Origin: Nitrospira sp.
GTDB lineage: Bacteria; Nitrospirota; Nitrospiria; Nitrospirales; Nitrospiraceae
Direction: 5' to 3'
DNA length: 49,716 bases
NCBI GenBank assembly: GCA_016873495.1
Contig: VGXC01000025.1
Coordinates: 1-49,716, forward strand
Both the position numbers and the translations under genes were made by a program. Below are positions 1 to 49,716 of this stretch, in pieces (the stretch's first letter is position 1; the number at the start of each line of letters is the position of its first letter). The notes beneath the pieces were generated by a model. That model searched no databases, was not told the DNA's origin, and saw only the letters and a list, made by a program, of their open reading frames with translations.

Positions 1-2
1 CC

Positions 3-473
3 CGGAAGGTGGACATGTCGCAGGGCTTGGCCGAAGCCTTCAAGGGATGGATCGAACTCCAAGACCTGGAGGCGGCTGCCGCTGGCCAGTCCTGCCCGGA
101 CATTCTCTTTCCGGGCAACCTGGGCGGCACGAGACAGGTTCGGTCGTACATGTCCGAGAACTGGCTCCGCTGCAAGCTCTGGTTTCCCTTAATCGAGAAG
201 GCCGGGGTCAGGCGGCTGAATCTCCACGCCGCCCGGCATACGTTCGCCAGCCGGCTGATCGCCAATGGGGAGAACCTGAAGTACATCGCAGAGCAGCTCG
301 GCCACTCCTCGATCAAGGTGACGGCGGACACCTACGGGCATCTGATTCCAGGCGGGAACAAGCAGGCGGTGGACCGGCTGGATGGGGTGCCGGAGGGGAT
401 GGATTCCAAGTCTAACCGTGACTGGAACCGTGACATTCCCCTTCCCGTTGTTGCTAAGTCGTTGGTTTTGTAG
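3..473 (+). CDS. Tyrosine recombinase/integrase, C-terminal part (5' end outside window)
   Basis: This is the catalytic C-terminal half of a tyrosine-type site-specific recombinase, which breaks and rejoins DNA through a tyrosine-DNA intermediate. The frame is open to the window edge, and its first residues (R-K-V-D-M-S) resemble the middle of an integrase, so the gene starts upstream. Visible active-site elements are box II H-A-A-R (HxxR), L-G-H-S-S with the third catalytic His, and T-Y-G-H with the nucleophilic Tyr. It ends in a short tail with no recognisable motif. Its 3' end overlaps the convergent small gene at 454-648 by 20 bp. A C-terminus this complete suggests an intact enzyme, but which element it belongs to cannot be told from here. 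Confidence 0.9.
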   Translation, partial: RKVDMSQGLAEAFKGWIELQDLEAAAAGQSCPDILFPGNLGGTRQVRSYMSENWLRCKLWFPLIEKAGVRRLNLHAARHTFASRLIANGENLKYIAEQLGHSSIKVTADTYGHLIPGGNKQAVDRLDGVPEGMDSKSNRDWNRDIPLPVVAKSLVL

Positions 474-648
474 TAAACACGGTGGCGTCGCAGGCGATGT
501 ACTTGATCTGTTTCATGGGGATGATGATGACTTCCTTGGCCGAGTCCACTTCCAGCACTTCCATGTCCTCGCTGATCGTGTGCCGGATCGCATCCTTGAC
601 CAGCAGTTCCTGATTGTCCGTGAACACGACTTTGACCCAGTAGACCAT
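454..648 (-). CDS. Small conserved-looking hypothetical protein (64 aa)
   Basis: This 64-residue protein has no family I recognise. It starts at an ATG with a GAGGAG ribosome binding site about 8 nt upstream on the minus strand, which supports a real gene. The sequence alternates hydrophobic and charged residues (V-Y-W-V-K-V-V-F near the start, E-V-I-I-I-P later), suggesting a small all-beta fold. It has no signal peptide and no membrane segment. It lies 88 bp downstream of proC on the same strand and may be read from the proC transcript. Its 3' end overlaps the integrase gene tail to tail by 20 bp. Confidence 0.6.
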   Translation of the reverse strand: MVYWVKVVFTDNQELLVKDAIRHTISEDMEVLEVDSAKEVIIIPMKQIKYIACDATVFTTKPTT

Positions 649-736
649 ATGAAGATACTCCTCAGATATAGGGGAAGAAGCTGCTGGCGCGGCAGTCTAC
701 TGGATTGCGGTTGACCGGGCAAGCCTTCTTTGTCCC

Positions 737-1561
737 CTAGCCCCTGGGCTCGGTTCCCAACTCTTTCGAGCGTTGGCAGGCTGCCTCCACGGCGTTGATG
801 AGTGTGGCGCGCAGCCGGCCTTCTTCCAGTTGGTGCAGGCCGGCGATGGTGGTGCCGCCAGGTGAGGCGACCCGGTCTTTCAAGACGGCCGGATGCTCCC
901 CGCTTTCAACCACCATGCGCGCCGCCCCTAAGACGGTCTGAGTCGCCAGAAGTTGCGCCGTCTGGCGGGGAAGGCCCATCTTCACCCCTCCGTCCGCCAG
1001 GGCCTCGATGATCAGATAGACATAGGCAGGTCCGCTGCCGCTCAGGCCGGTGACCGCATCCATCAACCGCTCTTCTATGGTGACGACCGTGCCCACGGAC
1101 TTGAAAATGGCCTCGGCCGTTTCCGTCTCCTCCTTGGTCACACCTGGCCCCGGTGTGAGTGCGGTCACCCCTGTCCCCACGCTCGATGGGGTGTTCGGCA
1201 TGGCCCGGATGATCCTTGCTCCGGGCGGGAGATGCCGGGCAAGGCTGCGGATCGGATAGCCGGCGGCCACGGAAATTATCAAGGCATCTTTCTTTATAGA
1301 TTGCGCTGTTAGCTGTGCGACCTCATCAATAATCTGAGGTTCGACGGCCAGGATCAGCACGTCCCCCCAGGCGGCTGCCTCTCCATTGTCAGCCCCGGTC
1401 TTGATGCCGTACCGGCTCAGGAGGTGGGTGCGCCGCTCCGGCAGGATGTCGGTCGCGTAGAGCTGCTCCGGCTTGGCGATGCCGGATGTGATCATCCCGG
1501 CCACCAGGGCCTCAGCCATGTTCCCCGCCCCGACGATGGCGATCTGTTTCGCGATAGTCAT
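737..1561 (-). CDS. proC: Pyrroline-5-carboxylate reductase
   Basis: The enzyme reduces 1-pyrroline-5-carboxylate to L-proline with NAD(P)H, the last step of proline synthesis in the cytoplasm. The N-terminus has the Rossmann motif G-A-G-N-M-A, typical of ProC. The C-terminal helical domain carries S-G-P-A-Y-V-Y and a Gly/Thr-rich S-P-G-G-T-T segment, which form the substrate site. The length of 274 residues from the chosen ATG is normal. The frame is open further upstream, but those codons lack similarity to the family and lie over the predicted promoter. No Shine-Dalgarno precedes the ATG; a TATAAT box sits 6 nt before it, so the mRNA may be leaderless. Confidence 0.95.
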   Translation of the reverse strand: MTIAKQIAIVGAGNMAEALVAGMITSGIAKPEQLYATDILPERRTHLLSRYGIKTGADNGEAAAWGDVLILAVEPQIIDEVAQLTAQSIKKDALIISVAAGYPIRSLARHLPPGARIIRAMPNTPSSVGTGVTALTPGPGVTKEETETAEAIFKSVGTVVTIEERLMDAVTGLSGSGPAYVYLIIEALADGGVKMGLPRQTAQLLATQTVLGAARMVVESGEHPAVLKDRVASPGGTTIAGLHQLEEGRLRATLINAVEAACQRSKELGTEPRG

Positions 1562-1567
1562 GGCGCG

Positions 1568-1596
1568 ATTATACCGGTGCCTTCCCACCCCTTCAA
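1568..1596 (-). promoter_or_regulatory. Predicted sigma70-type promoter of proC, leaderless
   Basis: On the minus strand TTGAAG (1591-1596) and a perfect TATAAT (1568-1573) are separated by 17 nt. Only 6 nt separate the -10 box from the proC ATG, so transcription would start at or within a base or two of the start codon. This agrees with the missing Shine-Dalgarno. Confidence 0.65.
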
Positions 1597-1695
1597 CTTG
1601 CAAGACCCTCAAGGCTTGGGTACAGTTGCGGACATTCGGCTGATTGCCTGTCATATGCGGCGTCATTCTTTCTATTGGCTGCGCAGGAGGGTCCG

Positions 1696-2790
1696 ATGAA
1701 ACAAGCCCATACTGTATCCGTCTTAATCCTGATCGTCATGGTCGGCATGATCGAATGGCTCGGCACCGACGCCTCGGCCCGCCGGGACATCCTGGAGCCC
1801 GAGCAAAAGGCCCAGCTGGCCAAAGTTGATCGTGTTCTGGTCGAGGTGGTCGCGATCACCGATCAGGGACCGGTGGAACCGGGCCCGCTTCAGGATGTCG
1901 TAGTCAAACGGCTCAAGGAAGCAGGGTACCAAGTGGTGACGGACCCGGCACAGCCCTCCGATGTGGTCTTCAAGGTAAAGTGCGAGCAACGAAAGGTCTG
2001 GGAAGGCACGACCACGATGGGCAGCGATGCAGACCTGCCCGACTCCCCGTCCCGCGTGTGGAAGGGCCCTGCCTGCCAGTTGCTCTATTTGCTGGGCGGC
2101 AAGAAGATGGGCTGGCAGAAGGAGGTCCGCACGGAGTTCCCGGACTCGATTCAGGCGGCGGTTTCGGCCAAGGCGGCAGACCCAGGGCAATATGCTTTGG
2201 CGAGGCTGAAGGAGCGGTTGGAGCAGTATGACTTCCCGGTCCTGGTGACGGCGGATTGGGGGCAGGAAGACCGGTTGCTCAAGATGCTGAGCGATCCGTC
2301 CGCAACGTCGGGGCGCAGGGTGCAGATTGTCATCGCGTTGGGCGATCTGTTTTCAGCGAAGGCGGTCCCGCAGTTGATCAAAGAGCTGAAGGGGTCCGAC
2401 CTCGAAGTGGCGAAAGCCGCGGCCGTGGCGTTGGGCAATATCGGGAACAAGGACAGTATTCCGGCCCTCGTTGGGGCCATGCAGTCCGGCAAGCCTGAGT
2501 TGCAAGCAGCGGCGGCCAAGGGACTGGGGGTGCTGGGCTCCCTGCACAGCGACTTCTCGGTGATTACGCCCCTGATCGAGGCGTTGAAGATCGACGACGT
2601 GGGCGTGAAGACCGAAGTGGTTCTGGCGCTCGGCAAGCTGCCGGACAAACGATCCTATGAGCCCCTCTTCGCCCTCTCGAAATCTATCTTGAAGATGCAC
2701 AGCGCTGAGCCGGACCCCAAGCAGAAGAAGCTGAAGGATGCGGTGAATTACACGCTGAAGCAAATCGACACATGGGAATACATCCAATAA
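1696..2790 (+). CDS. Exported HEAT-repeat protein
   Basis: The start is set by an AGGAGG ribosome binding site at 1685-1690, 5 nt before the ATG. Residues 1-28 form a signal peptide (basic start, hydrophobic core, A-S-A before the mature part), so the protein is likely periplasmic. The middle part (about 30-170) has no domain I recognise. The C-terminal half, roughly residues 170-340, shows HEAT/PBS-lyase-type repeats (A-V-P-Q-L-I-K-E-L, A-A-A-V-A-L-G-N-I-G, D-S-I-P-A-L-V), a scaffold for protein-protein contact. The promoter region is shared with the divergent proC. The partner is unknown. Confidence 0.8.
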   Translation: MKQAHTVSVLILIVMVGMIEWLGTDASARRDILEPEQKAQLAKVDRVLVEVVAITDQGPVEPGPLQDVVVKRLKEAGYQVVTDPAQPSDVVFKVKCEQRKVWEGTTTMGSDADLPDSPSRVWKGPACQLLYLLGGKKMGWQKEVRTEFPDSIQAAVSAKAADPGQYALARLKERLEQYDFPVLVTADWGQEDRLLKMLSDPSATSGRRVQIVIALGDLFSAKAVPQLIKELKGSDLEVAKAAAVALGNIGNKDSIPALVGAMQSGKPELQAAAAKGLGVLGSLHSDFSVITPLIEALKIDDVGVKTEVVLALGKLPDKRSYEPLFALSKSILKMHSAEPDPKQKKLKDAVNYTLKQIDTWEYIQ

Positions 2791-2792
2791 TC

Positions 2793-2954
2793 GGATGTTG
2801 AAACAGGCCGCCAGCTTCGTTCTCGCGTCGCTCGGAGGCTCAACGTACCGCAAAAAGTACGCCTCGCCCCCTCGCTCGCTGCGGCCTCCCACGGGGAGAG
2901 GCGCGTCTTACGCGCCGGGGTGGGCGGGTGTGAAGGTGGCCTGTTTGAACATCC
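2793..2954. repeat. Palindromic interspersed repeat with near-perfect inverted ends
   Basis: Two 17-nt arms, GGATGTTGAAACAGGCC (2793-2809) and its complement (2938-2954), match at 16 of 17 positions. The interior holds a second perfect hairpin, GGCGCGT/ACGCGCC with a 3-nt loop near 2899-2915. The element begins 2 nt after the HEAT gene stop and ends at the start of the next gene. It has the look of a non-coding interspersed element (REP/MITE-like). I recall similar sequences between Nitrospira genes, but that is memory, not a search result. Confidence 0.75.
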
Positions 2955-3469
2955 TTGTGGGCTATAAGCTGTTCTATTTTGTTGGCTTGGCCGTCACCTT
3001 GTGGGGCGCTAGCCTGCCTCTGTTCGCCCAGGTCGTGGGGGACGAGGCCGAGATGCAGCGGTTGCAAAATCGCGCCGAGGACGCGATGGCGAACGGCGAT
3101 GCGGATGGCGCGGCGCTGCACAGCGGAAAAGCCGCGCTGATGGCGGCGCAACTGGTCAAGCAGCATCAGGAGCCGGCCGTGGCCGGACTCTACCGAGGGG
3201 CGGAGGCTCTGTTCCGCGCACAGGAGCATGTCTATCGAGCCCAGGCGCTCTTTCAGCGGGCCGGCGGACAGCTCCCCGCGTCTTCGGGGGTGTGCGGCAC
3301 GCTGAGTATGGCGGATCTTAAGGCAGCGGAAGCGACGAAGAGACTCAATGAGGAGCCGGTGTCCGCAATCGAGGCCAACTATCGGTCAGAACGGGAGCGG
3401 TTGCGCGGGCAGGCCGCCGATTGGGCGCAGACGATCGACGGAATGGTTAAGGATTTTCAGTGCCGGTAA
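2945..3469 (+). CDS. Small exported helical protein, function unknown
   Basis: The product begins with a hydrophobic signal sequence (Y-K-L-F-Y-F-V-G-L-A-V then A-S-L-P-L-F-A-Q) and continues as an Ala-, Gln- and Glu-rich helical protein with two Cys. The frame is open back to 2795, but that part is the palindromic repeat and is unlikely to be translated. Candidate starts are TTG at 2945, with AAGGTGG 5 nt upstream, and GTG at 2957. Both lie in or next to the repeat arm, so the repeat may have supplied the start or its binding site. The mature part, about 145 residues, shows helical coiled character. No family is recognised. Confidence 0.6.
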   Translation: MNILVGYKLFYFVGLAVTLWGASLPLFAQVVGDEAEMQRLQNRAEDAMANGDADGAALHSGKAALMAAQLVKQHQEPAVAGLYRGAEALFRAQEHVYRAQALFQRAGGQLPASSGVCGTLSMADLKAAEATKRLNEEPVSAIEANYRSERERLRGQAADWAQTIDGMVKDFQCR

Positions 3470-3474
3470 TTGCC

Positions 3475-3527
3475 GTGAAGCGTGAGAGAGATCGTCGTAT
3501 TCTTGCCTCTACTGTTCACCATTCACG
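3475..3527. repeat. Inverted heptamer arrays between convergent genes
   Basis: Two 7-nt units GTGAAGC and GTGAGAG (3475-3488) are followed 25 nt later by GTTCACC and ATTCACG (3514-3527), the same motif in the opposite orientation. The site lies between the plus-strand exported-protein gene and the minus-strand PIN gene. The RNA from either strand can pair GTGAA with TTCAC, so a bidirectional terminator role is possible. No U-run is obvious. Confidence 0.6.
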
Positions 3528-3536
3528 AGTCGCTGG

Positions 3537-3980
3537 TTAGTCGTCCTCCGGATTGATCGGCGTGATGCCGAAGGGGCGACAGAGTTCCAGCGCCTGCCGG
3601 TCCGAACTCACGAATGACAGGCGCAAGGGGCGCAGTTCCTGCGCCAGCACCAGATGAATGGCCTGGCTGCTGCGGAGGAACGGATAGTCCAGGATGAACT
3701 GCTTGGTGGCCAGGAAGGTCCGGCTGGACGGGGTCACGAATTGAAAGAGCCCGCGATCCGATTCCGCCTCGAATTTGAACAGGACCGAATACCAGTCGTC
3801 CCTGGTCAGTTCCCCCAGCCTGGCTTTCAATGCCAGGGCCGCATAGAATTCCGGGATGGCCACTGATCCGAGGATGGCCAGGCGGCCGCGTTTGGCCAGC
3901 AGGGCGTTGACGGTCTTTGTGCCCCGTTCACGGCTGTAGCGTTTGACGAGCGCTGACGTATCGAAATAGTAGACGGGCAT
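3537..3980 (-). CDS. PIN-domain protein, VapC-like toxin
   Basis: This 147-residue protein fits the PIN ribonuclease fold found in VapC toxins, which cut RNA with Mg2+ or Mn2+ held by acidic residues. The first acidic residue is D7 in F-D-T-S-A-L-V-K-R-Y, the second E44 in I-P-E-F-Y, and the last D127 in S-S-D-R-Q-A-L. The position usually filled by Asp before A-x-H-L is Gln (Q106 in S-S-Q-A-I-H-L), so metal binding may be weakened. It follows the 97-aa upstream gene by 3 bp, the usual antitoxin-toxin order. It is either an active toxin with an altered metal site or an attenuated one. Confidence 0.85.
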   Translation of the reverse strand: MPVYYFDTSALVKRYSRERGTKTVNALLAKRGRLAILGSVAIPEFYAALALKARLGELTRDDWYSVLFKFEAESDRGLFQFVTPSSRTFLATKQFILDYPFLRSSQAIHLVLAQELRPLRLSFVSSDRQALELCRPFGITPINPEDD

Positions 3981-3983
3981 CGT

Positions 3984-4277
3984 TCATCCCCTCCTGGACA
4001 CGATGAATTCCGCGAGCGACGTGCGGAGCTTGGACAGCCGGTCCTGAATCTCATCCAGCGGCAACTCTTCATAGCCCTGCTTGCGCAAGGTGGTCAGGAG
4101 GCTGCCGGCCTGGATCTGGCCCGTGTCCTGCTTGATGCGCTCTATGACGCGCTTCTTGCCCTGGCGGCTGGAGCCTTGCCGGCTGTCGCTCTGGACGGCC
4201 TCGCGGTCGCCGGACATCTGTTTGTTCGCCTTGGCCTGGCTGTGTTTGGTCGCGGCGCGCTTTACTGATGTGGGCAT
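3984..4277 (-). CDS. Putative antitoxin partner of the PIN protein
   Basis: This 97-residue, highly charged protein (Lys-, Arg- and Gln-rich over residues 1-50) lies 3 bp upstream of the PIN gene. It starts at an ATG with AGGGAG about 6 nt upstream. The C-terminal half (E-E-L-P-L-D-E-I-Q-D-R-L-S-K-L-R) is a predicted amphipathic helix that could wrap the toxin. No clear DNA-binding fold (ribbon-helix-helix or AbrB) is seen, and the basic N-terminus looks disordered. The antitoxin role is inferred from position and size only. Confidence 0.55.
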   Translation of the reverse strand: MPTSVKRAATKHSQAKANKQMSGDREAVQSDSRQGSSRQGKKRVIERIKQDTGQIQAGSLLTTLRKQGYEELPLDEIQDRLSKLRTSLAEFIVSRRG

Positions 4278-4318
4278 ACGTTCTCCCTTATGGATGATCC
4301 CATGTCGGCGGCAGTCCC

Positions 4319-5452
4319 CTACCGCTCCTCTTCCCGCGGGCAGGCCGCCGGAGGAATGGCCGTCGGCGGGTCCGTTTCGCCGTAGACGTAGCCGGCCAGC
4401 GTCTTGGCCAGTTCGGACGTCAATTCCTGTTGCATGACCCGGACGGCTTTAGCGTTGGCCTCTCCCTCCGTCAGGTGGCCTTCCTTCCCCGACCGGGACA
4501 CGGCTCCGACCACCCGCTGAGAGCCGGCTTCCACGACGACAAAGTCGCTGCACCAACGAACGTAACGGAACCGCGGGTCCGGGACGTTGGCATTCCAGAG
4601 CCGGACGGTGCCTTTGGCCAGGAGTTCCAGCGGCCGGTCGCCAGGCTTTCCGCCGGCCTGCCCGTTCGTGCCGGCTGGGCCCGCCGGCTTGGCGATGACG
4701 GGCAACCCTTCACGGATCAATCCTTCCATGACGGCCCTGCGGACCGGCTCGGCCTGGACGCCGGTCACCTCCACGCTGATGGCCAGATTGGTGGAGAGGA
4801 ACTGATCGAGCTCCGCCGTCAGTTCGGCCACCTTGTACGTGGAGGAAGCGCTCTGCCCGCTTTGGCGGATGATGCGAAGATCCGCATTGTGGGCTTCCCG
4901 CAAAACCAGGCTCTTGATGGCCCGCCGGAGATGCCGCAATTGGGCCAGCTTGTCCTGGGCCTGGCGAAACTCCTTCAACTCGGCCTCCACTTGGTCGTCC
5001 AGCTCTCCGATGCGCCCCAGCATGGCGGTTCCGGCCTGCGTCCGGCTCATGACGGCGAGGGCATAATGCTGGCCGGTCTTCTCGTCCGACCAGCCGGCCA
5101 TGATCCGCACGTTCTCCAGAACCTTGTCGGTCGAAACATTGGTGACATGGTCCAGCGTGAGGCGCCGTTCGACGCTGGTGGTGCCGCGATTTTCGAATTG
5201 CAGGAAGGACTCCCAATCCCTGGCCTGGGCATTGACCTCGGCCTTGAAGATCTTGGCCACCGCCCCGTAGGCCCGGTCGTTCGCCGCGTCCTGGGCGTCG
5301 GCCTGGCCGACGCCGGTGAGGTATTGGTCCGGTGGATACTCCTTGCCGGGGCCGAGGATCCAGGACGGAGGTGTACCCTGGCCGAACCAGGCGCATCCGC
5401 CCGGGGCCAGCAGGGCGAGCGCCATGCAGGCGATGATAGGCAGACGCTTCAT
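4319..5452 (-). CDS. LPP20-like outer-envelope lipoprotein
   Basis: From the chosen ATG the first 20 residues are a textbook lipoprotein signal, M-K-R-L-P-I-I then a hydrophobic core and the lipobox A-P-G-G-C. An ATG 24 nt upstream is also possible, but it puts charged residues ahead of the signal. The mature N-terminal part (P-P-S-W, Y-L-T-G-V-G-Q-A, D-A-A-N-D-R-A) fits the LPP20 family, whose members are surface or periplasmic lipoproteins of unknown role. Residues about 150-185 are coiled-coil-like. It is the last gene of the minus-strand lipoprotein series that starts at 8410, and a palindromic repeat separates it from the preceding TPR gene. Confidence 0.8.
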   Translation of the reverse strand: MKRLPIIACMALALLAPGGCAWFGQGTPPSWILGPGKEYPPDQYLTGVGQADAQDAANDRAYGAVAKIFKAEVNAQARDWESFLQFENRGTTSVERRLTLDHVTNVSTDKVLENVRIMAGWSDEKTGQHYALAVMSRTQAGTAMLGRIGELDDQVEAELKEFRQAQDKLAQLRHLRRAIKSLVLREAHNADLRIIRQSGQSASSTYKVAELTAELDQFLSTNLAISVEVTGVQAEPVRRAVMEGLIREGLPVIAKPAGPAGTNGQAGGKPGDRPLELLAKGTVRLWNANVPDPRFRYVRWCSDFVVVEAGSQRVVGAVSRSGKEGHLTEGEANAKAVRVMQQELTSELAKTLAGYVYGETDPPTAIPPAACPREEER

Positions 5453-5495
5453 CCGATTCGCTCGGTGGTGATCCATCGTCGTTCTACCAGGGTTA

Positions 5496-5621
5496 TGTCT
5501 CTCAACGACCTTGTCATATCCCCTTCGCCCTGAGCCCGTCGAAGGGGGAACTCCACCGAGGGGTTCCGTTCATGGTTCGACAGGCTCACTACGAACGGAT
5601 CGTACAGTGATTATTGAGACA
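5496..5621. mobile_element. Palindromic MITE-like element with two internal hairpins
   Basis: The element holds the hairpin CCCCTTCG (5520-5527)/CGAAGGGG (5540-5547) and a second stem CCGTTC (5566-5571)/GAACGG (5593-5598). The segments GAGCCCGTCGAA and TTCGACAGGCTC inside it are near complements. The outer ends TGTCTCTCAA (5496-5505) and TTGAGACA (5614-5621) form an imperfect terminal inverted repeat. It lies between two lipoprotein genes on the same strand and carries no reading frame of its own. A non-autonomous mobile origin is inference; the target duplication was not resolved. Confidence 0.65.
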
Positions 5622-5625
5622 CTCC

Positions 5626-7119
5626 TTACGGCAATGCCTGTTCGGTCAACAACCGGGTTGCTCCCGCTTGCAGGGTGACGGATTGAACCGGGCCGCGGGC
5701 TGCCGTCCCGCTGCGATTGATTGGACGAATCCGCACTTGGTAGGAGCCGGGCGGCACCCAGAGCCGGGCGATCTGAATTTCGTCCGGCAGCGTGCGCCAG
5801 CTTCGTTTATCCGATTCCTCCGTGCCGATCGCCAAGGCATGGGCCAGCGCTCCGACCAGCAGGCCGATCAGGGGGCCGACATTTTGATTGCCTTGGCCGG
5901 ACGCGACCATGCGCGCTCCCCGTCCCGCCCCTTCGGCCAACGCATACTTGACCGCCCCTCGGGCTACGGCCTTGCGCACGATCTGCGCGTACCGGTCGTT
6001 CAAGTTTTTGGCCGCCAGGGCGCCGATGTCCTGCGTCAACTCGGTCTTGGCGAAGTAATCTCCTCCCGCCCCCGTCGCCGTCACCTCTTCGTAGGCGATG
6101 GTCGTCTTGTGCGGGACCAGTTTGGGCAGTGCGACGCGCACCACGTGGCCGCTCAACCCATACAGCAATGTTTCCGCTCCCCGCGTGTCCTGATTGCTGC
6201 GTCCTAGTGCCCCCTTGGTCATCAACACCAGGCGCAAGGCGTCGAGGCTGATCGGGAGGTCGATGAACTGGTCTTCTTTGTGCGGCGCCCGGCCATTATA
6301 GCCGATCACCACGATCTGGGCGAATTCCCGGAGCTTCTCGGCCGGCTCCCAGGACTGGCCCGGGAAGGCTTGCTTGTATTCCTCGTGCTCTTGCGTCAGG
6401 CCGAGGGCTTCGCTAGTGCGCAATAGGTCCGCGCGCAGCGTCGGCGGAGGCGGAACGCGCGCCCAGGGCTGGGCCGATTGATACCGGTCGTAGGCTTTGC
6501 GGTAGGCGATAAAGGCGTTGTTCAGGTCGCCGGTGGATTCGTACAGGATGCCGGTCAGGTAGCGGGCGAAGGCGTCGTCGCGGTACGTGTCTTTGTCGCC
6601 GGCTTGATCGGCCAGCAGGTTGAGCCGCTGATCGATCCGCCGCGCTTCGACCAGGGATTCGTCCCACTGGCCGATGACGGCATAGTTCAGCGCCTTAAGG
6701 ACGTTGACCATGACCTGCTCGTAGGGCTCGCCTTCATAGGGAAGCAAGGTATCGTTGACGAGAAAGGCTTTGGTTTCCGTGCGCACCCGTCTGGTGTAGA
6801 GCTCTTCGACTTCGAATTCCGCTTGTTCCAGCAACGTGCTGCTCTCCCGATAGCGCCCCGCCAGATGGAGGGTCATGCCCCGATCCATCCGGTACAACAC
6901 CCGGCTGACGGAGCCGTACTCGTCCTCGGCCTGTTCGATGATCCGGTCGGCTTGCTGGGGGTTGCCGGCCAGGAGACTGTGGTCGACCCGCGCGTAGCGG
7001 GTGCTGAGGGAACTGCAGCCGGCCAAGAGCAGAAGCCCGAGGAGGCAAGCGATCACGGAGAGCCGAAACCGCGAGGCCGGCCCGGACGCTGTCCAAGCCG
7101 GAGGGGCCGAGGATGACAT
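5626..7119 (-). CDS. TPR-containing lipoprotein, COG3014-like
   Basis: The signal is V-I-A-C-L-L-G-L-L-L-L-A-G-C with a clear lipobox, so the mature protein is lipid-anchored. The first half (about 40-260) is made of TPR-like helices (Y-L-T-G-I-L-Y-E-S-T-G-D-L-N-N-A and similar), a protein-docking scaffold. The second half is a beta-rich region followed by a Gly/Ala-rich segment (G-P-L-I-G-L-L-V-G-A-L-A) and a beta-type tail. This arrangement fits the COG3014 family, which in some proteobacteria neighbours lpoB, as it does here. The start may instead be a GTG at 7131; neither has a strong ribosome binding site. Confidence 0.8.
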   Translation of the reverse strand: MSSSAPPAWTASGPASRFRLSVIACLLGLLLLAGCSSLSTRYARVDHSLLAGNPQQADRIIEQAEDEYGSVSRVLYRMDRGMTLHLAGRYRESSTLLEQAEFEVEELYTRRVRTETKAFLVNDTLLPYEGEPYEQVMVNVLKALNYAVIGQWDESLVEARRIDQRLNLLADQAGDKDTYRDDAFARYLTGILYESTGDLNNAFIAYRKAYDRYQSAQPWARVPPPPTLRADLLRTSEALGLTQEHEEYKQAFPGQSWEPAEKLREFAQIVVIGYNGRAPHKEDQFIDLPISLDALRLVLMTKGALGRSNQDTRGAETLLYGLSGHVVRVALPKLVPHKTTIAYEEVTATGAGGDYFAKTELTQDIGALAAKNLNDRYAQIVRKAVARGAVKYALAEGAGRGARMVASGQGNQNVGPLIGLLVGALAHALAIGTEESDKRSWRTLPDEIQIARLWVPPGSYQVRIRPINRSGTAARGPVQSVTLQAGATRLLTEQALP

Positions 7120-7143
7120 GGCCGGACTCACGAACAGGCAGGC

Positions 7144-7797
7144 CTAAAAAACCGTACGTTTCCGTTCGACGACTTTTTTGATCTTCTTCTGCCCGAACCA
7201 GGATTTCACGTTATTTTCCAGATCGATCATCTCCAAATCCACCTGATAGAAAATCGCGCGAACGCCCTCGGATTCGTCCACGATCGTGGAGATATTGCCT
7301 TTCAGCATAAAGTCGGCGCCGATCTCCTTGCCCGGCGATTTTTGCGTGTCCTCGCGGGCCTGCTCGGCTTGTGCGCGCCGTTCCTCGCGGAGTTCCTCCC
7401 GTTCGGCCTTGCCGGCCACGAACGTGACTTTTTGCGAATTCGTCAGCTCGCGCGCCAGGTCGGCCACGAAGGTCTGGACGTTGATGTGCTCGCTGCTCCG
7501 ATTGAGGATGGCGCCGACGACGACCACGGGCTGCCGCCCTTTCGCGCTCCGGTACTTGCCGAGCCAGGGGTTGTCCAGGGCTTCCTTGACCATGGACTCG
7601 GCCACGAGCCGGGAGTCGGTGTCGTTCCAGCGGCCGCTGAAGTCGGTGACGACGCCCGTATCCACGCGGGTGACCCTCGTGGATTCGCCGCAGCCGGTTA
7701 TTGCGACGGCTACAATGACGGCAAGGACCGCCGCCGCGTGAATCGTGAATCGTGAATGGTAAATGGTGAAGTTGACGGAGATCGATCCATTACTCAT
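7144..7797 (-). CDS. lpoB: Penicillin-binding protein activator LpoB-like lipoprotein
   Basis: LpoB is an outer-membrane lipoprotein that reaches through the peptidoglycan and activates a class A penicillin-binding protein. The mature part matches the family: T-D-F-S-G-R-W-N-D-T-D, S-M-V-K-E-A-L-D-N-P-W, V-V-V-V-G-A-I-L-N-R-S-S-E-H-I, G-A-D-F-M-L-K-G-N-I and a Q-V-D-L-E-M-I-D-L-E near the end. The lipobox is A-I-T-G-C. The ATG is placed by GAGGAG 9 nt upstream. The first 28 residues before the hydrophobic core are unusual: part of them (F-T-I-Y-H, F-T-I-H) is encoded by a tandem 7-nt repeat that runs into the gene. It is the middle gene of the lipoprotein operon. Confidence 0.85.
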   Translation of the reverse strand: MSNGSISVNFTIYHSRFTIHAAAVLAVIVAVAITGCGESTRVTRVDTGVVTDFSGRWNDTDSRLVAESMVKEALDNPWLGKYRSAKGRQPVVVVGAILNRSSEHINVQTFVADLARELTNSQKVTFVAGKAEREELREERRAQAEQAREDTQKSPGKEIGADFMLKGNISTIVDESEGVRAIFYQVDLEMIDLENNVKSWFGQKKIKKVVERKRTVF

Positions 7798-7837
7798 TAC
7801 GCTGCACTCCTCACGCGTCACCCCTCACGCCTCACCC
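7738..7837. repeat. Two opposed heptamer arrays around the lpoB start codon
   Basis: Five units in exact 7-nt phase (type GTGAATC, variants GTGAATG, GTAAATG and GTGAAGT) occupy 7738-7772, inside the lpoB coding region. Four more units (type CTCACGC, variants GTCACCC and CTCACCC), also in exact phase, occupy 7810-7837 upstream of it. The two arrays are in opposite orientation, so in lpoB mRNA CGTGA-type units can pair with TCACG-type units. The start codon and its GAGGAG site lie between them. Confidence 0.75.
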
Positions 7838-7843
7838 TGACAG

Positions 7844-8410
7844 CTACTTGCTGTCCCGCTTGGTTTCTTCTTTTTCCAGCTTCTCGAAGAGCTTCTCTCC
7901 GTTTTGGCGGACATAATCACGGACCTGTGGGGAGAGTTCCTTGCTCTGGGCCAACGTCTCCTGCATGGACTTCAGGTCCATCTTGACGAGCACATAGTAG
8001 GTCAGGCTGTCCTCGTCCTTGTACCGGTCTACCGGCATGACGCCGGACAGGGTGCCGGAGGAGAAGGTCTTCACGGCCCGCTCGACGTTCTGTTCTTCCG
8101 TAGACTTGCTGAAATCCGCCGCGGTGGTGGAGGCGGCGTAGTTTCTCATCAGATAGGCCGTGTACGTCTGGAACCGCTTGGTGATCTCCGCGCGGGCGTT
8201 GTTTTCAGCCGCGTCCCAGGCCAAGGGCTCGTTGCGGACGCCCACGACCGAGCCGACCCCATAGATCTGCTTGGAATCCTTCTCGTTGTAGGCTGCGGAG
8301 CCTTTCTTCACCCAGGCGGGCGGGCCGCCGCAAGCCGAAAGCGAAACCAGCAAGGCCAGCGCCAGACCGCGGCGGAGCCACTGTGTCGGCACATTCGTGT
8401 TCAATCTCAT
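7844..8410 (-). CDS. LPP20-family lipoprotein
   Basis: The start ATG has AGGAGG 6-7 nt upstream. The signal ends in the lipobox L-S-A-C (V-S-L-S-A-C). The mature protein begins G-G-P-P-A-W-V, then I-Y-G-V-G-S-V and A-W-D-A-A-E-N-N-A-R-A-E-I-T-K-R-F, the pattern of LPP20-type lipoproteins, and ends in a charged helix. At 188 residues it is half as long as the relative at 4319-5452. It is the first gene of the operon that continues with lpoB, the TPR lipoprotein and the larger LPP20-like protein. The family's function is unknown; the company suggests envelope maintenance. Confidence 0.85.
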   Translation of the reverse strand: MRLNTNVPTQWLRRGLALALLVSLSACGGPPAWVKKGSAAYNEKDSKQIYGVGSVVGVRNEPLAWDAAENNARAEITKRFQTYTAYLMRNYAASTTAADFSKSTEEQNVERAVKTFSSGTLSGVMPVDRYKDEDSLTYYVLVKMDLKSMQETLAQSKELSPQVRDYVRQNGEKLFEKLEKEETKRDSK

Positions 8411-8670
8411 GGAGCGCCTCCTTCCAGACCTGTCATTTGTGATCGGAGTCAACTGGGGATCATGGGCCGGCAGATCGTGATCGGCTGCCTCATCGAAAAA
8501 CTTAACGATTTGATGCTAGCATGCACCCCCCACCCTGTCAACGAAAGGGCCGAGTGCAAAATGTCCCTGGTCGGATGGCCTTGCGGCGCATGGCACCTTG
8601 TCTTTGGAGGGGCTGGGGGACTACACTCGATCGACCCTGGCTTCACCTCAAACGCTGCGGAGGATATTCT

Positions 8671-8841
8671 GTGGCTGATGTCAAAATCGAAGATGGGATC
8701 ATTAAGATCAAGGATCTGGATGTGATGGACCCCAAGGCGGCGGCGGTGCTGGCCGAATATCCGGAAGTGCGCTGGGCTGAAATCACCCGGCGGGCGCTCA
8801 AGATCGGTCTTGGGTATATGAAGGGCGGAGCGCAGGACTAG
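8671..8841 (+). CDS. Small hypothetical protein (56 aa)
   Basis: The start is a GTG at 8671 with GGAGG about 7 nt upstream; the open frame further 5' has no such signal and an unlikely composition. The product is a short soluble protein with a beta hairpin-like beginning (V-K-I-E-D-G-I-I-K-I-K-D-L-D-V) followed by an amphipathic helix (W-A-E-I-T-R-R-A-L-K-I-G-L-G-Y). No family is recognised. It is isolated on the plus strand between two minus-strand genes, and its stop codon is followed at once by a heptamer repeat array. Confidence 0.55.
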   Translation: MADVKIEDGIIKIKDLDVMDPKAAAVLAEYPEVRWAEITRRALKIGLGYMKGGAQD

Positions 8842-8925
8842 GCGAGTGGTGAGTTGTGAATGGTGAATTGGGGCCGAGGCTCACGTCAGCGTAACAATCT
8901 CCACTCTCAACTCATCACGGTTCAC
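8842..8925. repeat. Inverted heptamer arrays between convergent genes
   Basis: Four phased 7-nt units (GCGAGTG, GTGAGTT, GTGAATG, GTGAATT) fill 8842-8869. Three opposed units (TCTCAAC, TCATCAC, GGTTCAC) fill 8905-8925. TGAGTTG on one side is the exact complement of CAACTCA on the other. The site separates the 56-aa gene from the pseudo-caspase gene, whose TGA stop (8922-8924) is part of the last unit. Confidence 0.7.
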
Positions 8926-10307
8926 TGTTTGGTGGGCGTTTCGGCTGTGTCGGCCTTGCCTAGATACTCCCGCACGCGGTTTTCGTTTCCGCCTGTCTCC
9001 AGGTACCGTTGGTAGGACTCGACGGCTTTCGGTCTGTTCTTCAAATCATCGGCGTAGAGATCGCCGAGCGATAGATGGACGTCCGAGTAGCCCGGATTGA
9101 CGACGAGGGCTTGGAGAAACGCCTTTTCCGCGTCCTTGTACCGGCCTTTTTTCTGTAGCACGAGCCCAAGCGTGTAGTAGGAGTCCGGGTTGGTCGGCGC
9201 ATGCTTGACCGCCAGTTCTCCGGCCGTCAGGGCTTCATCCAGCTTGTTCAGGCGGTCAAGGTAGAGGTAGCTCTTCAGGATGTAGGCGTCGCCGAAGGCG
9301 GGGCTGTAACGGGTGGCCTTCTCCAGCCGCTCGAGCGCTTCCTCCAGCGATTTTTCTTTCTGCTGCTGGAGGAGGCTGAAGGCCTTGTCGTATTCTTCCT
9401 TGGCGGCGGCGGTTCGTTCGGCTTCCGTCCTGGGCTCGGGGCCGGCCCGGTAGGCGCTCAGTTTCCCTTCGACCAACACCGTGTCTCCCTCTCCGTCGAG
9501 GCGGGCGAATTGGGGCTGTTGGGTGCCGCCGCTGAGCCGGCTGACCTGCTTGGCGGTGTAGGCTCCAATCTCACTGGCCATGATCCAGCCGTTCTGGTTC
9601 TCGTCCGCGGCGCCCCGCAATCCGGCGAGGAATGCCGTGACGAACGTACCCTGCCCGTCCTTCTTGGTCAGTGCGCCTCCCTGGAGGGCGGCGCTCAGGA
9701 CTTGCACGGCCCTTTTGTCCGTGTCTTCTTCCGGCGAGAGGCGGCCTTCCAGCGACAGGGTCTGGGGCGGCGTGACGTCCCATCCGGACACGGCGGCGTC
9801 CAACACGAATAGCACGTGTTTGGCCATGACGCGGCGGGAGAATTCCTTCAAATGATCCATGGTCACGGCCTTGGAGACGTTGGCCGGTTGTGCGTCCCAG
9901 GGCACCAGATAGCCGATGTCCTTGTTGTGCATGTCCTGGCTGGCGCCGGCGTGGCCGGCGAAGAAGATCACGACCCGGTCGTGGCGTCCGACCTTGCGGG
10001 GCAGGTGCTCGTTGAGGATGAAGTGCATGCGCTTGGAGCTGGCGTCTTTGTTGTAGATTTCCAGCACCTCTTGAAAACCGAGTTTGCGGAAGGCATCGGC
10101 GACCGCCTTTCCGTCCTCGACGGCTCCGTCCAGCTTTGGAGCCACCAGGTAATCGTTGATGCCGATCACGACGGCCCAGGACTTGTAATACAACCCTTCC
10201 GGGCGGCCCAGTTGGGCGCTCGCGGCCGGAATGAGCGACAGGAAGCAGGCCAAGGCGAGGAGGCCGGTATGGCGGAGGTTAAGGCCTCGTTGATGAGAGC
10301 AGCCCAT
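8922..10307 (-). CDS. Exported caspase-fold protein with TPRs, catalytic Cys missing
   Basis: Residues 1-31 are a signal peptide ending A-A-S-A. Residues about 40-270 are a peptidase C14 (caspase) domain: V-V-I-G-I-N-D-Y, then F-F-A-G-H with the catalytic His at H119. The second catalytic motif, normally D-A-C-x-S-G, reads D-A-A-V-S-G, so the nucleophilic Cys is Ala at residue 172. The C-terminal part (about 300-450) consists of TPR repeats (Y-Y-T-L-G-L-V-L-Q-K-K-G-R-Y-K-D-A-E). The protein is therefore probably a non-proteolytic binding scaffold in the periplasm. It has its own promoter, divergent from acs. Confidence 0.88.
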   Translation of the reverse strand: MGCSHQRGLNLRHTGLLALACFLSLIPAASAQLGRPEGLYYKSWAVVIGINDYLVAPKLDGAVEDGKAVADAFRKLGFQEVLEIYNKDASSKRMHFILNEHLPRKVGRHDRVVIFFAGHAGASQDMHNKDIGYLVPWDAQPANVSKAVTMDHLKEFSRRVMAKHVLFVLDAAVSGWDVTPPQTLSLEGRLSPEEDTDKRAVQVLSAALQGGALTKKDGQGTFVTAFLAGLRGAADENQNGWIMASEIGAYTAKQVSRLSGGTQQPQFARLDGEGDTVLVEGKLSAYRAGPEPRTEAERTAAAKEEYDKAFSLLQQQKEKSLEEALERLEKATRYSPAFGDAYILKSYLYLDRLNKLDEALTAGELAVKHAPTNPDSYYTLGLVLQKKGRYKDAEKAFLQALVVNPGYSDVHLSLGDLYADDLKNRPKAVESYQRYLETGGNENRVREYLGKADTAETPTKQ

Positions 10308-10315
10308 GGTGGCCG

Positions 10316-10345
10316 ATGCTACTCTGCGGCTCTTTTGACTGTCAA
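10316..10345 (-). promoter_or_regulatory. Predicted promoter of the pseudo-caspase gene
   Basis: On the minus strand TTGACA (10340-10345) and TAGCAT (10316-10321) are 18 nt apart. The -35 box lies in a perfect 5-1-5 inverted repeat TTGAC-t-GTCAA (10335-10345), which could also bind a regulator. Transcription would start a few bases before the ATG at 10307. Confidence 0.5.
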
Positions 10346-10357
10346 GGAGGGGCGGAC

Positions 10358-10386
10358 TTGCGCCGCGTCCGCCGCTTGCCCATAAT
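10358..10386 (+). promoter_or_regulatory. Predicted promoter of acs
   Basis: TTGCGC (10358-10363) and CATAAT (10381-10386) are 17 nt apart on the plus strand. The expected transcript would have a leader of about 65 nt before the acs ATG. The promoter is divergent from that of the pseudo-caspase gene and about 13 nt from it. Confidence 0.45.
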
Positions 10387-10457
10387 GCAGGCCTGCGCGG
10401 TTCGGCGGCTCAATCGAGAAGGCCGCGAGCCGGTTTGAGAAACAGGGAGCGAGTCTT

Positions 10458-12356
10458 ATGGGTAACGGTGAGCAGCATCTCGAAAGTCTGATGCGGGCGG
10501 ACCGCGTCGTGTACCCGACTTCAGCCACAAAGGATGCGGCCTATATCAAAGACTACGAAGCCGACTACCGCCGATCCATCGCCTATCCGGAGCAGTTCTG
10601 GGACCAGATCGCGAAAGAGTTGGACTGGTTTACCCCCTGGCGCAAGGTTCTGGACTGGAACTACCCCTGGGCCAAATGGTTTGTGGGGGCAACGTGCAAC
10701 ATTTCCTACAATTGCCTGGACCGGCACGTCAACAGCTGGCGCAAGAACAAGGTCGCAGTCATCTGGGTCGGTGAACAAGGGGAAGAGCGGATCTTCACCT
10801 ACGGAGAACTCGCCCGCCAGGTGAACCGCTGCGCCAACGCCCTGCAAGCCTTGGGGTTGAAGCAGGGCGACCGGGTCACTATCTACCTCCCCAAAATTCC
10901 CGAGCAGATCGTGGCGATGTTGGCCTGTGCCAGGATCGGGGCGATCCACAGCGTGGTCTATTCCGGTTTCAGCGCGCCGGCCCTGGAAAGCCGGATCAAA
11001 GATGCCGAGTCTCGCGTAGTCATCACCGCCGACGTCGGCTATGATCGGGGCAAGGTGATCAAGCTCAAGCCGGTGGTGGATCAGGCCGTAGCCAATTGCG
11101 GGTCGGTCGAGACCGTGGTGGTGGTGCGCCGGGAGAAGCCCGGGGTGCCGTTGGCGGCTCCCAAAGAGGTGGATTGGGACGACTGGCTGGCCGGCGAGAA
11201 GCCGGTGTGTGAGGCGGTGCCGCTGGACGCCGAAGCGCCCTTGTATATTCTCTACACGTCCGGGACGACCGGAAAACCGAAGGGCGTGGTGCACGTGCAC
11301 GGCGGGTACATGGTCGGCACCTACATCACGACTAAGTATGTGTTCGATCTGAAGGAGGACGATGTTTACTTCTGCGTAGCTGATCCCGGCTGGGTCACGG
11401 GACACAGCTACATCGTCTACGGTCCCCTGCTGAACGGCGCGACGATCCTGACGGCGGAAGGCAAGCCGGATTACCCCAATCCAGGCCGCTGGTGGCATCT
11501 GATCGAGCGGTATGGCGTGTCGATCTTCTATACGACGCCGACCGCCGTTCGGTTGTTGATGAAGTATGGCGAAGAGTGGCCCAAGAAGTACGACCTCTCT
11601 TCATTGCGCGTCCTGGGGAGCGTTGGGGAACCGATCAATCCCGAGGCCTGGGAGTGGTATCACCGGGCGACGGGCGGGACCAAGCCGATCATGGATACCT
11701 GGTGGCAGACGGAGACGGGCATGATCCTGGTCACGCCTCTCCCCTCGGTGCCGCTGAAGCCCGGCTCAGCCACGAGGCCGTTTCTTGGCATCGAGGCGGA
11801 TGTCGTGGATCGTGAGGGCCACAGCCTTCCCGCCAATAGCGGCGGCTTTGCGGTGATCAAGAAACCCTGGCCTGCCATGATGCGGACCATTTACAAAGAT
11901 CCGGACCGGTACCTGGTCTATTGGAATACGATTCCCCACTGCTACACGGCCGGCGATGTCTGCCGCAAGGATGACGACGGGTACTTCTGGTTCATGGGGC
12001 GTGCCGACGACGTGATCAAGGTGGCGGGCAACCGCATCGGGACGGCCGAGGTGGAGAGCGCGCTCGTGAGCCACCCGTCCGTCGCGGAGGCGGCGGTCAT
12101 CGGGAAGCCGCATAAGACCGTCGGCGAATCCATCAAGGCGTTCGTGATCCTCAAACAGGGCCATCAGGACAGCCCCGAACTGATCCAGGGGTTGAAGGAT
12201 CACGTCCTGAAGGAACTGGGCAAGATCGCCGTGCCGCAGGAGATCGATATCGTATCCTCGCTGCCCAAGACCAGGTCGGGGAAGATCATGCGCCGAGTGC
12301 TCAAGGCCAAGGAGCTTGGCCAAGACCCTGGCGACATCTCGACGATCGAAGAGTAG
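10458..12356 (+). CDS. acs: Acetyl-CoA synthetase (AMP-forming)
   Basis: The enzyme activates acetate with ATP to acetyl-AMP and then forms acetyl-CoA in the cytoplasm. At 632 residues it is close to the family length of about 650. The ATP-binding motif Y-T-S-G-T-T-G-K-P-K-G lies near residue 270, the adenylate motif W-W-Q-T-E-T-G near 417, and G-R-A-D-D-V-I-K-V-A-G-N-R-I-G near 515. The C-terminal P-K-T-R-S-G-K-I-M-R-R carries the catalytic Lys that is acetylated in related enzymes. A GGGAGC site precedes the ATG. It stands alone except for the IPT/TIG gene 69 bp downstream on the same strand. Confidence 0.96.
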   Translation: MGNGEQHLESLMRADRVVYPTSATKDAAYIKDYEADYRRSIAYPEQFWDQIAKELDWFTPWRKVLDWNYPWAKWFVGATCNISYNCLDRHVNSWRKNKVAVIWVGEQGEERIFTYGELARQVNRCANALQALGLKQGDRVTIYLPKIPEQIVAMLACARIGAIHSVVYSGFSAPALESRIKDAESRVVITADVGYDRGKVIKLKPVVDQAVANCGSVETVVVVRREKPGVPLAAPKEVDWDDWLAGEKPVCEAVPLDAEAPLYILYTSGTTGKPKGVVHVHGGYMVGTYITTKYVFDLKEDDVYFCVADPGWVTGHSYIVYGPLLNGATILTAEGKPDYPNPGRWWHLIERYGVSIFYTTPTAVRLLMKYGEEWPKKYDLSSLRVLGSVGEPINPEAWEWYHRATGGTKPIMDTWWQTETGMILVTPLPSVPLKPGSATRPFLGIEADVVDREGHSLPANSGGFAVIKKPWPAMMRTIYKDPDRYLVYWNTIPHCYTAGDVCRKDDDGYFWFMGRADDVIKVAGNRIGTAEVESALVSHPSVAEAAVIGKPHKTVGESIKAFVILKQGHQDSPELIQGLKDHVLKELGKIAVPQEIDIVSSLPKTRSGKIMRRVLKAKELGQDPGDISTIEE

Positions 12357-12425
12357 TCAAAGTAGTCGGAGAGGACTCAATCGAGTCGGTGCTTAAACCG
12401 TGCGGATCGATAGAGGAGGCCGGAT

Positions 12426-12908
12426 ATGCCAGCTCATGTAAGAAGTTTGTACAGGGCGGTTGCCGCGGCCGGGATCGTGACGTTGCTCTGTGCCAGTGCC
12501 ATGCCCTTTGATGTCTACGGAGCCGAAGAGAAGAAGAAGGAGACCACCGTCAAGAAGGCTGCCCCGCCGAGAGCCGACCGGAGCGGCACCGCGCACGTCT
12601 CCAGCACCAAAGCCTCCGGGGCCGGGACCGTCGCCAAGGCGCAAGCCTGCTTCGGCAATACGCCCAAAATCGAGACGGTGAAGCCGGACGAGGGCAAAGC
12701 CGGAGACACCGTTACCATCACGGGCGCGAGCTTCGGAGCCGCCGGCTGCCTGACGGCCGTGTCGTTCGGTCCGGGGGGCGAAGCCAAGTTTTCGCATACG
12801 AGTGACACCACGGTGACGGCGACCGTGCCGGAGGGACACAAGGGCATTCGGTTGCTGACGGTCACGACGGCGTCCGGTGAGGATACAAAGCCGTTTCTCG
12901 TGAAGTAG
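12426..12908 (+). CDS. Exported IPT/TIG-domain protein
   Basis: A strong AGGAGG precedes the ATG by about 6 nt. Residues 1-32 are a signal peptide ending near V-Y-G-A. Residues 33-75 are a Lys-, Pro- and Ala-rich linker. The rest is one immunoglobulin-like IPT/TIG domain (V-K-P-D-E-G-K-A-G-D-T-V-T-I-T-G-A-S-F-G, then V-T-A-T-V-P-E-G and L-L-T-V-T-T-A-S-G), a fold used for binding at the cell surface or in the periplasm. Two Cys in the mature part could form a disulfide. The ligand is unknown. A heptamer repeat hairpin follows the stop codon. Confidence 0.85.
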   Translation: MPAHVRSLYRAVAAAGIVTLLCASAMPFDVYGAEEKKKETTVKKAAPPRADRSGTAHVSSTKASGAGTVAKAQACFGNTPKIETVKPDEGKAGDTVTITGASFGAAGCLTAVSFGPGGEAKFSHTSDTTVTATVPEGHKGIRLLTVTTASGEDTKPFLVK

Positions 12909-12924
12909 TTCTCAGGCCTCGGTT

Positions 12925-12977
12925 TTCAGTGGTCAGTCATCAGTGTACCTTCGGGAACTGATGGCTGATAACTGATC
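12925..12977. repeat. Inverted heptamer arrays, strong hairpin between convergent genes
   Basis: Units TTCAGTG, GTCAGTC and ATCAGTG (12925-12945) and opposed units ACTGATG, GCTGATA and ACTGATC (12957-12977) are each in exact 7-nt phase. CAGTCATCAGT (12934-12944) pairs with ACTGATGGCTG (12957-12967) at 10 of 11 positions around a 12-nt loop. It lies between the convergent IPT/TIG and ribE genes, where a hairpin could stop transcription from both sides. Confidence 0.7.
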
Positions 12978-12991
12978 GCGGTTGACTGCTT

Positions 12992-13648
12992 TTAAATCAG
13001 GCCGCGTTTCTGGAGGTAGTCCCGGTCGATGGTCGGGGCGGGCTTCTGGGGCGCGAGTCCCCGCTCTTGCAGTAAACGTTCGACGAATTTTCCGATCAGG
13101 TCGGATTCCAGGTTCACCGGGTCCCCAACCTTCTTGAGGCCCAGCGTCGTGACTTTCGCCGTGTGCGGGATGACGGCAATGCTGAAGGTATGGGTGGCGA
13201 CGGAGTTGAGCGTCATGCTGATGCCGTCAATGGTGATCGAGCCCTTCGGCACACAGTAACGTAGGATGTCCGGTGGGGCCTCGATCGTCACGACGAGGGC
13301 GTTGCCGTCCTGGCGTTTCTCCCTGATCCAGCCGACCCCGTCCACATGGCCCGCCATCAGATGGCCGCCGATCCGTTCGTTCAGCTTCATCGCCCGCTCG
13401 AGATTCACCGGGACCCCGACCGCCAGTTTGCTCAGCGATGTGACCGCCAGAGTTTCCGGGGACACGTCCACGGTGAAGTCGCGGTCCCCTTTCGCGACCA
13501 CGGTGAGGCACGCTCCGTTCACGCTCACGCTCGCCCCGATCGCCAAGTCGTCCATGATGGTCTCAGCGAGGATGGTCAGTCTGGTCCCCGCCAGGGTCGG
13601 TTCGAACGCTTTTACAACCCCCATTTCCTCGACGATGCCGGCAAACAT
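12992..13648 (-). CDS. ribE: Riboflavin synthase, alpha subunit
   Basis: The enzyme dismutates two 6,7-dimethyl-8-ribityllumazine molecules to riboflavin, the last step of the pathway. The two lumazine-binding beta-barrel repeats are visible: the first starts M-F-A-G-I-V-E-E-M-G and has S-V-N-G-A-C-L-T-V; the second starts near residue 97 with H-L-M-A-G-H-V-D-G-V-G and has G-S-I-T-I-D-G-I-S-M-T-L-N. The length of 218 residues is normal. It lies 17 bp downstream of a 40-aa membrane peptide gene. ribD is 4.4 kb away in the same orientation, so the riboflavin genes are split. Confidence 0.96.
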   Translation of the reverse strand: MFAGIVEEMGVVKAFEPTLAGTRLTILAETIMDDLAIGASVSVNGACLTVVAKGDRDFTVDVSPETLAVTSLSKLAVGVPVNLERAMKLNERIGGHLMAGHVDGVGWIREKRQDGNALVVTIEAPPDILRYCVPKGSITIDGISMTLNSVATHTFSIAVIPHTAKVTTLGLKKVGDPVNLESDLIGKFVERLLQERGLAPQKPAPTIDRDYLQKRGLI

Positions 13649-13665
13649 ATTCGACTCGCGCTCCC

Positions 13666-13788
13666 CTATTCTTCTTTCTTGAGCAAGACGGTTTTGACCA
13701 CGTAGACGAAGACGACAAGCAGTAGGAGGACGCCGAGGCCGGCTAATATCCCGACGACAATGTCCGCCGTACCCATCTCTGCTTGCAT
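13666..13788 (-). CDS. 40-aa single-pass membrane peptide
   Basis: An ATG at 13788 opens a frame of 40 codons ending in TAG at 13666-13668. The peptide begins M-Q-A-E-M-G-T-A-D and has one long hydrophobic segment (about residues 10-31, rich in Val, Leu and Gly) followed by a basic tail K-T-V-L-L-K-K-E-E. This is the layout of a small inner-membrane protein with its C-terminus in the cytoplasm. It lies 17 bp before ribE on the same strand and is probably co-transcribed. The ribosome binding site is weak (GGG 7 nt upstream). No family is recognised. Confidence 0.6.
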   Translation of the reverse strand: MQAEMGTADIVVGILAGLGVLLLLVVFVYVVKTVLLKKEE

Positions 13789-13801
13789 GTCGCGACCCTT
13801 T

Positions 13802-13836
13802 CCCCCCCCCTGCCCGTCTATGCGGGGGCCATTATA
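13802..13836 (-). promoter_or_regulatory. Leader of the small membrane gene and ribE: TATAAT box and a G9 tract
   Basis: On the minus strand a perfect TATAAT (13831-13836) lies about 42 nt before the ATG at 13788; no good -35 box is seen. The leader then contains an uninterrupted run of nine G (13802-13810 on the plus strand as C). The segment CCCCC...GGGGG around it can form a short hairpin, which could also act as a terminator for the upstream MFS gene. Confidence 0.4.
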
Positions 13837-13862
13837 CCATCAGTGATCGACCTTGTGGCCCC

Positions 13863-15044
13863 CTACCCGCGTGGTTTGGTCTGTTTCACGACCACCCAGA
13901 ATAGAGCGGCGGCGACGAGCTGCAGGCCGGCGATCACGGCAAAGGCCGATGGGTAACTGAAGCCGGCGATCAGGATGCCGGCCAGCAACGGTCCCGCCGC
14001 ATGGCCGATATCGTTGATCGTGCCCTGCATGCCGATCCCGGCTCCCATCGTCTTGATGTGGGAGAGGTCGGCCACCAAGGCGGTCGTCGAGGAGGAGACG
14101 ACCGCCTCCCCGAAGCCGAACCCGGCGGCGAGGACCAAGAGGACCGGCAGCGAAGCGCTGTGCGGGATCAAGAGGAAGGTGCCGGCGCAAATCAGCAGCC
14201 CGATCAGGATGAGCGGCCGGCGCCCGACTATGTCGGACGTGCGGCCCATCACCGGCTTGGACAGGAATGAGGTGATGCCCTGGACGCCGAATAGGAGGCC
14301 GACTTCGCCGGGATTCAGTCCGACCGACAGGCCGTAGATCGGGAGGAAGGCCATGAGGGCCCCGTTCGCAATCATCTTGGCCCCGTCGGTGACGCTGGTG
14401 AGGAGCACCGGTTTGTTGGCCCAGACGGTTTGGAAGCCCTTCCACATCTCGGCCAGCACCGGCTGGAGTCCTTGCGCTCCCTGAGCCGGTGCCGGCGGGG
14501 CCAACCGCAAGCAGGAGAAAATCAGGAAGCCCAAGCAGCCGAACAACCCGGCGGTCATGAAGGTCGTCGGAAATCCGGCGGCATAGACCAGCCATCCGCC
14601 CAACACGGGACCGAACAGGGCGCCGGCTTGCGTGGAGGCCGTATACCAGCCCATGGCGGCGCCCCGTTTCTCGCGATAGAGATCCGCCACGGTGGCCAGC
14701 GCGGCGGGCGCGAAAATAGCGGTGGCCACGCCATGGGCAAAGCGCAATCCGGTGAGGGCGCCCAAGTCGCTGACGAACAGATAGGCGAAGGGGGGAAGCG
14801 CAAAGGCCAGGACCCCGATCCGCATCAGCATCCGCCGTCCGTAAATGTCGGATAGGGCGCCGGCCGGCAGTTTGAGGAGCACGCCGGTGAGGGTGGAGGC
14901 CGAGACGACGAGGCCGATCCGTTCAGGCCCGGCTCCCAGCGATTGGGCGAACAGGGCCAGCACCGGCATGCGCACGAGATTATAGCTGAGGAAGCAACAG
15001 GTCCCGACCCAGCACAGCAGGAGGAATGAGCGCGCCGGCGTCAT
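13863..15044 (-). CDS. MFS transporter
   Basis: The 393-residue protein has about 12 hydrophobic segments and fits the major facilitator superfamily of secondary transporters in the inner membrane. The loop after helix 2 carries G-A-L-S-D-I-Y-G-R-R, a good version of the MFS signature G-x-x-x-D-R-x-G-R-R, and the second half repeats it as G-R-T-S-D-I-V-G-R-R. This pattern is closest to drug or small-molecule efflux members; the substrate cannot be told. The ATG overlaps the stop of the preceding gene as ATGA, which points to translational coupling in the long minus-strand series. Confidence 0.9.
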   Translation of the reverse strand: MTPARSFLLLCWVGTCCFLSYNLVRMPVLALFAQSLGAGPERIGLVVSASTLTGVLLKLPAGALSDIYGRRMLMRIGVLAFALPPFAYLFVSDLGALTGLRFAHGVATAIFAPAALATVADLYREKRGAAMGWYTASTQAGALFGPVLGGWLVYAAGFPTTFMTAGLFGCLGFLIFSCLRLAPPAPAQGAQGLQPVLAEMWKGFQTVWANKPVLLTSVTDGAKMIANGALMAFLPIYGLSVGLNPGEVGLLFGVQGITSFLSKPVMGRTSDIVGRRPLILIGLLICAGTFLLIPHSASLPVLLVLAAGFGFGEAVVSSSTTALVADLSHIKTMGAGIGMQGTINDIGHAAGPLLAGILIAGFSYPSAFAVIAGLQLVAAALFWVVVKQTKPRG

Positions 15045-15859
15045 GGGGTCAGGCGGGGACCGGATGGGTTGGCCGGTGGGAGAGTTTGCAGCAAGGCGAT
15101 AAAGGCCCGCTGTTCCTGCGGAGCGATGGACGGGAGCGTCGGCAGTTCCTGGATGATGCGGTCCGGGTTCTGGGAGATGGCGGTTCCCAACTGATTGGTG
15201 ACGTCGAAGCCCCGCGTGAGCTTGCGCGTCACCGCGTCTCCGACCAGGGGGCGCAGGACCCAGACGAGGCCGGAGAGAACCGGATCGTTGAGTTTTGTAT
15301 AGGCAATCAGCGAGGTGTCTACGGCCGGATGCCCGTCGGGAGAGGCGGTCTGGGCGATCTTCAGAAATACAACCGCCTTGGCGCGCACCATGGGAAAGAC
15401 ATGCCCCTCATGGTACCCATCGATATGATAGATGCGGGTGGTTCCTTCGCGCTGAAGCAAGGACAGTAGACCTTGCGTACCGTCTCCATCGTTGCCCCAG
15501 AATCGATTCGGCCCCTTGTCCGCGAACTCATAATTGCCCATGCCCATTTTCCGCACCAACGCCGCGATGAGCGACGGATGGTCTAGAAGAAATTCGTAGA
15601 GGTATTGCGGGACCGGGATGCGGACCGGGCCGACCGACCCGGAGGTGGTCGGGCTGTCCGCCACGTAGGAGACCAGGCAGCGGGAGACGGAATCCAGGCG
15701 GTCGACGGGAAATGTGATGCGCCCCTGTTCCGCGGCGACCGGGCAGTTGTCGGCCCAAGCCGTAGTGGCGGAGAGGACCAGTCCGAGCATCAGACCGGCC
15801 AGCGTCAGTCCGGCCGAGTCCGAACCGATTCGGATGTCGTCGGTGCGCCGCACGGTCAT
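15041..15859 (-). CDS. Exported protein of unknown function (272 aa)
   Basis: A hydrophobic segment at about residues 18-35 ending T-T-A-W-A-D gives a likely signal peptide with cleavage before D-N-C-P-V-A. The mature protein has two Cys (in D-N-C and S-R-C-L) and conserved-looking aromatic and Gly motifs (F-W-G-N-D-G-D-G-T-Q-G, Y-H-I-D-G-Y-H-E-G-H-V-F-P-M-V-R-A-K). I do not recognise the family; the last-named segment has the feel of a small ligand-binding beta fold. It overlaps both neighbours by 4 bp (ATGA), so it is translated together with the esterase and the MFS gene. Confidence 0.75.
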   Translation of the reverse strand: MTVRRTDDIRIGSDSAGLTLAGLMLGLVLSATTAWADNCPVAAEQGRITFPVDRLDSVSRCLVSYVADSPTTSGSVGPVRIPVPQYLYEFLLDHPSLIAALVRKMGMGNYEFADKGPNRFWGNDGDGTQGLLSLLQREGTTRIYHIDGYHEGHVFPMVRAKAVVFLKIAQTASPDGHPAVDTSLIAYTKLNDPVLSGLVWVLRPLVGDAVTRKLTRGFDVTNQLGTAISQNPDRIIQELPTLPSIAPQEQRAFIALLQTLPPANPSGPRLTP

Positions 15860-17157
15860 GGCCCTTCATCGACGGCCAGATGGAGCAGGACCGGGAACAA
15901 CATCCGCCGGTCCTGGCGCTGCCGGGCATCCCGCAGCAAGGTCTCCACGCTGGGGACGACCATGCCTTCAAAGCCGATCCGTCCGTTCGTCGTAATCGTC
16001 ACCGGCTGGGAGAAGTCCACCAAAGCCTCGTTCAGATAGAGACTGTACCGCCTCACCCGTTCGGTCCGTACCGCGATTCGATTGGGGCCGACGATCTCCG
16101 CCTCCAAGCGCGCGTAGCGGCGGTTCACGATAGCTTCGTCCCGGCTGTCGGTCAAGAGGTCCGTGAACGCCGCAATCCGGTCCGTGGCGTCGATCCTGGC
16201 CCATCCGAAGGGCGTCAGGTGTGTGGCGTCGCGGACGACGATCAGGCGCTTGGGCAAGGCGGTGCGGCGCTGGCTGTCGAACCAGTGGACTAAGGCGGGC
16301 AGCTCTTCGCGCGGGAAAAAGTGTCCGCCGGCCATGGGATGCACCCGGTCATGTTCCCGATATTGGAAGGCATAGCCGAGGCGGGTCAATTCCTGCGCAA
16401 GCGTTCGGCTGAGTTCGACCGGCATGACTTGGTCCTGACGGCCATGAATCATATAGAGCGGCGTGTTCTTCAGATTCTCCAAGAACGGCATGAGCACGGT
16501 ATCCAGGCCGCTGGCCATCGGAGCGAGTCCGGCGAACAGCGGCGCATGATGGGTTCCGACAAGATAGGTCCCGATGCCGCCGTTCGACATGCCGGTCAGA
16601 AAGACCCGGTCCGGGTCGATATGATATCGCGCTTGGACGGTCCTGAGCGTCGCCAGGATGAGGTCTTCTCCGTGCCTGGTCCACCAGGTGCCTTGTACGT
16701 TGGTGGGGCAAGCCAGGATATAGTTTTCCCCGAGGCGGGTCTGCCACCGGTCCAAATAGGCATCGCCGGTAAAGCCGGCTCCGTGGAGGCACAACACCAA
16801 CGCGTACTCCTTCGCCGGGTCGTAGGAGGGCGGTACGTAGAGCCCATAACGATAGGTCCGTTCGTGCACCGCGACCGGCAATCCCGGCTGGAGCCCGACC
16901 GGTGCTACTCCATAGGCTTTCCCTTGTTTCAGCAGATCGGTCACCACCGTGATCGTGGCCTTGGGGTCCTTCAGGATATCGGCCAGCAGGACTGCGGCCT
17001 TGTCGGGGGTGTCGGCGTCCAGATAGGCCCGGACCAGGTCCGGCAAGGATTGGCCGGTTGCGGCGGCGGAGCTGTAGTCAGCAGGAGATGTGCACAGTAG
17101 GACAAGGCATATGATGTGGAAGAGAATCGGAGAAGTGAGGCGAATGCGCACCGGCAA
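15856..17157 (-). CDS. Exported alpha/beta-hydrolase, esterase/PHB-depolymerase-like
   Basis: A signal peptide covers about residues 1-33. The hydrolase domain (about 95-320) has the oxyanion segment L-V-L-C-L-H-G-A-G, the nucleophile elbow G-M-S-N-G-G with the catalytic Ser, the acid loop I-H-G-R-Q-D, and a later His in P-M-A-G-G-H-F-F. This resembles secreted feruloyl-esterase or PHB-depolymerase-like carboxylic ester hydrolases. Residues 330-433 form an extra domain with no recognised fold. The 5' end overlaps the HD-GYP gene by 80 bp, which is unusually long; a later start would cut the signal peptide. Confidence 0.85.
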   Translation of the reverse strand: MPVRIRLTSPILFHIICLVLLCTSPADYSSAAATGQSLPDLVRAYLDADTPDKAAVLLADILKDPKATITVVTDLLKQGKAYGVAPVGLQPGLPVAVHERTYRYGLYVPPSYDPAKEYALVLCLHGAGFTGDAYLDRWQTRLGENYILACPTNVQGTWWTRHGEDLILATLRTVQARYHIDPDRVFLTGMSNGGIGTYLVGTHHAPLFAGLAPMASGLDTVLMPFLENLKNTPLYMIHGRQDQVMPVELSRTLAQELTRLGYAFQYREHDRVHPMAGGHFFPREELPALVHWFDSQRRTALPKRLIVVRDATHLTPFGWARIDATDRIAAFTDLLTDSRDEAIVNRRYARLEAEIVGPNRIAVRTERVRRYSLYLNEALVDFSQPVTITTNGRIGFEGMVVPSVETLLRDARQRQDRRMLFPVLLHLAVDEGP

Positions 17158-17857
17158 ACCGTATCACCTTTATATTCGGCTTGTCAAAACGATCGCATAG
17201 CCCCTCCTCCGCGGTCGGCGAGTGCGAGACATTGGCCGGGCACAGCCCAGCCCAGATCTCGACCGGCACAGAGAGGAAGGCATCTACGACGAGCGGGTCG
17301 AAGTGAGTGCCACTCTCGGCCTCGATCGTTGCTGCTGCGTCCTCAAAACTGATCGGTTGACGGTAGGAACGGCGGGATGTCAGGGCGTCCAGCATATCCA
17401 CTACCGCACAGATTCTGGCCTCGAGCGGAATCATCCGTCCTTTCAGTCCGAGCGGATATCCGGATCCATCGTGCCATTCGTGGTGCATGAGGGCGATGCT
17501 GGCGACGGCGTTCGGCACGGACGCAGCGGCCGCGATCCGGTAGCCGGAGGCCGGGTGTTGTCGCATAACCGACCACTCGGGATCAGAGAGAGGCGCCGGC
17601 TTGCTGCGAATCTGTTCGTGCACCAAGAGCTTGCCGATATCGTGCAAAAAGGCGCCACATTGCAAGGTGTGGAGCCGATCCGGGGAAAGGTTCAAAACTT
17701 CCCCGATCTTGCTGGCATAGAAAATCAACCGGAAAGAATGGGCATAGGTAGTGATATCGCGCGCGCGGAGCAATTTGCCCAACGAGTGTATCGCAGCCGC
17801 AACGGCCGGCTCTGGGAAGAACGGATCACATGAGGCTGGAGGTTGGTGCGGTCCCAT
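17078..17857 (-). CDS. HD-GYP-domain protein, probable cyclic-di-GMP phosphodiesterase
   Basis: HD-GYP domains hydrolyse cyclic di-GMP at a two- or three-metal site. The protein has F-L-H-D-I-G-K-L (HD signature), then M-H-H-E-W-H-D-G-S-G-Y-P-L-G (the HHExxxGxGYP block with the GYP triad), and D-A-L-T-S-R-R-S-Y-R-Q after it. No sensor domain is attached: from the ATG chosen here it is a stand-alone catalytic domain with about 25 extra residues. The frame is open upstream into ribD, but that part looks like read-through of another frame. No Shine-Dalgarno is clear. It lies 145 bp after ribD and overlaps the esterase gene by 80 bp. Confidence 0.85.
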   Translation of the reverse strand: MGPHQPPASCDPFFPEPAVAAAIHSLGKLLRARDITTYAHSFRLIFYASKIGEVLNLSPDRLHTLQCGAFLHDIGKLLVHEQIRSKPAPLSDPEWSVMRQHPASGYRIAAAASVPNAVASIALMHHEWHDGSGYPLGLKGRMIPLEARICAVVDMLDALTSRRSYRQPISFEDAAATIEAESGTHFDPLVVDAFLSVPVEIWAGLCPANVSHSPTAEEGLCDRFDKPNIKVIRFAGAHSPHFSDSLPHHMPCPTVHISC

Positions 17858-18002
17858 AGCCGGGACACAAAGCAAAAGCGATACCAACGGGGATTCTTGT
17901 GAGGATGTTGAAATTACCGCCCGATTGTAGCAGGTACGGGGAACGGGCCTGTATGGTTTTGTGCAGAGGAATCCAAATTGGTACAGCGGCTGGGCTGGCC
18001 CG

Positions 18003-19121
18003 CTATTTCGTCGGGAGGGTCCCTTCCACCAGAAAATCTTTCCCGAGGGGTTGGATGCGGATGTCGTTGAGGGGCAGCGCCTGTGCCAACCGTTTCGGCG
18101 CAAGCCCGCCGATGACGCCCTTCGCGTCTTGGCCGCCCAATAAGGTGGGGGCGATGAAGAGGGCTACCCGATTGACCAGCCCGGATCGAATGGCGGAGGC
18201 GTTGACGTCGCTTCCCCCTTCGATCAGCACCGATGTGGCGCCCTGTTTCCCTAGCTTGGCCAAACAGGCGCGTAGCGACACCTGGCCGTTCCGGGCCGGC
18301 AGGACCCAGACCTGGGCGCCCTTGGCCCGGACCTGTTGTACCTTTCTGGCCAGCGCTTGAGCCGTGGTGGCGATAGCCGTTCCGGAGCTGAGGACTTTGG
18401 CTTTGAGGGGAACGCGTAGCCGGCTGTCCAGAATGACGCGTAAGGGTTGCCGGGATCGTTGGTCCGAGGCCGGCCCCCTCCCCAGTCGGACGGTCAATCG
18501 GGGGTCATCGTGCCGCACGGTCTCCACGCCAACCAGGATTGCATCCATCTGGTCGCGAAGTCTGTGGGTGGCGCGCCTCGCCGGGTTTCCGGTAATCCAC
18601 TGTGACTCGCCGCCGGCCGTGGCGATTTTCCCGTCCATCGTCATCGCGGTTTTCAAGGTGACAAAGGGCAAGCCGGTTTTGATCCAATGGCGGTAGGCTT
18701 CGTTCAGCTGTTCGGCTTCATGGCGGAGACATCCGACCGACAGGTCGAGACCGGCTCGGCGCAACGCTCTGATCCCTCGCCCGCTGACCTTGGGATTGGG
18801 ATCGGCCATGGCCACGACGACTCGCTTCAGTCCGGCGGCGATTAGGACCGGCACACAGGGAGGGGTGCGCTTCTTCGTGTGGCAGCAGGGTTCGAGGGTG
18901 ACATAGAGGGTGGCCCGTTTGGCGCGGGGGCCCGCCGCTTCCATCGCCCGCACTTCGGCATGGGGCCCGCCGGGCCGGCGATGGTACCCCTGCCCGACGA
19001 TCCGGTTGCCGGCGACGACCACCGCCCCGACCATCGGATTGGGGCTGGTGCGTCCCCGTCCCTTGGCGGCCAGCCGGAGGGCCAGCGCCATGTACCGGCG
19101 GTCGCGGGCCTGGTCCGTCAC
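18003..19121 (-). CDS. ribD: Bifunctional riboflavin biosynthesis deaminase/reductase
   Basis: RibD deaminates 2,5-diamino-6-ribosylamino-pyrimidinone phosphate and then reduces its ribosyl side chain with NADPH. The deaminase domain (about 1-145) has the zinc ligands in P-H-A-E-V-R-A-M-E and P-C-C-H-T-K-K-R-T-P-P-C. The reductase domain (about 147-372) begins with T-L-K-T-A-M-T-M-D-G-K-I-A-T and has I-L-V-G-V-E-T-V and I-E-G-G-S-D-V-N-A. The 372 residues are full length. Its ATG overlaps the ppdK stop by 4 bp, so expression is tied to ppdK. Confidence 0.96.
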   Translation of the reverse strand: MTDQARDRRYMALALRLAAKGRGRTSPNPMVGAVVVAGNRIVGQGYHRRPGGPHAEVRAMEAAGPRAKRATLYVTLEPCCHTKKRTPPCVPVLIAAGLKRVVVAMADPNPKVSGRGIRALRRAGLDLSVGCLRHEAEQLNEAYRHWIKTGLPFVTLKTAMTMDGKIATAGGESQWITGNPARRATHRLRDQMDAILVGVETVRHDDPRLTVRLGRGPASDQRSRQPLRVILDSRLRVPLKAKVLSSGTAIATTAQALARKVQQVRAKGAQVWVLPARNGQVSLRACLAKLGKQGATSVLIEGGSDVNASAIRSGLVNRVALFIAPTLLGGQDAKGVIGGLAPKRLAQALPLNDIRIQPLGKDFLVEGTLPTK

Positions 19122-22009
19122 CGTTTTTTAGCGGACCTCGCCGCAACGGTGCGGCGGGCCTGGCCGGTTTGGGTCGTTCGTTTCTTCGAGGAACGGGTCG
19201 CCGGCTTTTTCTCCCCCGCTTCCGTCAAGGCCGCCTGCGCCGCCGCCAGCCTCGCGATGGCCACGCGATAGGGCGAACAGCTGACATAATCCAGCCCCAG
19301 CTGATGGCAGAATTCCACGGAACTGGGGTCGCCTCCATGCTCGCCGCAGATGCCGAGCTTGATGTCGGGTCTGGTAGCGCGGCCCTCGGTGATGGCCATC
19401 TTCATCATGGCGCCGACTCCCTCCCGGTCCAGAACGGCGAACGGGTCTGACTCCAGAATGTTCTCAGCCTTCTTGGCGATGGCAGCGTCGCAAGCGCGGC
19501 AGCGCATCTCCCGCCAGTCCACGTCGGTGCTCAAGCAATGGGGGCAACTGTCCTGCCGGCGCATGTAGAACGCAATAAACTTGGCCGCGTCGTCCCGCGA
19601 GAATCCGAATGTGGTCTGGGTCAGGTCGTTGGTGCCGAACGAGAAGAATTCGGCCTCCTCCGCGATACGTCGCGCCGTGACGGCGGCCCGCGGCAGTTCG
19701 ATCATCGTGCCGATCAGATAGGAGAGCTTGACCCCTCGCTTTTTCAGCGTCTCCTCCGCTACTTCACGGATGAGCTCCTTCTGGGCTTTCATTTCCGAGA
19801 CCATGCCGACCAGGGGGATCATGATCTCCGGCACGATTTTCTTGCCCTCGCGCGCCAGCTCGCAGGCGGCTTCGATGATGGCCTGAGTCTGCATGCGGGT
19901 GATTTCCGGCATCGTGATGCCGAGCCGGCAGCCGCGGAGTCCCAGCATGGGGTTGAATTCGTGGAGTTCCTCGACTCGCGCCAGCAGACGGCGCTTCTCC
20001 TCCACCAGCGCCGGATCGGCGGCGGTCAGCTCCATGCGCGCGATCTCGACCATCAGGTCTTCCCGCTTGGGCAGGAACTCATGCAGCGGCGGGTCCAGCA
20101 GGCGGATCGTCACGGGGAACCCCTTCATTTCCCGATACAGGCCGATGAAGTCTTTTTTCTGGAGCGGCAGCAGTTGCGCCAGGTACTGTTCTCGTTCCTT
20201 GCTGGTCCGGGCCAGGATCATTTTCTGCATGATGGAGATGCGGTCTTCGGCGAAGAACATGTGCTCGGTGCGGCAGAGCCCGATGCCCTCGGCTCCGAAT
20301 CCACGCGCGATCATGGCCTGGTCGGGCACATCCGCATTGGCCCGCACGTTGAGCCGGCGAACCTGATCGGCCCATCCCAGGAGCGTGGCGAAACAACGAT
20401 ACTTCTCCGACTGGCGGGCGTCGAGCTTGCCCTGGATCACCTGGATGACCTCCGACTCGACCACCGGGATGTCGTCTCCGTAGACGTGCCCCGTGAACCC
20501 GTTGATCGAGAGGAAATCCCCTTCCTTGAAGGGTCGGCCGCCGATTTTGACGGTCGTGGTGCCGGTGACTTCGATGGCCTCGCAGCCGGCGACACAGACC
20601 TTGCCCATTTGCCGGGCGACGACGGCCGCGTGGGAGGTCATGCCGCCGCGTGCGGTCAGGAACCCGAGCGCGGCGTTCATGCCGTGGATGTCGTCGGGGC
20701 TGGTCTCCTGGCGGACCAGGATGACCCGCTCGCCGCGGGTCTGCATCTCCACGGCCTTGTCCGGGGTCAGGGCGATTTTGCCCGCCGCGGCGCCGGGACC
20801 GGCCGGCAGACCTTTGCCCAAGGAGGGATGCTTGCCTTCGGCCGCGGTGTCGAACACCGGATAGAGGTACTGCGAGAGCTGCTCGGGGCCGACGCGGAGC
20901 ACCGCTTCGTTTTTGCTGATCAGCCCCTCCTTGACCATATCCACGGCAATCCGGACGGCAGCGATCCCGGTGCGTTTGCCCACCCGGGTCTGCAGCATGT
21001 AGAGCTTGCCTTCCTGAATCGTAAATTCCAGATCCAGCATGTCTCGGTAATGCCTCTCGAGCGTCCGGTAGGTCTTCACCAGGTCCTTATAGGCCTTGGG
21101 CAGGGTCTTGGCCAGGGCGGTCACCGGCAGCGGCGTGCGGATGCCGGCGACGACGTCCTCGCCCTGAGCGTTCAACAGGCACTCGCCGAAGAAAGCCCGC
21201 TCGCCGGTGGCCGGATTTCTCGTGAAGGACACGCCGGTGCCGCTTGTGTCTCCCATGTTGCCGAACACCATGGCGACGACGTTGACGGCGGTGCCCCAGT
21301 TGTCGGGAATATTGTAGAGCCGCCGGTACGTCACGGCGCGGGCGCCGTACCAGGAGGAGAAGACGGCATTGATCGCCATTCGGAGCTGGTCCAGCGGATC
21401 TTCGGGAAACTCTCGGCCGGTCTCCCGTTTGACCAGGGCTTTGAACCGGACCACGAGGTCGGTCAGGGCCTTGGCATCCAGGTCGGTGTCGTGCACGAGC
21501 CCCCGCTCGGCCTTCTTTTCTTTCAGGATATGCTCGAAGTGGTCCCGCTCTACGCCCATGACGATGTTGCCGTACATGGTAATAAAGCGCCGGTAGCTGT
21601 CCTTGGCGAATCGTTCGTTTTTGGTTTTGGCGGCCAGCCCCTCGACGGTTCGTTCGTTGAGGCCGACGTTCAGCACTGTGTCCATCATGCCCGGCATGGA
21701 GGCCCTGGCGCCCGACCGCACCGACACGAGGAGCGGGCTGGCGGGATCGCCGAACTGCGCCCCCATGGACCGCTCCACGCGCTTGAGGCTCTGGAGGGCC
21801 TGATCCCACATGCCCGGCGGGAAGGTTTTCTTGTGGCGGTAGTATTCGATGCAAGCATCGGTGGAGATGGTAAAGCCGGGAGGGACGGAGATGCCCAGGT
21901 TCGTCATCTCGGCCAAGCCGGCGCCCTTGCCGCCGAGAAGATTTTTGTCGTTCCCCCCGCCCTCGGCTTTGCCGTCACCGAAGTAATAGACGAATTTCTT
22001 CGTGCTCAC
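19118..22009 (-). CDS. ppdK: Pyruvate, phosphate dikinase
   Basis: The enzyme interconverts pyruvate, ATP and Pi with phosphoenolpyruvate, AMP and PPi; here it can feed carbon from pyruvate to gluconeogenesis. The N-terminal ATP-grasp part starts Y-Y-F-G-D-G-K-A-E-G and L-L-G-G-K-G-A-G-L-A-E-M. The swivelling phosphohistidine domain has G-G-M-T-S-H-A-A-V-V-A-R-Q-M-G. The C-terminal TIM barrel has G-L-C-R-T-E-H-M-F-F, S-F-G-T-N-D-L-T-Q-T and a final C-G-E-H-G-G-D. A GTG start at 22009 with AGGAG upstream fits the family N-terminus better than the ATG at 22039. A basic Lys/Arg/Thr-rich tail of about 35 residues follows the barrel. Confidence 0.96.
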   Translation of the reverse strand: MSTKKFVYYFGDGKAEGGGNDKNLLGGKGAGLAEMTNLGISVPPGFTISTDACIEYYRHKKTFPPGMWDQALQSLKRVERSMGAQFGDPASPLLVSVRSGARASMPGMMDTVLNVGLNERTVEGLAAKTKNERFAKDSYRRFITMYGNIVMGVERDHFEHILKEKKAERGLVHDTDLDAKALTDLVVRFKALVKRETGREFPEDPLDQLRMAINAVFSSWYGARAVTYRRLYNIPDNWGTAVNVVAMVFGNMGDTSGTGVSFTRNPATGERAFFGECLLNAQGEDVVAGIRTPLPVTALAKTLPKAYKDLVKTYRTLERHYRDMLDLEFTIQEGKLYMLQTRVGKRTGIAAVRIAVDMVKEGLISKNEAVLRVGPEQLSQYLYPVFDTAAEGKHPSLGKGLPAGPGAAAGKIALTPDKAVEMQTRGERVILVRQETSPDDIHGMNAALGFLTARGGMTSHAAVVARQMGKVCVAGCEAIEVTGTTTVKIGGRPFKEGDFLSINGFTGHVYGDDIPVVESEVIQVIQGKLDARQSEKYRCFATLLGWADQVRRLNVRANADVPDQAMIARGFGAEGIGLCRTEHMFFAEDRISIMQKMILARTSKEREQYLAQLLPLQKKDFIGLYREMKGFPVTIRLLDPPLHEFLPKREDLMVEIARMELTAADPALVEEKRRLLARVEELHEFNPMLGLRGCRLGITMPEITRMQTQAIIEAACELAREGKKIVPEIMIPLVGMVSEMKAQKELIREVAEETLKKRGVKLSYLIGTMIELPRAAVTARRIAEEAEFFSFGTNDLTQTTFGFSRDDAAKFIAFYMRRQDSCPHCLSTDVDWREMRCRACDAAIAKKAENILESDPFAVLDREGVGAMMKMAITEGRATRPDIKLGICGEHGGDPSSVEFCHQLGLDYVSCSPYRVAIARLAAAQAALTEAGEKKPATRSSKKRTTQTGQARRTVAARSAKKR

Positions 22010-22052
22010 GCCTGCCTCTCCTCTTATGATGCGTCCCATCCCTGGATGACAA

Positions 22053-22547
22053 TCATGACGGAGTCGTGCCCTGCATGTCCAGCCTCATGCGATACCGGGC
22101 GATGAGGCGCCGTTTGGCCGTGACTCCCAACGCGATCACCAAGGCGACGAATGCGGCCAACAGAAACAGCCGGTAGTCCACTTGCGCACCGTGATCGAAG
22201 TAGAGCTTTCCGTCCCCTCCTCGCACGACCTTAGTTTCCTTGTGAAAGATGTGGGTCTCCCCCGAGGGATCGGACAGGTCGATCCACTCGTGGCAGAGTT
22301 GAATCGGTTCGTCGGCGCCGATGACGCGATGCCAGGTAAAGCGCAGGCAGACGTCCTTGGTGGAATCGAAGACGTCGGGTGTGCGGATCAAGGCATCCAG
22401 ATTTACCCCGCTCCCCCAGAGTCCGGCCAGAAAGACCGCATTGCAGGCGACGATCAGGGCCGCCGACACTCCGTGGGAGTAACGCCGCAGTTTCCTGGCC
22501 TTGTCCGCGTCGGTGTCCGGTTCCGGCCGGTCTGTGTCCGGCGACAT
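22053..22547 (-). CDS. Two-span membrane protein, function unknown
   Basis: This 164-residue protein has a charged N-terminus, a membrane segment at about 27-48, an outside domain of about 80 residues with two Cys (V-C-L-R-F-T-W-H and L-C-H-E-W), and a second membrane segment near 128-147, followed by a basic tail inside. GAGG lies 5-6 nt before the ATG. It sits between glyS (15 bp gap) and ppdK (43 bp gap), so it is part of the same transcript. No family is recognised. Confidence 0.75.
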   Translation of the reverse strand: MSPDTDRPEPDTDADKARKLRRYSHGVSAALIVACNAVFLAGLWGSGVNLDALIRTPDVFDSTKDVCLRFTWHRVIGADEPIQLCHEWIDLSDPSGETHIFHKETKVVRGGDGKLYFDHGAQVDYRLFLLAAFVALVIALGVTAKRRLIARYRMRLDMQGTTPS

Positions 22548-22562
22548 TGTGCCTCACCATGG

Positions 22563-24740
22563 TTAGACGCCCGGCACCAGGATCTCGGACAGGTCCGCAA
22601 AGGAGAGAAATAGGCGATCGATCATGCGGAGGAGCGAAAGCCGATTCGCCCGGATGCCCTGATCGTCGGCATTGACCATGACGCCGGCAAAAAATGCGTC
22701 GATAGCCGGCTTGAGCAGGACCAAGCCATCCAGAGCCCTTGTATAATCGCCTTGCGTGATGGAGAAAGGAACCTGGAGCCTGGCCTCTTCAAGCGCCTTG
22801 TAGAGCTCGGTCTCAGACTGGTGCTGGAACAGAGATGGGTTAATCTCTTCGGCTTCCCACTTTTCTTTCTCCACGATGCGGTGCGCGCGCTTGAAGCCGA
22901 TGGTTAAGGGGTTGAACTCAGGCCTGGCGGTGATGGCCTGCAAGGCGTTCATCTTGTCGTAGAGGGTCAGCAAGTTCAGTTGGGATCGTGGTGTTGATTT
23001 CAGGACGGCGAGCATCACGTCGTCACGTAGGCCGTCAATCGTGCGACCGTAGAACCGGAGACGTTCCAGTAGGAAGTCGACGGGATCGCTGGAGGTGGTC
23101 GCTGGTTTGAAGCCTTTGTCATCTAAGAGGTCGGACATATAAACATGGAACTCCCCCAGGTTCAGGGGGAGCCGTCCCTCGAGCGCAATGCGCACGACCG
23201 CCAACGCGTTGCGTCGAAGCGCGAAGGGGTCTTCGGAGCCGGACGGCACGAGGCCCACACGGAAGAAGGTGAAAATCGTGTCGAGGCGGTCGGCCAGGGA
23301 CAGAACTTTTCCAGCCGTCGACCCAGGAATATCTCCTTCCATCGAAGGAGGTAGATAGTGCTCGGCAATGGCCTGCCTCACCTGGTCCGCCTCCCCGTCA
23401 TGTTTGGCATATTCCCCGCCCATAATTCCTTGTAGCGCGGGGAATTCGCCGACGATCCCGGTCGTCAGGTCGGCCTTGCAGAGTTCAGCGGCCCTCGCAC
23501 AGGCCCGAGAGGTTTCACGATCGAGGGCGAACATGGTCGCCAGCCGATCTGTTACCTGTCTGACCCGCTCTTGTTTCTCGAATACGGTGCCGATTTTCTT
23601 GTGGAACGTGATGCCCTTGAGTTTCTCGACCCGATCGGCCAGCCGGACCTTGCGGTCCTCGTCGAAGAAGAAGCGGGCGTCGGCGAGGCGCGCCGCCAGC
23701 ACCCGTTCGTTGCCGGCTTGAATCAACTTCATGTTGGCCAGCTTCATGTTGGTAACGGACACGAACGCAGGCAGCAAGGTACCGTCTTTGCGCAGGACCG
23801 AAAAGAAGCCCTGGTGTTCCTTCATGGAGGTCATGAGGATTTCTTTGGGGAGCGACAGGTACTGGGGATTGAATCCGCCGAGAAGCGGGTGCGGGCATTC
23901 CGTCGTGAACACCGCCTGATCCAGCAATGCCTCGTCGCGGTGCGGGCGTCCGCCCGCCGCTTTGGTGAGTTTCTCGACTTGCGCCAGGATCAGCTCGCGC
24001 CGGCGATCCTGATCCGGGATGACGCCGTGCTGCTCTAATGTGCGCAGGTAGGACTTGAGGTCGGCGACCGGAAGGCCCTGGGTTGTTGTGCGGCTGGCCG
24101 GGCCGAGAAACCTGTGGCCCCAGGTGCGGGCGCCAGAACGAACCCCGGCGATCTGGAACGGGACCGACTTTCCTGCATAGAGTGCCAGGAGCCAGCGGAT
24201 GGGACGCCCGAACCTGGCTCCCGTGTCGTTCCATGTCATGGATTTGGGAAAGGACAGCTTGCCGATAAGCGCCGGGAGCAGCTCGGTCAGGACCGATGCC
24301 GTCGGCTGTCCTGTCTCGCGTTTGACGGCGAACAGGTACTCGCCTTTGGGTGTTTGTCGGACTTCGAGTTCTTCGACCGGCACACCCTGCCCGGCGGCGA
24401 ACCCGACCGCAGCCCTGGTCGGTTGTCCGGCTGCGTCGTACGCCACCGCCTTCGAGGGTCCCATCGTTTCCTTGGTCATCGCGGCCTGGCGATCGCACAA
24501 GGATGAAACCGACAGTGTGAGGCGCCGGGGTGTGCCGAAGGTTCGCACCGCCCCATACGTGAGCCGCTGCTCGTTCAATAATTGTTCGGTCAGGCTGTGA
24601 AGTGAGCGGAGCGCCGGTTGGATGAATTGATACGGCAGCTCTTCCGTCCCGATTTCAAGGAGCAGTTCGCCGACAGCCGGCTTGGCCGCCTTGCTCTTGG
24701 CCTTGGTCCTGGCTGGGCCTGTCTTTGATCGTGGCATCAT
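22563..24740 (-). CDS. glyS: Glycyl-tRNA synthetase, beta subunit
   Basis: The beta subunit of the bacterial alpha2beta2 glycyl-tRNA synthetase binds tRNA-Gly. The family start L-L-L-E-I-G-T-E-E-L-P appears at about residue 26 after a basic extension. Later markers are E-Y-L-F-A-V, F-P-K-S-M-T-W, F-x-R-P-I-R-W, and the HD-like region V-G-E-F-P-A-L-Q-G-I-M-G-G-E-Y-A. A C-terminal helical anticodon-binding region follows, ending near V-M-V-N-A-D-D. The 725 residues are of normal length. It follows glyQ by 10 bp. Confidence 0.97.
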   Translation of the reverse strand: MMPRSKTGPARTKAKSKAAKPAVGELLLEIGTEELPYQFIQPALRSLHSLTEQLLNEQRLTYGAVRTFGTPRRLTLSVSSLCDRQAAMTKETMGPSKAVAYDAAGQPTRAAVGFAAGQGVPVEELEVRQTPKGEYLFAVKRETGQPTASVLTELLPALIGKLSFPKSMTWNDTGARFGRPIRWLLALYAGKSVPFQIAGVRSGARTWGHRFLGPASRTTTQGLPVADLKSYLRTLEQHGVIPDQDRRRELILAQVEKLTKAAGGRPHRDEALLDQAVFTTECPHPLLGGFNPQYLSLPKEILMTSMKEHQGFFSVLRKDGTLLPAFVSVTNMKLANMKLIQAGNERVLAARLADARFFFDEDRKVRLADRVEKLKGITFHKKIGTVFEKQERVRQVTDRLATMFALDRETSRACARAAELCKADLTTGIVGEFPALQGIMGGEYAKHDGEADQVRQAIAEHYLPPSMEGDIPGSTAGKVLSLADRLDTIFTFFRVGLVPSGSEDPFALRRNALAVVRIALEGRLPLNLGEFHVYMSDLLDDKGFKPATTSSDPVDFLLERLRFYGRTIDGLRDDVMLAVLKSTPRSQLNLLTLYDKMNALQAITARPEFNPLTIGFKRAHRIVEKEKWEAEEINPSLFQHQSETELYKALEEARLQVPFSITQGDYTRALDGLVLLKPAIDAFFAGVMVNADDQGIRANRLSLLRMIDRLFLSFADLSEILVPGV

Positions 24741-24750
24741 TCGGGCGTCG

Positions 24751-25647
<897 letters not shown>

Positions 25648-25743
25648 AGAACGCCCTTGCCGCTGTTGCCTGGTCGATAACGGGATGGGTCGATGCCCAT
25701 GTGCCCGCTCCTTGAGGCGCTAACTCCTCCAGAAGCGGCGCTA

Positions 25744-25772
25744 AAATAACAAGAAACTCGTTTCTCTGTCAA
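25744..25772 (-). promoter_or_regulatory. Predicted promoter of the glyQS operon with inverted repeat in the spacer
   Basis: On the minus strand a perfect TTGACA (25767-25772) and TTATTT (25744-25749) are 17 nt apart. The spacer holds the inverted repeat AGAAAC-tc-GTTTCT (25752-25765), so a protein bound there would block the polymerase. The leader to glyQ would be roughly 90 nt; no T-box-like structure was recognised in it. The rest of the 295-bp gap to the rrf2-like gene (25648-25942) holds only this promoter and the divergent one. Confidence 0.6.
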
Positions 25773-25873
25773 GGTAAGCCATGACTGGTACTGGCGTTGG
25801 TTGGGGCCCCCATGCACATCGGCGATAGTACGGTGCGGGCATGTATTAAGCCTTTGATCGCGGAGGCTCCGTC

Positions 25874-25902
25874 TTGACTCGTCGCGAGGATTCGTCTATT
25901 GT
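25874..25902 (+). promoter_or_regulatory. Predicted promoter of the Rrf2-type regulator gene
   Basis: TTGACT (25874-25879) and TATTGT (25897-25902) are 17 nt apart. Overlapping the start site is a pair ATTGTCC/ATTGACC 13 nt apart, a possible operator for autoregulation, which is common for Rrf2 regulators. GGAG precedes the gene's ATG. Confidence 0.5.
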
Positions 25903-25942
25903 CCAACATAATTGACCGAATCACTTTAGTTTAGGAGCTGCG

Positions 25943-26386
25943 ATGAAGTTTTCCAAGAAAGGCGAGTATGCCCTGAGGGCCTTACTGGAATTGACGGCTC
26001 AACGGGACGCCACCCTCCTGCAGCGCCATGAGATTGCTGAACGGCAAAATATCCCCATTGAGTTCTTAGAGCAGATCTTGCTGACACTTAAAAACGCGGG
26101 CCTATTGACCAGTAAGCGTGGCGTCAATGGTGGATACAGTCTGCTGAAGGCTCCCGAAGAGATCACGCTCGGTCAGGTAATCCGACTATTGGATGGTCCG
26201 TTGGCTCCGATCGCCTGCGTCAGCAAGACCGCCTACCAGAAGTGCCAGGACTGTCCTTATGCGGAAACGGACAGTTGTCCGATTCAACAGGTCATGCTGG
26301 ATATTCGTAACGCCATTGCGGAAATTCTCGATAACTACACGCTGCGCGACTTTGCCTCGGGGCGCCGCAAGGCAGCGCAATCCTGA
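25943..26386 (+). CDS. Rrf2-family transcriptional regulator
   Basis: The protein has the Rrf2 winged-helix N-terminus (K-F-S-K-K-G-E-Y-A-L-R-A-L-L-E-L, I-A-E-R-Q-N-I-P, F-L-E-Q-I-L-L-T-L-K-N-A-G-L-L, and the wing R-G-V-N-G-G-Y). Cys residues 92, 101, 104 and 112 lie in the region where IscR, NsrR and RsrR hold an iron-sulfur cluster, though their spacing is not that of a standard IscR. It probably senses redox state, sulfur status or NO. The gene for a TauE/SafE permease follows after 47 bp, so that permease is the likely target. The 147-residue length is normal. Confidence 0.92.
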   Translation: MKFSKKGEYALRALLELTAQRDATLLQRHEIAERQNIPIEFLEQILLTLKNAGLLTSKRGVNGGYSLLKAPEEITLGQVIRLLDGPLAPIACVSKTAYQKCQDCPYAETDSCPIQQVMLDIRNAIAEILDNYTLRDFASGRRKAAQS

Positions 26387-26433
26387 GCCTCGCCTGTTCT
26401 GGCGACATCTCATCGTAACGATAGAGGATAGGC

Positions 26434-27279
26434 ATGGATCACATCGTTCTCATTTCGATTACGTTCCTGGCCGCGATCGTCAATGGGGGGCTTGGGTATG
26501 GGTTCTCCTCCATCACCGTCCCCGTGGCCTTGCTCTTTTATGTGAACAAAATTCTGAACCCGGCATTAGTCCTGGTGGAGCTGGTCATCAACGGCTATGT
26601 CCTGCTGATCAACCGCCACAGCGTGCCCCACATTTGGAAGCGCGTGATGCCCATGCTCTTCGGCTTGCTCATCGGCATCGGGGTTGGCGCCTACGTGCTG
26701 TCGCTGGTCCAGCCTAGTTGGGTTAAGTTCATCACGTATTTCATGCTGCTGCCGCTGATCCTTTTTCAAGCGGCCGGAGTCCGGAGACCTATCCAGGCCG
26801 AAAATGCCATCGCGGTGCCGTTTGGAACGGGGATCGGGTTGCTCTATTCCGTGACCACCATTTCCGGTCCACCGCTGGCGCTGCTCTTCAATAATCAGGG
26901 ATACGCAAAACAGGATTTCCGCGCGGCGCTTGCCGTTATCCGCACGGCGGAGTCCAGCATGACGGCCGTCGCATATTACTTCATCGGGCTGTACAGCATG
27001 GGCAGCCTGGAGATTATTCCGTACATCGTGCCAAGCGTGCTCGTCGGTATTCCCATCGGGACGTATCTCATTCGCTGGATGGACCCGGAAACCTTCCGAC
27101 GGCTGTGCATGAGCTTTGACGCGGTCGTGGTCGGGTTCGGATTGTCGCGGGTGCTGGTGGAACTGAAGCTCGCGATGCCGGCGGTCGCCCATAGCCTCCT
27201 GGCCTTTGTGGTGGCGATCAATGCGTATTTGCTTATTCGGTTCTTCCGGGAGAGGGCTCCGCATTCAAGTTCGCCATGA
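26434..27279 (+). CDS. TauE/SafE-family anion permease
   Basis: This 281-residue inner-membrane protein has about eight hydrophobic segments in two similar halves, as in the TauE/SafE (DUF81) family that exports sulfite or organosulfur anions. The first half has A-A-I-V-N-G-G-L-G-Y-G-F-S-S, the second S-V-T-T-I-S-G-P-P-L-A-L-L-F-N-N-Q-G, the family's paired Gly/Pro-rich motifs. It follows the Rrf2-type regulator by 47 bp on the same strand and probably shares its promoter. The substrate is not certain; a sulfur oxyanion is the best guess. Confidence 0.88.
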   Translation: MDHIVLISITFLAAIVNGGLGYGFSSITVPVALLFYVNKILNPALVLVELVINGYVLLINRHSVPHIWKRVMPMLFGLLIGIGVGAYVLSLVQPSWVKFITYFMLLPLILFQAAGVRRPIQAENAIAVPFGTGIGLLYSVTTISGPPLALLFNNQGYAKQDFRAALAVIRTAESSMTAVAYYFIGLYSMGSLEIIPYIVPSVLVGIPIGTYLIRWMDPETFRRLCMSFDAVVVGFGLSRVLVELKLAMPAVAHSLLAFVVAINAYLLIRFFRERAPHSSSP

Positions 27280-27400
27280 ACGGTTCTTACTCCCGGTCTC
27301 GAAGAATTTCCTTAAGCCGGTGCGCTCGGATGCCGATACGATGTGATAGGGCTTGTGTGTCGTAAGCGGGACTGCAAGGAAATCCATAGAATTTGCGCAA

Positions 27401-27429
27401 TTGACTGGGGGGCGGCACTTTGTTACAAG
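27401..27429 (+). promoter_or_regulatory. Predicted promoter of tkt
   Basis: TTGACT (27401-27406) and TACAAG (27424-27429) are 17 nt apart. The leader is about 32 nt and carries GGAGAG before the ATG at 27468. The same unusual -10 TACAAG with 17-nt spacing occurs before the MFS gene at 44726. Confidence 0.55.
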
Positions 27430-27467
27430 TGGCCTGCCACTGATCTCTAGGGAAGGAGAGTCTACAC

Positions 27468-29327
27468 ATGGCTACCACGATGCCGGAAACTCTTGTCGCC
27501 GCGATCTCGAATAAAGCGGCCCACTTGCGAATCGAAAGCGTCCGCGCGACGTCCGAAGCAGGGAGCGGCCATCCCTCCAGTTGTTGTTCCGCCGCCGACA
27601 TCGTCGCCACCCTCTTCTTCTCCGTGATGCGGTACGATCCAAAGCAGCCGCGACAGTTGAGCAACGACCGTTTCGTGCTTTCCAAGGGCCATGCGGCTCC
27701 CCTCCTCTACGCGGCCTGGGCCGAGGCCGGTCTTGTCAACAAACAAGACCTCTTGAAGCTCCGCACGTTGACCAGTGATCTGGAAGGACACCCGACGCCG
27801 CGCCTCCCCTTTGTGGACGTTGCGACCGGCTCGCTAGGTCAGGGGCTGTCGGCCGGGATCGGCATGGCCTTGAGCGCCAAACGGCTCGATCGCTCCGGCG
27901 CGCGTATCTATGTCCTCATGGGCGACGGGGAATCGGTCGAGGGGTCGGTCTGGGAATCGGCCGAATTGGGCCGGCAGTTCGGATTGGACAATCTCTGCGC
28001 GATCGTAGATGTCAATCGGCTGGGCCAGAGCGATCCCACCATGCTGCAGCACGACATGGACGCCTATCGGGCTCGATGGACCGGATTCGGCTGGCATGCC
28101 ATCGTGGTGGATGGCCATGACATCCCCGCCCTGCTGACCGCTTTCGACGAGGCGGCTCGGACGACCGGCAAGCCCACGGTGCTCCTGGCCAAGACGTTCA
28201 AAGGCAAAGGCATCTCCTTTGTCGAAGACAAGATGGATTGGCACGGCAAGGCGCTGAAGAAGGGCGAGGAAAGCCAAAAGGCCATCGACGATCTGACGAA
28301 ACAACTCAAGCCCGGCGTCCCTGAGTCGGCCATCAAGAAGCCTGCGGCCTCTGTGAATGGGAGCAAACCAGCCAAAGCCATGGCGCCGCCCAGTTACAAG
28401 CCGACCGACTCTGTGGCCACCCGTGAGGCGTTCGGGGCAGCCCTGGCGGCACTCGGCGAAGCCAATCCGCTGGTGGTCGGCCTGGATGCGGATGTGAAGA
28501 ACTCGACCTACACGGACAAGTTCGGCAAGCAGTTTCCTGACCGGTTTTTCGAGAACTTCATCGCGGAGCAGAACATGGTGGGGGCCGCCATGGGCCTGGC
28601 CGCGTGCGGCAAGATTCCCTTTTCGGCCACCTTCGCCTGTTTTTTTACCAGGGCCTACGACTTTATCCGTGTGGCCGCCATCAGCCATTCCAACATTAAA
28701 CTGGTTGGGACCCATGCAGGGGTCAGCATCGGCGAGGACGGTCCCTCGCAAATGGGCCTCGAGGACATCGCCATGATGGCAGCGCAGCCGGGTGTCGTCG
28801 TGCTCTACCCGTCCGACGCTGTTTGCACCTACCGGATGATCGAGGCCGCCGCCGTCCACCAAGGACCGGTCTACATTCGGACCGGCCGGCCCAAAGCGCC
28901 GATCCTCTATGGCAATGACGAGGTCTTTGCGATCGGAGGTTCCAAGGTCTTGCGGCAGAGCCAGTCCGATAAGCTTACCATCGTGGCGGCCGGTGTCACG
29001 CTCTTTGAGGCCCTGAAGGCGCACGACCTGCTCAAAGCCGCCGGCATCGCGGTGCGGGTGGTGGACCTCTACAGCATCGCCCCGATCGACCGGACGACCT
29101 TGCTCAATTGCGCGAAGGCGACGCAGAACCGCATGCTCACGGTGGAAGACCATTACCTGCACGGTGGCTTGGGTGATGCGGTGCTCGGGGCGGTCGGAAG
29201 CGAGGGCGTGCACGTGCGCAAGCTGGCGGTCCTGCAAATCCCCCACAGCGGCAAGCCGGACGAGCTGATCGATCACTTCGGCATCGGGGCGCGCTCGATC
29301 GTCGAGACCGCCAAGCAGATGCTCTGA
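27468..29327 (+). CDS. tkt: Transketolase, single chain
   Basis: Transketolase moves two-carbon ketol units between sugar phosphates with thiamine diphosphate, in the pentose phosphate and carbon-fixation routes. The N-terminal ThDP domain has E-A-G-S-G-H-P-S-S, the metal-binding G-D-G-E-S-V-E-G-S-V-W-E and V-D-V-N-R-L. An Ala/Lys/Pro-rich linker (about 285-315) leads to the Pyr domain with the catalytic Glu in E-Q-N-M-V-G-A-A-M-G-L-A. A C-terminal domain begins near residue 480. The 619 residues match the shorter animal-like transketolase class. It has its own promoter; the regulator gene follows 120 bp later. Confidence 0.96.
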   Translation: MATTMPETLVAAISNKAAHLRIESVRATSEAGSGHPSSCCSAADIVATLFFSVMRYDPKQPRQLSNDRFVLSKGHAAPLLYAAWAEAGLVNKQDLLKLRTLTSDLEGHPTPRLPFVDVATGSLGQGLSAGIGMALSAKRLDRSGARIYVLMGDGESVEGSVWESAELGRQFGLDNLCAIVDVNRLGQSDPTMLQHDMDAYRARWTGFGWHAIVVDGHDIPALLTAFDEAARTTGKPTVLLAKTFKGKGISFVEDKMDWHGKALKKGEESQKAIDDLTKQLKPGVPESAIKKPAASVNGSKPAKAMAPPSYKPTDSVATREAFGAALAALGEANPLVVGLDADVKNSTYTDKFGKQFPDRFFENFIAEQNMVGAAMGLAACGKIPFSATFACFFTRAYDFIRVAAISHSNIKLVGTHAGVSIGEDGPSQMGLEDIAMMAAQPGVVVLYPSDAVCTYRMIEAAAVHQGPVYIRTGRPKAPILYGNDEVFAIGGSKVLRQSQSDKLTIVAAGVTLFEALKAHDLLKAAGIAVRVVDLYSIAPIDRTTLLNCAKATQNRMLTVEDHYLHGGLGDAVLGAVGSEGVHVRKLAVLQIPHSGKPDELIDHFGIGARSIVETAKQML

Positions 29328-29358
29328 CAGGATGTCGGAAAAGACGGCGGGATGGCTG

Positions 29359-29370
29359 TGGTATGATACC
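29359..29370 (+). promoter_or_regulatory. Extended -10 box inside a palindrome before the Crp/Fnr gene
   Basis: TG-g-TATGAT (29359-29367) is an extended -10 element without a recognisable -35 box. It overlaps the perfect 5-1-5 palindrome GGTAT-g-ATACC (29360-29370). A dimeric regulator bound there would cover the promoter, so autoregulation by the downstream Crp/Fnr protein is possible. Confidence 0.45.
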
Positions 29371-29447
29371 CCTGTGCCTCCACCGGGCGCGCTCAGTCGA
29401 TGTTCGGTGAGCGGCCTTGTTGACCATCCTGGAAGATCGCTGGGGCC

Positions 29448-30173
29448 ATGGGCGTCGCCGACCCTCTCCATAAGAAAATTCCGCTGCTCAACGTCCTGAC
29501 AGTCCAAGACCGCCGGAGTCTCGCCGGTCAGATCGTCGAATCCTGCTACAGTAAGGACCAGTTCATCTTCCGGGAGGGAGATCCGGCGGAATATTTCCAC
29601 ATCCTCAAAGAGGGCAGCGTCAAGTGCGTCAAGACCGCGCCGGACGGGAAAGAGGTGACGCTCAAGGTGCTGCTGCCGGGCGATCTCTTCTGTTGCGAGG
29701 CGGCGGTGTTCGACGGAGCCCCCCACCCAGGCTGTGCCCAGCCGATGGGCGATGTGCGTGTCCTCCGATTGAGCAAGAAAGCCTACTTCGACGTACTCCG
29801 CCGGAATCCCGACGCCGCCATTGAAGTCATCCGGTACCTCGGCCAACGTCTGAACGAGGCCCAGGAAAACGCCAAAGTGCTGGCGTTGGACCGGGCCGAG
29901 CAGCGTTTGGCCGCACTGCTGGTAAGCCTGGCCGCCAGGACCGGGATGAAGGATACGAACGGGATCCGCCTGACCGTCCGGTTAACCAGGCAAGACTTAG
30001 CCAACATGGTGGGCATTACGGTGGAGACGGCAATTCGCATTATGGGGCGGTTTAAGCGTGCCCGCGTGGTTTCCGGGACGGCCAAGCAAATTATCATCCG
30101 CGACCTCGCAAAACTGAAGTTTCTCGCTTCCGAACAGCCGGATGCAGCGCCTGCCTCCTCTCGGCCCCATTAA
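29448..30173 (+). CDS. Crp/Fnr-family transcriptional regulator
   Basis: The N-terminal cyclic-nucleotide-binding fold (about 15-135) has F-R-E-G-D-P-A-E-Y-F-H-I-L-K-E-G, L-P-G-D-L-F and a dimer helix after it. The C-terminal helix-turn-helix (about 180-230) has L-T-R-Q-D-L-A-N-M-V-G-I-T-V-E-T-A-I-R. Cys residues lie at 26, 62, 82 and 83, but not in the N-terminal Fnr cluster pattern, so an iron-sulfur cluster is not assured. The ligand is unknown. The gene lies 109 bp before nirK on the same strand, and Crp/Fnr relatives often control nirK, so nirK is the likely target. The start has only a weak binding site. Confidence 0.9.
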   Translation: MGVADPLHKKIPLLNVLTVQDRRSLAGQIVESCYSKDQFIFREGDPAEYFHILKEGSVKCVKTAPDGKEVTLKVLLPGDLFCCEAAVFDGAPHPGCAQPMGDVRVLRLSKKAYFDVLRRNPDAAIEVIRYLGQRLNEAQENAKVLALDRAEQRLAALLVSLAARTGMKDTNGIRLTVRLTRQDLANMVGITVETAIRIMGRFKRARVVSGTAKQIIIRDLAKLKFLASEQPDAAPASSRPH

Positions 30174-30177
30174 TTTT

Positions 30178-30202
30178 CAAAATATGATATATGCCATGTT
30201 TG
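30178..30202. promoter_or_regulatory. Inverted repeat upstream of nirK, possible regulator site
   Basis: CAAAATATG (30178-30186) and CATGTTTG (30195-30202) form an imperfect inverted repeat in the 109-bp gap between the Crp/Fnr gene and nirK. A TATGAT box (30183-30188) overlaps it with no -35 box. It does not match the standard TTGAT-N4-ATCAA Fnr site. A short GC hairpin follows (CGCGG/CCGCG, around 30203-30217). Confidence 0.35.
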
Positions 30203-30282
30203 CGCGGCGGCTCCGCGGGCTATCCTGCAAGCCATAGTACGTCATGCGCACGTGTCTCATCGATCTATTGAGGAGGTAGCGG

Positions 30283-31230
30283 ATGAAGCGAATGAGTTCA
30301 GCTCTTGGCGTCATGCTGGTGATGGGGGGCCTGCTTGCCGCGGCCCAGCCGGCTGCGGCCAAGACCCACGAAGTGAATATGACGGCGAAGGAAACCGCGG
30401 TCGTCGTCGAAGGCTCGGGCACGACTTACAAGGCCTGGACGTTCAACGGCCAGTTCCCCGGTCCGGTCGTGCGGGTTACCGAGGGGGACACGATTAAGTT
30501 TACGTTAGAGAACCCCAAGACCAACACCTACCCGCATGCGATGGATTTCCACGCGGCGGAAATCGACTTTTTGCAGAACTATAGGGCGATTAATCCGGGC
30601 GAAACGATCAGCTATACCTTCGTGGCCAAGAAACCTGGCATCTTCTTTTACCACTGCGGCGCCCCGCCGATGATCCAGCACGTGGCCCGCGGCATGTTCG
30701 GCGCCGTGATCGTGGACCCGAAGAATGCCGCGGCCTGGCCGAAGGCGGATCGCGAGTATGTGTTGATTCAGTCGGAATTCTTCAAGAACCCGGACGACGT
30801 GCAGGCGATGTTCGACCGGAAGTTCGACAACGTGATCTTTAACGGCGGGATCTTCAAGTACCATCCCTTCGTGACCGGAGGCGGGAAGCTGGATGCGAAG
30901 CCGGGGGAGCGGGTCCGTATCTATTTCGTCAACGCGGGGCCGAACGAGTTTTCAGCCTTCCACCCGATCGGCGAGATTTGGGACAACGTCTACGAGAGCG
31001 GGAACCCCGGCAACAGGCTGAACGGTGTCCAGACCTACGTAGTGGGACCGGGCAGCGCCGCGACCTTCGACGTGGTGGCGGAATCGGCCGGGGCCTACCC
31101 GCTGGTGACGCACAGCCTGACCGGCGCCCTTCGCGGGGCGATTGCGGTCCTGTTGGTGGGACCGGACGCGAAGCCGGCGCCGCTCATGCCCATGACGCCC
31201 TGGGAGATCGCGCCGAAGCCGGCTCAGTAA
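30283..31230 (+). CDS. nirK: Copper-containing nitrite reductase
   Basis: NirK reduces nitrite to nitric oxide in the periplasm. A signal peptide (residues 1-26, ending A-A-A) is followed by two cupredoxin domains. Type 1 copper ligands are H85, C125, H133 and M138 (in P-H-A-M-D-F-H, Y-H-C-G-A-P-P and H-V-A-R-G-M). Type 2 ligands are H90, H124 and, from domain two, H277 (V-T-H-S). The catalytic pair Asp and His of known NirKs corresponds to D88 and H227 (A-F-H-P-I-G). At 315 residues it is a short two-domain form without extra fused domains. AGGAGG precedes the ATG. A rho-independent terminator follows the stop. Confidence 0.92.
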   Translation: MKRMSSALGVMLVMGGLLAAAQPAAAKTHEVNMTAKETAVVVEGSGTTYKAWTFNGQFPGPVVRVTEGDTIKFTLENPKTNTYPHAMDFHAAEIDFLQNYRAINPGETISYTFVAKKPGIFFYHCGAPPMIQHVARGMFGAVIVDPKNAAAWPKADREYVLIQSEFFKNPDDVQAMFDRKFDNVIFNGGIFKYHPFVTGGGKLDAKPGERVRIYFVNAGPNEFSAFHPIGEIWDNVYESGNPGNRLNGVQTYVVGPGSAATFDVVAESAGAYPLVTHSLTGALRGAIAVLLVGPDAKPAPLMPMTPWEIAPKPAQ

Positions 31231-31257
31231 GAGTTCATTCTGCAAACGCGCCGGCGG

Positions 31258-31293
31258 GGTCGATCAATTCCTGATCGACCTCGCTTGTTTTTT
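31258..31293 (+). terminator. Rho-independent terminator of nirK
   Basis: A perfect 9-bp stem GGTCGATCA (31258-31266)/TGATCGACC (31272-31280) with a 5-nt loop is followed by a T-rich tail ending in six T (31288-31293). It lies 28 bp after the nirK stop. The next gene starts only 3 nt after the T-run. Confidence 0.85.
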
Positions 31294-31296
31294 GCA

Positions 31297-31929
31297 ATGC
31301 CGCAGTATCGACAGAGCAAATCCCTGTTCCAAAGAGTCGGCTGGTTGGGCCTTCTGCTGTTCGTGCCCTGGCTATGGAGCCCGGCCCACGCGAGCGCGCA
31401 GGAATCCGTTCTGGCCGTATTCCCCATGCGCCCGTTTAATTTTGATGTGGCGCTGCGACAACAGAACTTCGCGCCGAATGACCGAGAGGTGACTATTCAA
31501 GCCGGACTCACGGCGTTGCGCTACGGTAATTTGGAAGTGCGAGCGAGCTATCAATACTTTAGCGTCCATGCGCAAGACTTCAAGACCGATCAGCATTCGG
31601 TCTTTCTGAATCCTCGCTGGAACAATTTTATCGATATCCTGGACTTCCCGAAAAGCATGCCGATCAACCGGATCATTCGGCATGCGTTGTTCGGTCCGCT
31701 GGAGGATCGTGCGGTCCCTTACGTGGGCCTTCTCGCCGGTGCGGTGATGCCGGGGCCGGGCAACGACGGGCCCGGGCATTTGTACGGGGGCCAGTTAGGC
31801 GTACGGTTTCCGGTTGCGCAGGGGCTTTCGCTTGATATAGGGCTCCAGTACTCTCGTTATGGAGTCGAATTTCAGGGACAGGGGCATGAAGCGCAGCAAT
31901 GGGTTTTTCTGACAGGCATAAGATTTTGA
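31297..31929 (+). CDS. Probable outer-membrane beta-barrel protein
   Basis: From the ATG at 31297 a signal peptide of about 33 residues (L-G-L-L-L-F-V-P-W-L-W, then A-H-A-S-A) is followed by alternating strands rich in Tyr, Phe and Gly (V-R-A-S-Y-Q-Y-F-S-V, Y-V-G-L-L-A-G, Y-G-G-Q-L-G-V-R-F, L-D-I-G-L-Q-Y-S-R-Y-G) and a terminal Phe (L-T-G-I-R-F), the hallmark of an outer-membrane barrel. It resembles small acyloxyacyl-hydrolase or OmpW-like barrels, but the active site of PagL was not found. No ribosome binding site is visible, and the start lies directly after the nirK terminator. A TTG at 31285 is an alternative start. Confidence 0.7.
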   Translation: MPQYRQSKSLFQRVGWLGLLLFVPWLWSPAHASAQESVLAVFPMRPFNFDVALRQQNFAPNDREVTIQAGLTALRYGNLEVRASYQYFSVHAQDFKTDQHSVFLNPRWNNFIDILDFPKSMPINRIIRHALFGPLEDRAVPYVGLLAGAVMPGPGNDGPGHLYGGQLGVRFPVAQGLSLDIGLQYSRYGVEFQGQGHEAQQWVFLTGIRF

Positions 31930-32942
31930 CACGCGACATTCCGGCCCGCCTGTGCTGGCTGGCCTTGGGGGTAGCGATCACGGGGTGCGGCCTCATGATC
32001 GATGCAGCTCAGAAGGTCTGGCCGATCGTATCGGAGCAAACTGGTCCGGTCTGTCAACGTGGACGGCTGCAGGTTGGCATGGCCTTCGAGCCGTTTCGGC
32101 CGTTTGTCTTTCCCGCCATTTTCACCGACGAAGGCCTTCGCGTGACAGGGCTGGACGTCGAGCTTGTCCGTGAAATCGCTGCAGATCTATCGACACGCTG
32201 CGGGGGGAAGCCGATTATCCCTGTGATCCATCTCGTCCGATTTCGTGATTTGTTCGTGGAATTGAACGAGGGCAAGCTGGATCTGTTCGTCTCGGCGGTG
32301 GCGGCGAACGTCCCTGCTCCGACCCGTGCGGGCTTGGCCTACTCGACTCCTTATTTCAATGGCGGAGGCCTGGCGGCAATCGTACGACGGCCTGAGATTT
32401 CCGAATTGATACTGGCCCGACTGGATCGCCAGCGCGATCAACCTCCAAGCCAGGAGGAATTTAAGGGGGCGCTTGAAGGATTGACGGTGGCGGTGCAGGA
32501 AGGGCGAGGGGCCCATTATTTTGCCCAGGCCAACCTCGCCATGGCCAAGGTAGTGCTCTGCGACTCCCTGCCGGCAGCCTTTGAATCCGAGGACCCGTCG
32601 ATTGATGTGATTCTTGGCGGACAGCCGATTCTCGACTACACTGTCACGTGGGTGCGCAAGGATTGGCAGCGCATGATGCTTGGAAACCGAAAGCCGCTGC
32701 TTCTTTCACGTGAACAGTATGCCGTAGTGATGGCAGAGGAGAGTTACTGGCTCCGGTGGGCCGTGAACGATCTGTTGTTTCGGTTAAACGAATCGGGACG
32801 ACTGGAGGCCATGCGGCGGCGTTGGTTGGAGGAGAGCTATGCCTACCCCCGCCGGGCAGCCAAAGAGGGGCTTCCGTTCGCGGCAGAGAACATGCCGCAG
32901 CATTACGATCAAGGCCGATGCCGTTGGGCTGAAAGAAAGTGA
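31899..32942 (+). CDS. Family-3 solute-binding lipoprotein without a permease
   Basis: The lipobox A-I-T-G-C lies at about residues 26-30, so the mature protein is lipid-anchored in the periplasm. The bacterial extracellular solute-binding family-3 fold follows: L-Q-V-G-M-A-F-E-P-F-R-P-F, G-L-D-V-E-L-V-R-E-I-A, G-K-L-D-L-F-V-S-A-V, Y-S-T-P-Y-F, and a hinge region with V-A-V-Q-E-G-R-G. It would bind an amino acid or small organic anion, yet no ABC permease genes are nearby. The ATG overlaps the previous gene by 31 bp; a TTG at 31926 would give a 4-bp overlap and a shorter signal. The next gene follows after 28 bp. Confidence 0.82.
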   Translation: MGFSDRHKILTRDIPARLCWLALGVAITGCGLMIDAAQKVWPIVSEQTGPVCQRGRLQVGMAFEPFRPFVFPAIFTDEGLRVTGLDVELVREIAADLSTRCGGKPIIPVIHLVRFRDLFVELNEGKLDLFVSAVAANVPAPTRAGLAYSTPYFNGGGLAAIVRRPEISELILARLDRQRDQPPSQEEFKGALEGLTVAVQEGRGAHYFAQANLAMAKVVLCDSLPAAFESEDPSIDVILGGQPILDYTVTWVRKDWQRMMLGNRKPLLLSREQYAVVMAEESYWLRWAVNDLLFRLNESGRLEAMRRRWLEESYAYPRRAAKEGLPFAAENMPQHYDQGRCRWAERK

Positions 32943-32970
32943 CCGAGGGAAGGCAGGAAAGGAGCCGGTT

Positions 32971-33720
32971 ATGGAAGGTTGCGCGCGGAAAATCGTGCTC
33001 CTGGCTCTCATGATCGTGCTGGTTTTGACGCAGGGGCGCGCAGAGGCTCTATCTCAAAGCGAGGCGGAGGAGACGGCGAGACTGCTAGCCGCGCTCTTAG
33101 ATGCGGGGCGTCTCGTGATTGATCGGAACCAGTTGCTGATCGACGATCAGCGCCGGGGCGACAAGGGATTTACCCCGAATGTATTTGAGAGGCAGTTACA
33201 GGATGAATTCCTGGGCCGCACCGGTATCGACCTTGCCCATTTGCCTGCCGCGCGCGTGCCTCCGCCGGCCAGAGACTTGCTCGCTGCGTTGGTCCAGGCC
33301 AGTAAGGACGTGGTGGGTGATGCGCAATTGGTGATCAACCAACGTGGCATTGGGTACAAGAACTTCATCCCGGCTACCTTTGGGAGCCAGGCTGCCATCA
33401 GGTTTTCATCCAAGTCGCAGGTCCGGCTCAAGCAAACGGCCCTGCAACCTCGCAACGAGAAAAACCAACCGGACCGGTACGAAACGGCCGTTCTCCAACA
33501 ACTTGCCGCCCAATCCATTCAATCCGCACCGCTCAGCGAGATCACCGACGGGGGAAAAACCCTGCGAGTGCTCTCCCCGATCTACTATACGAAAGACTGT
33601 CTCAAGTGCCACGGCGGTCCTGCTGGAGAACTGGATATCTCCGGTTATCCCAAGGAGGGGGCAAAAGAGGGAGACCTGGCCGGCGCCATCAGTGTGTCGG
33701 TCCCTCTGGGCGAGCGATAG
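32971..33720 (+). CDS. Exported DUF3365/Tll0287-like protein with a c-type heme motif
   Basis: AAAGGAG precedes the ATG by about 8 nt. A signal peptide (M-E-G-C-A-R-K then a Leu/Val-rich core, ending E-A-L) sends the protein to the periplasm. The mature part fits the DUF3365 family, a PAS-like heme sensor fold: I-N-Q-R-G-I-G-Y-K-N-F-I-P-A-T-F-G, then Y-Y-T-K-D-C-L-K-C-H-G, which is a CxxCH heme c site, and a final G-A-I-S-V-S-V-P-L. In other bacteria this domain often precedes kinase or chemotaxis domains; here it stands alone. Its stop TAG abuts the convergent cupin stop without any spacer (TAGCTA). Confidence 0.85.
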   Translation: MEGCARKIVLLALMIVLVLTQGRAEALSQSEAEETARLLAALLDAGRLVIDRNQLLIDDQRRGDKGFTPNVFERQLQDEFLGRTGIDLAHLPAARVPPPARDLLAALVQASKDVVGDAQLVINQRGIGYKNFIPATFGSQAAIRFSSKSQVRLKQTALQPRNEKNQPDRYETAVLQQLAAQSIQSAPLSEITDGGKTLRVLSPIYYTKDCLKCHGGPAGELDISGYPKEGAKEGDLAGAISVSVPLGER

Positions 33721-34041
33721 CTAGGCGGGATTGGGCGCGACGAAGACCAGGACCTTCAATCGTCCGGTTGTATGGTTCAACACCCCGTGCTCTTCGCCGG
33801 CCGGCGCCATGGTCCCCTGCCCCGGCCCAAGTACCTTCGCCTCGGCGCCCACCTTAAATGTTCCCTGCCCTTCCAGCACCAGATAGACTTTGTCCTGCTC
33901 CCCGTGCACATGGCCTTTCTGTTCCTGTCCCGGTTCGAAACAGTATACGTCGCAGAAAAATCTGGCGCTTTGAAAGATATTGTTCTTCTTCAGTTTTTCA
34001 TTGTTAAACTGCTGATAATCTGAGAGATTAATGACCTGCAT
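33721..34041 (-). CDS. Small cupin-domain protein
   Basis: This 106-residue protein is a single cupin barrel. Motif 1 reads G-H-V-H-G-E-Q-D-K-V-Y-L-V-L-E-G, with His residues that could bind a metal; motif 2 reads A-P-A-G-E-E-H-G-V-L-N with a third His. Two Cys (F-F-C-D-V-Y-C) are near the N-terminus. AAGGAG lies 9 nt before the ATG. The gene overlaps the end of the sdhE/hdrB-like gene by 14 bp and is co-transcribed with it. The substrate is unknown; small cupins of this kind are dioxygenases, isomerases or sensors. Confidence 0.85.
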   Translation of the reverse strand: MQVINLSDYQQFNNEKLKKNNIFQSARFFCDVYCFEPGQEQKGHVHGEQDKVYLVLEGQGTFKVGAEAKVLGPGQGTMAPAGEEHGVLNHTTGRLKVLVFVAPNPA

Positions 34042-34960
34042 GATGCGTCACTCCTTTGCGATCCGTCAGCTGTTTTCGGCGTGACTCCGTGACCCTGGTA
34101 ATCGCATGAACCGGCACCAGATGACGCGAAACGCCCAAATCCTTTGCCGGTATCCCCATCGCCAACCCGAGCAATTGAGGTAAGTGCAAAATGGGAAGGT
34201 TCAGCTGGGCATTGACGGCCCGCCCCGCCCGGTCCTGGTAGATATCCAGGCTCATGTGGCAGAGGGGGCAGGGCGTGACCATGAAATCGGCCCCTCCCTC
34301 CTTCGCTTCTTTCATATTGGTCCCCGCCATGGCGACGGCGATGGCTTCCTGCTCCAGGATGACGGGAAACCCACAGCACTTGGTCCGACCCGCATAGGCC
34401 ACCGGTTCGCCCTTGACGGTCCGGATCACTTTCTCCAGCGAGGTGGGATTTTCCGGGTCGTCGAACCCCAGGTCCCGGGAGGGTCGCAGGATGTAGCAAC
34501 CGTAGAAAGGCGCGATCCGGAATTCGTTCAGGGGCACGCGGACTTCTTGTCCGAGACGGTGCAGCCCGACCTCGCGCACTACGATCCAGAGCAGGTGTTT
34601 GACCTGGATCGTGCCGCGGTAGATGGGACCATCGCGTTCCAAGACCCGGTTGATTCGATTCAGGAGCCCCGGTTCCTGCTTCAATCGTTTGTTCGCCGCG
34701 CCCATCACTCCCTGGCAGGTCCCGCATATGGTCATGACATCCAGGCTTAGCTGCTCGGCTTGCGCAAATGTTCTGGCGTTGAGCGCCAGCGCGACGTCCG
34801 GTTCTCCCTCCCCCACGACACCGGCGCCGCAGCAAGAGGAGGCAGCCAGTTCCTGCACTTCAATGCCCAGCCGGCCGATGATGGCCATGGTGGATTGGTA
34901 GAGTTCCGGCGTGGCGCCTTTGGCCGCGCAGCCGGGATAGAGGGCATATTTCAGGGGCAT
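34028..34960 (-). CDS. CCG-domain iron-sulfur protein, SdhE/HdrB-like
   Basis: Two cysteine-rich CCG domains are present: one with Y-P-G-C-A-A-K-G near the start and S-C-C-G-A-G at about 43, plus C-G-T-C-Q-G; the second with Y-G-C-Y, C-C-G-F-P and C-P-L-C-H. Such domains bind a non-cubane [4Fe-4S] cluster in heterodisulfide reductase subunit B and in the SdhE subunit of methylmenaquinol:fumarate reductase type enzymes. The SdhB/FrdB-like gene is 3.9 kb upstream on the same strand, which supports an SdhE role over HdrB. No membrane anchor is present. GAGG precedes the ATG by 5 nt. The cupin gene overlaps its end. Confidence 0.88.
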   Translation of the reverse strand: MPLKYALYPGCAAKGATPELYQSTMAIIGRLGIEVQELAASSCCGAGVVGEGEPDVALALNARTFAQAEQLSLDVMTICGTCQGVMGAANKRLKQEPGLLNRINRVLERDGPIYRGTIQVKHLLWIVVREVGLHRLGQEVRVPLNEFRIAPFYGCYILRPSRDLGFDDPENPTSLEKVIRTVKGEPVAYAGRTKCCGFPVILEQEAIAVAMAGTNMKEAKEGGADFMVTPCPLCHMSLDIYQDRAGRAVNAQLNLPILHLPQLLGLAMGIPAKDLGVSRHLVPVHAITRVTESRRKQLTDRKGVTHHAGH

Positions 34961-35110
34961 GCTAACCTCGTCGGATGAGAGGCGTCAAATCTAGCACAGC
35001 GATGCGCCGCTTGGCGATAGGAGAGGCCACGGCATGGGACGGCGGGACGCGCAGGCCGGAGCGGCGCTCATGGTAAGGAGCTCTTTTCTTGGGCCTGACT
35101 CCCCGACCGG

Positions 35111-35503
35111 CTAGAACATTACGCGATACTCCGGCCCGGTGCTGGTCCTGGCCACGCCATAGCCCCGCCCGCTCCACTCGAGCGCAAAGACGATCTCCAG
35201 CACCTGGTCATCCTGGCCGGTCAAGCGGGCATAGCCGTGGAATCGTCCGCTCATGTGGGCGCCGAGCAGTTCCGTCAGGTTGGCGCCGAAAAAGAGCGAT
35301 CGCTCTCCGATTGAGTCGGTGGTCAGGGTTTGGTAGGGACCGTCAAGTCGCGCGCCGGATGGCAGGGTGACTTCAATCGTTTGTCGCCAGAGGTTATGGG
35401 TGCCCGTGATGGTCGTGCCGTCGGCGGTGCCGATGAACTGGATGTGATGGGAACAAGCGGCGAGCAGCGATAGGGTCAGCGCGATGGGAAGGACTCGTGT
35501 CAT
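35111..35503 (-). CDS. Small lipoprotein, function unknown
   Basis: From the ATG at 35503 the signal is M-T-R-V-L-P-I-A-L then L-L-A-A-C, a good lipobox, leaving a mature protein of about 113 residues. It is beta-rich (I-Q-F-I-G-T-A-D-G-T-T-I-T-G, E-V-T-L-P-S-G-A-R-L-D-G, F-H-G-Y-A-R-L-T-G), suggesting a small beta-sandwich. The frame continues upstream, but the lipoprotein signal fits only this start; no clear ribosome binding site is seen. It follows the 80-aa gene by 10 bp. No family is recognised. Confidence 0.7.
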   Translation of the reverse strand: MTRVLPIALTLSLLAACSHHIQFIGTADGTTITGTHNLWRQTIEVTLPSGARLDGPYQTLTTDSIGERSLFFGANLTELLGAHMSGRFHGYARLTGQDDQVLEIVFALEWSGRGYGVARTSTGPEYRVMF

Positions 35504-35513
35504 TCGCCCGGAT

Positions 35514-35756
35514 TCAGCGAGGCATCGCGCGCCGGCGTCCTTTTTCCAACGCCCAGGGCCCCTCGAAAAGAAAATCCACGAAATCACGGGCGCCGTTGAC
35601 CGCCCGGTCTAGATTCCGATGCCCGTTTTTATAGACGCCGCGGTCGATCAGCGCCTGGCGAAATTCCCGCAAAGCCGTTTCCAACAACGGCCTGATGGGG
35701 GCCTCCCCCGCTGGTGCCAGCCGGAATCGTTCCTTGTGTGGGTGACGGATTGCCAT
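35514..35756 (-). CDS. Small hypothetical protein (80 aa)
   Basis: AGGGAGG lies about 6 nt before the ATG, a strong start signal. The protein is soluble, basic at its N-terminus (H-P-H-K-E-R-F-R-L) and mainly helical after residue 20 (L-L-E-T-A-L-R-E-F-R-Q-A-L, A-V-N-G-A-R-D-F-V-D-F-L). It lies in the minus-strand series between the WYL-like gene (29 bp) and the small lipoprotein gene (10 bp). No family is recognised. Confidence 0.65.
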   Translation of the reverse strand: MAIRHPHKERFRLAPAGEAPIRPLLETALREFRQALIDRGVYKNGHRNLDRAVNGARDFVDFLFEGPWALEKGRRRAMPR

Positions 35757-35785
35757 AGGGCCTCCCTCGATTCCCGATCAGCCTG

Positions 35786-36442
35786 TTAGTCGTCTGTCTT
35801 CAACATCCGATAGAGCCGTTTGGGCAAGCCCAGCATCGCCTCTCGCCGCGCCCATTGCTCGATTTGGTTGGAGCGATCAAAGGTTTCGTTCAATAGTTGC
35901 CAGGCCACGATCCGGCGACGGAGAAAAGTCTCGTATTTGCGCTTCGAGCAAAACCATGCCAGCAGGTTGCCGTCGATCGTTGTTTGGTAAATTTCCAGTT
36001 TGTCCTCGACCGGCGTCCTGCCTCCGTCGAGGTACTTGATCCAGACGCGGCGCTGTTCCGCCGCGGCCTTCTTAGCGGTCTGCCTGGAAAAAGGCTTGGC
36101 GCTGGGGGATGCCATCGCGGACGGGCTCGGCGGCGAAGTGGATTTCGTTCGGGTGGGGCGGACCGGTTGTTTCGCGGGCTTGATTGCGGAGGGCGGCGGG
36201 GCCGCTTTGGCCGGTTCTGGTTCGGGAGATTCCAAGTTCTTGGGGTAGAGGCTCCGCTGGTTCGATTCGGTTGCGCGGGTCGGCACGTACAGACTTAGCC
36301 GGCTGCGGATTCTTGGTCCCAGGTACGAGAGCCAAATGCGGAATGGCGAACCTTCACGAACGAGGCTGGCCAGGTAGAAAAACGCGGCATAGAGCAGAAT
36401 TAGGACGACGAGGAAGGCAATGATGAGTATCCAGGGATCCAT
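35786..36442 (-). CDS. Membrane-anchored protein with a C-terminal WYL-like domain
   Basis: Residues about 4-28 form one membrane segment (I-L-I-I-A-F-L-V-V-L-I-L-L). Residues 60-125 are a Pro-, Ala- and Ser-rich, probably disordered linker. Residues about 130-200 fit a WYL-type fold: V-W-I-K-Y-L-D-G-G-R-T, G-N-L-L-A-W-F-C-S, then F-L-R-R-R-I-V-A-W-Q-L-L-N-E-T-F. WYL domains bind nucleotides or nucleic acid ends in regulators of DNA repair and phage defence; a membrane-anchored form without helix-turn-helix is unusual. It starts 9 bp after rtcB and is very likely co-expressed with it. The WYL call is by eye. Confidence 0.7.
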   Translation of the reverse strand: MDPWILIIAFLVVLILLYAAFFYLASLVREGSPFRIWLSYLGPRIRSRLSLYVPTRATESNQRSLYPKNLESPEPEPAKAAPPPSAIKPAKQPVRPTRTKSTSPPSPSAMASPSAKPFSRQTAKKAAAEQRRVWIKYLDGGRTPVEDKLEIYQTTIDGNLLAWFCSKRKYETFLRRRIVAWQLLNETFDRSNQIEQWARREAMLGLPKRLYRMLKTDD

Positions 36443-36451
36443 ACGAATTTC

Positions 36452-37903
36452 TTACCCTTTGATGTTGCCGATCGGCCGTAATTCCGCCACTTTTTTGGTA
36501 ATTCCAGCGCGATCCACAGCCTCCACGACTTCAGAAATGTTTTTGTAGGCCAACCCCGCCTCCTCGGCTAGGCCGGACATGGAGACGGCTTTGACGATGA
36601 TCCCCCGTCGCTTCATGTCTCGCTGCACCTGCTCTCCTTTGACCGATCGCTTAGCCTGGGCGCGCGACATGGTGCGGCCTGAGCCGTGCATCGTGGAGCC
36701 GAAGGTGTGCTCCATGGCATCGGCCGTGCCGACCAGCAAGTACGAGCCGGTCTCCATCGACCCCCCGCAGATGACCGGTTGCCCCACGTGACGGTACAGT
36801 GCAGGGACCTCCGACCGTCCCGGGCCGAAGGCTCTGGTGGACCCTTTTCGGTGAACCACCAGGTCGCCCTCGGCATAGCGTTCGACCTTGGCGATGTTGT
36901 GGGCAACGTCGTAGATCACGTGCATGCCGAGCGACTCGGCCGATTGGCCGAATACGGACTGGAAGGCCTCTCGGATTTGGTGGGTAATCACCTGCCGATT
37001 GGCAAAGGCCGTATTGGCTGCGGCATTCATGGCGGAAAAATATTGCCGGCCTTCCGGCGAGCAGAACGGAGCGCAAGCCAGTTGCTGATCCTTGACCGAA
37101 ATGTCGTAGCGTCGCATGGCTTTCTCGAACACTTTGAGGAAATCGCTGGCCACCTGGTGGCCGAAGCCCCGTGAGCCGCAATGTACCATGACCAGGATCT
37201 GTTCATGGCCGGTCACGCCGAACGCGGCCGCCGTCTGCGGGTCGAAGAGCCGGTCCTGGGACGCCACCTGCACTTCCAAGTAATGGTTGCCGGAGCCCAG
37301 GGTGCCCAGTTGCGAAATGCCCCGCTGGACCGCATAGTCCGTGACATCGGCCGGGTCCGCCTCGCCGATGCAGCCTCGTTCCTCGGTGCGGTCCAAATCT
37401 TCCTGCCAGCCATAGCCCCGCTCCACACACCAGCGGGCGCCTTTGCGCATGACCTCCGCGAACTCCTGGGGGGTGACCTTCACGAAGCCGCGCGATCCGA
37501 CGCCGGCGGGGACTTTCCGGAACAGCTCGGTCATGAGCTGTTCCAGGCGGGGCTGCACCTCTGCCAAGGTCAGGTCCGTCCGGATCAGGCGCATGCCGCA
37601 GTTGATGTCGTAGCCGACGCCTCCGGGAGAGATGATGCCATCCTGCGGGTCGAAGGCGGCGACGCCTCCGATGGGGAACCCGTAGCCCCAATGACCGTCG
37701 GGCATGCAGAGGGCGTAGCGTCGGATGCCGGGCAAACAGGCGACGTTGGTGACTTGCTCGAAGACCCCGCTGTCCATGCTGTTGAGAATCGGCTCCGTGG
37801 CGTAGATTCTCGCCGGAACGAGCATGCCGGGCTTCTCGCTCGTGGGGATTTCCCAGATCTCATCGGTGACGCGGTTGACGGTGAAAGCAGTCTGCAGCTT
37901 CAT
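36452..37903 (-). CDS. rtcB: RNA-splicing ligase RtcB
   Basis: RtcB joins RNA ends with 2',3'-cyclic phosphate or 3'-phosphate to 5'-OH using GTP and Mn2+, in tRNA splicing or RNA repair. All signature blocks are present: Y-D-I-N-C-G-M-R, L-G-S-G-N-H-Y-L-E-V, H-C-G-S-R-G-F-G-H-Q, Y-D-V-A-H-N-I, H-R-K-G-S-T-R-A-F, G-S-M-E-T-G-S-Y and the guanylate-accepting His in H-G-S-G-R-T-M-S-R. The 483 residues are of normal length. An archease gene lies 546 bp upstream on the same strand, with one exported protein between, and a WYL-like membrane protein follows after 9 bp. Confidence 0.97.
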   Translation of the reverse strand: MKLQTAFTVNRVTDEIWEIPTSEKPGMLVPARIYATEPILNSMDSGVFEQVTNVACLPGIRRYALCMPDGHWGYGFPIGGVAAFDPQDGIISPGGVGYDINCGMRLIRTDLTLAEVQPRLEQLMTELFRKVPAGVGSRGFVKVTPQEFAEVMRKGARWCVERGYGWQEDLDRTEERGCIGEADPADVTDYAVQRGISQLGTLGSGNHYLEVQVASQDRLFDPQTAAAFGVTGHEQILVMVHCGSRGFGHQVASDFLKVFEKAMRRYDISVKDQQLACAPFCSPEGRQYFSAMNAAANTAFANRQVITHQIREAFQSVFGQSAESLGMHVIYDVAHNIAKVERYAEGDLVVHRKGSTRAFGPGRSEVPALYRHVGQPVICGGSMETGSYLLVGTADAMEHTFGSTMHGSGRTMSRAQAKRSVKGEQVQRDMKRRGIIVKAVSMSGLAEEAGLAYKNISEVVEAVDRAGITKKVAELRPIGNIKG

Positions 37904-37955
37904 CGGGTTCCGGGCTCACCGCGTGGCATGGCGCCGAGCAAGGGCCGTCGCGGGT

Positions 37956-38396
37956 TTACCGGCATTGGGAATATTCCTTGCCGTCAGCGGTCAGGATGGG
38001 ATAGCCGTTGGAATTTCGTTCGATCGTCAGATCGACCGAAGTCAGGGCCGGCGTGTCCGGCGGATTGGACATGAACAGCTGTCCCTGTTGGACGGCCCAT
38101 TGGCCTCCCGCGCCGTCGTCATGTTGGCCGGCGACCGACCCGGCCGGGCCGCTGGAATAGGTCTCGCCTCGACTGCCGGCCGACCAGTGGCCGTTGGCCG
38201 AAAACTGCACGCGGGTCGAATGGGAAGCCCCGCTGACTTTGTTGTAGGTGAAGGAACACCAAGCGGACGACAGCAGCAGTTGCGACAATTGCGCGCTGGG
38301 GGCGTCGGTCGGAGCCTGGGGGCCGGCCTGAACCGGATGGACCGTTGCGGCCGTGATGCCCAGAGCGCACGTGATGAGCCGGATGGCTGTCAGCAT
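37956..38396 (-). CDS. Exported protein encoded between archease and rtcB
   Basis: The start has a perfect AGGAGG 6 nt upstream; the frame beyond it has no such support. Residues 1-24 are a signal peptide ending V-Q-A. The mature part of about 122 residues is Gly/Ser-rich and beta-like, with S-S-A-W-C-S-F-T-Y-N and a terminal S-Q-C-R, so two Cys could form a disulfide. The pattern (short N-terminal helix, then W-C-S-F, F-S-A-N-G-H-W, Q-G-Q-L-F-M-S) fits small lipocalin-like exported proteins, but no family is certain. It sits 52 bp from each neighbour, between the two RNA-repair genes. Confidence 0.75.
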   Translation of the reverse strand: MLTAIRLITCALGITAATVHPVQAGPQAPTDAPSAQLSQLLLSSAWCSFTYNKVSGASHSTRVQFSANGHWSAGSRGETYSSGPAGSVAGQHDDGAGGQWAVQQGQLFMSNPPDTPALTSVDLTIERNSNGYPILTADGKEYSQCR

Positions 38397-38448
38397 GGGT
38401 GCCTCCTTGGCGTGTGCCTGTGGTTCATGGATCCCACTGCGGGGCATA

Positions 38449-38883
38449 TTATATGTCCAACACCACCCGAGCAATCCACTGGCCGGCCTCCTCCCGCACC
38501 TCGTAGAGATGCTTGGTGACCGCCTTGATGTCGGCTCTAAGCTCATGGCGTGCCGGATCGATCGGCTCACCGGACAACGAACCCTGGAAGAGCCAATCGT
38601 CATGATCCCTCGAGACGCGAGCCTGGGTCTCCCGAAACACGAGCCCTTCGGCGTCTTTCAGGTACACAATATCCGAGAGCCAGGTGAACAGCAAAGCCGC
38701 CAGGTCCCGGTCCCGGTGCTCGAAGAAGCGGGTACACCCCGGCTGCACACGGTGCGGGTCTGCAAGGGTCTCGATGATGGCCTGCCCCGCCGCGAGAAAG
38801 AGTTCGGACGGAGAGTCGCCGGTCGCTTCGAACGCCGTATCGGCCAGCGCCATATCCTCCAGAACCCGGTACCGATAGGCCAT
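38449..38883 (-). CDS. Archease, RtcB activator
   Basis: Archease speeds formation of the RtcB-GMP intermediate and allows multiple turnovers. The 144-residue protein matches the family: start Y-R-V-L-E-D-M-A-L-A-D-T-A-F-E-A, the helix S-E-L-F-L-A-A-G-Q-A-I-I-E-T-L-A-D, a central D-L-A-A-L-L-F-T-W-L-S-D-I-V-Y-L, and the end I-K-A-V-T-K-H-L-Y-E-V with W-I-A-R-V-V-L-D-I. The usual D-H-T-A-D-V at the N-terminus is E-D-M-A-L-A-D here, so one acidic metal site is altered. It lies 11 bp after the SdhB/FrdB gene and before rtcB. Confidence 0.88.
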   Translation of the reverse strand: MAYRYRVLEDMALADTAFEATGDSPSELFLAAGQAIIETLADPHRVQPGCTRFFEHRDRDLAALLFTWLSDIVYLKDAEGLVFRETQARVSRDHDDWLFQGSLSGEPIDPARHELRADIKAVTKHLYEVREEAGQWIARVVLDI

Positions 38884-38894
38884 GTGTGGTCCGC

Positions 38895-39866
38895 TCAGCT
38901 GATCCGCGTGAGGCGGCTCAACGAGTCGAAGATCGACCGAATTTGCGCGATGCCGGGGATCGGCGGCGCCAGTGGACTTGGAACTTTGCCCTTCAACAGC
39001 ATGCGGAGCCCGAGCGGCACCACGCGGAGCAGGCGGCGGAAATTGAAGCCGACCACGTGTAACGGCATGAGGGCTTCGTTCAGGCGCCCTCCCAGCCGGA
39101 TCAGGCCTATGAAGCCGGTGATGTGCCGCGCTCCCCCCGAACGGGTCAGCCCCGCCTCGATGGCCGCTCGACGCAAGCGGATGATGGCCTCCATGGGTTG
39201 GACGTCTTTCGGACAGACCTCGACGCAGAAATTACAGCGGGTACAGTCCCAGATGCCGTCCGGTTGCTCCAGGAAGCGGAGGCGCGTGTGCTTGGCGGCC
39301 ACCGGCTCGCGTGGATCGGCTAGGAACCGGTCCGCTTTGGCCAGAGCCGCCGGGCCGAGAAATCCTCGGGACACTTCGTGCGAGGTGCAGGCGGCGACGC
39401 AGGCCCCGCACATGATGCAGGCATCCACATTGTGGAACTGGTAGCGGTCCCGCGAGAGCGTCATCGGGCGGGCCGGCTGGTCCGACTGACCGTGGGGCGA
39501 TGCGGACAGCCAGGGAGTCACGGCCCGGACGTTGTCCCAGAAGGCCGTCATGTCGACGACGAGGTCTTTGATGACCGGAAAGTTACGCAGGGGGGCCACG
39601 GTGACTTGCCTGTGACGCTCGAGTTCTTTGCGGATGGACGTCCGGCAGGCCAGCTTCTCGGATCCGTTGATGTCCATCGCACAGGAACCGCAGATGGCGG
39701 AACGGCAGGAATAGCGAAGGGCCAGCGACCCGTCCTGTTCATGCTGGATCCGGATCAGGGCTTCCAGGACCGTCATGCCGCGGCCGACATCCAACCGATA
39801 GGGCTCATCGTGCGGGTGCGGGTCGGTTTCGGGATTGAACCGGGTAATCGTGAAGGTCAGGCGCAT
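38895..39866 (-). CDS. sdhB: Succinate dehydrogenase/fumarate reductase iron-sulfur subunit
   Basis: The subunit passes electrons between the flavin subunit and the quinone side. The N-terminal ferredoxin domain has the [2Fe-2S] ligands in C-R-S-A-I-C-G-S-C-A and a later L-A-C. The C-terminal domain has C-I-M-C-G-A-C-V-A-A-C and C-T-R-C-N-F-C-V-E-V-C-P for the [4Fe-4S]/[3Fe-4S] clusters. At 323 residues it is about 80 longer than a standard SdhB, with a basic C-terminal extension, as in enzymes that pair with an SdhE CCG subunit. A matching CCG protein is encoded at 34028-34960. No flavin subunit is in the window. Confidence 0.92.
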   Translation of the reverse strand: MRLTFTITRFNPETDPHPHDEPYRLDVGRGMTVLEALIRIQHEQDGSLALRYSCRSAICGSCAMDINGSEKLACRTSIRKELERHRQVTVAPLRNFPVIKDLVVDMTAFWDNVRAVTPWLSASPHGQSDQPARPMTLSRDRYQFHNVDACIMCGACVAACTSHEVSRGFLGPAALAKADRFLADPREPVAAKHTRLRFLEQPDGIWDCTRCNFCVEVCPKDVQPMEAIIRLRRAAIEAGLTRSGGARHITGFIGLIRLGGRLNEALMPLHVVGFNFRRLLRVVPLGLRMLLKGKVPSPLAPPIPGIAQIRSIFDSLSRLTRIS

Positions 39867-39876
39867 GGAAGATGGT

Positions 39877-39951
39877 TGTCAGTTTTCAGCACACAATCAA
39901 TAGTGCTATCCGAAACACTGAGGACTGACAACTGAATACTGTTGACTCAAT
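39877..39951. repeat. Inverted heptamer arrays between same-strand genes
   Basis: Units TGTCAGT and TTTCAGC (39877-39890) face five phased units (ACTGAGG, ACTGACA, ACTGAAT, ACTGTTG, ACTCAAT; 39917-39951). GTTGTCAGT (39875-39883) is the exact complement of ACTGACAAC (39924-39932), and the pairing continues imperfectly to 15 bp. The last unit contains the TGA stop (39947-39949) of the M24 peptidase gene. Confidence 0.7.
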
Positions 39952-41077
39952 CCAACTCGAACGTCTTGGGAAAGTTCGTGAGGTTTCGGCATCCGTCGCT
40001 GGTAACCAGGACCATATCCTCGATCCGGACGGCGCCCAATCCGGGATAGTACAGCCCCGGCTCGACGGTCACGACGTGGCCTTCCTGGAGGGGCGATCCG
40101 GTTTTGCTGATCCGGGGCGGCTCATGGATGTCCAGCCCCACTCCGTGGCCGGTTCCGTGGAAGTACCCCTGCATCCGCCCGTTCACCAGGCCGGTCTTAT
40201 AGCCGGCAGCCTCGAACCGTTCGCAGATGCCCTGGTGGATCTTTGCCCCGTCGGCCCCGTCCCGGACCTTGGTGATCGCTACTTCCTGGGCGTCTTTGAC
40301 GGTTTGGTACAAACGTTTTAAGTCCGGCGAGGCCTTGCCCCGGATCACGGTGCGCGACATGTCGGCAAAGTACCGGGATGAGGCGGATCGGGGGAAAACG
40401 TCGAAAATGATGCTGCGATCCGCTGGCAAAGGGCCGGACCCTTCATTGTGGGGATCGCAGGCCTGCTCGCCTCCGGCCACGATCGTGTGCTGGGCGACGC
40501 AGTCCCGTTCCATCAATCGCACGTTGATCAGTTTCTTGATCCGTTCGGAGGTCAGCGGCTCTCCGTCCAGCCAGAGTATCCCCTGCTTGATCGAGGTGCG
40601 GCATAGCGCGTCATGGGCGGCGGCTACCGCCTCTTCGGTGGCGCGCTGGGCCGCTTCGATGTGGCGGATTTCTTCGCCGGTCTTCACCACACGGCGCTCG
40701 AAAAACGGTTCTTTCTTCGTCTCGAGCCGGTAGCCCAGTTCGAGCAAACGTGCCGCATGGGCGTAAGGAAAGTTGCCTGGAACCAGGAGCCTGGTGATCC
40801 CTTCCGATTCCAGCACCGCATGCACGAGGTCGGATGAGCCGGGGCTGTCTACGCCCTTCCCGCGCACCCCGCGTTCCAACTCCGAGTAAGACAGAACCCG
40901 ATCCACCGTCGCCTGGCTGCGGGCCCGATCCATTTCGAGATCGCTCATGATCAGGATCCGTTCTCCTTTGATCTCCAGAAAGATGAACGGATCTGGCGCT
41001 ATGAAACGGGTGGCGTAAAAGAGGTTCGAATCGGATTCGCTGGCTGCGATCATGAGGGTGGCATGCTCGGCCGACAT
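39947..41077 (-). CDS. M24-family metallopeptidase, Xaa-Pro dipeptidase/aminopeptidase-like
   Basis: The C-terminal pita-bread domain carries the five metal ligands of M24 enzymes: Asp in I-F-D-V-F-P-R, Asp in Y-F-A-D-M-S-R-T, His in G-T-G-H-G-V-G-L-D-I-H-E, Glu in T-V-E-P-G-L-Y and Glu in R-I-E-D-M-V. The N-terminal creatinase-like domain (about 1-140) fits proline peptidases rather than methionine aminopeptidase. It is predicted to be cytoplasmic, cutting the bond before Pro in short peptides. At 376 residues it has normal length. It is alone on the minus strand between the heptamer array at its stop and the AsmA-like gene. Confidence 0.93.
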   Translation of the reverse strand: MSAEHATLMIAASESDSNLFYATRFIAPDPFIFLEIKGERILIMSDLEMDRARSQATVDRVLSYSELERGVRGKGVDSPGSSDLVHAVLESEGITRLLVPGNFPYAHAARLLELGYRLETKKEPFFERRVVKTGEEIRHIEAAQRATEEAVAAAHDALCRTSIKQGILWLDGEPLTSERIKKLINVRLMERDCVAQHTIVAGGEQACDPHNEGSGPLPADRSIIFDVFPRSASSRYFADMSRTVIRGKASPDLKRLYQTVKDAQEVAITKVRDGADGAKIHQGICERFEAAGYKTGLVNGRMQGYFHGTGHGVGLDIHEPPRISKTGSPLQEGHVVTVEPGLYYPGLGAVRIEDMVLVTSDGCRNLTNFPKTFELD

Positions 41078-41200
41078 GAGAACGCTCCCGCCTAGGTAAT
41101 TTCTAAAGAGTGTCTTGGGTCTGAAGAAAAACCCGTAGACAATTTAATGCTATCATGGGGATCGAGGAGGGTCAACCGTGGGAGGCAACAGGAGACACGA

Positions 41201-44200
41201 TCAGGGCGCGGGCGGTCTCGGCTCGGGGGCGGTCTGGTCCGGAGCGGGGGGCTTGGCTGGAGCCTCGGCTTCGACCTCGTCGGACGGCGCGATCAGGTTT
41301 TTGGGCAGGAGGATGGTGTTTTTTAGAAGGTCGAAGGCGAGGTGGGCCATGCCGGTGACGCCGGTGGCCAAGGACTTCAAGGGCATGTAGCTCACTGTCG
41401 GCTCTTGTAGCGGCCCCTTGACCTCGAAGAGGGCTGTGGTGAATCCCTCGCGCTCTCCGGCGAAGAGTTTGCCGAAGAGCGGGATGCTTTGCAGGAGTTT
41501 CGTGTAGGAGCCGAGAGGGCTGACCGCCATCACGGCATCGAGCTGGTCTCCGGTCAGATCGTAGCTGCCGGCCCCGGTGATTTTCAGGACCGGACCGTTC
41601 AGAACCAGGTTTTCACTGTTCACGACCCCGTCCCTCACCGTAAACGTGGCGCTCAGCTTGTCGAACGGGAGCCCTTCGTTGGCGAGGTCCACCTTGCCTT
41701 GCAGGAGAGCCGGGAGGTTGAGGATTTTGACGATTTGTGGCACGACCCGGCCCCGCTGGATGCGGCCATGCTTGACGGCGATCTCTGCCGAACCGTTCAG
41801 GCTGTGCAGGTCCCCTTTCGGGTCCCTGCCGTGCCCTTTGAGGTTCACGGTGCCGGAGAAGGTGCCCGTGACCTGCGTTTTCTTGTCTCCGAAGCCTTGT
41901 AAAAGCTTGTCGTAGGGGACGTTCGCGGCGTGGACGGCGATGTCCAGGTCCGCCGGTTTCTCTTCAGGCAGCCGGACCGAGAGGCGCCCGGCGACCTGTC
42001 CCCCGTAGGCCTCCCCGGCCAGGTTGTCGACGACCAGGACGCCGTCGCCGATGCCGACCTTGGCGGAGAGGGCGGACAAAGCCAGGCCCTTGTACAGTCC
42101 CTGTCCGATACTGGCGGTCAGCGCAACGTGACTGGTGGCAGCCAGGTGTTCGAGTAGAGGTCGTATCGGCGAACGTTCGCCTTCCGGAATCACAAGGGTC
42201 AGATCGAGGTGGGCGGATTCGGCCTGGGCCTGGATCACGGGGGCCGACCAGTTCTGGAGAGTGCCGGACAGTCGAACGTCGCTGTCTTTGATCTTGAAGG
42301 ACAAGCGCTTGACGTCGGCCCCGTTCCGGACCAGTTGAAGCCGCAGATACACGTCACGGAGTGGAGCCTGGATCCCCTTGGGGCTGATCAGGCCGTTCGT
42401 GAGGGCCACCCAACCTGTGTATTGCCAGGTCTTCCAATTGGTGCCTTTGCCCTTGATGTCGAGGGTCACTTCCAGCGTCCCCGCATCCAGCCCGCCCATC
42501 GCCAGCCCCTTCGGCAGCGCAGCCAACGAGAGCGGTTCTGCCGCCAACGCCAGATCCATGGAGAACTTGTTGCCCAGACGCAAACGGCCCTTGCCGCCCA
42601 GGTGCAGCGGCGGGAGGTTGATATCCAGGCGTGAAATACTCCATCGCTGGTCCCGGCCCAGGGCTGTATCCAGGGCAACCGTCGCAGGAGTCCCCATCGC
42701 TTTCTGGATGAGTCCCGGCACCAGGATGGCCGTGTCTTTCAGGTCCAGCCGTGCCTGCATGGTCGGCTGGTCGGTTGAGCCGGACAGGCTAACCGTTCCC
42801 GCGATCGTTCCCTTCATGGCGTTGGTCACGAACTTGATGTCAGGCAGGAGCCGTTCGAGGTGGGCCGTGTCCGCCGCGACGTTAACGACAAAGTCGCGAT
42901 AGGCCACTTCCTTTTCCATGTCGATCGTGCCGTCCACCGAGAGATAGCTTGGGCCGAGGCGCCCGGCCACCCGCGTGAACACGGTGCTGGCGGGCGTGAA
43001 CTGAAGCAGTCCGGTGACATCCTCCACTCGATCCGGCACGTGAGGGCTGCGGAAGCTCAGGTTGTGCGCATCCAATTCCCCGCCGATAAACCGGAGCCCC
43101 TCCTCGCTATTCAGCAACCCGGCCAGCCGCAGGGTCAGATGAGCGTCGCCTTGCACCTCGCGCAGTTCGGCCAGGCGGCGGACCCAAGTCTGTGTCCCCA
43201 AGGTCCGGCTTAGAAACGCCACCAGATCCGCAGCCTGGATGGTTCCGGGCACATCCAATTCGAACCAGGGCCCTGCTTCCTGGAAGGCCAGGGTGGCCTT
43301 CCCCGCCGTGACGCTCAAGGGGCCGTAGCGGCCGCTGAGGTCGGTGGCTTTGATGCGACCCGGTTCCACCACTACGGCGGCGGCCAGGTCTTCAATCGGG
43401 GTGCGGTCGGTCCCGATCAGGGCATGGCCGTCACGGATACGGAGGTCCCCGGTGAGCGACGGTGGGACATCGGCGCCGACGGTCGCGGTCAGCGTGGCCT
43501 GGGTCACCTCCACCGTGCCGCGAATCTCTTGTTTGTCGATGACCGACTGGAGCCGGGCATCGATCCATTGCAGAGGAAGGCGTTGCCGCAGTTCATCGAG
43601 CCCGACCGGCGAGGAGGCAAAGGAGAGGGAATAGGTCGGCTGGCCCGTCATGAGTCCGGAGACTCCGCCCTGCCCCTTGAGCATGAGCTGACCGACATCG
43701 GCTTGCATGTTGCTCAACAGGATGTCGTAGCCCTTGACGCCCGGTTTCATGGAGAGAGCGCCGCGCAGGTTGGCGGCTCCCTGCATGAGCGGAGGGATCG
43801 GGCGTGGACCGAAAAAGTCCGCAAGCTGGCGCAAATCTAGGTTCAGAAACGCCGCATCGCCTTGGAAATTGAGGCGCTGGGGGGCCGGAATTCCGTTCGC
43901 CTGTCCTGCCTGGGCCGGCTCATGGCTCATGTGTCCCGCCAGGCTCAGCGAGGACAGACCATGCTCGCCGGGCAATGTGGCCGCAATCGTCACCTCGGTC
44001 GTCCCTTGCTGGGAGTTTGTAAACAGGTGGGCGTCGGTCACGCCCAGGCGGATCGTCCGTTCCCCTCCCGGACGATACTCGTCCCGGACCGTGATCTGTC
44101 CGTCCAGGACCTTGACTTCCTGGATCAGCAGCAGCACCGCCAGCGGGTGACGGTCTCCTTGGACCCCGTCCGTCGTGCCGGCGGCGCCGGACTGGAAGTT

Positions 44201-44563
44201 CCAGCGTCCCATCTGGTTCCGGTGCAGCGCCACTTCCGGCTGCTCGACGTGCACCCGTTTGATGACGACACGAAGCTGGAGCAAGGGAGTGGAACGCAAT
44301 ACCAGATCGAGTTTCTTGGCTTTGAAAAAGACGCGAGAGGGGTCGAGGTCCCGGATCACGACATCGGAGAGGTCCAGCCGAATGCGGGGGAACAGGGAAA
44401 AGCGCGCTCCGCCGACTTCCATCTTGCGGCCGAGCTGGTCTTCGACCTGTTGGATCAGCAGGGCGTTGAATTGCGCCGGATCGAAGAGGAACTGGAAAAC
44501 CAGGACCGCGAGAAGAAGGATTGCCAGCAGGCTGAGAAGTAGTGGCCGAGTCCGAACCGTCAC
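41201..44563 (-). CDS. Large AsmA-family envelope protein
   Basis: The 1120-residue product starts with one N-terminal membrane segment (L-L-L-S-L-L-A-I-L-L-L-A-V-L-V-F) and an AsmA-type domain (F-N-A-L-L-I-Q-Q-V-E-D-Q-L-G-R-K-M-E-V-G-G, L-S-D-V-V-I-R-D). A long run of beta repeats follows. The end holds the AsmA_2-like block (G-A-G-S-Y-D-L-T-G-D-Q-L-D-A-V, P-L-F-G-K-L) and a Pro-rich tail. Such proteins span the periplasm as beta-groove bridges and are linked to phospholipid transport to the outer membrane. The start is a GTG preceded by GGAGG-AGGA. It is divergent from the MFS gene. Confidence 0.9.
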   Translation of the reverse strand: MTVRTRPLLLSLLAILLLAVLVFQFLFDPAQFNALLIQQVEDQLGRKMEVGGARFSLFPRIRLDLSDVVIRDLDPSRVFFKAKKLDLVLRSTPLLQLRVVIKRVHVEQPEVALHRNQMGRWNFQSGAAGTTDGVQGDRHPLAVLLLIQEVKVLDGQITVRDEYRPGGERTIRLGVTDAHLFTNSQQGTTEVTIAATLPGEHGLSSLSLAGHMSHEPAQAGQANGIPAPQRLNFQGDAAFLNLDLRQLADFFGPRPIPPLMQGAANLRGALSMKPGVKGYDILLSNMQADVGQLMLKGQGGVSGLMTGQPTYSLSFASSPVGLDELRQRLPLQWIDARLQSVIDKQEIRGTVEVTQATLTATVGADVPPSLTGDLRIRDGHALIGTDRTPIEDLAAAVVVEPGRIKATDLSGRYGPLSVTAGKATLAFQEAGPWFELDVPGTIQAADLVAFLSRTLGTQTWVRRLAELREVQGDAHLTLRLAGLLNSEEGLRFIGGELDAHNLSFRSPHVPDRVEDVTGLLQFTPASTVFTRVAGRLGPSYLSVDGTIDMEKEVAYRDFVVNVAADTAHLERLLPDIKFVTNAMKGTIAGTVSLSGSTDQPTMQARLDLKDTAILVPGLIQKAMGTPATVALDTALGRDQRWSISRLDINLPPLHLGGKGRLRLGNKFSMDLALAAEPLSLAALPKGLAMGGLDAGTLEVTLDIKGKGTNWKTWQYTGWVALTNGLISPKGIQAPLRDVYLRLQLVRNGADVKRLSFKIKDSDVRLSGTLQNWSAPVIQAQAESAHLDLTLVIPEGERSPIRPLLEHLAATSHVALTASIGQGLYKGLALSALSAKVGIGDGVLVVDNLAGEAYGGQVAGRLSVRLPEEKPADLDIAVHAANVPYDKLLQGFGDKKTQVTGTFSGTVNLKGHGRDPKGDLHSLNGSAEIAVKHGRIQRGRVVPQIVKILNLPALLQGKVDLANEGLPFDKLSATFTVRDGVVNSENLVLNGPVLKITGAGSYDLTGDQLDAVMAVSPLGSYTKLLQSIPLFGKLFAGEREGFTTALFEVKGPLQEPTVSYMPLKSLATGVTGMAHLAFDLLKNTILLPKNLIAPSDEVEAEAPAKPPAPDQTAPEPRPPAP

Positions 44564-44579
44564 TCCTCCTCCGAACGAG

Positions 44580-44596
44580 GATCACCGCCGGTGATC
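44580..44596. promoter_or_regulatory. Perfect 8-1-8 palindrome between AsmA-like and MFS genes
   Basis: GATCACCG-c-CGGTGATC is a perfect inverted repeat 17 nt upstream of the AsmA-like gene start and 130 nt upstream of the MFS start, in the 162-bp divergent region. It has the size of a dimeric repressor site. Confidence 0.5.
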
Positions 44597-44670
44597 GTTT
44601 GTAGTGCAAGATGCAGCGACAGGGCCTCATCTTACCGAATCATCACCGGGAAATCCAGGTTTGCCCGCCC

Positions 44671-44699
44671 TTGACAGGGAGACCGGAGAGGCCTACAAG
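44671..44699 (+). promoter_or_regulatory. Predicted promoter of the MFS gene
   Basis: A perfect TTGACA (44671-44676) and TACAAG (44694-44699) are 17 nt apart, with a leader of about 20 nt to the ATG at 44726. The -10 box and spacing equal those before tkt. Confidence 0.55.
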
Positions 44700-44725
44700 C
44701 GACCGATGGGATTTCGAACCGCACC

Positions 44726-46018
44726 ATGACAGAGCCGGCCGCCGCCCCGTCCCGAACACGCTGGGCCATTCTCGCCCTCCTGTTTGCGATCAGCGTCATC
44801 ACCTATGTGGATCGCGTCAACATCTCCGTCACGGCCCGGCAGATGATGCCGGCCCTGGAGTTGACGGAAGTTCAGATGGGCGAGGTCTTTTCCGCCTTCG
44901 TGCTCGGCTATGCCCTCGGCCAAGTGCCGGGCGGCTGGTTTGGCGACCGGTGGGGGCCCCGTTTGGTGCTTACCGTCGCCATGGTCTGGTGGTCGGCGTT
45001 CACCGCCCTGACCGCCGTGGCCGCGACGCTGCCGATTGCTTTCCTGCTGGGCGTCCTGGGTTCCCTGGTCCTGGTCCGTTTCCTGATGGGAGTCGGCGAG
45101 GCGGCGGCCCTGCCCAACTTCAACCGAACTGTCGCAAACTGGCTGCCTCCGTCCGAGCGGGGGCTGGGGATGGGCATTGCCATCGGCGGGCTGGGCGTCG
45201 GGTCCGCCCTGACCCCGCCCCTCACCGCCTGGATCATGGTGAACTTCGGGTGGCAGACGGCCTTTTATATCGCCGGGGCCATCGGGCTGCTGATCGCCGG
45301 CTGTTGGTATGCCTATGCGACGGACCGGCCCTCCGACCATCCCCATGTCAATCAAGCCGAGATCGACCTGATCGCCGGTCCCGGCGCCGACGCGCCGCCG
45401 GCTTGCGTCCCTGTGCCCTGGCTGGCCTTTGCTCGGACGCCGACCGTCTGGTGGCTGGTCTTGAGCTACACTTGCTTGGGCTATGTGGCCTATGTCTATC
45501 TCTCGTGGTTTTACATCTATCTAGTCAACGTCCGCGGATTCGGACTGCTGCGAGGGGCCTTCTACGCCGCCATGCCGTTTCTGGCGATTGCGGTCCTGTG
45601 CCCGCTGGGCGGATGGGTCACGGACCGGTTGAGCATCCGGTTGGGGGTCAATCGGGGGCGGGCCTGGGTGGGAGGCCTGGGTATGTTGCTGGCCGCAGGC
45701 TCCATTGTCTTGGGGGCCTACACGGAGTCGGCCTTCGTGGCGCTAGGGTTACTCTCGCTGGGGGCAGGCTGGCTCTACTTTTCCGTCGGGGCCTACTGGG
45801 CCTCGACCGTGGACCTCTCCAAGCCCCATGCGGGCACCCTTTCTGGCCTCATGAACACCGGCGCCAATATCGGCGGCGCCCTCTCACCGACCCTGACGCC
45901 CTGGCTGGCCGAGCAAGTCGGCTGGGCCGCGGCGCTTGGCGCCGCCGCCGCAGTTGCGCTTCTAGGCTGCGTCCTCTGGCTGGGCGCCAAGCCCGGCGAC
46001 GGGCTGCGTGAAGCGTGA
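44726..46018 (+). CDS. MFS transporter, anion:cation symporter-like
   Basis: The 430-residue protein has 12 predicted membrane segments. The start R-W-A-I-L-A-L-L-F-A-I-S-V-I-T-Y-V-D-R-V-N-I-S and the loop G-G-W-F-G-D-R-W-G-P-R fit the anion:cation symporter (ACS) branch of the major facilitator superfamily, which takes up organic anions such as sugar acids or phosphate esters. The motif F-L-M-G-V-G-E-A-A-A-L-P-N-F-N-R in helix 4 supports this. The substrate is not known. The start has a weak binding site. Its TGA stop falls in the first units of a heptamer repeat. Confidence 0.9.
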   Translation: MTEPAAAPSRTRWAILALLFAISVITYVDRVNISVTARQMMPALELTEVQMGEVFSAFVLGYALGQVPGGWFGDRWGPRLVLTVAMVWWSAFTALTAVAATLPIAFLLGVLGSLVLVRFLMGVGEAAALPNFNRTVANWLPPSERGLGMGIAIGGLGVGSALTPPLTAWIMVNFGWQTAFYIAGAIGLLIAGCWYAYATDRPSDHPHVNQAEIDLIAGPGADAPPACVPVPWLAFARTPTVWWLVLSYTCLGYVAYVYLSWFYIYLVNVRGFGLLRGAFYAAMPFLAIAVLCPLGGWVTDRLSIRLGVNRGRAWVGGLGMLLAAGSIVLGAYTESAFVALGLLSLGAGWLYFSVGAYWASTVDLSKPHAGTLSGLMNTGANIGGALSPTLTPWLAEQVGWAAALGAAAAVALLGCVLWLGAKPGDGLREA

Positions 46019-46100
46019 AGAAAGACGGCCGCTCTACCAGCAACGAGATACGAACGACCAGATACGGTTTTAAGCGACGAGATACGCGTCACGAGATACG
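46008..46100. repeat. Heptamer array and ACGAGATACG direct repeats
   Basis: Two phased units GTGAAGC and GTGAAGA (46008-46021) cover the MFS stop codon. Downstream, ACGAGATACG occurs three times without mismatch (46043-46052, 46077-46086, 46091-46100), with a degenerate fourth copy at 46054-46066. The last two exact copies are 14 nt apart, two heptamer lengths. The array fills most of the 140-bp gap before the cyclophilin gene. Confidence 0.65.
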
Positions 46101-46158
46101 AACCTCTCGTGAAAACGCCCCTTGCGCAGTGCGCATTCCTGCTGTTAGATTCCTCCCC

Positions 46159-46686
46159 ATGTCCGACACCATGCAGTTCCAAAAGAAAGACCCTCGGGCG
46201 GTGATCTCGACCAAGTTCGGCGAAATGCTGGTGCGGTTCTATACCGATGCGGCGCCCCGGCACGTGGAGAATTTCATCTCCCTGGCCAAAATGGGATTTT
46301 ACAACGGCCTCACCTTCCATCGGGTCGTGCCTGGCTTCATCATCCAGGGGGGCGATCCGCTGAGCCGCAAGCCGGATCGGATGTTGCACGGCACGGGCGG
46401 TCCCGGTTACTGGCTGAACCCCGAGCCCAACGATCACCCGCATAAGCGCGGCGCCCTCTCTATGGCCAAGATGCCGCGCGAGACCAATAGCACGAGGGAC
46501 CCCAACGACAACGGGTCGCAGTTTTTTATCTGCGCGGCCGAAGCGGGGGGGCTGGACCGGGTCTATTCGGTTTTCGGCGAGATCTATCGGGGGCTGGACG
46601 TGATCGACAAGATCGTGGCCCTCCCGCGCGACGAGCAGGACAACCCGCTCGAGCCGGTGACCATGACGGTGACGATCAAGGAATAG
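46159..46686 (+). CDS. Cyclophilin-type peptidylprolyl isomerase
   Basis: Cyclophilins catalyse cis-trans isomerisation of X-Pro bonds. The core is complete: F-G-E-M-L-V-R-F-Y-T-D-A-A-P, H-V-E-N-F-I-S-L-A, F-H-R-V-V-P-G-F-I-I-Q-G-G-D-P with the catalytic Arg, N-G-S-Q-F-F-I-C and R-V-Y-S-V-F-G-E-I. The ATG at 46159 gives 175 residues without a signal peptide, so the enzyme is cytoplasmic; ATG at 46171 is also possible. The frame is open further back through the heptamer repeat, which is unlikely to be translated. The canonical active-site Trp is replaced by a Leu-rich segment, as in many bacterial forms. Confidence 0.93.
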   Translation: MSDTMQFQKKDPRAVISTKFGEMLVRFYTDAAPRHVENFISLAKMGFYNGLTFHRVVPGFIIQGGDPLSRKPDRMLHGTGGPGYWLNPEPNDHPHKRGALSMAKMPRETNSTRDPNDNGSQFFICAAEAGGLDRVYSVFGEIYRGLDVIDKIVALPRDEQDNPLEPVTMTVTIKE

Positions 46687-46693
46687 GGATGTG

Positions 46694-46789
46694 GCAGAGC
46701 GGCCTGGCAGCCCTTCTTGCTCGCAGAGCCCGCACGATCGGAACGTGCTCGCTCGATGCGCGCAGTGAAGGACTGTCAGGCCGCTCTGC
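46694..46789. repeat. 96-nt near-perfect hairpin repeat between convergent genes
   Basis: The outer arms (46694-46716 and 46767-46789) are complementary at 21 of 23 positions, including a perfect 13-nt end GCAGAGCGGCCTG. Inside, TGCTCGCA/TGCGCGCA and a top hairpin GCACG/CGTGC continue the stem, so nearly the whole segment folds into one long hairpin. Four T follow on the plus strand. It lies between the cyclophilin and YciI-like genes. A bidirectional terminator is possible, but it is far longer than needed and looks like an interspersed palindromic repeat. Confidence 0.75.
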
Positions 46790-46820
46790 TTTTAGAGGGA
46801 GTGGCTTGGGTAGGCCCGCT

Positions 46821-47138
46821 CTATTCTAATTCGGGCAAGGGGTTGGCCGCGTCTTTTCCCACCACCGTGTCCCATTTGCGCACCCACCATTTGTTCACGA
46901 TCCCCTGGGTGACATAGGGGTCCCCCTTCGCGAAGGCCTCGGCGACGGCCGGACCATCGGCCTTGAAGAGGAGCACGGCTGCCCCGTCGTTCGGATCGAG
47001 CAATGAGCCGGCCAGGGCCAGCTCGCCTCGGCGGACTGCCGCTTGCACATGGGCCAGATGGGGGGCTTGCAATGGCCCCTGACGGGCTGCATGATCCGGC
47101 GCCTTCTCGTAGAACAACAAGAAATGCATGGGTCCCAT
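46821..47138 (-). CDS. YciI-like protein
   Basis: The 105-residue protein from the ATG at 47138 fits the YciI/YCII family, small ferredoxin-like alpha+beta proteins with an active-site His/Asp pair. Visible are H-F-L-L-F-Y-E-K, A-P-H-L-A-H-V-Q-A-A-V-R-R-G-E-L-A-L-A-G-S-L-L-D and F-A-K-G-D-P-Y-V-T-Q-G-I-V-N-K-W, the typical D-P-Y/F-x-x-x-G-V end motif. The frame is open upstream within the preceding gene, but those residues are not YciI-like. It starts 8 bp after the PNPOx-like gene and is co-transcribed. The reaction is unknown; some relatives act on aromatic lactones. Confidence 0.85.
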   Translation of the reverse strand: MGPMHFLLFYEKAPDHAARQGPLQAPHLAHVQAAVRRGELALAGSLLDPNDGAAVLLFKADGPAVAEAFAKGDPYVTQGIVNKWWVRKWDTVVGKDAANPLPELE

Positions 47139-47146
47139 CTCGTAGC

Positions 47147-47701
47147 CTACTGTTGTGGTGGCTCTTCCAAGTAGGTCGGCAGCCCGTCGATGCTCTTGAG
47201 ATTTCGCTCGTGCCGGTACTCGTTCAACCGCTCCTCTCCCATTTTGCAGGACCAATCGGGCAACAGAGTCCTCTGTCCCTTGAATTCGAAGAGCGGCACG
47301 GCGAACCCGCAAGTCGTCATGATGGACTCGATGTCCAGCCACACGATCTGCCGCTCACCGGGGATCGTCGGAAATTGAGGGTGCAGCTCCTGCCATTCGG
47401 GATCGCGGGGAAACACCACCCGTCCCTTTCCATAGAGGCGCAGGATCGAGGGCTTGTCCTCGAAGCTGCAGAACATCAGCGTCAGCCGTCCGTTCTCGGC
47501 GACATGGGCCGCCGTCTCGTTCTCGCTGCCGGTCAAGTCCAAATAGGCCACTTGCTTGTCGCTCAGGATGCGGAAGGTATCGAGCCCCTTGGGCGACAGG
47601 TTGATGCGGCCCTCGTTCGGCGCCGAGGCGTTGAAGAATACGTGCTGCGCCGCAATGAATTGCCTCAGCCCGTCATTCAATTCCGTATAGAACTTGGCCA
47701 T
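47147..47701 (-). CDS. Pyridoxamine 5'-phosphate oxidase-family protein
   Basis: The 184-residue protein fits the PNPOx-like split-barrel flavin-binding family: start F-Y-T-E-L-N-D-G-L-R-Q-F-I, V-F-F-N-A-S-A, R-I-N-L-S-P-K-G, V-A-Y-L-D-L-T-G-S-E-N-E-T-A-A-H, and L-R-L-Y-G-K-G. Members reduce or bind small molecules with FMN or F420; this group is not the vitamin B6 enzyme itself. GGAGG lies 8 nt before the ATG. The YciI-like gene follows after 8 bp. A palindrome (47737-47749) lies 36 nt upstream and may be the operator of the pair. Confidence 0.88.
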   Translation of the reverse strand: MAKFYTELNDGLRQFIAAQHVFFNASAPNEGRINLSPKGLDTFRILSDKQVAYLDLTGSENETAAHVAENGRLTLMFCSFEDKPSILRLYGKGRVVFPRDPEWQELHPQFPTIPGERQIVWLDIESIMTTCGFAVPLFEFKGQRTLLPDWSCKMGEERLNEYRHERNLKSIDGLPTYLEEPPQQ

Positions 47702-48285
47702 GCAAAATGCCTCCGAATATTATGGCGCAGCGGCCATTATCGCCGATAACGGCTTGAATTACATCATGAACGTCCTTGCGAATGAACTCGGCAATGACGT
47801 GGCTTGCGAACTTCCCACGAGAGGCATTCGGCTACACCTCAAGAAAGATGCCCAACGCTTCATGGATGCTCATGACGGCTAGCTGATAATGCCGACTGAT
47901 TCTGACTTTGATAGCGTTCATTGATTGGGACGATTTTCTGCGGTTTTCGATGGCTTGTCAATGTGTGCAGAACAGGCAGCTCGAACAGGATCACTTCTCT
48001 TCCGCCCGTCTCAGGAACACCGAGACTGCGTTTTTCCTAAAGCACGGCAGTAGATCACGAGATGTTCGACCGCTTAGTGGTCGGGTCCGAAAACAGACCG
48101 CTCAAAAACTCGTCATGCATAACTCCTGAAAAGTGACCGAAAACGAAGTGGCGGCCTGTGTCGGCGGCCTATCGGTTGCCGAGGAATCGCAGCCAGATTG
48201 CAAGGGCGGCAATTCTTGCCCATCTTCTAAAGGGGAGGGGGGCTGTTCGGGGCAAGCAGGCTGGGAAAATAAAGAGGGGTAACCC
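47702..48285. other. 584-bp stretch without a supported gene
   Basis: The stretch holds the upstream region of the PNPOx-like gene with the perfect 6-1-6 palindrome TTATCG-c-CGATAA (47737-47749), then DNA of visibly lower GC content than the rest of the window. Short open frames exist (for example 47694-47882 and 47908-48129), but they lack ribosome binding sites and family features. It may be degraded foreign DNA near the IS3-type element. The terminator of the diguanylate cyclase gene closes it on the right. Confidence 0.5.
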
Positions 48286-48287
48286 TC
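48266..48287 (-). terminator. Possible terminator of the diguanylate cyclase gene
   Basis: On the minus strand GAGGG (plus 48283-48287) and CCCTC (48274-48278) form a 5-bp stem with a 4-nt loop, followed by TTTATTTT (48266-48273). The stem overlaps the stop codon. It is short, so termination may be partial. Confidence 0.5.
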
Positions 48288-49365
48288 ACGCAGGAGAATG
48301 ATGTTCCGGAAGTTCTACGCACACTTGATTTCGCCCGTTTGCCTTCGCTTGATAGAGGGCTCGATCGGCTTCCTCGATTAAGACTTCGAGCTGATTCTGT
48401 GTGGGTGTCATGGTGGCCAAACCAACGCTGATGGTGATGGAGGCCTTGTGATTGTCATAGGCAAAGGGAGTCAACGCAATCTTGAGTCGGATCCGATCGG
48501 CGATCTGACGGGCATGGGCGAGATCCGTCTCCACCAAGCCGATTGCAAACTCCTCGCCGCCGTAGCGTCCAATAATGTCCGCCGGCCGCAAGGCTTTGCG
48601 CATGACCTGCACTGCTTTCTTGAGCACGAAATCGCCAAACACGTGTCCATGCCGATCGTTAATCTGCTTAAAATCATCGAGGTCCAGGAGCAGCAAGGTG
48701 AACGGCCGATGGAAGCGCTTGCTGCGGTGCCATTCCATTTCCAGACTTTCCATCAAGAATTTTCGATTGTCGACCTGTGTCAACCCATCCAGCCGCGAGA
48801 CTTCCTCCAGATGCTGCTGGGCCTCCGCCAGTTGCTGCAGAATAGCCTCCAGCCTCTGCATGGTAGATTGATAATAAGTTTCCACCACGAGGGTCGCGTC
48901 GAGCGTAAAAAACTTTTTCAGCGAGGCCAGTTGGTTCAAGAGTTCAGTTGACTGTTTGCCATGCCGCTTCGCCAAGCGGCGGCTGATGATCTCGAAGAGG
49001 ATGCAGTGTCCTCCCAAGAACCATTTCTGCCTGAGTCCAATCCGCTCGTGGGTGATTCCAATGCGCAGTCGATTTTCAAAATAGCCTAAATGGTTCGCAT
49101 GCTGGCCCAGGCTAAGGAGGTACTGTTTCTGCGCGGTTTGAAGGCGCTCCAAGGTCCGTCGATCCCCCAAGAATCGTCGGAGCTCCTCAAATTGGAGCAA
49201 ATGATCATAGAACTCGGCCACAATTGCATCGAGTTCGTCATGGATCACCTGGTTGAGCAGGACGAGGTTTGCTTCGTCCTCTGCCGTGATTGCCAAGAAT
49301 GCGTATCGGGCCTCGATTTCTGCCGGCGTAATTTCGAAGAGATTGCACAGCGGGTATTGATCCAT
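48286..49365 (-). CDS. Globin-coupled sensor diguanylate cyclase
   Basis: The N-terminal half (about 10-160) is a protoglobin-type sensor: F-Y-D-H-L-L-Q-F, L-L-S-L-G-Q-H-A, and R-I-G-I-T-H-E-R-I-G-L with the likely proximal heme His at 106. A coiled coil (about 165-190) links to a GGDEF domain that makes cyclic di-GMP: R-L-D-G-L-T-Q-V-D-N-R, L-D-L-D-D-F-K-Q-I-N-D, and the active site G-G-E-E-F at 269-273. The inhibitory I-site R-x-x-D (260-263) is kept. AAGGAG 6 nt upstream fixes the ATG at 49365. The protein probably senses O2 or NO. The gene has lower GC than its neighbours and lies next to an IS element, so acquisition by transfer is possible. Confidence 0.93.
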   Translation of the reverse strand: MDQYPLCNLFEITPAEIEARYAFLAITAEDEANLVLLNQVIHDELDAIVAEFYDHLLQFEELRRFLGDRRTLERLQTAQKQYLLSLGQHANHLGYFENRLRIGITHERIGLRQKWFLGGHCILFEIISRRLAKRHGKQSTELLNQLASLKKFFTLDATLVVETYYQSTMQRLEAILQQLAEAQQHLEEVSRLDGLTQVDNRKFLMESLEMEWHRSKRFHRPFTLLLLDLDDFKQINDRHGHVFGDFVLKKAVQVMRKALRPADIIGRYGGEEFAIGLVETDLAHARQIADRIRLKIALTPFAYDNHKASITISVGLATMTPTQNQLEVLIEEADRALYQAKANGRNQVCVELPEHHSPA

Positions 49366-49432
49366 GATCTTCTCCTTATCAGCCCGTTGGTATCGGTTGA
49401 GCACATCCTGTGCCATCTTCATCTGCCCGCGC

Positions 49433-49446
49433 GGTTATATATAACC
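49433..49446. promoter_or_regulatory. Perfect 14-bp palindrome upstream of the diguanylate cyclase
   Basis: GGTTATATATAACC reads the same on both strands and lies 67 nt before the start of the globin-GGDEF gene. It contains TATATA and may overlap the -10 region of the promoter. The region 49447-49589 beyond it holds no gene that I can support. Confidence 0.45.
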
Positions 49447-49589
49447 ATTCAATTAACATGATAAAACTTAAGTCGCTGTGGCGAGATTCGTCGGGGGACG
49501 TCGTGAGGCGGTAAACTTTGCCTAGGTCGGAATTTCTGAATCGCCTCTGCGTTACTGGAGATAGCTTGTCGGAGGCAGAGATTCAGGGG

Positions 49590-49716
49590 TGACGTTGGCC
49601 CCGTTCTGAGACAGTTCTTAACCAGAGCAGAAGACCTCTTCGGCGGTCTGTTCAACCTGACGTTGCGCGACAAACTCGTTCGGGGTCAGGTGCCCGAGTG
49701 AGCTATGCGGACGGCG
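49590..49716 (-). mobile_element. IS3-family insertion sequence, one end only
   Basis: The segment runs from a likely IS terminus, TG at 49590 followed by the GC-rich inverted-repeat-like stretch ending near 49616, to the window edge, and contains the 3' end of a transposase gene. IS3-family elements end in 5'-TG...CA-3'. The other end, the frame-shift region and the target duplication lie outside, so the limits are inference. Confidence 0.65.
49618..49716 (-). CDS. IS3-family transposase (OrfB), C-terminal fragment cut by the window edge
   Basis: Reading from the window edge on the minus strand the frame gives R-R-P-H-S-S-L-G-H-L-T-P-N-E-F-V-A, then a Gln/Glu-rich tail and a TAA stop at 49618-49620. 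The block R-P-H-S-S-L-G-x-L-T-P-x-E-F is the conserved end of the DDE integrase domain of IS3-family OrfB transposases. The 5' part of the gene lies beyond the window. Nothing in the visible 32 codons suggests decay. Confidence 0.85.
   Translation of the reverse strand, partial: RRPHSSLGHLTPNEFVAQRQVEQTAEEVFCSG

Follow-up and report, generated by a model that had tools for sequence, protein, structure and literature searches.

The start of an LpoB-like lipoprotein gene of Nitrospira sp. is flanked by two inverted arrays of 7-nt repeats, one of which is translated. This arrangement raises the question of whether the arrays form a regulatory switch for the gene, or whether they are one copy of something more widespread. 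An earlier note on this DNA favored the former, proposing that copy-number changes of the unit might turn a peptidoglycan-synthesis activator on and off. The window, that is the whole stretch of 49,716 nucleotides analyzed here (contig VGXC01000025.1), contains the following features at and near this junction.

7144–7797, minus strand: lpoB-like lipoprotein gene (PF13036, E 5.9e-40; 217 aa from the ATG)
7736–7770, minus strand: opposed (3′) arm, five heptamers, TTCACCA TTTACCA TTCACGA TTCACGA TTCACGC
7787–7835, minus strand: leader (5′) arm, seven heptamers in one 7-nt register, GTGAGGC GTGAGGG GTGACGC GTGAGGA GTGCAGC GTAATGA GTAATGG
7795–7797, minus strand: ATG start codon of lpoB, within the sixth leader heptamer (GTAATGA)
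7807–7812, minus strand: Shine-Dalgarno-like GAGGAG, 9 nt 5′ of the ATG, built from the fourth and fifth leader heptamers
7844–8410, minus strand: LPP20-family lipoprotein gene (Pfam match), upstream of lpoB
8840–8925, no strand assigned: second inverted heptamer element, between convergent genes at 8671–8841 (plus) and 8922–10307 (minus)

The assignment of the gene to lpoB, made earlier from the letters alone, is confirmed by the PF13036 match, which reaches 137 bits against a cut-off of 22.3, and the product carries the lipobox ITGC (AITGC). The LPP20–lpoB gene pair is kept in 108 relatives. The minus-strand gene at 8922–10307, which adjoins the lipoprotein cluster, encodes a TPR-repeat protein with a caspase domain (PF00656).

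In the 5′ to 3′ direction of the minus strand, the junction comprises the seven leader heptamers (7835–7787), 16 other bases and the five opposed heptamers (7770–7736). The first four leader units are good and the final three are degenerate; this arm holds TGA/TAA stops together with the Shine-Dalgarno sequence and the ATG of lpoB. The opposed arm lies entirely within the lpoB open reading frame and reads N-FTIYHSRFTIH-A in the N-region of the signal peptide. These observations agree with the count and coordinates of nine units given previously (five coding and four good leader units), with their opposed sense (GTGA-type leader units against TTCAC-type coding units) and with the description of the coding arm as a long signal-peptide N-region. 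The start codon had been placed between the two arrays. The arrays do surround the start, but GAGGAG (7812–7807) and the ATG (7797–7795) are located inside the leader array itself. In the window allele, the stretch from the coding array to the lipobox contains no ATG, GTG or TTG; any LpoB that is made must therefore include the translated array. Both arrays are detected by TRF (7737–7770, score 47; 7805–7837, score 52), and the lag-7 score of the LPP20–lpoB gap, 19/21, is equalled by none of 200 shuffles. A known structured RNA was rejected as the identity of the arrays, because an Rfam search of the window gave no family match above the gathering score.

The earlier note treated the arrays as a feature of lpoB, whereas some 60 elements of this kind, of which they form one, are spread over the gene gaps in 846 kb of the genome. 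At a threshold of at least 16/21 matches at lag 7, these 846 kb contain 76 period-7 arrays against 0–5 in Markov nulls; they are sampled stretches, partly picked to cover contigs with matches to a TGAR-NNN pattern, so the array density is somewhat inflated. At the stricter threshold of 17/21, there are 40 arrays at lag 7 versus 0–4 at lags 5, 6 and 8–11. In addition, the four-unit TGAR-NNN pattern matches the genome 41 times, versus once for the reversed control. By simple codon-usage gene calls the sample is 88% coding; 47 of the 76 arrays fall wholly between genes and 11 partly so, many of them about 15 nt or less from a gene end. Of the tandem gaps of at least 60 nt, 11% contain an array; the figures for convergent and divergent gaps of that size are 15% and 2.4%.

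The arrays are typically paired and inverted. A second array is located within 120 nt for 45 of the 76, and the arms are of opposite purine sense in 26 of 30 separate elements. Compared as inverted units, the arms of one element match at 5.27 of 7 positions, versus 4.23 ± 0.16 for swapped partners, a value as high being reached in 0 of 2000 shuffles. Moreover, array-bearing gaps fold better than other gaps (mean z −2.60 versus −0.82, p 2e-6). The unit itself varies within the genome and includes GTGAAxx, ATGAACG, TCAGCxx, GCAGAAx and GGCAAGx. A universal stop-codon role of the unit, which holds for the lpoB arm, was rejected as a general explanation because GCAGAAx and GGCAAGx units contain no in-phase TGA. 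Across the phylum, TGAA-type arrays are patchy, with any match in 82 of 198 genomes.

Several further repeats were observed in passing. Weaker inverted period-7 elements of TCAGxxx / CTGAxxx units occupy gene gaps at 12908–12991 and 39866–39946 of the window, and a congener carries a stronger inverted period-7 element at each of these gaps. Long, near-perfect TGAAGCG arrays of 6–12 units with no obvious opposed arm are present elsewhere in the genome (G000) at C13:30298–30396, C4:73689–73767 and C2:129249–129304; the TGA of the last seems to form the stop codon of the neighboring gene. These three are the strongest candidates for genuine variation in copy number. A dispersed stem-loop repeat of another kind, about 127 bp long, GGATGNTCAAAA..GTACTG..GTACGTTGAGGGG..TTTTCAACATCC, has a predicted fold of about −65 kcal/mol and is located at 2793–2888 of the window, at C6:48006–48145 of the same genome and at about 15 other places, with dozens of copies per genome across the genus at roughly 71–90% identity; it has no Rfam match at gathering score. 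Kinship between this repeat and the heptamer arrays was rejected, since its sequence differs from theirs and just one copy in 21 has an array within 300 nt.

Among the 108 LPP20–lpoB junctions, clear period-7 arrays, with no shuffle out of 200 as good, are found in all four congeners and in four members of other genera (L009, L012, L019 and L021), and are absent from Nitrospira moscoviensis and most others. These arrays have other units (TTCACCA, TCAGCAC, TCAGGAC and TCGGCAC). Borderline lag-7 scores in L017, L094, L130 and L136 resemble low-complexity or short matches, and six entries (L081, L082, L091, L093, L103 and L107) are duplicate junction sequences from another collection and thus not independent. 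The fact that several genera have arrays at the lpoB start might point to a local role.

Comparison of orthologous gaps reveals that the place is kept while the unit is exchanged. Based on three contigs of this genome and three congeners, several of the genomes being draft MAGs and the gene calls home-made, the congener gap has an array in 22 of 36 cases where the own gap has one, versus 6 of 100 where it has none (OR 25, p 5e-11). The consensus unit is identical in 5 of 26 orthologous array pairs at a threshold of 15/21, with 1.4 expected by random pairing, and in 12 of the 26 at most four of seven positions are alike. For example, the unit at C7:86759 is GTGATGx, and the orthologous gap holds TCAGCxx in G003 and TATGGCx in G001 and G002. 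The window gap at 8840–8925 is occupied by heptamer arrays in this genome and in three congeners, with units differing among the four species. Some congener gaps orthologous to array gaps of this genome contain inverted repeats of period 6, 8 or 9; in G003, such arrays were seen at the counterparts of C6:51428, C6:58745, C7:84955 and C7:54544.

We consider it probable that the lpoB arrays are the two arms of one copy of a dispersed, fast-turnover class of inverted heptamer elements in the gene gaps of the genus, and that this element overran the lpoB start. An alternative is the phase-variable switch, in which adding or removing one heptamer of the coding arm would shift the lpoB frame and toggle the peptidoglycan-synthase activator. 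Seven is not a multiple of three, and the N-terminus, the site of the arrays, is a common place for contingency repeats. In simulations of the window allele, a change of −7 leaves no start and a change of +7 leaves a sole ATG lacking a Shine-Dalgarno sequence; a copy-number change would consequently break lpoB, as the earlier note had predicted. Comparison across relatives does show that unit sequence and number differ, but all eight array-bearing loci (one genome per species) have an open frame from the start codon into the lipobox. With no off-frame allele among these eight, nothing supports switching. The coding arm, whose four to five units are imperfect and in the window include just one pair of identical neighbors, is a poor slippage substrate; the same array class is present in gene gaps genome-wide; and the authors who described similar repeats in Xanthomonas and Nostoc judged phase variation unlikely (PMC4692102). 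We therefore regard a phase switch as very improbable; the arrays do not have the look of a switch built to turn lpoB on and off, and the earlier interpretation, though supported in part, mostly fails. The related idea of a frame buffer, in which leader starts in all frames make a change of ±7 harmless, was also rejected, since 100 control loci are at least as robust as the array loci. Still more doubtful is that the encoded peptide was selected as a functional extended N-region of LpoB. The FTIH peptide recurs in L001–L003 and arrays recur at the lpoB start in several genera, yet the peptides of other genera are unrelated (HSALSTS, RHSALGTS), most orthologues have no repeat-encoded N-region, and the peptide follows from the repeat type.

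Structure-based control of translation, in which the arms would pair in the mRNA and mask the Shine-Dalgarno sequence and ATG in a hairpin or thermometer-like manner, appears improbable, if less so than a phase switch. The two arms have a complementary GTGA/TCAC core, array gaps fold well as a rule, and the lpoB gaps of three congeners have z of −2.5 to −3.3, with the Shine-Dalgarno sequence or start in or beside the predicted stem. The fold that had been proposed for the mRNA is thus predicted in these congeners, but the window copy is ordinary: its z values of −0.71 and −0.42 against dinucleotide shuffles make its hairpin no better than shuffles. In other genera the predicted fold is absent or weak (z −1.4 to +1.9); L019 (+1.9) and L021 (+1.2), both with arrays at lpoB, fold worse than shuffles, and fold strength does not differ significantly between array and non-array lpoB loci (p 0.15). 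Another explanation is that each element is a tiny mobile palindrome, with the heptamers as its internal structure, which enters gene gaps as a unit and of which one copy landed on the lpoB start. It would account for empty or near-empty orthologous gaps, observed in G002 at C6:41760 and in G003 at C7:34777 and C7:81845, and for the different elements that the same gap often holds in sister species. Against it, the elements have no common core, their units differ, periods 6, 8 and 9 also occur, arm lengths vary and target duplication is not established. The own genome (G000) gives no match to the RAYT family (PF01797), by which a RAYT/REP origin was rejected for this genome. We judge insertion of such a palindrome unlikely, though less so than translational control.

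The preferred reading, a dispersed inverted heptamer element that overran the lpoB start, can also explain the layout of the junction. Because 7 equals 1 modulo 3, a run of three TGA (or TAA) units places a stop in every frame, while the complementary TCA units stay open. A downstream gene could therefore extend upstream through a TCA arm but would have to start near the end of a TGA arm. At lpoB, the leader arm, with its TGA/TAA-bearing units, stops and ATG/GTG starts, would supply the Shine-Dalgarno sequence and the start codon, as GTGAGGA and ATGA units happen to offer such sequences. On the coding strand, the TCA-type units of the opposed arm contain no stops, and this arm would be read as extra signal-peptide N-region. 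With stops in the leader arm and neither stops nor starts in the opposed arm, the start codon is bound to lie near the leader-arm end; the stop and start content of the arms thus fixes the lpoB layout, and a regulatory design is not needed as an explanation. If the arrays do affect lpoB translation, for instance where an RNA stem covers the start site in some species, that effect would be incidental.

How such arrays arise is a more tentative matter. They may form and change by 7-nt slippage together with arm-to-arm copying through hairpins, or alternatively be rewritten through replacement by small mobile palindromes, and they are presumably tolerated because they are sited in transcribed, non-promoter gaps. 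One possibility, which we put forward with some reserve, is that a mutational or enzymatic process in the genus builds inverted arrays at fixed gaps, strongly favoring units of 7 nt, and rewrites these units while the arms stay complementary. What is inherited or selected would then be position and palindrome rather than sequence, for example because the hairpins serve in mRNA processing or insulation, with occasional coding capture as at lpoB.

As an lpoB switch, the element probably does not matter. The lpoB case illustrates how a gene can take its ribosome-binding site, its start codon and a portion of its signal peptide from such an array. The genome-wide pattern provides a workable system for a long-standing question, why repeats of 7 nt abound in certain bacteria: since syntenic gaps of sister species keep the place and the hairpin and exchange the heptamer, mutational origin and selection for a hairpin become separable.

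In the openly accessible literature, we found no description of heptamer repeats of this kind in Nitrospira. Heterocystous cyanobacteria carry STRR heptamers, and small dispersed repeats are reportedly often embedded in heptamer arrays (Mazel 1990; Elhai 2008); these are likewise tandem heptamers dispersed in gaps, in another phylum and with other unit sequences. Like phase-variable contingency loci, the lpoB locus has, close to the N-terminal end of the coding region for an envelope lipoprotein, a short repeat whose unit length is not a multiple of 3. It is unlike them in its few, imperfect units, in the in-frame alleles of its relatives and in belonging to a genome-wide rather than a one-gene class. 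REP/BIME elements mobilized by RAYT are also short intergenic palindromes between co-directional genes, whereas the elements here possess no conserved core of 20–40 nt and no RAYT gene was found in the genome.

The heptamer arrays of Xanthomonas and Nostoc (GGGAATC and GGGGA(C/T)T, about four units) are dispersed and intergenic, and those of Xanthomonas form many inverted pairs, 70–75 per genome (PMC4692102). Most of them have the same neighboring genes in two species but vary greatly in length and sequence, and they are under-represented between divergent genes (PMC4692102). The Nitrospira arrays share their intergenic location, their inverted pairs, their scarcity in divergent gaps and their same-gene sites with variable sequence; those genomes, however, have a single G-rich, G4-forming motif each, whereas here several unit types occur and are exchanged at the same gap. 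The TAACTGA repeats of marine Beggiatoaceae and cyanobacteria are direct repeats next to start codons (169 direct sets, 1 indirect), usually without a Shine-Dalgarno sequence (PMC4679880). As pointed out by MacGregor, their forward orientation has stops in all frames and ends open reading frames, while the reverse is translatable, mainly at protein ends (PMC4679880). Our arrays are likewise heptamers beside a start codon, with one orientation stop-bearing and the other translatable. In contrast to that one fixed and nearly always direct heptamer, the units here are variable (GTGAxxx/TTCACxx and others) and inverted, with the Shine-Dalgarno sequence inside the array. The published relatives of the Nitrospira arrays are thus the heptamer repeats of Xanthomonas, Nostoc and Beggiatoaceae, and what is new here is the replacement of units at fixed gaps and the translation of one arm into a signal peptide.
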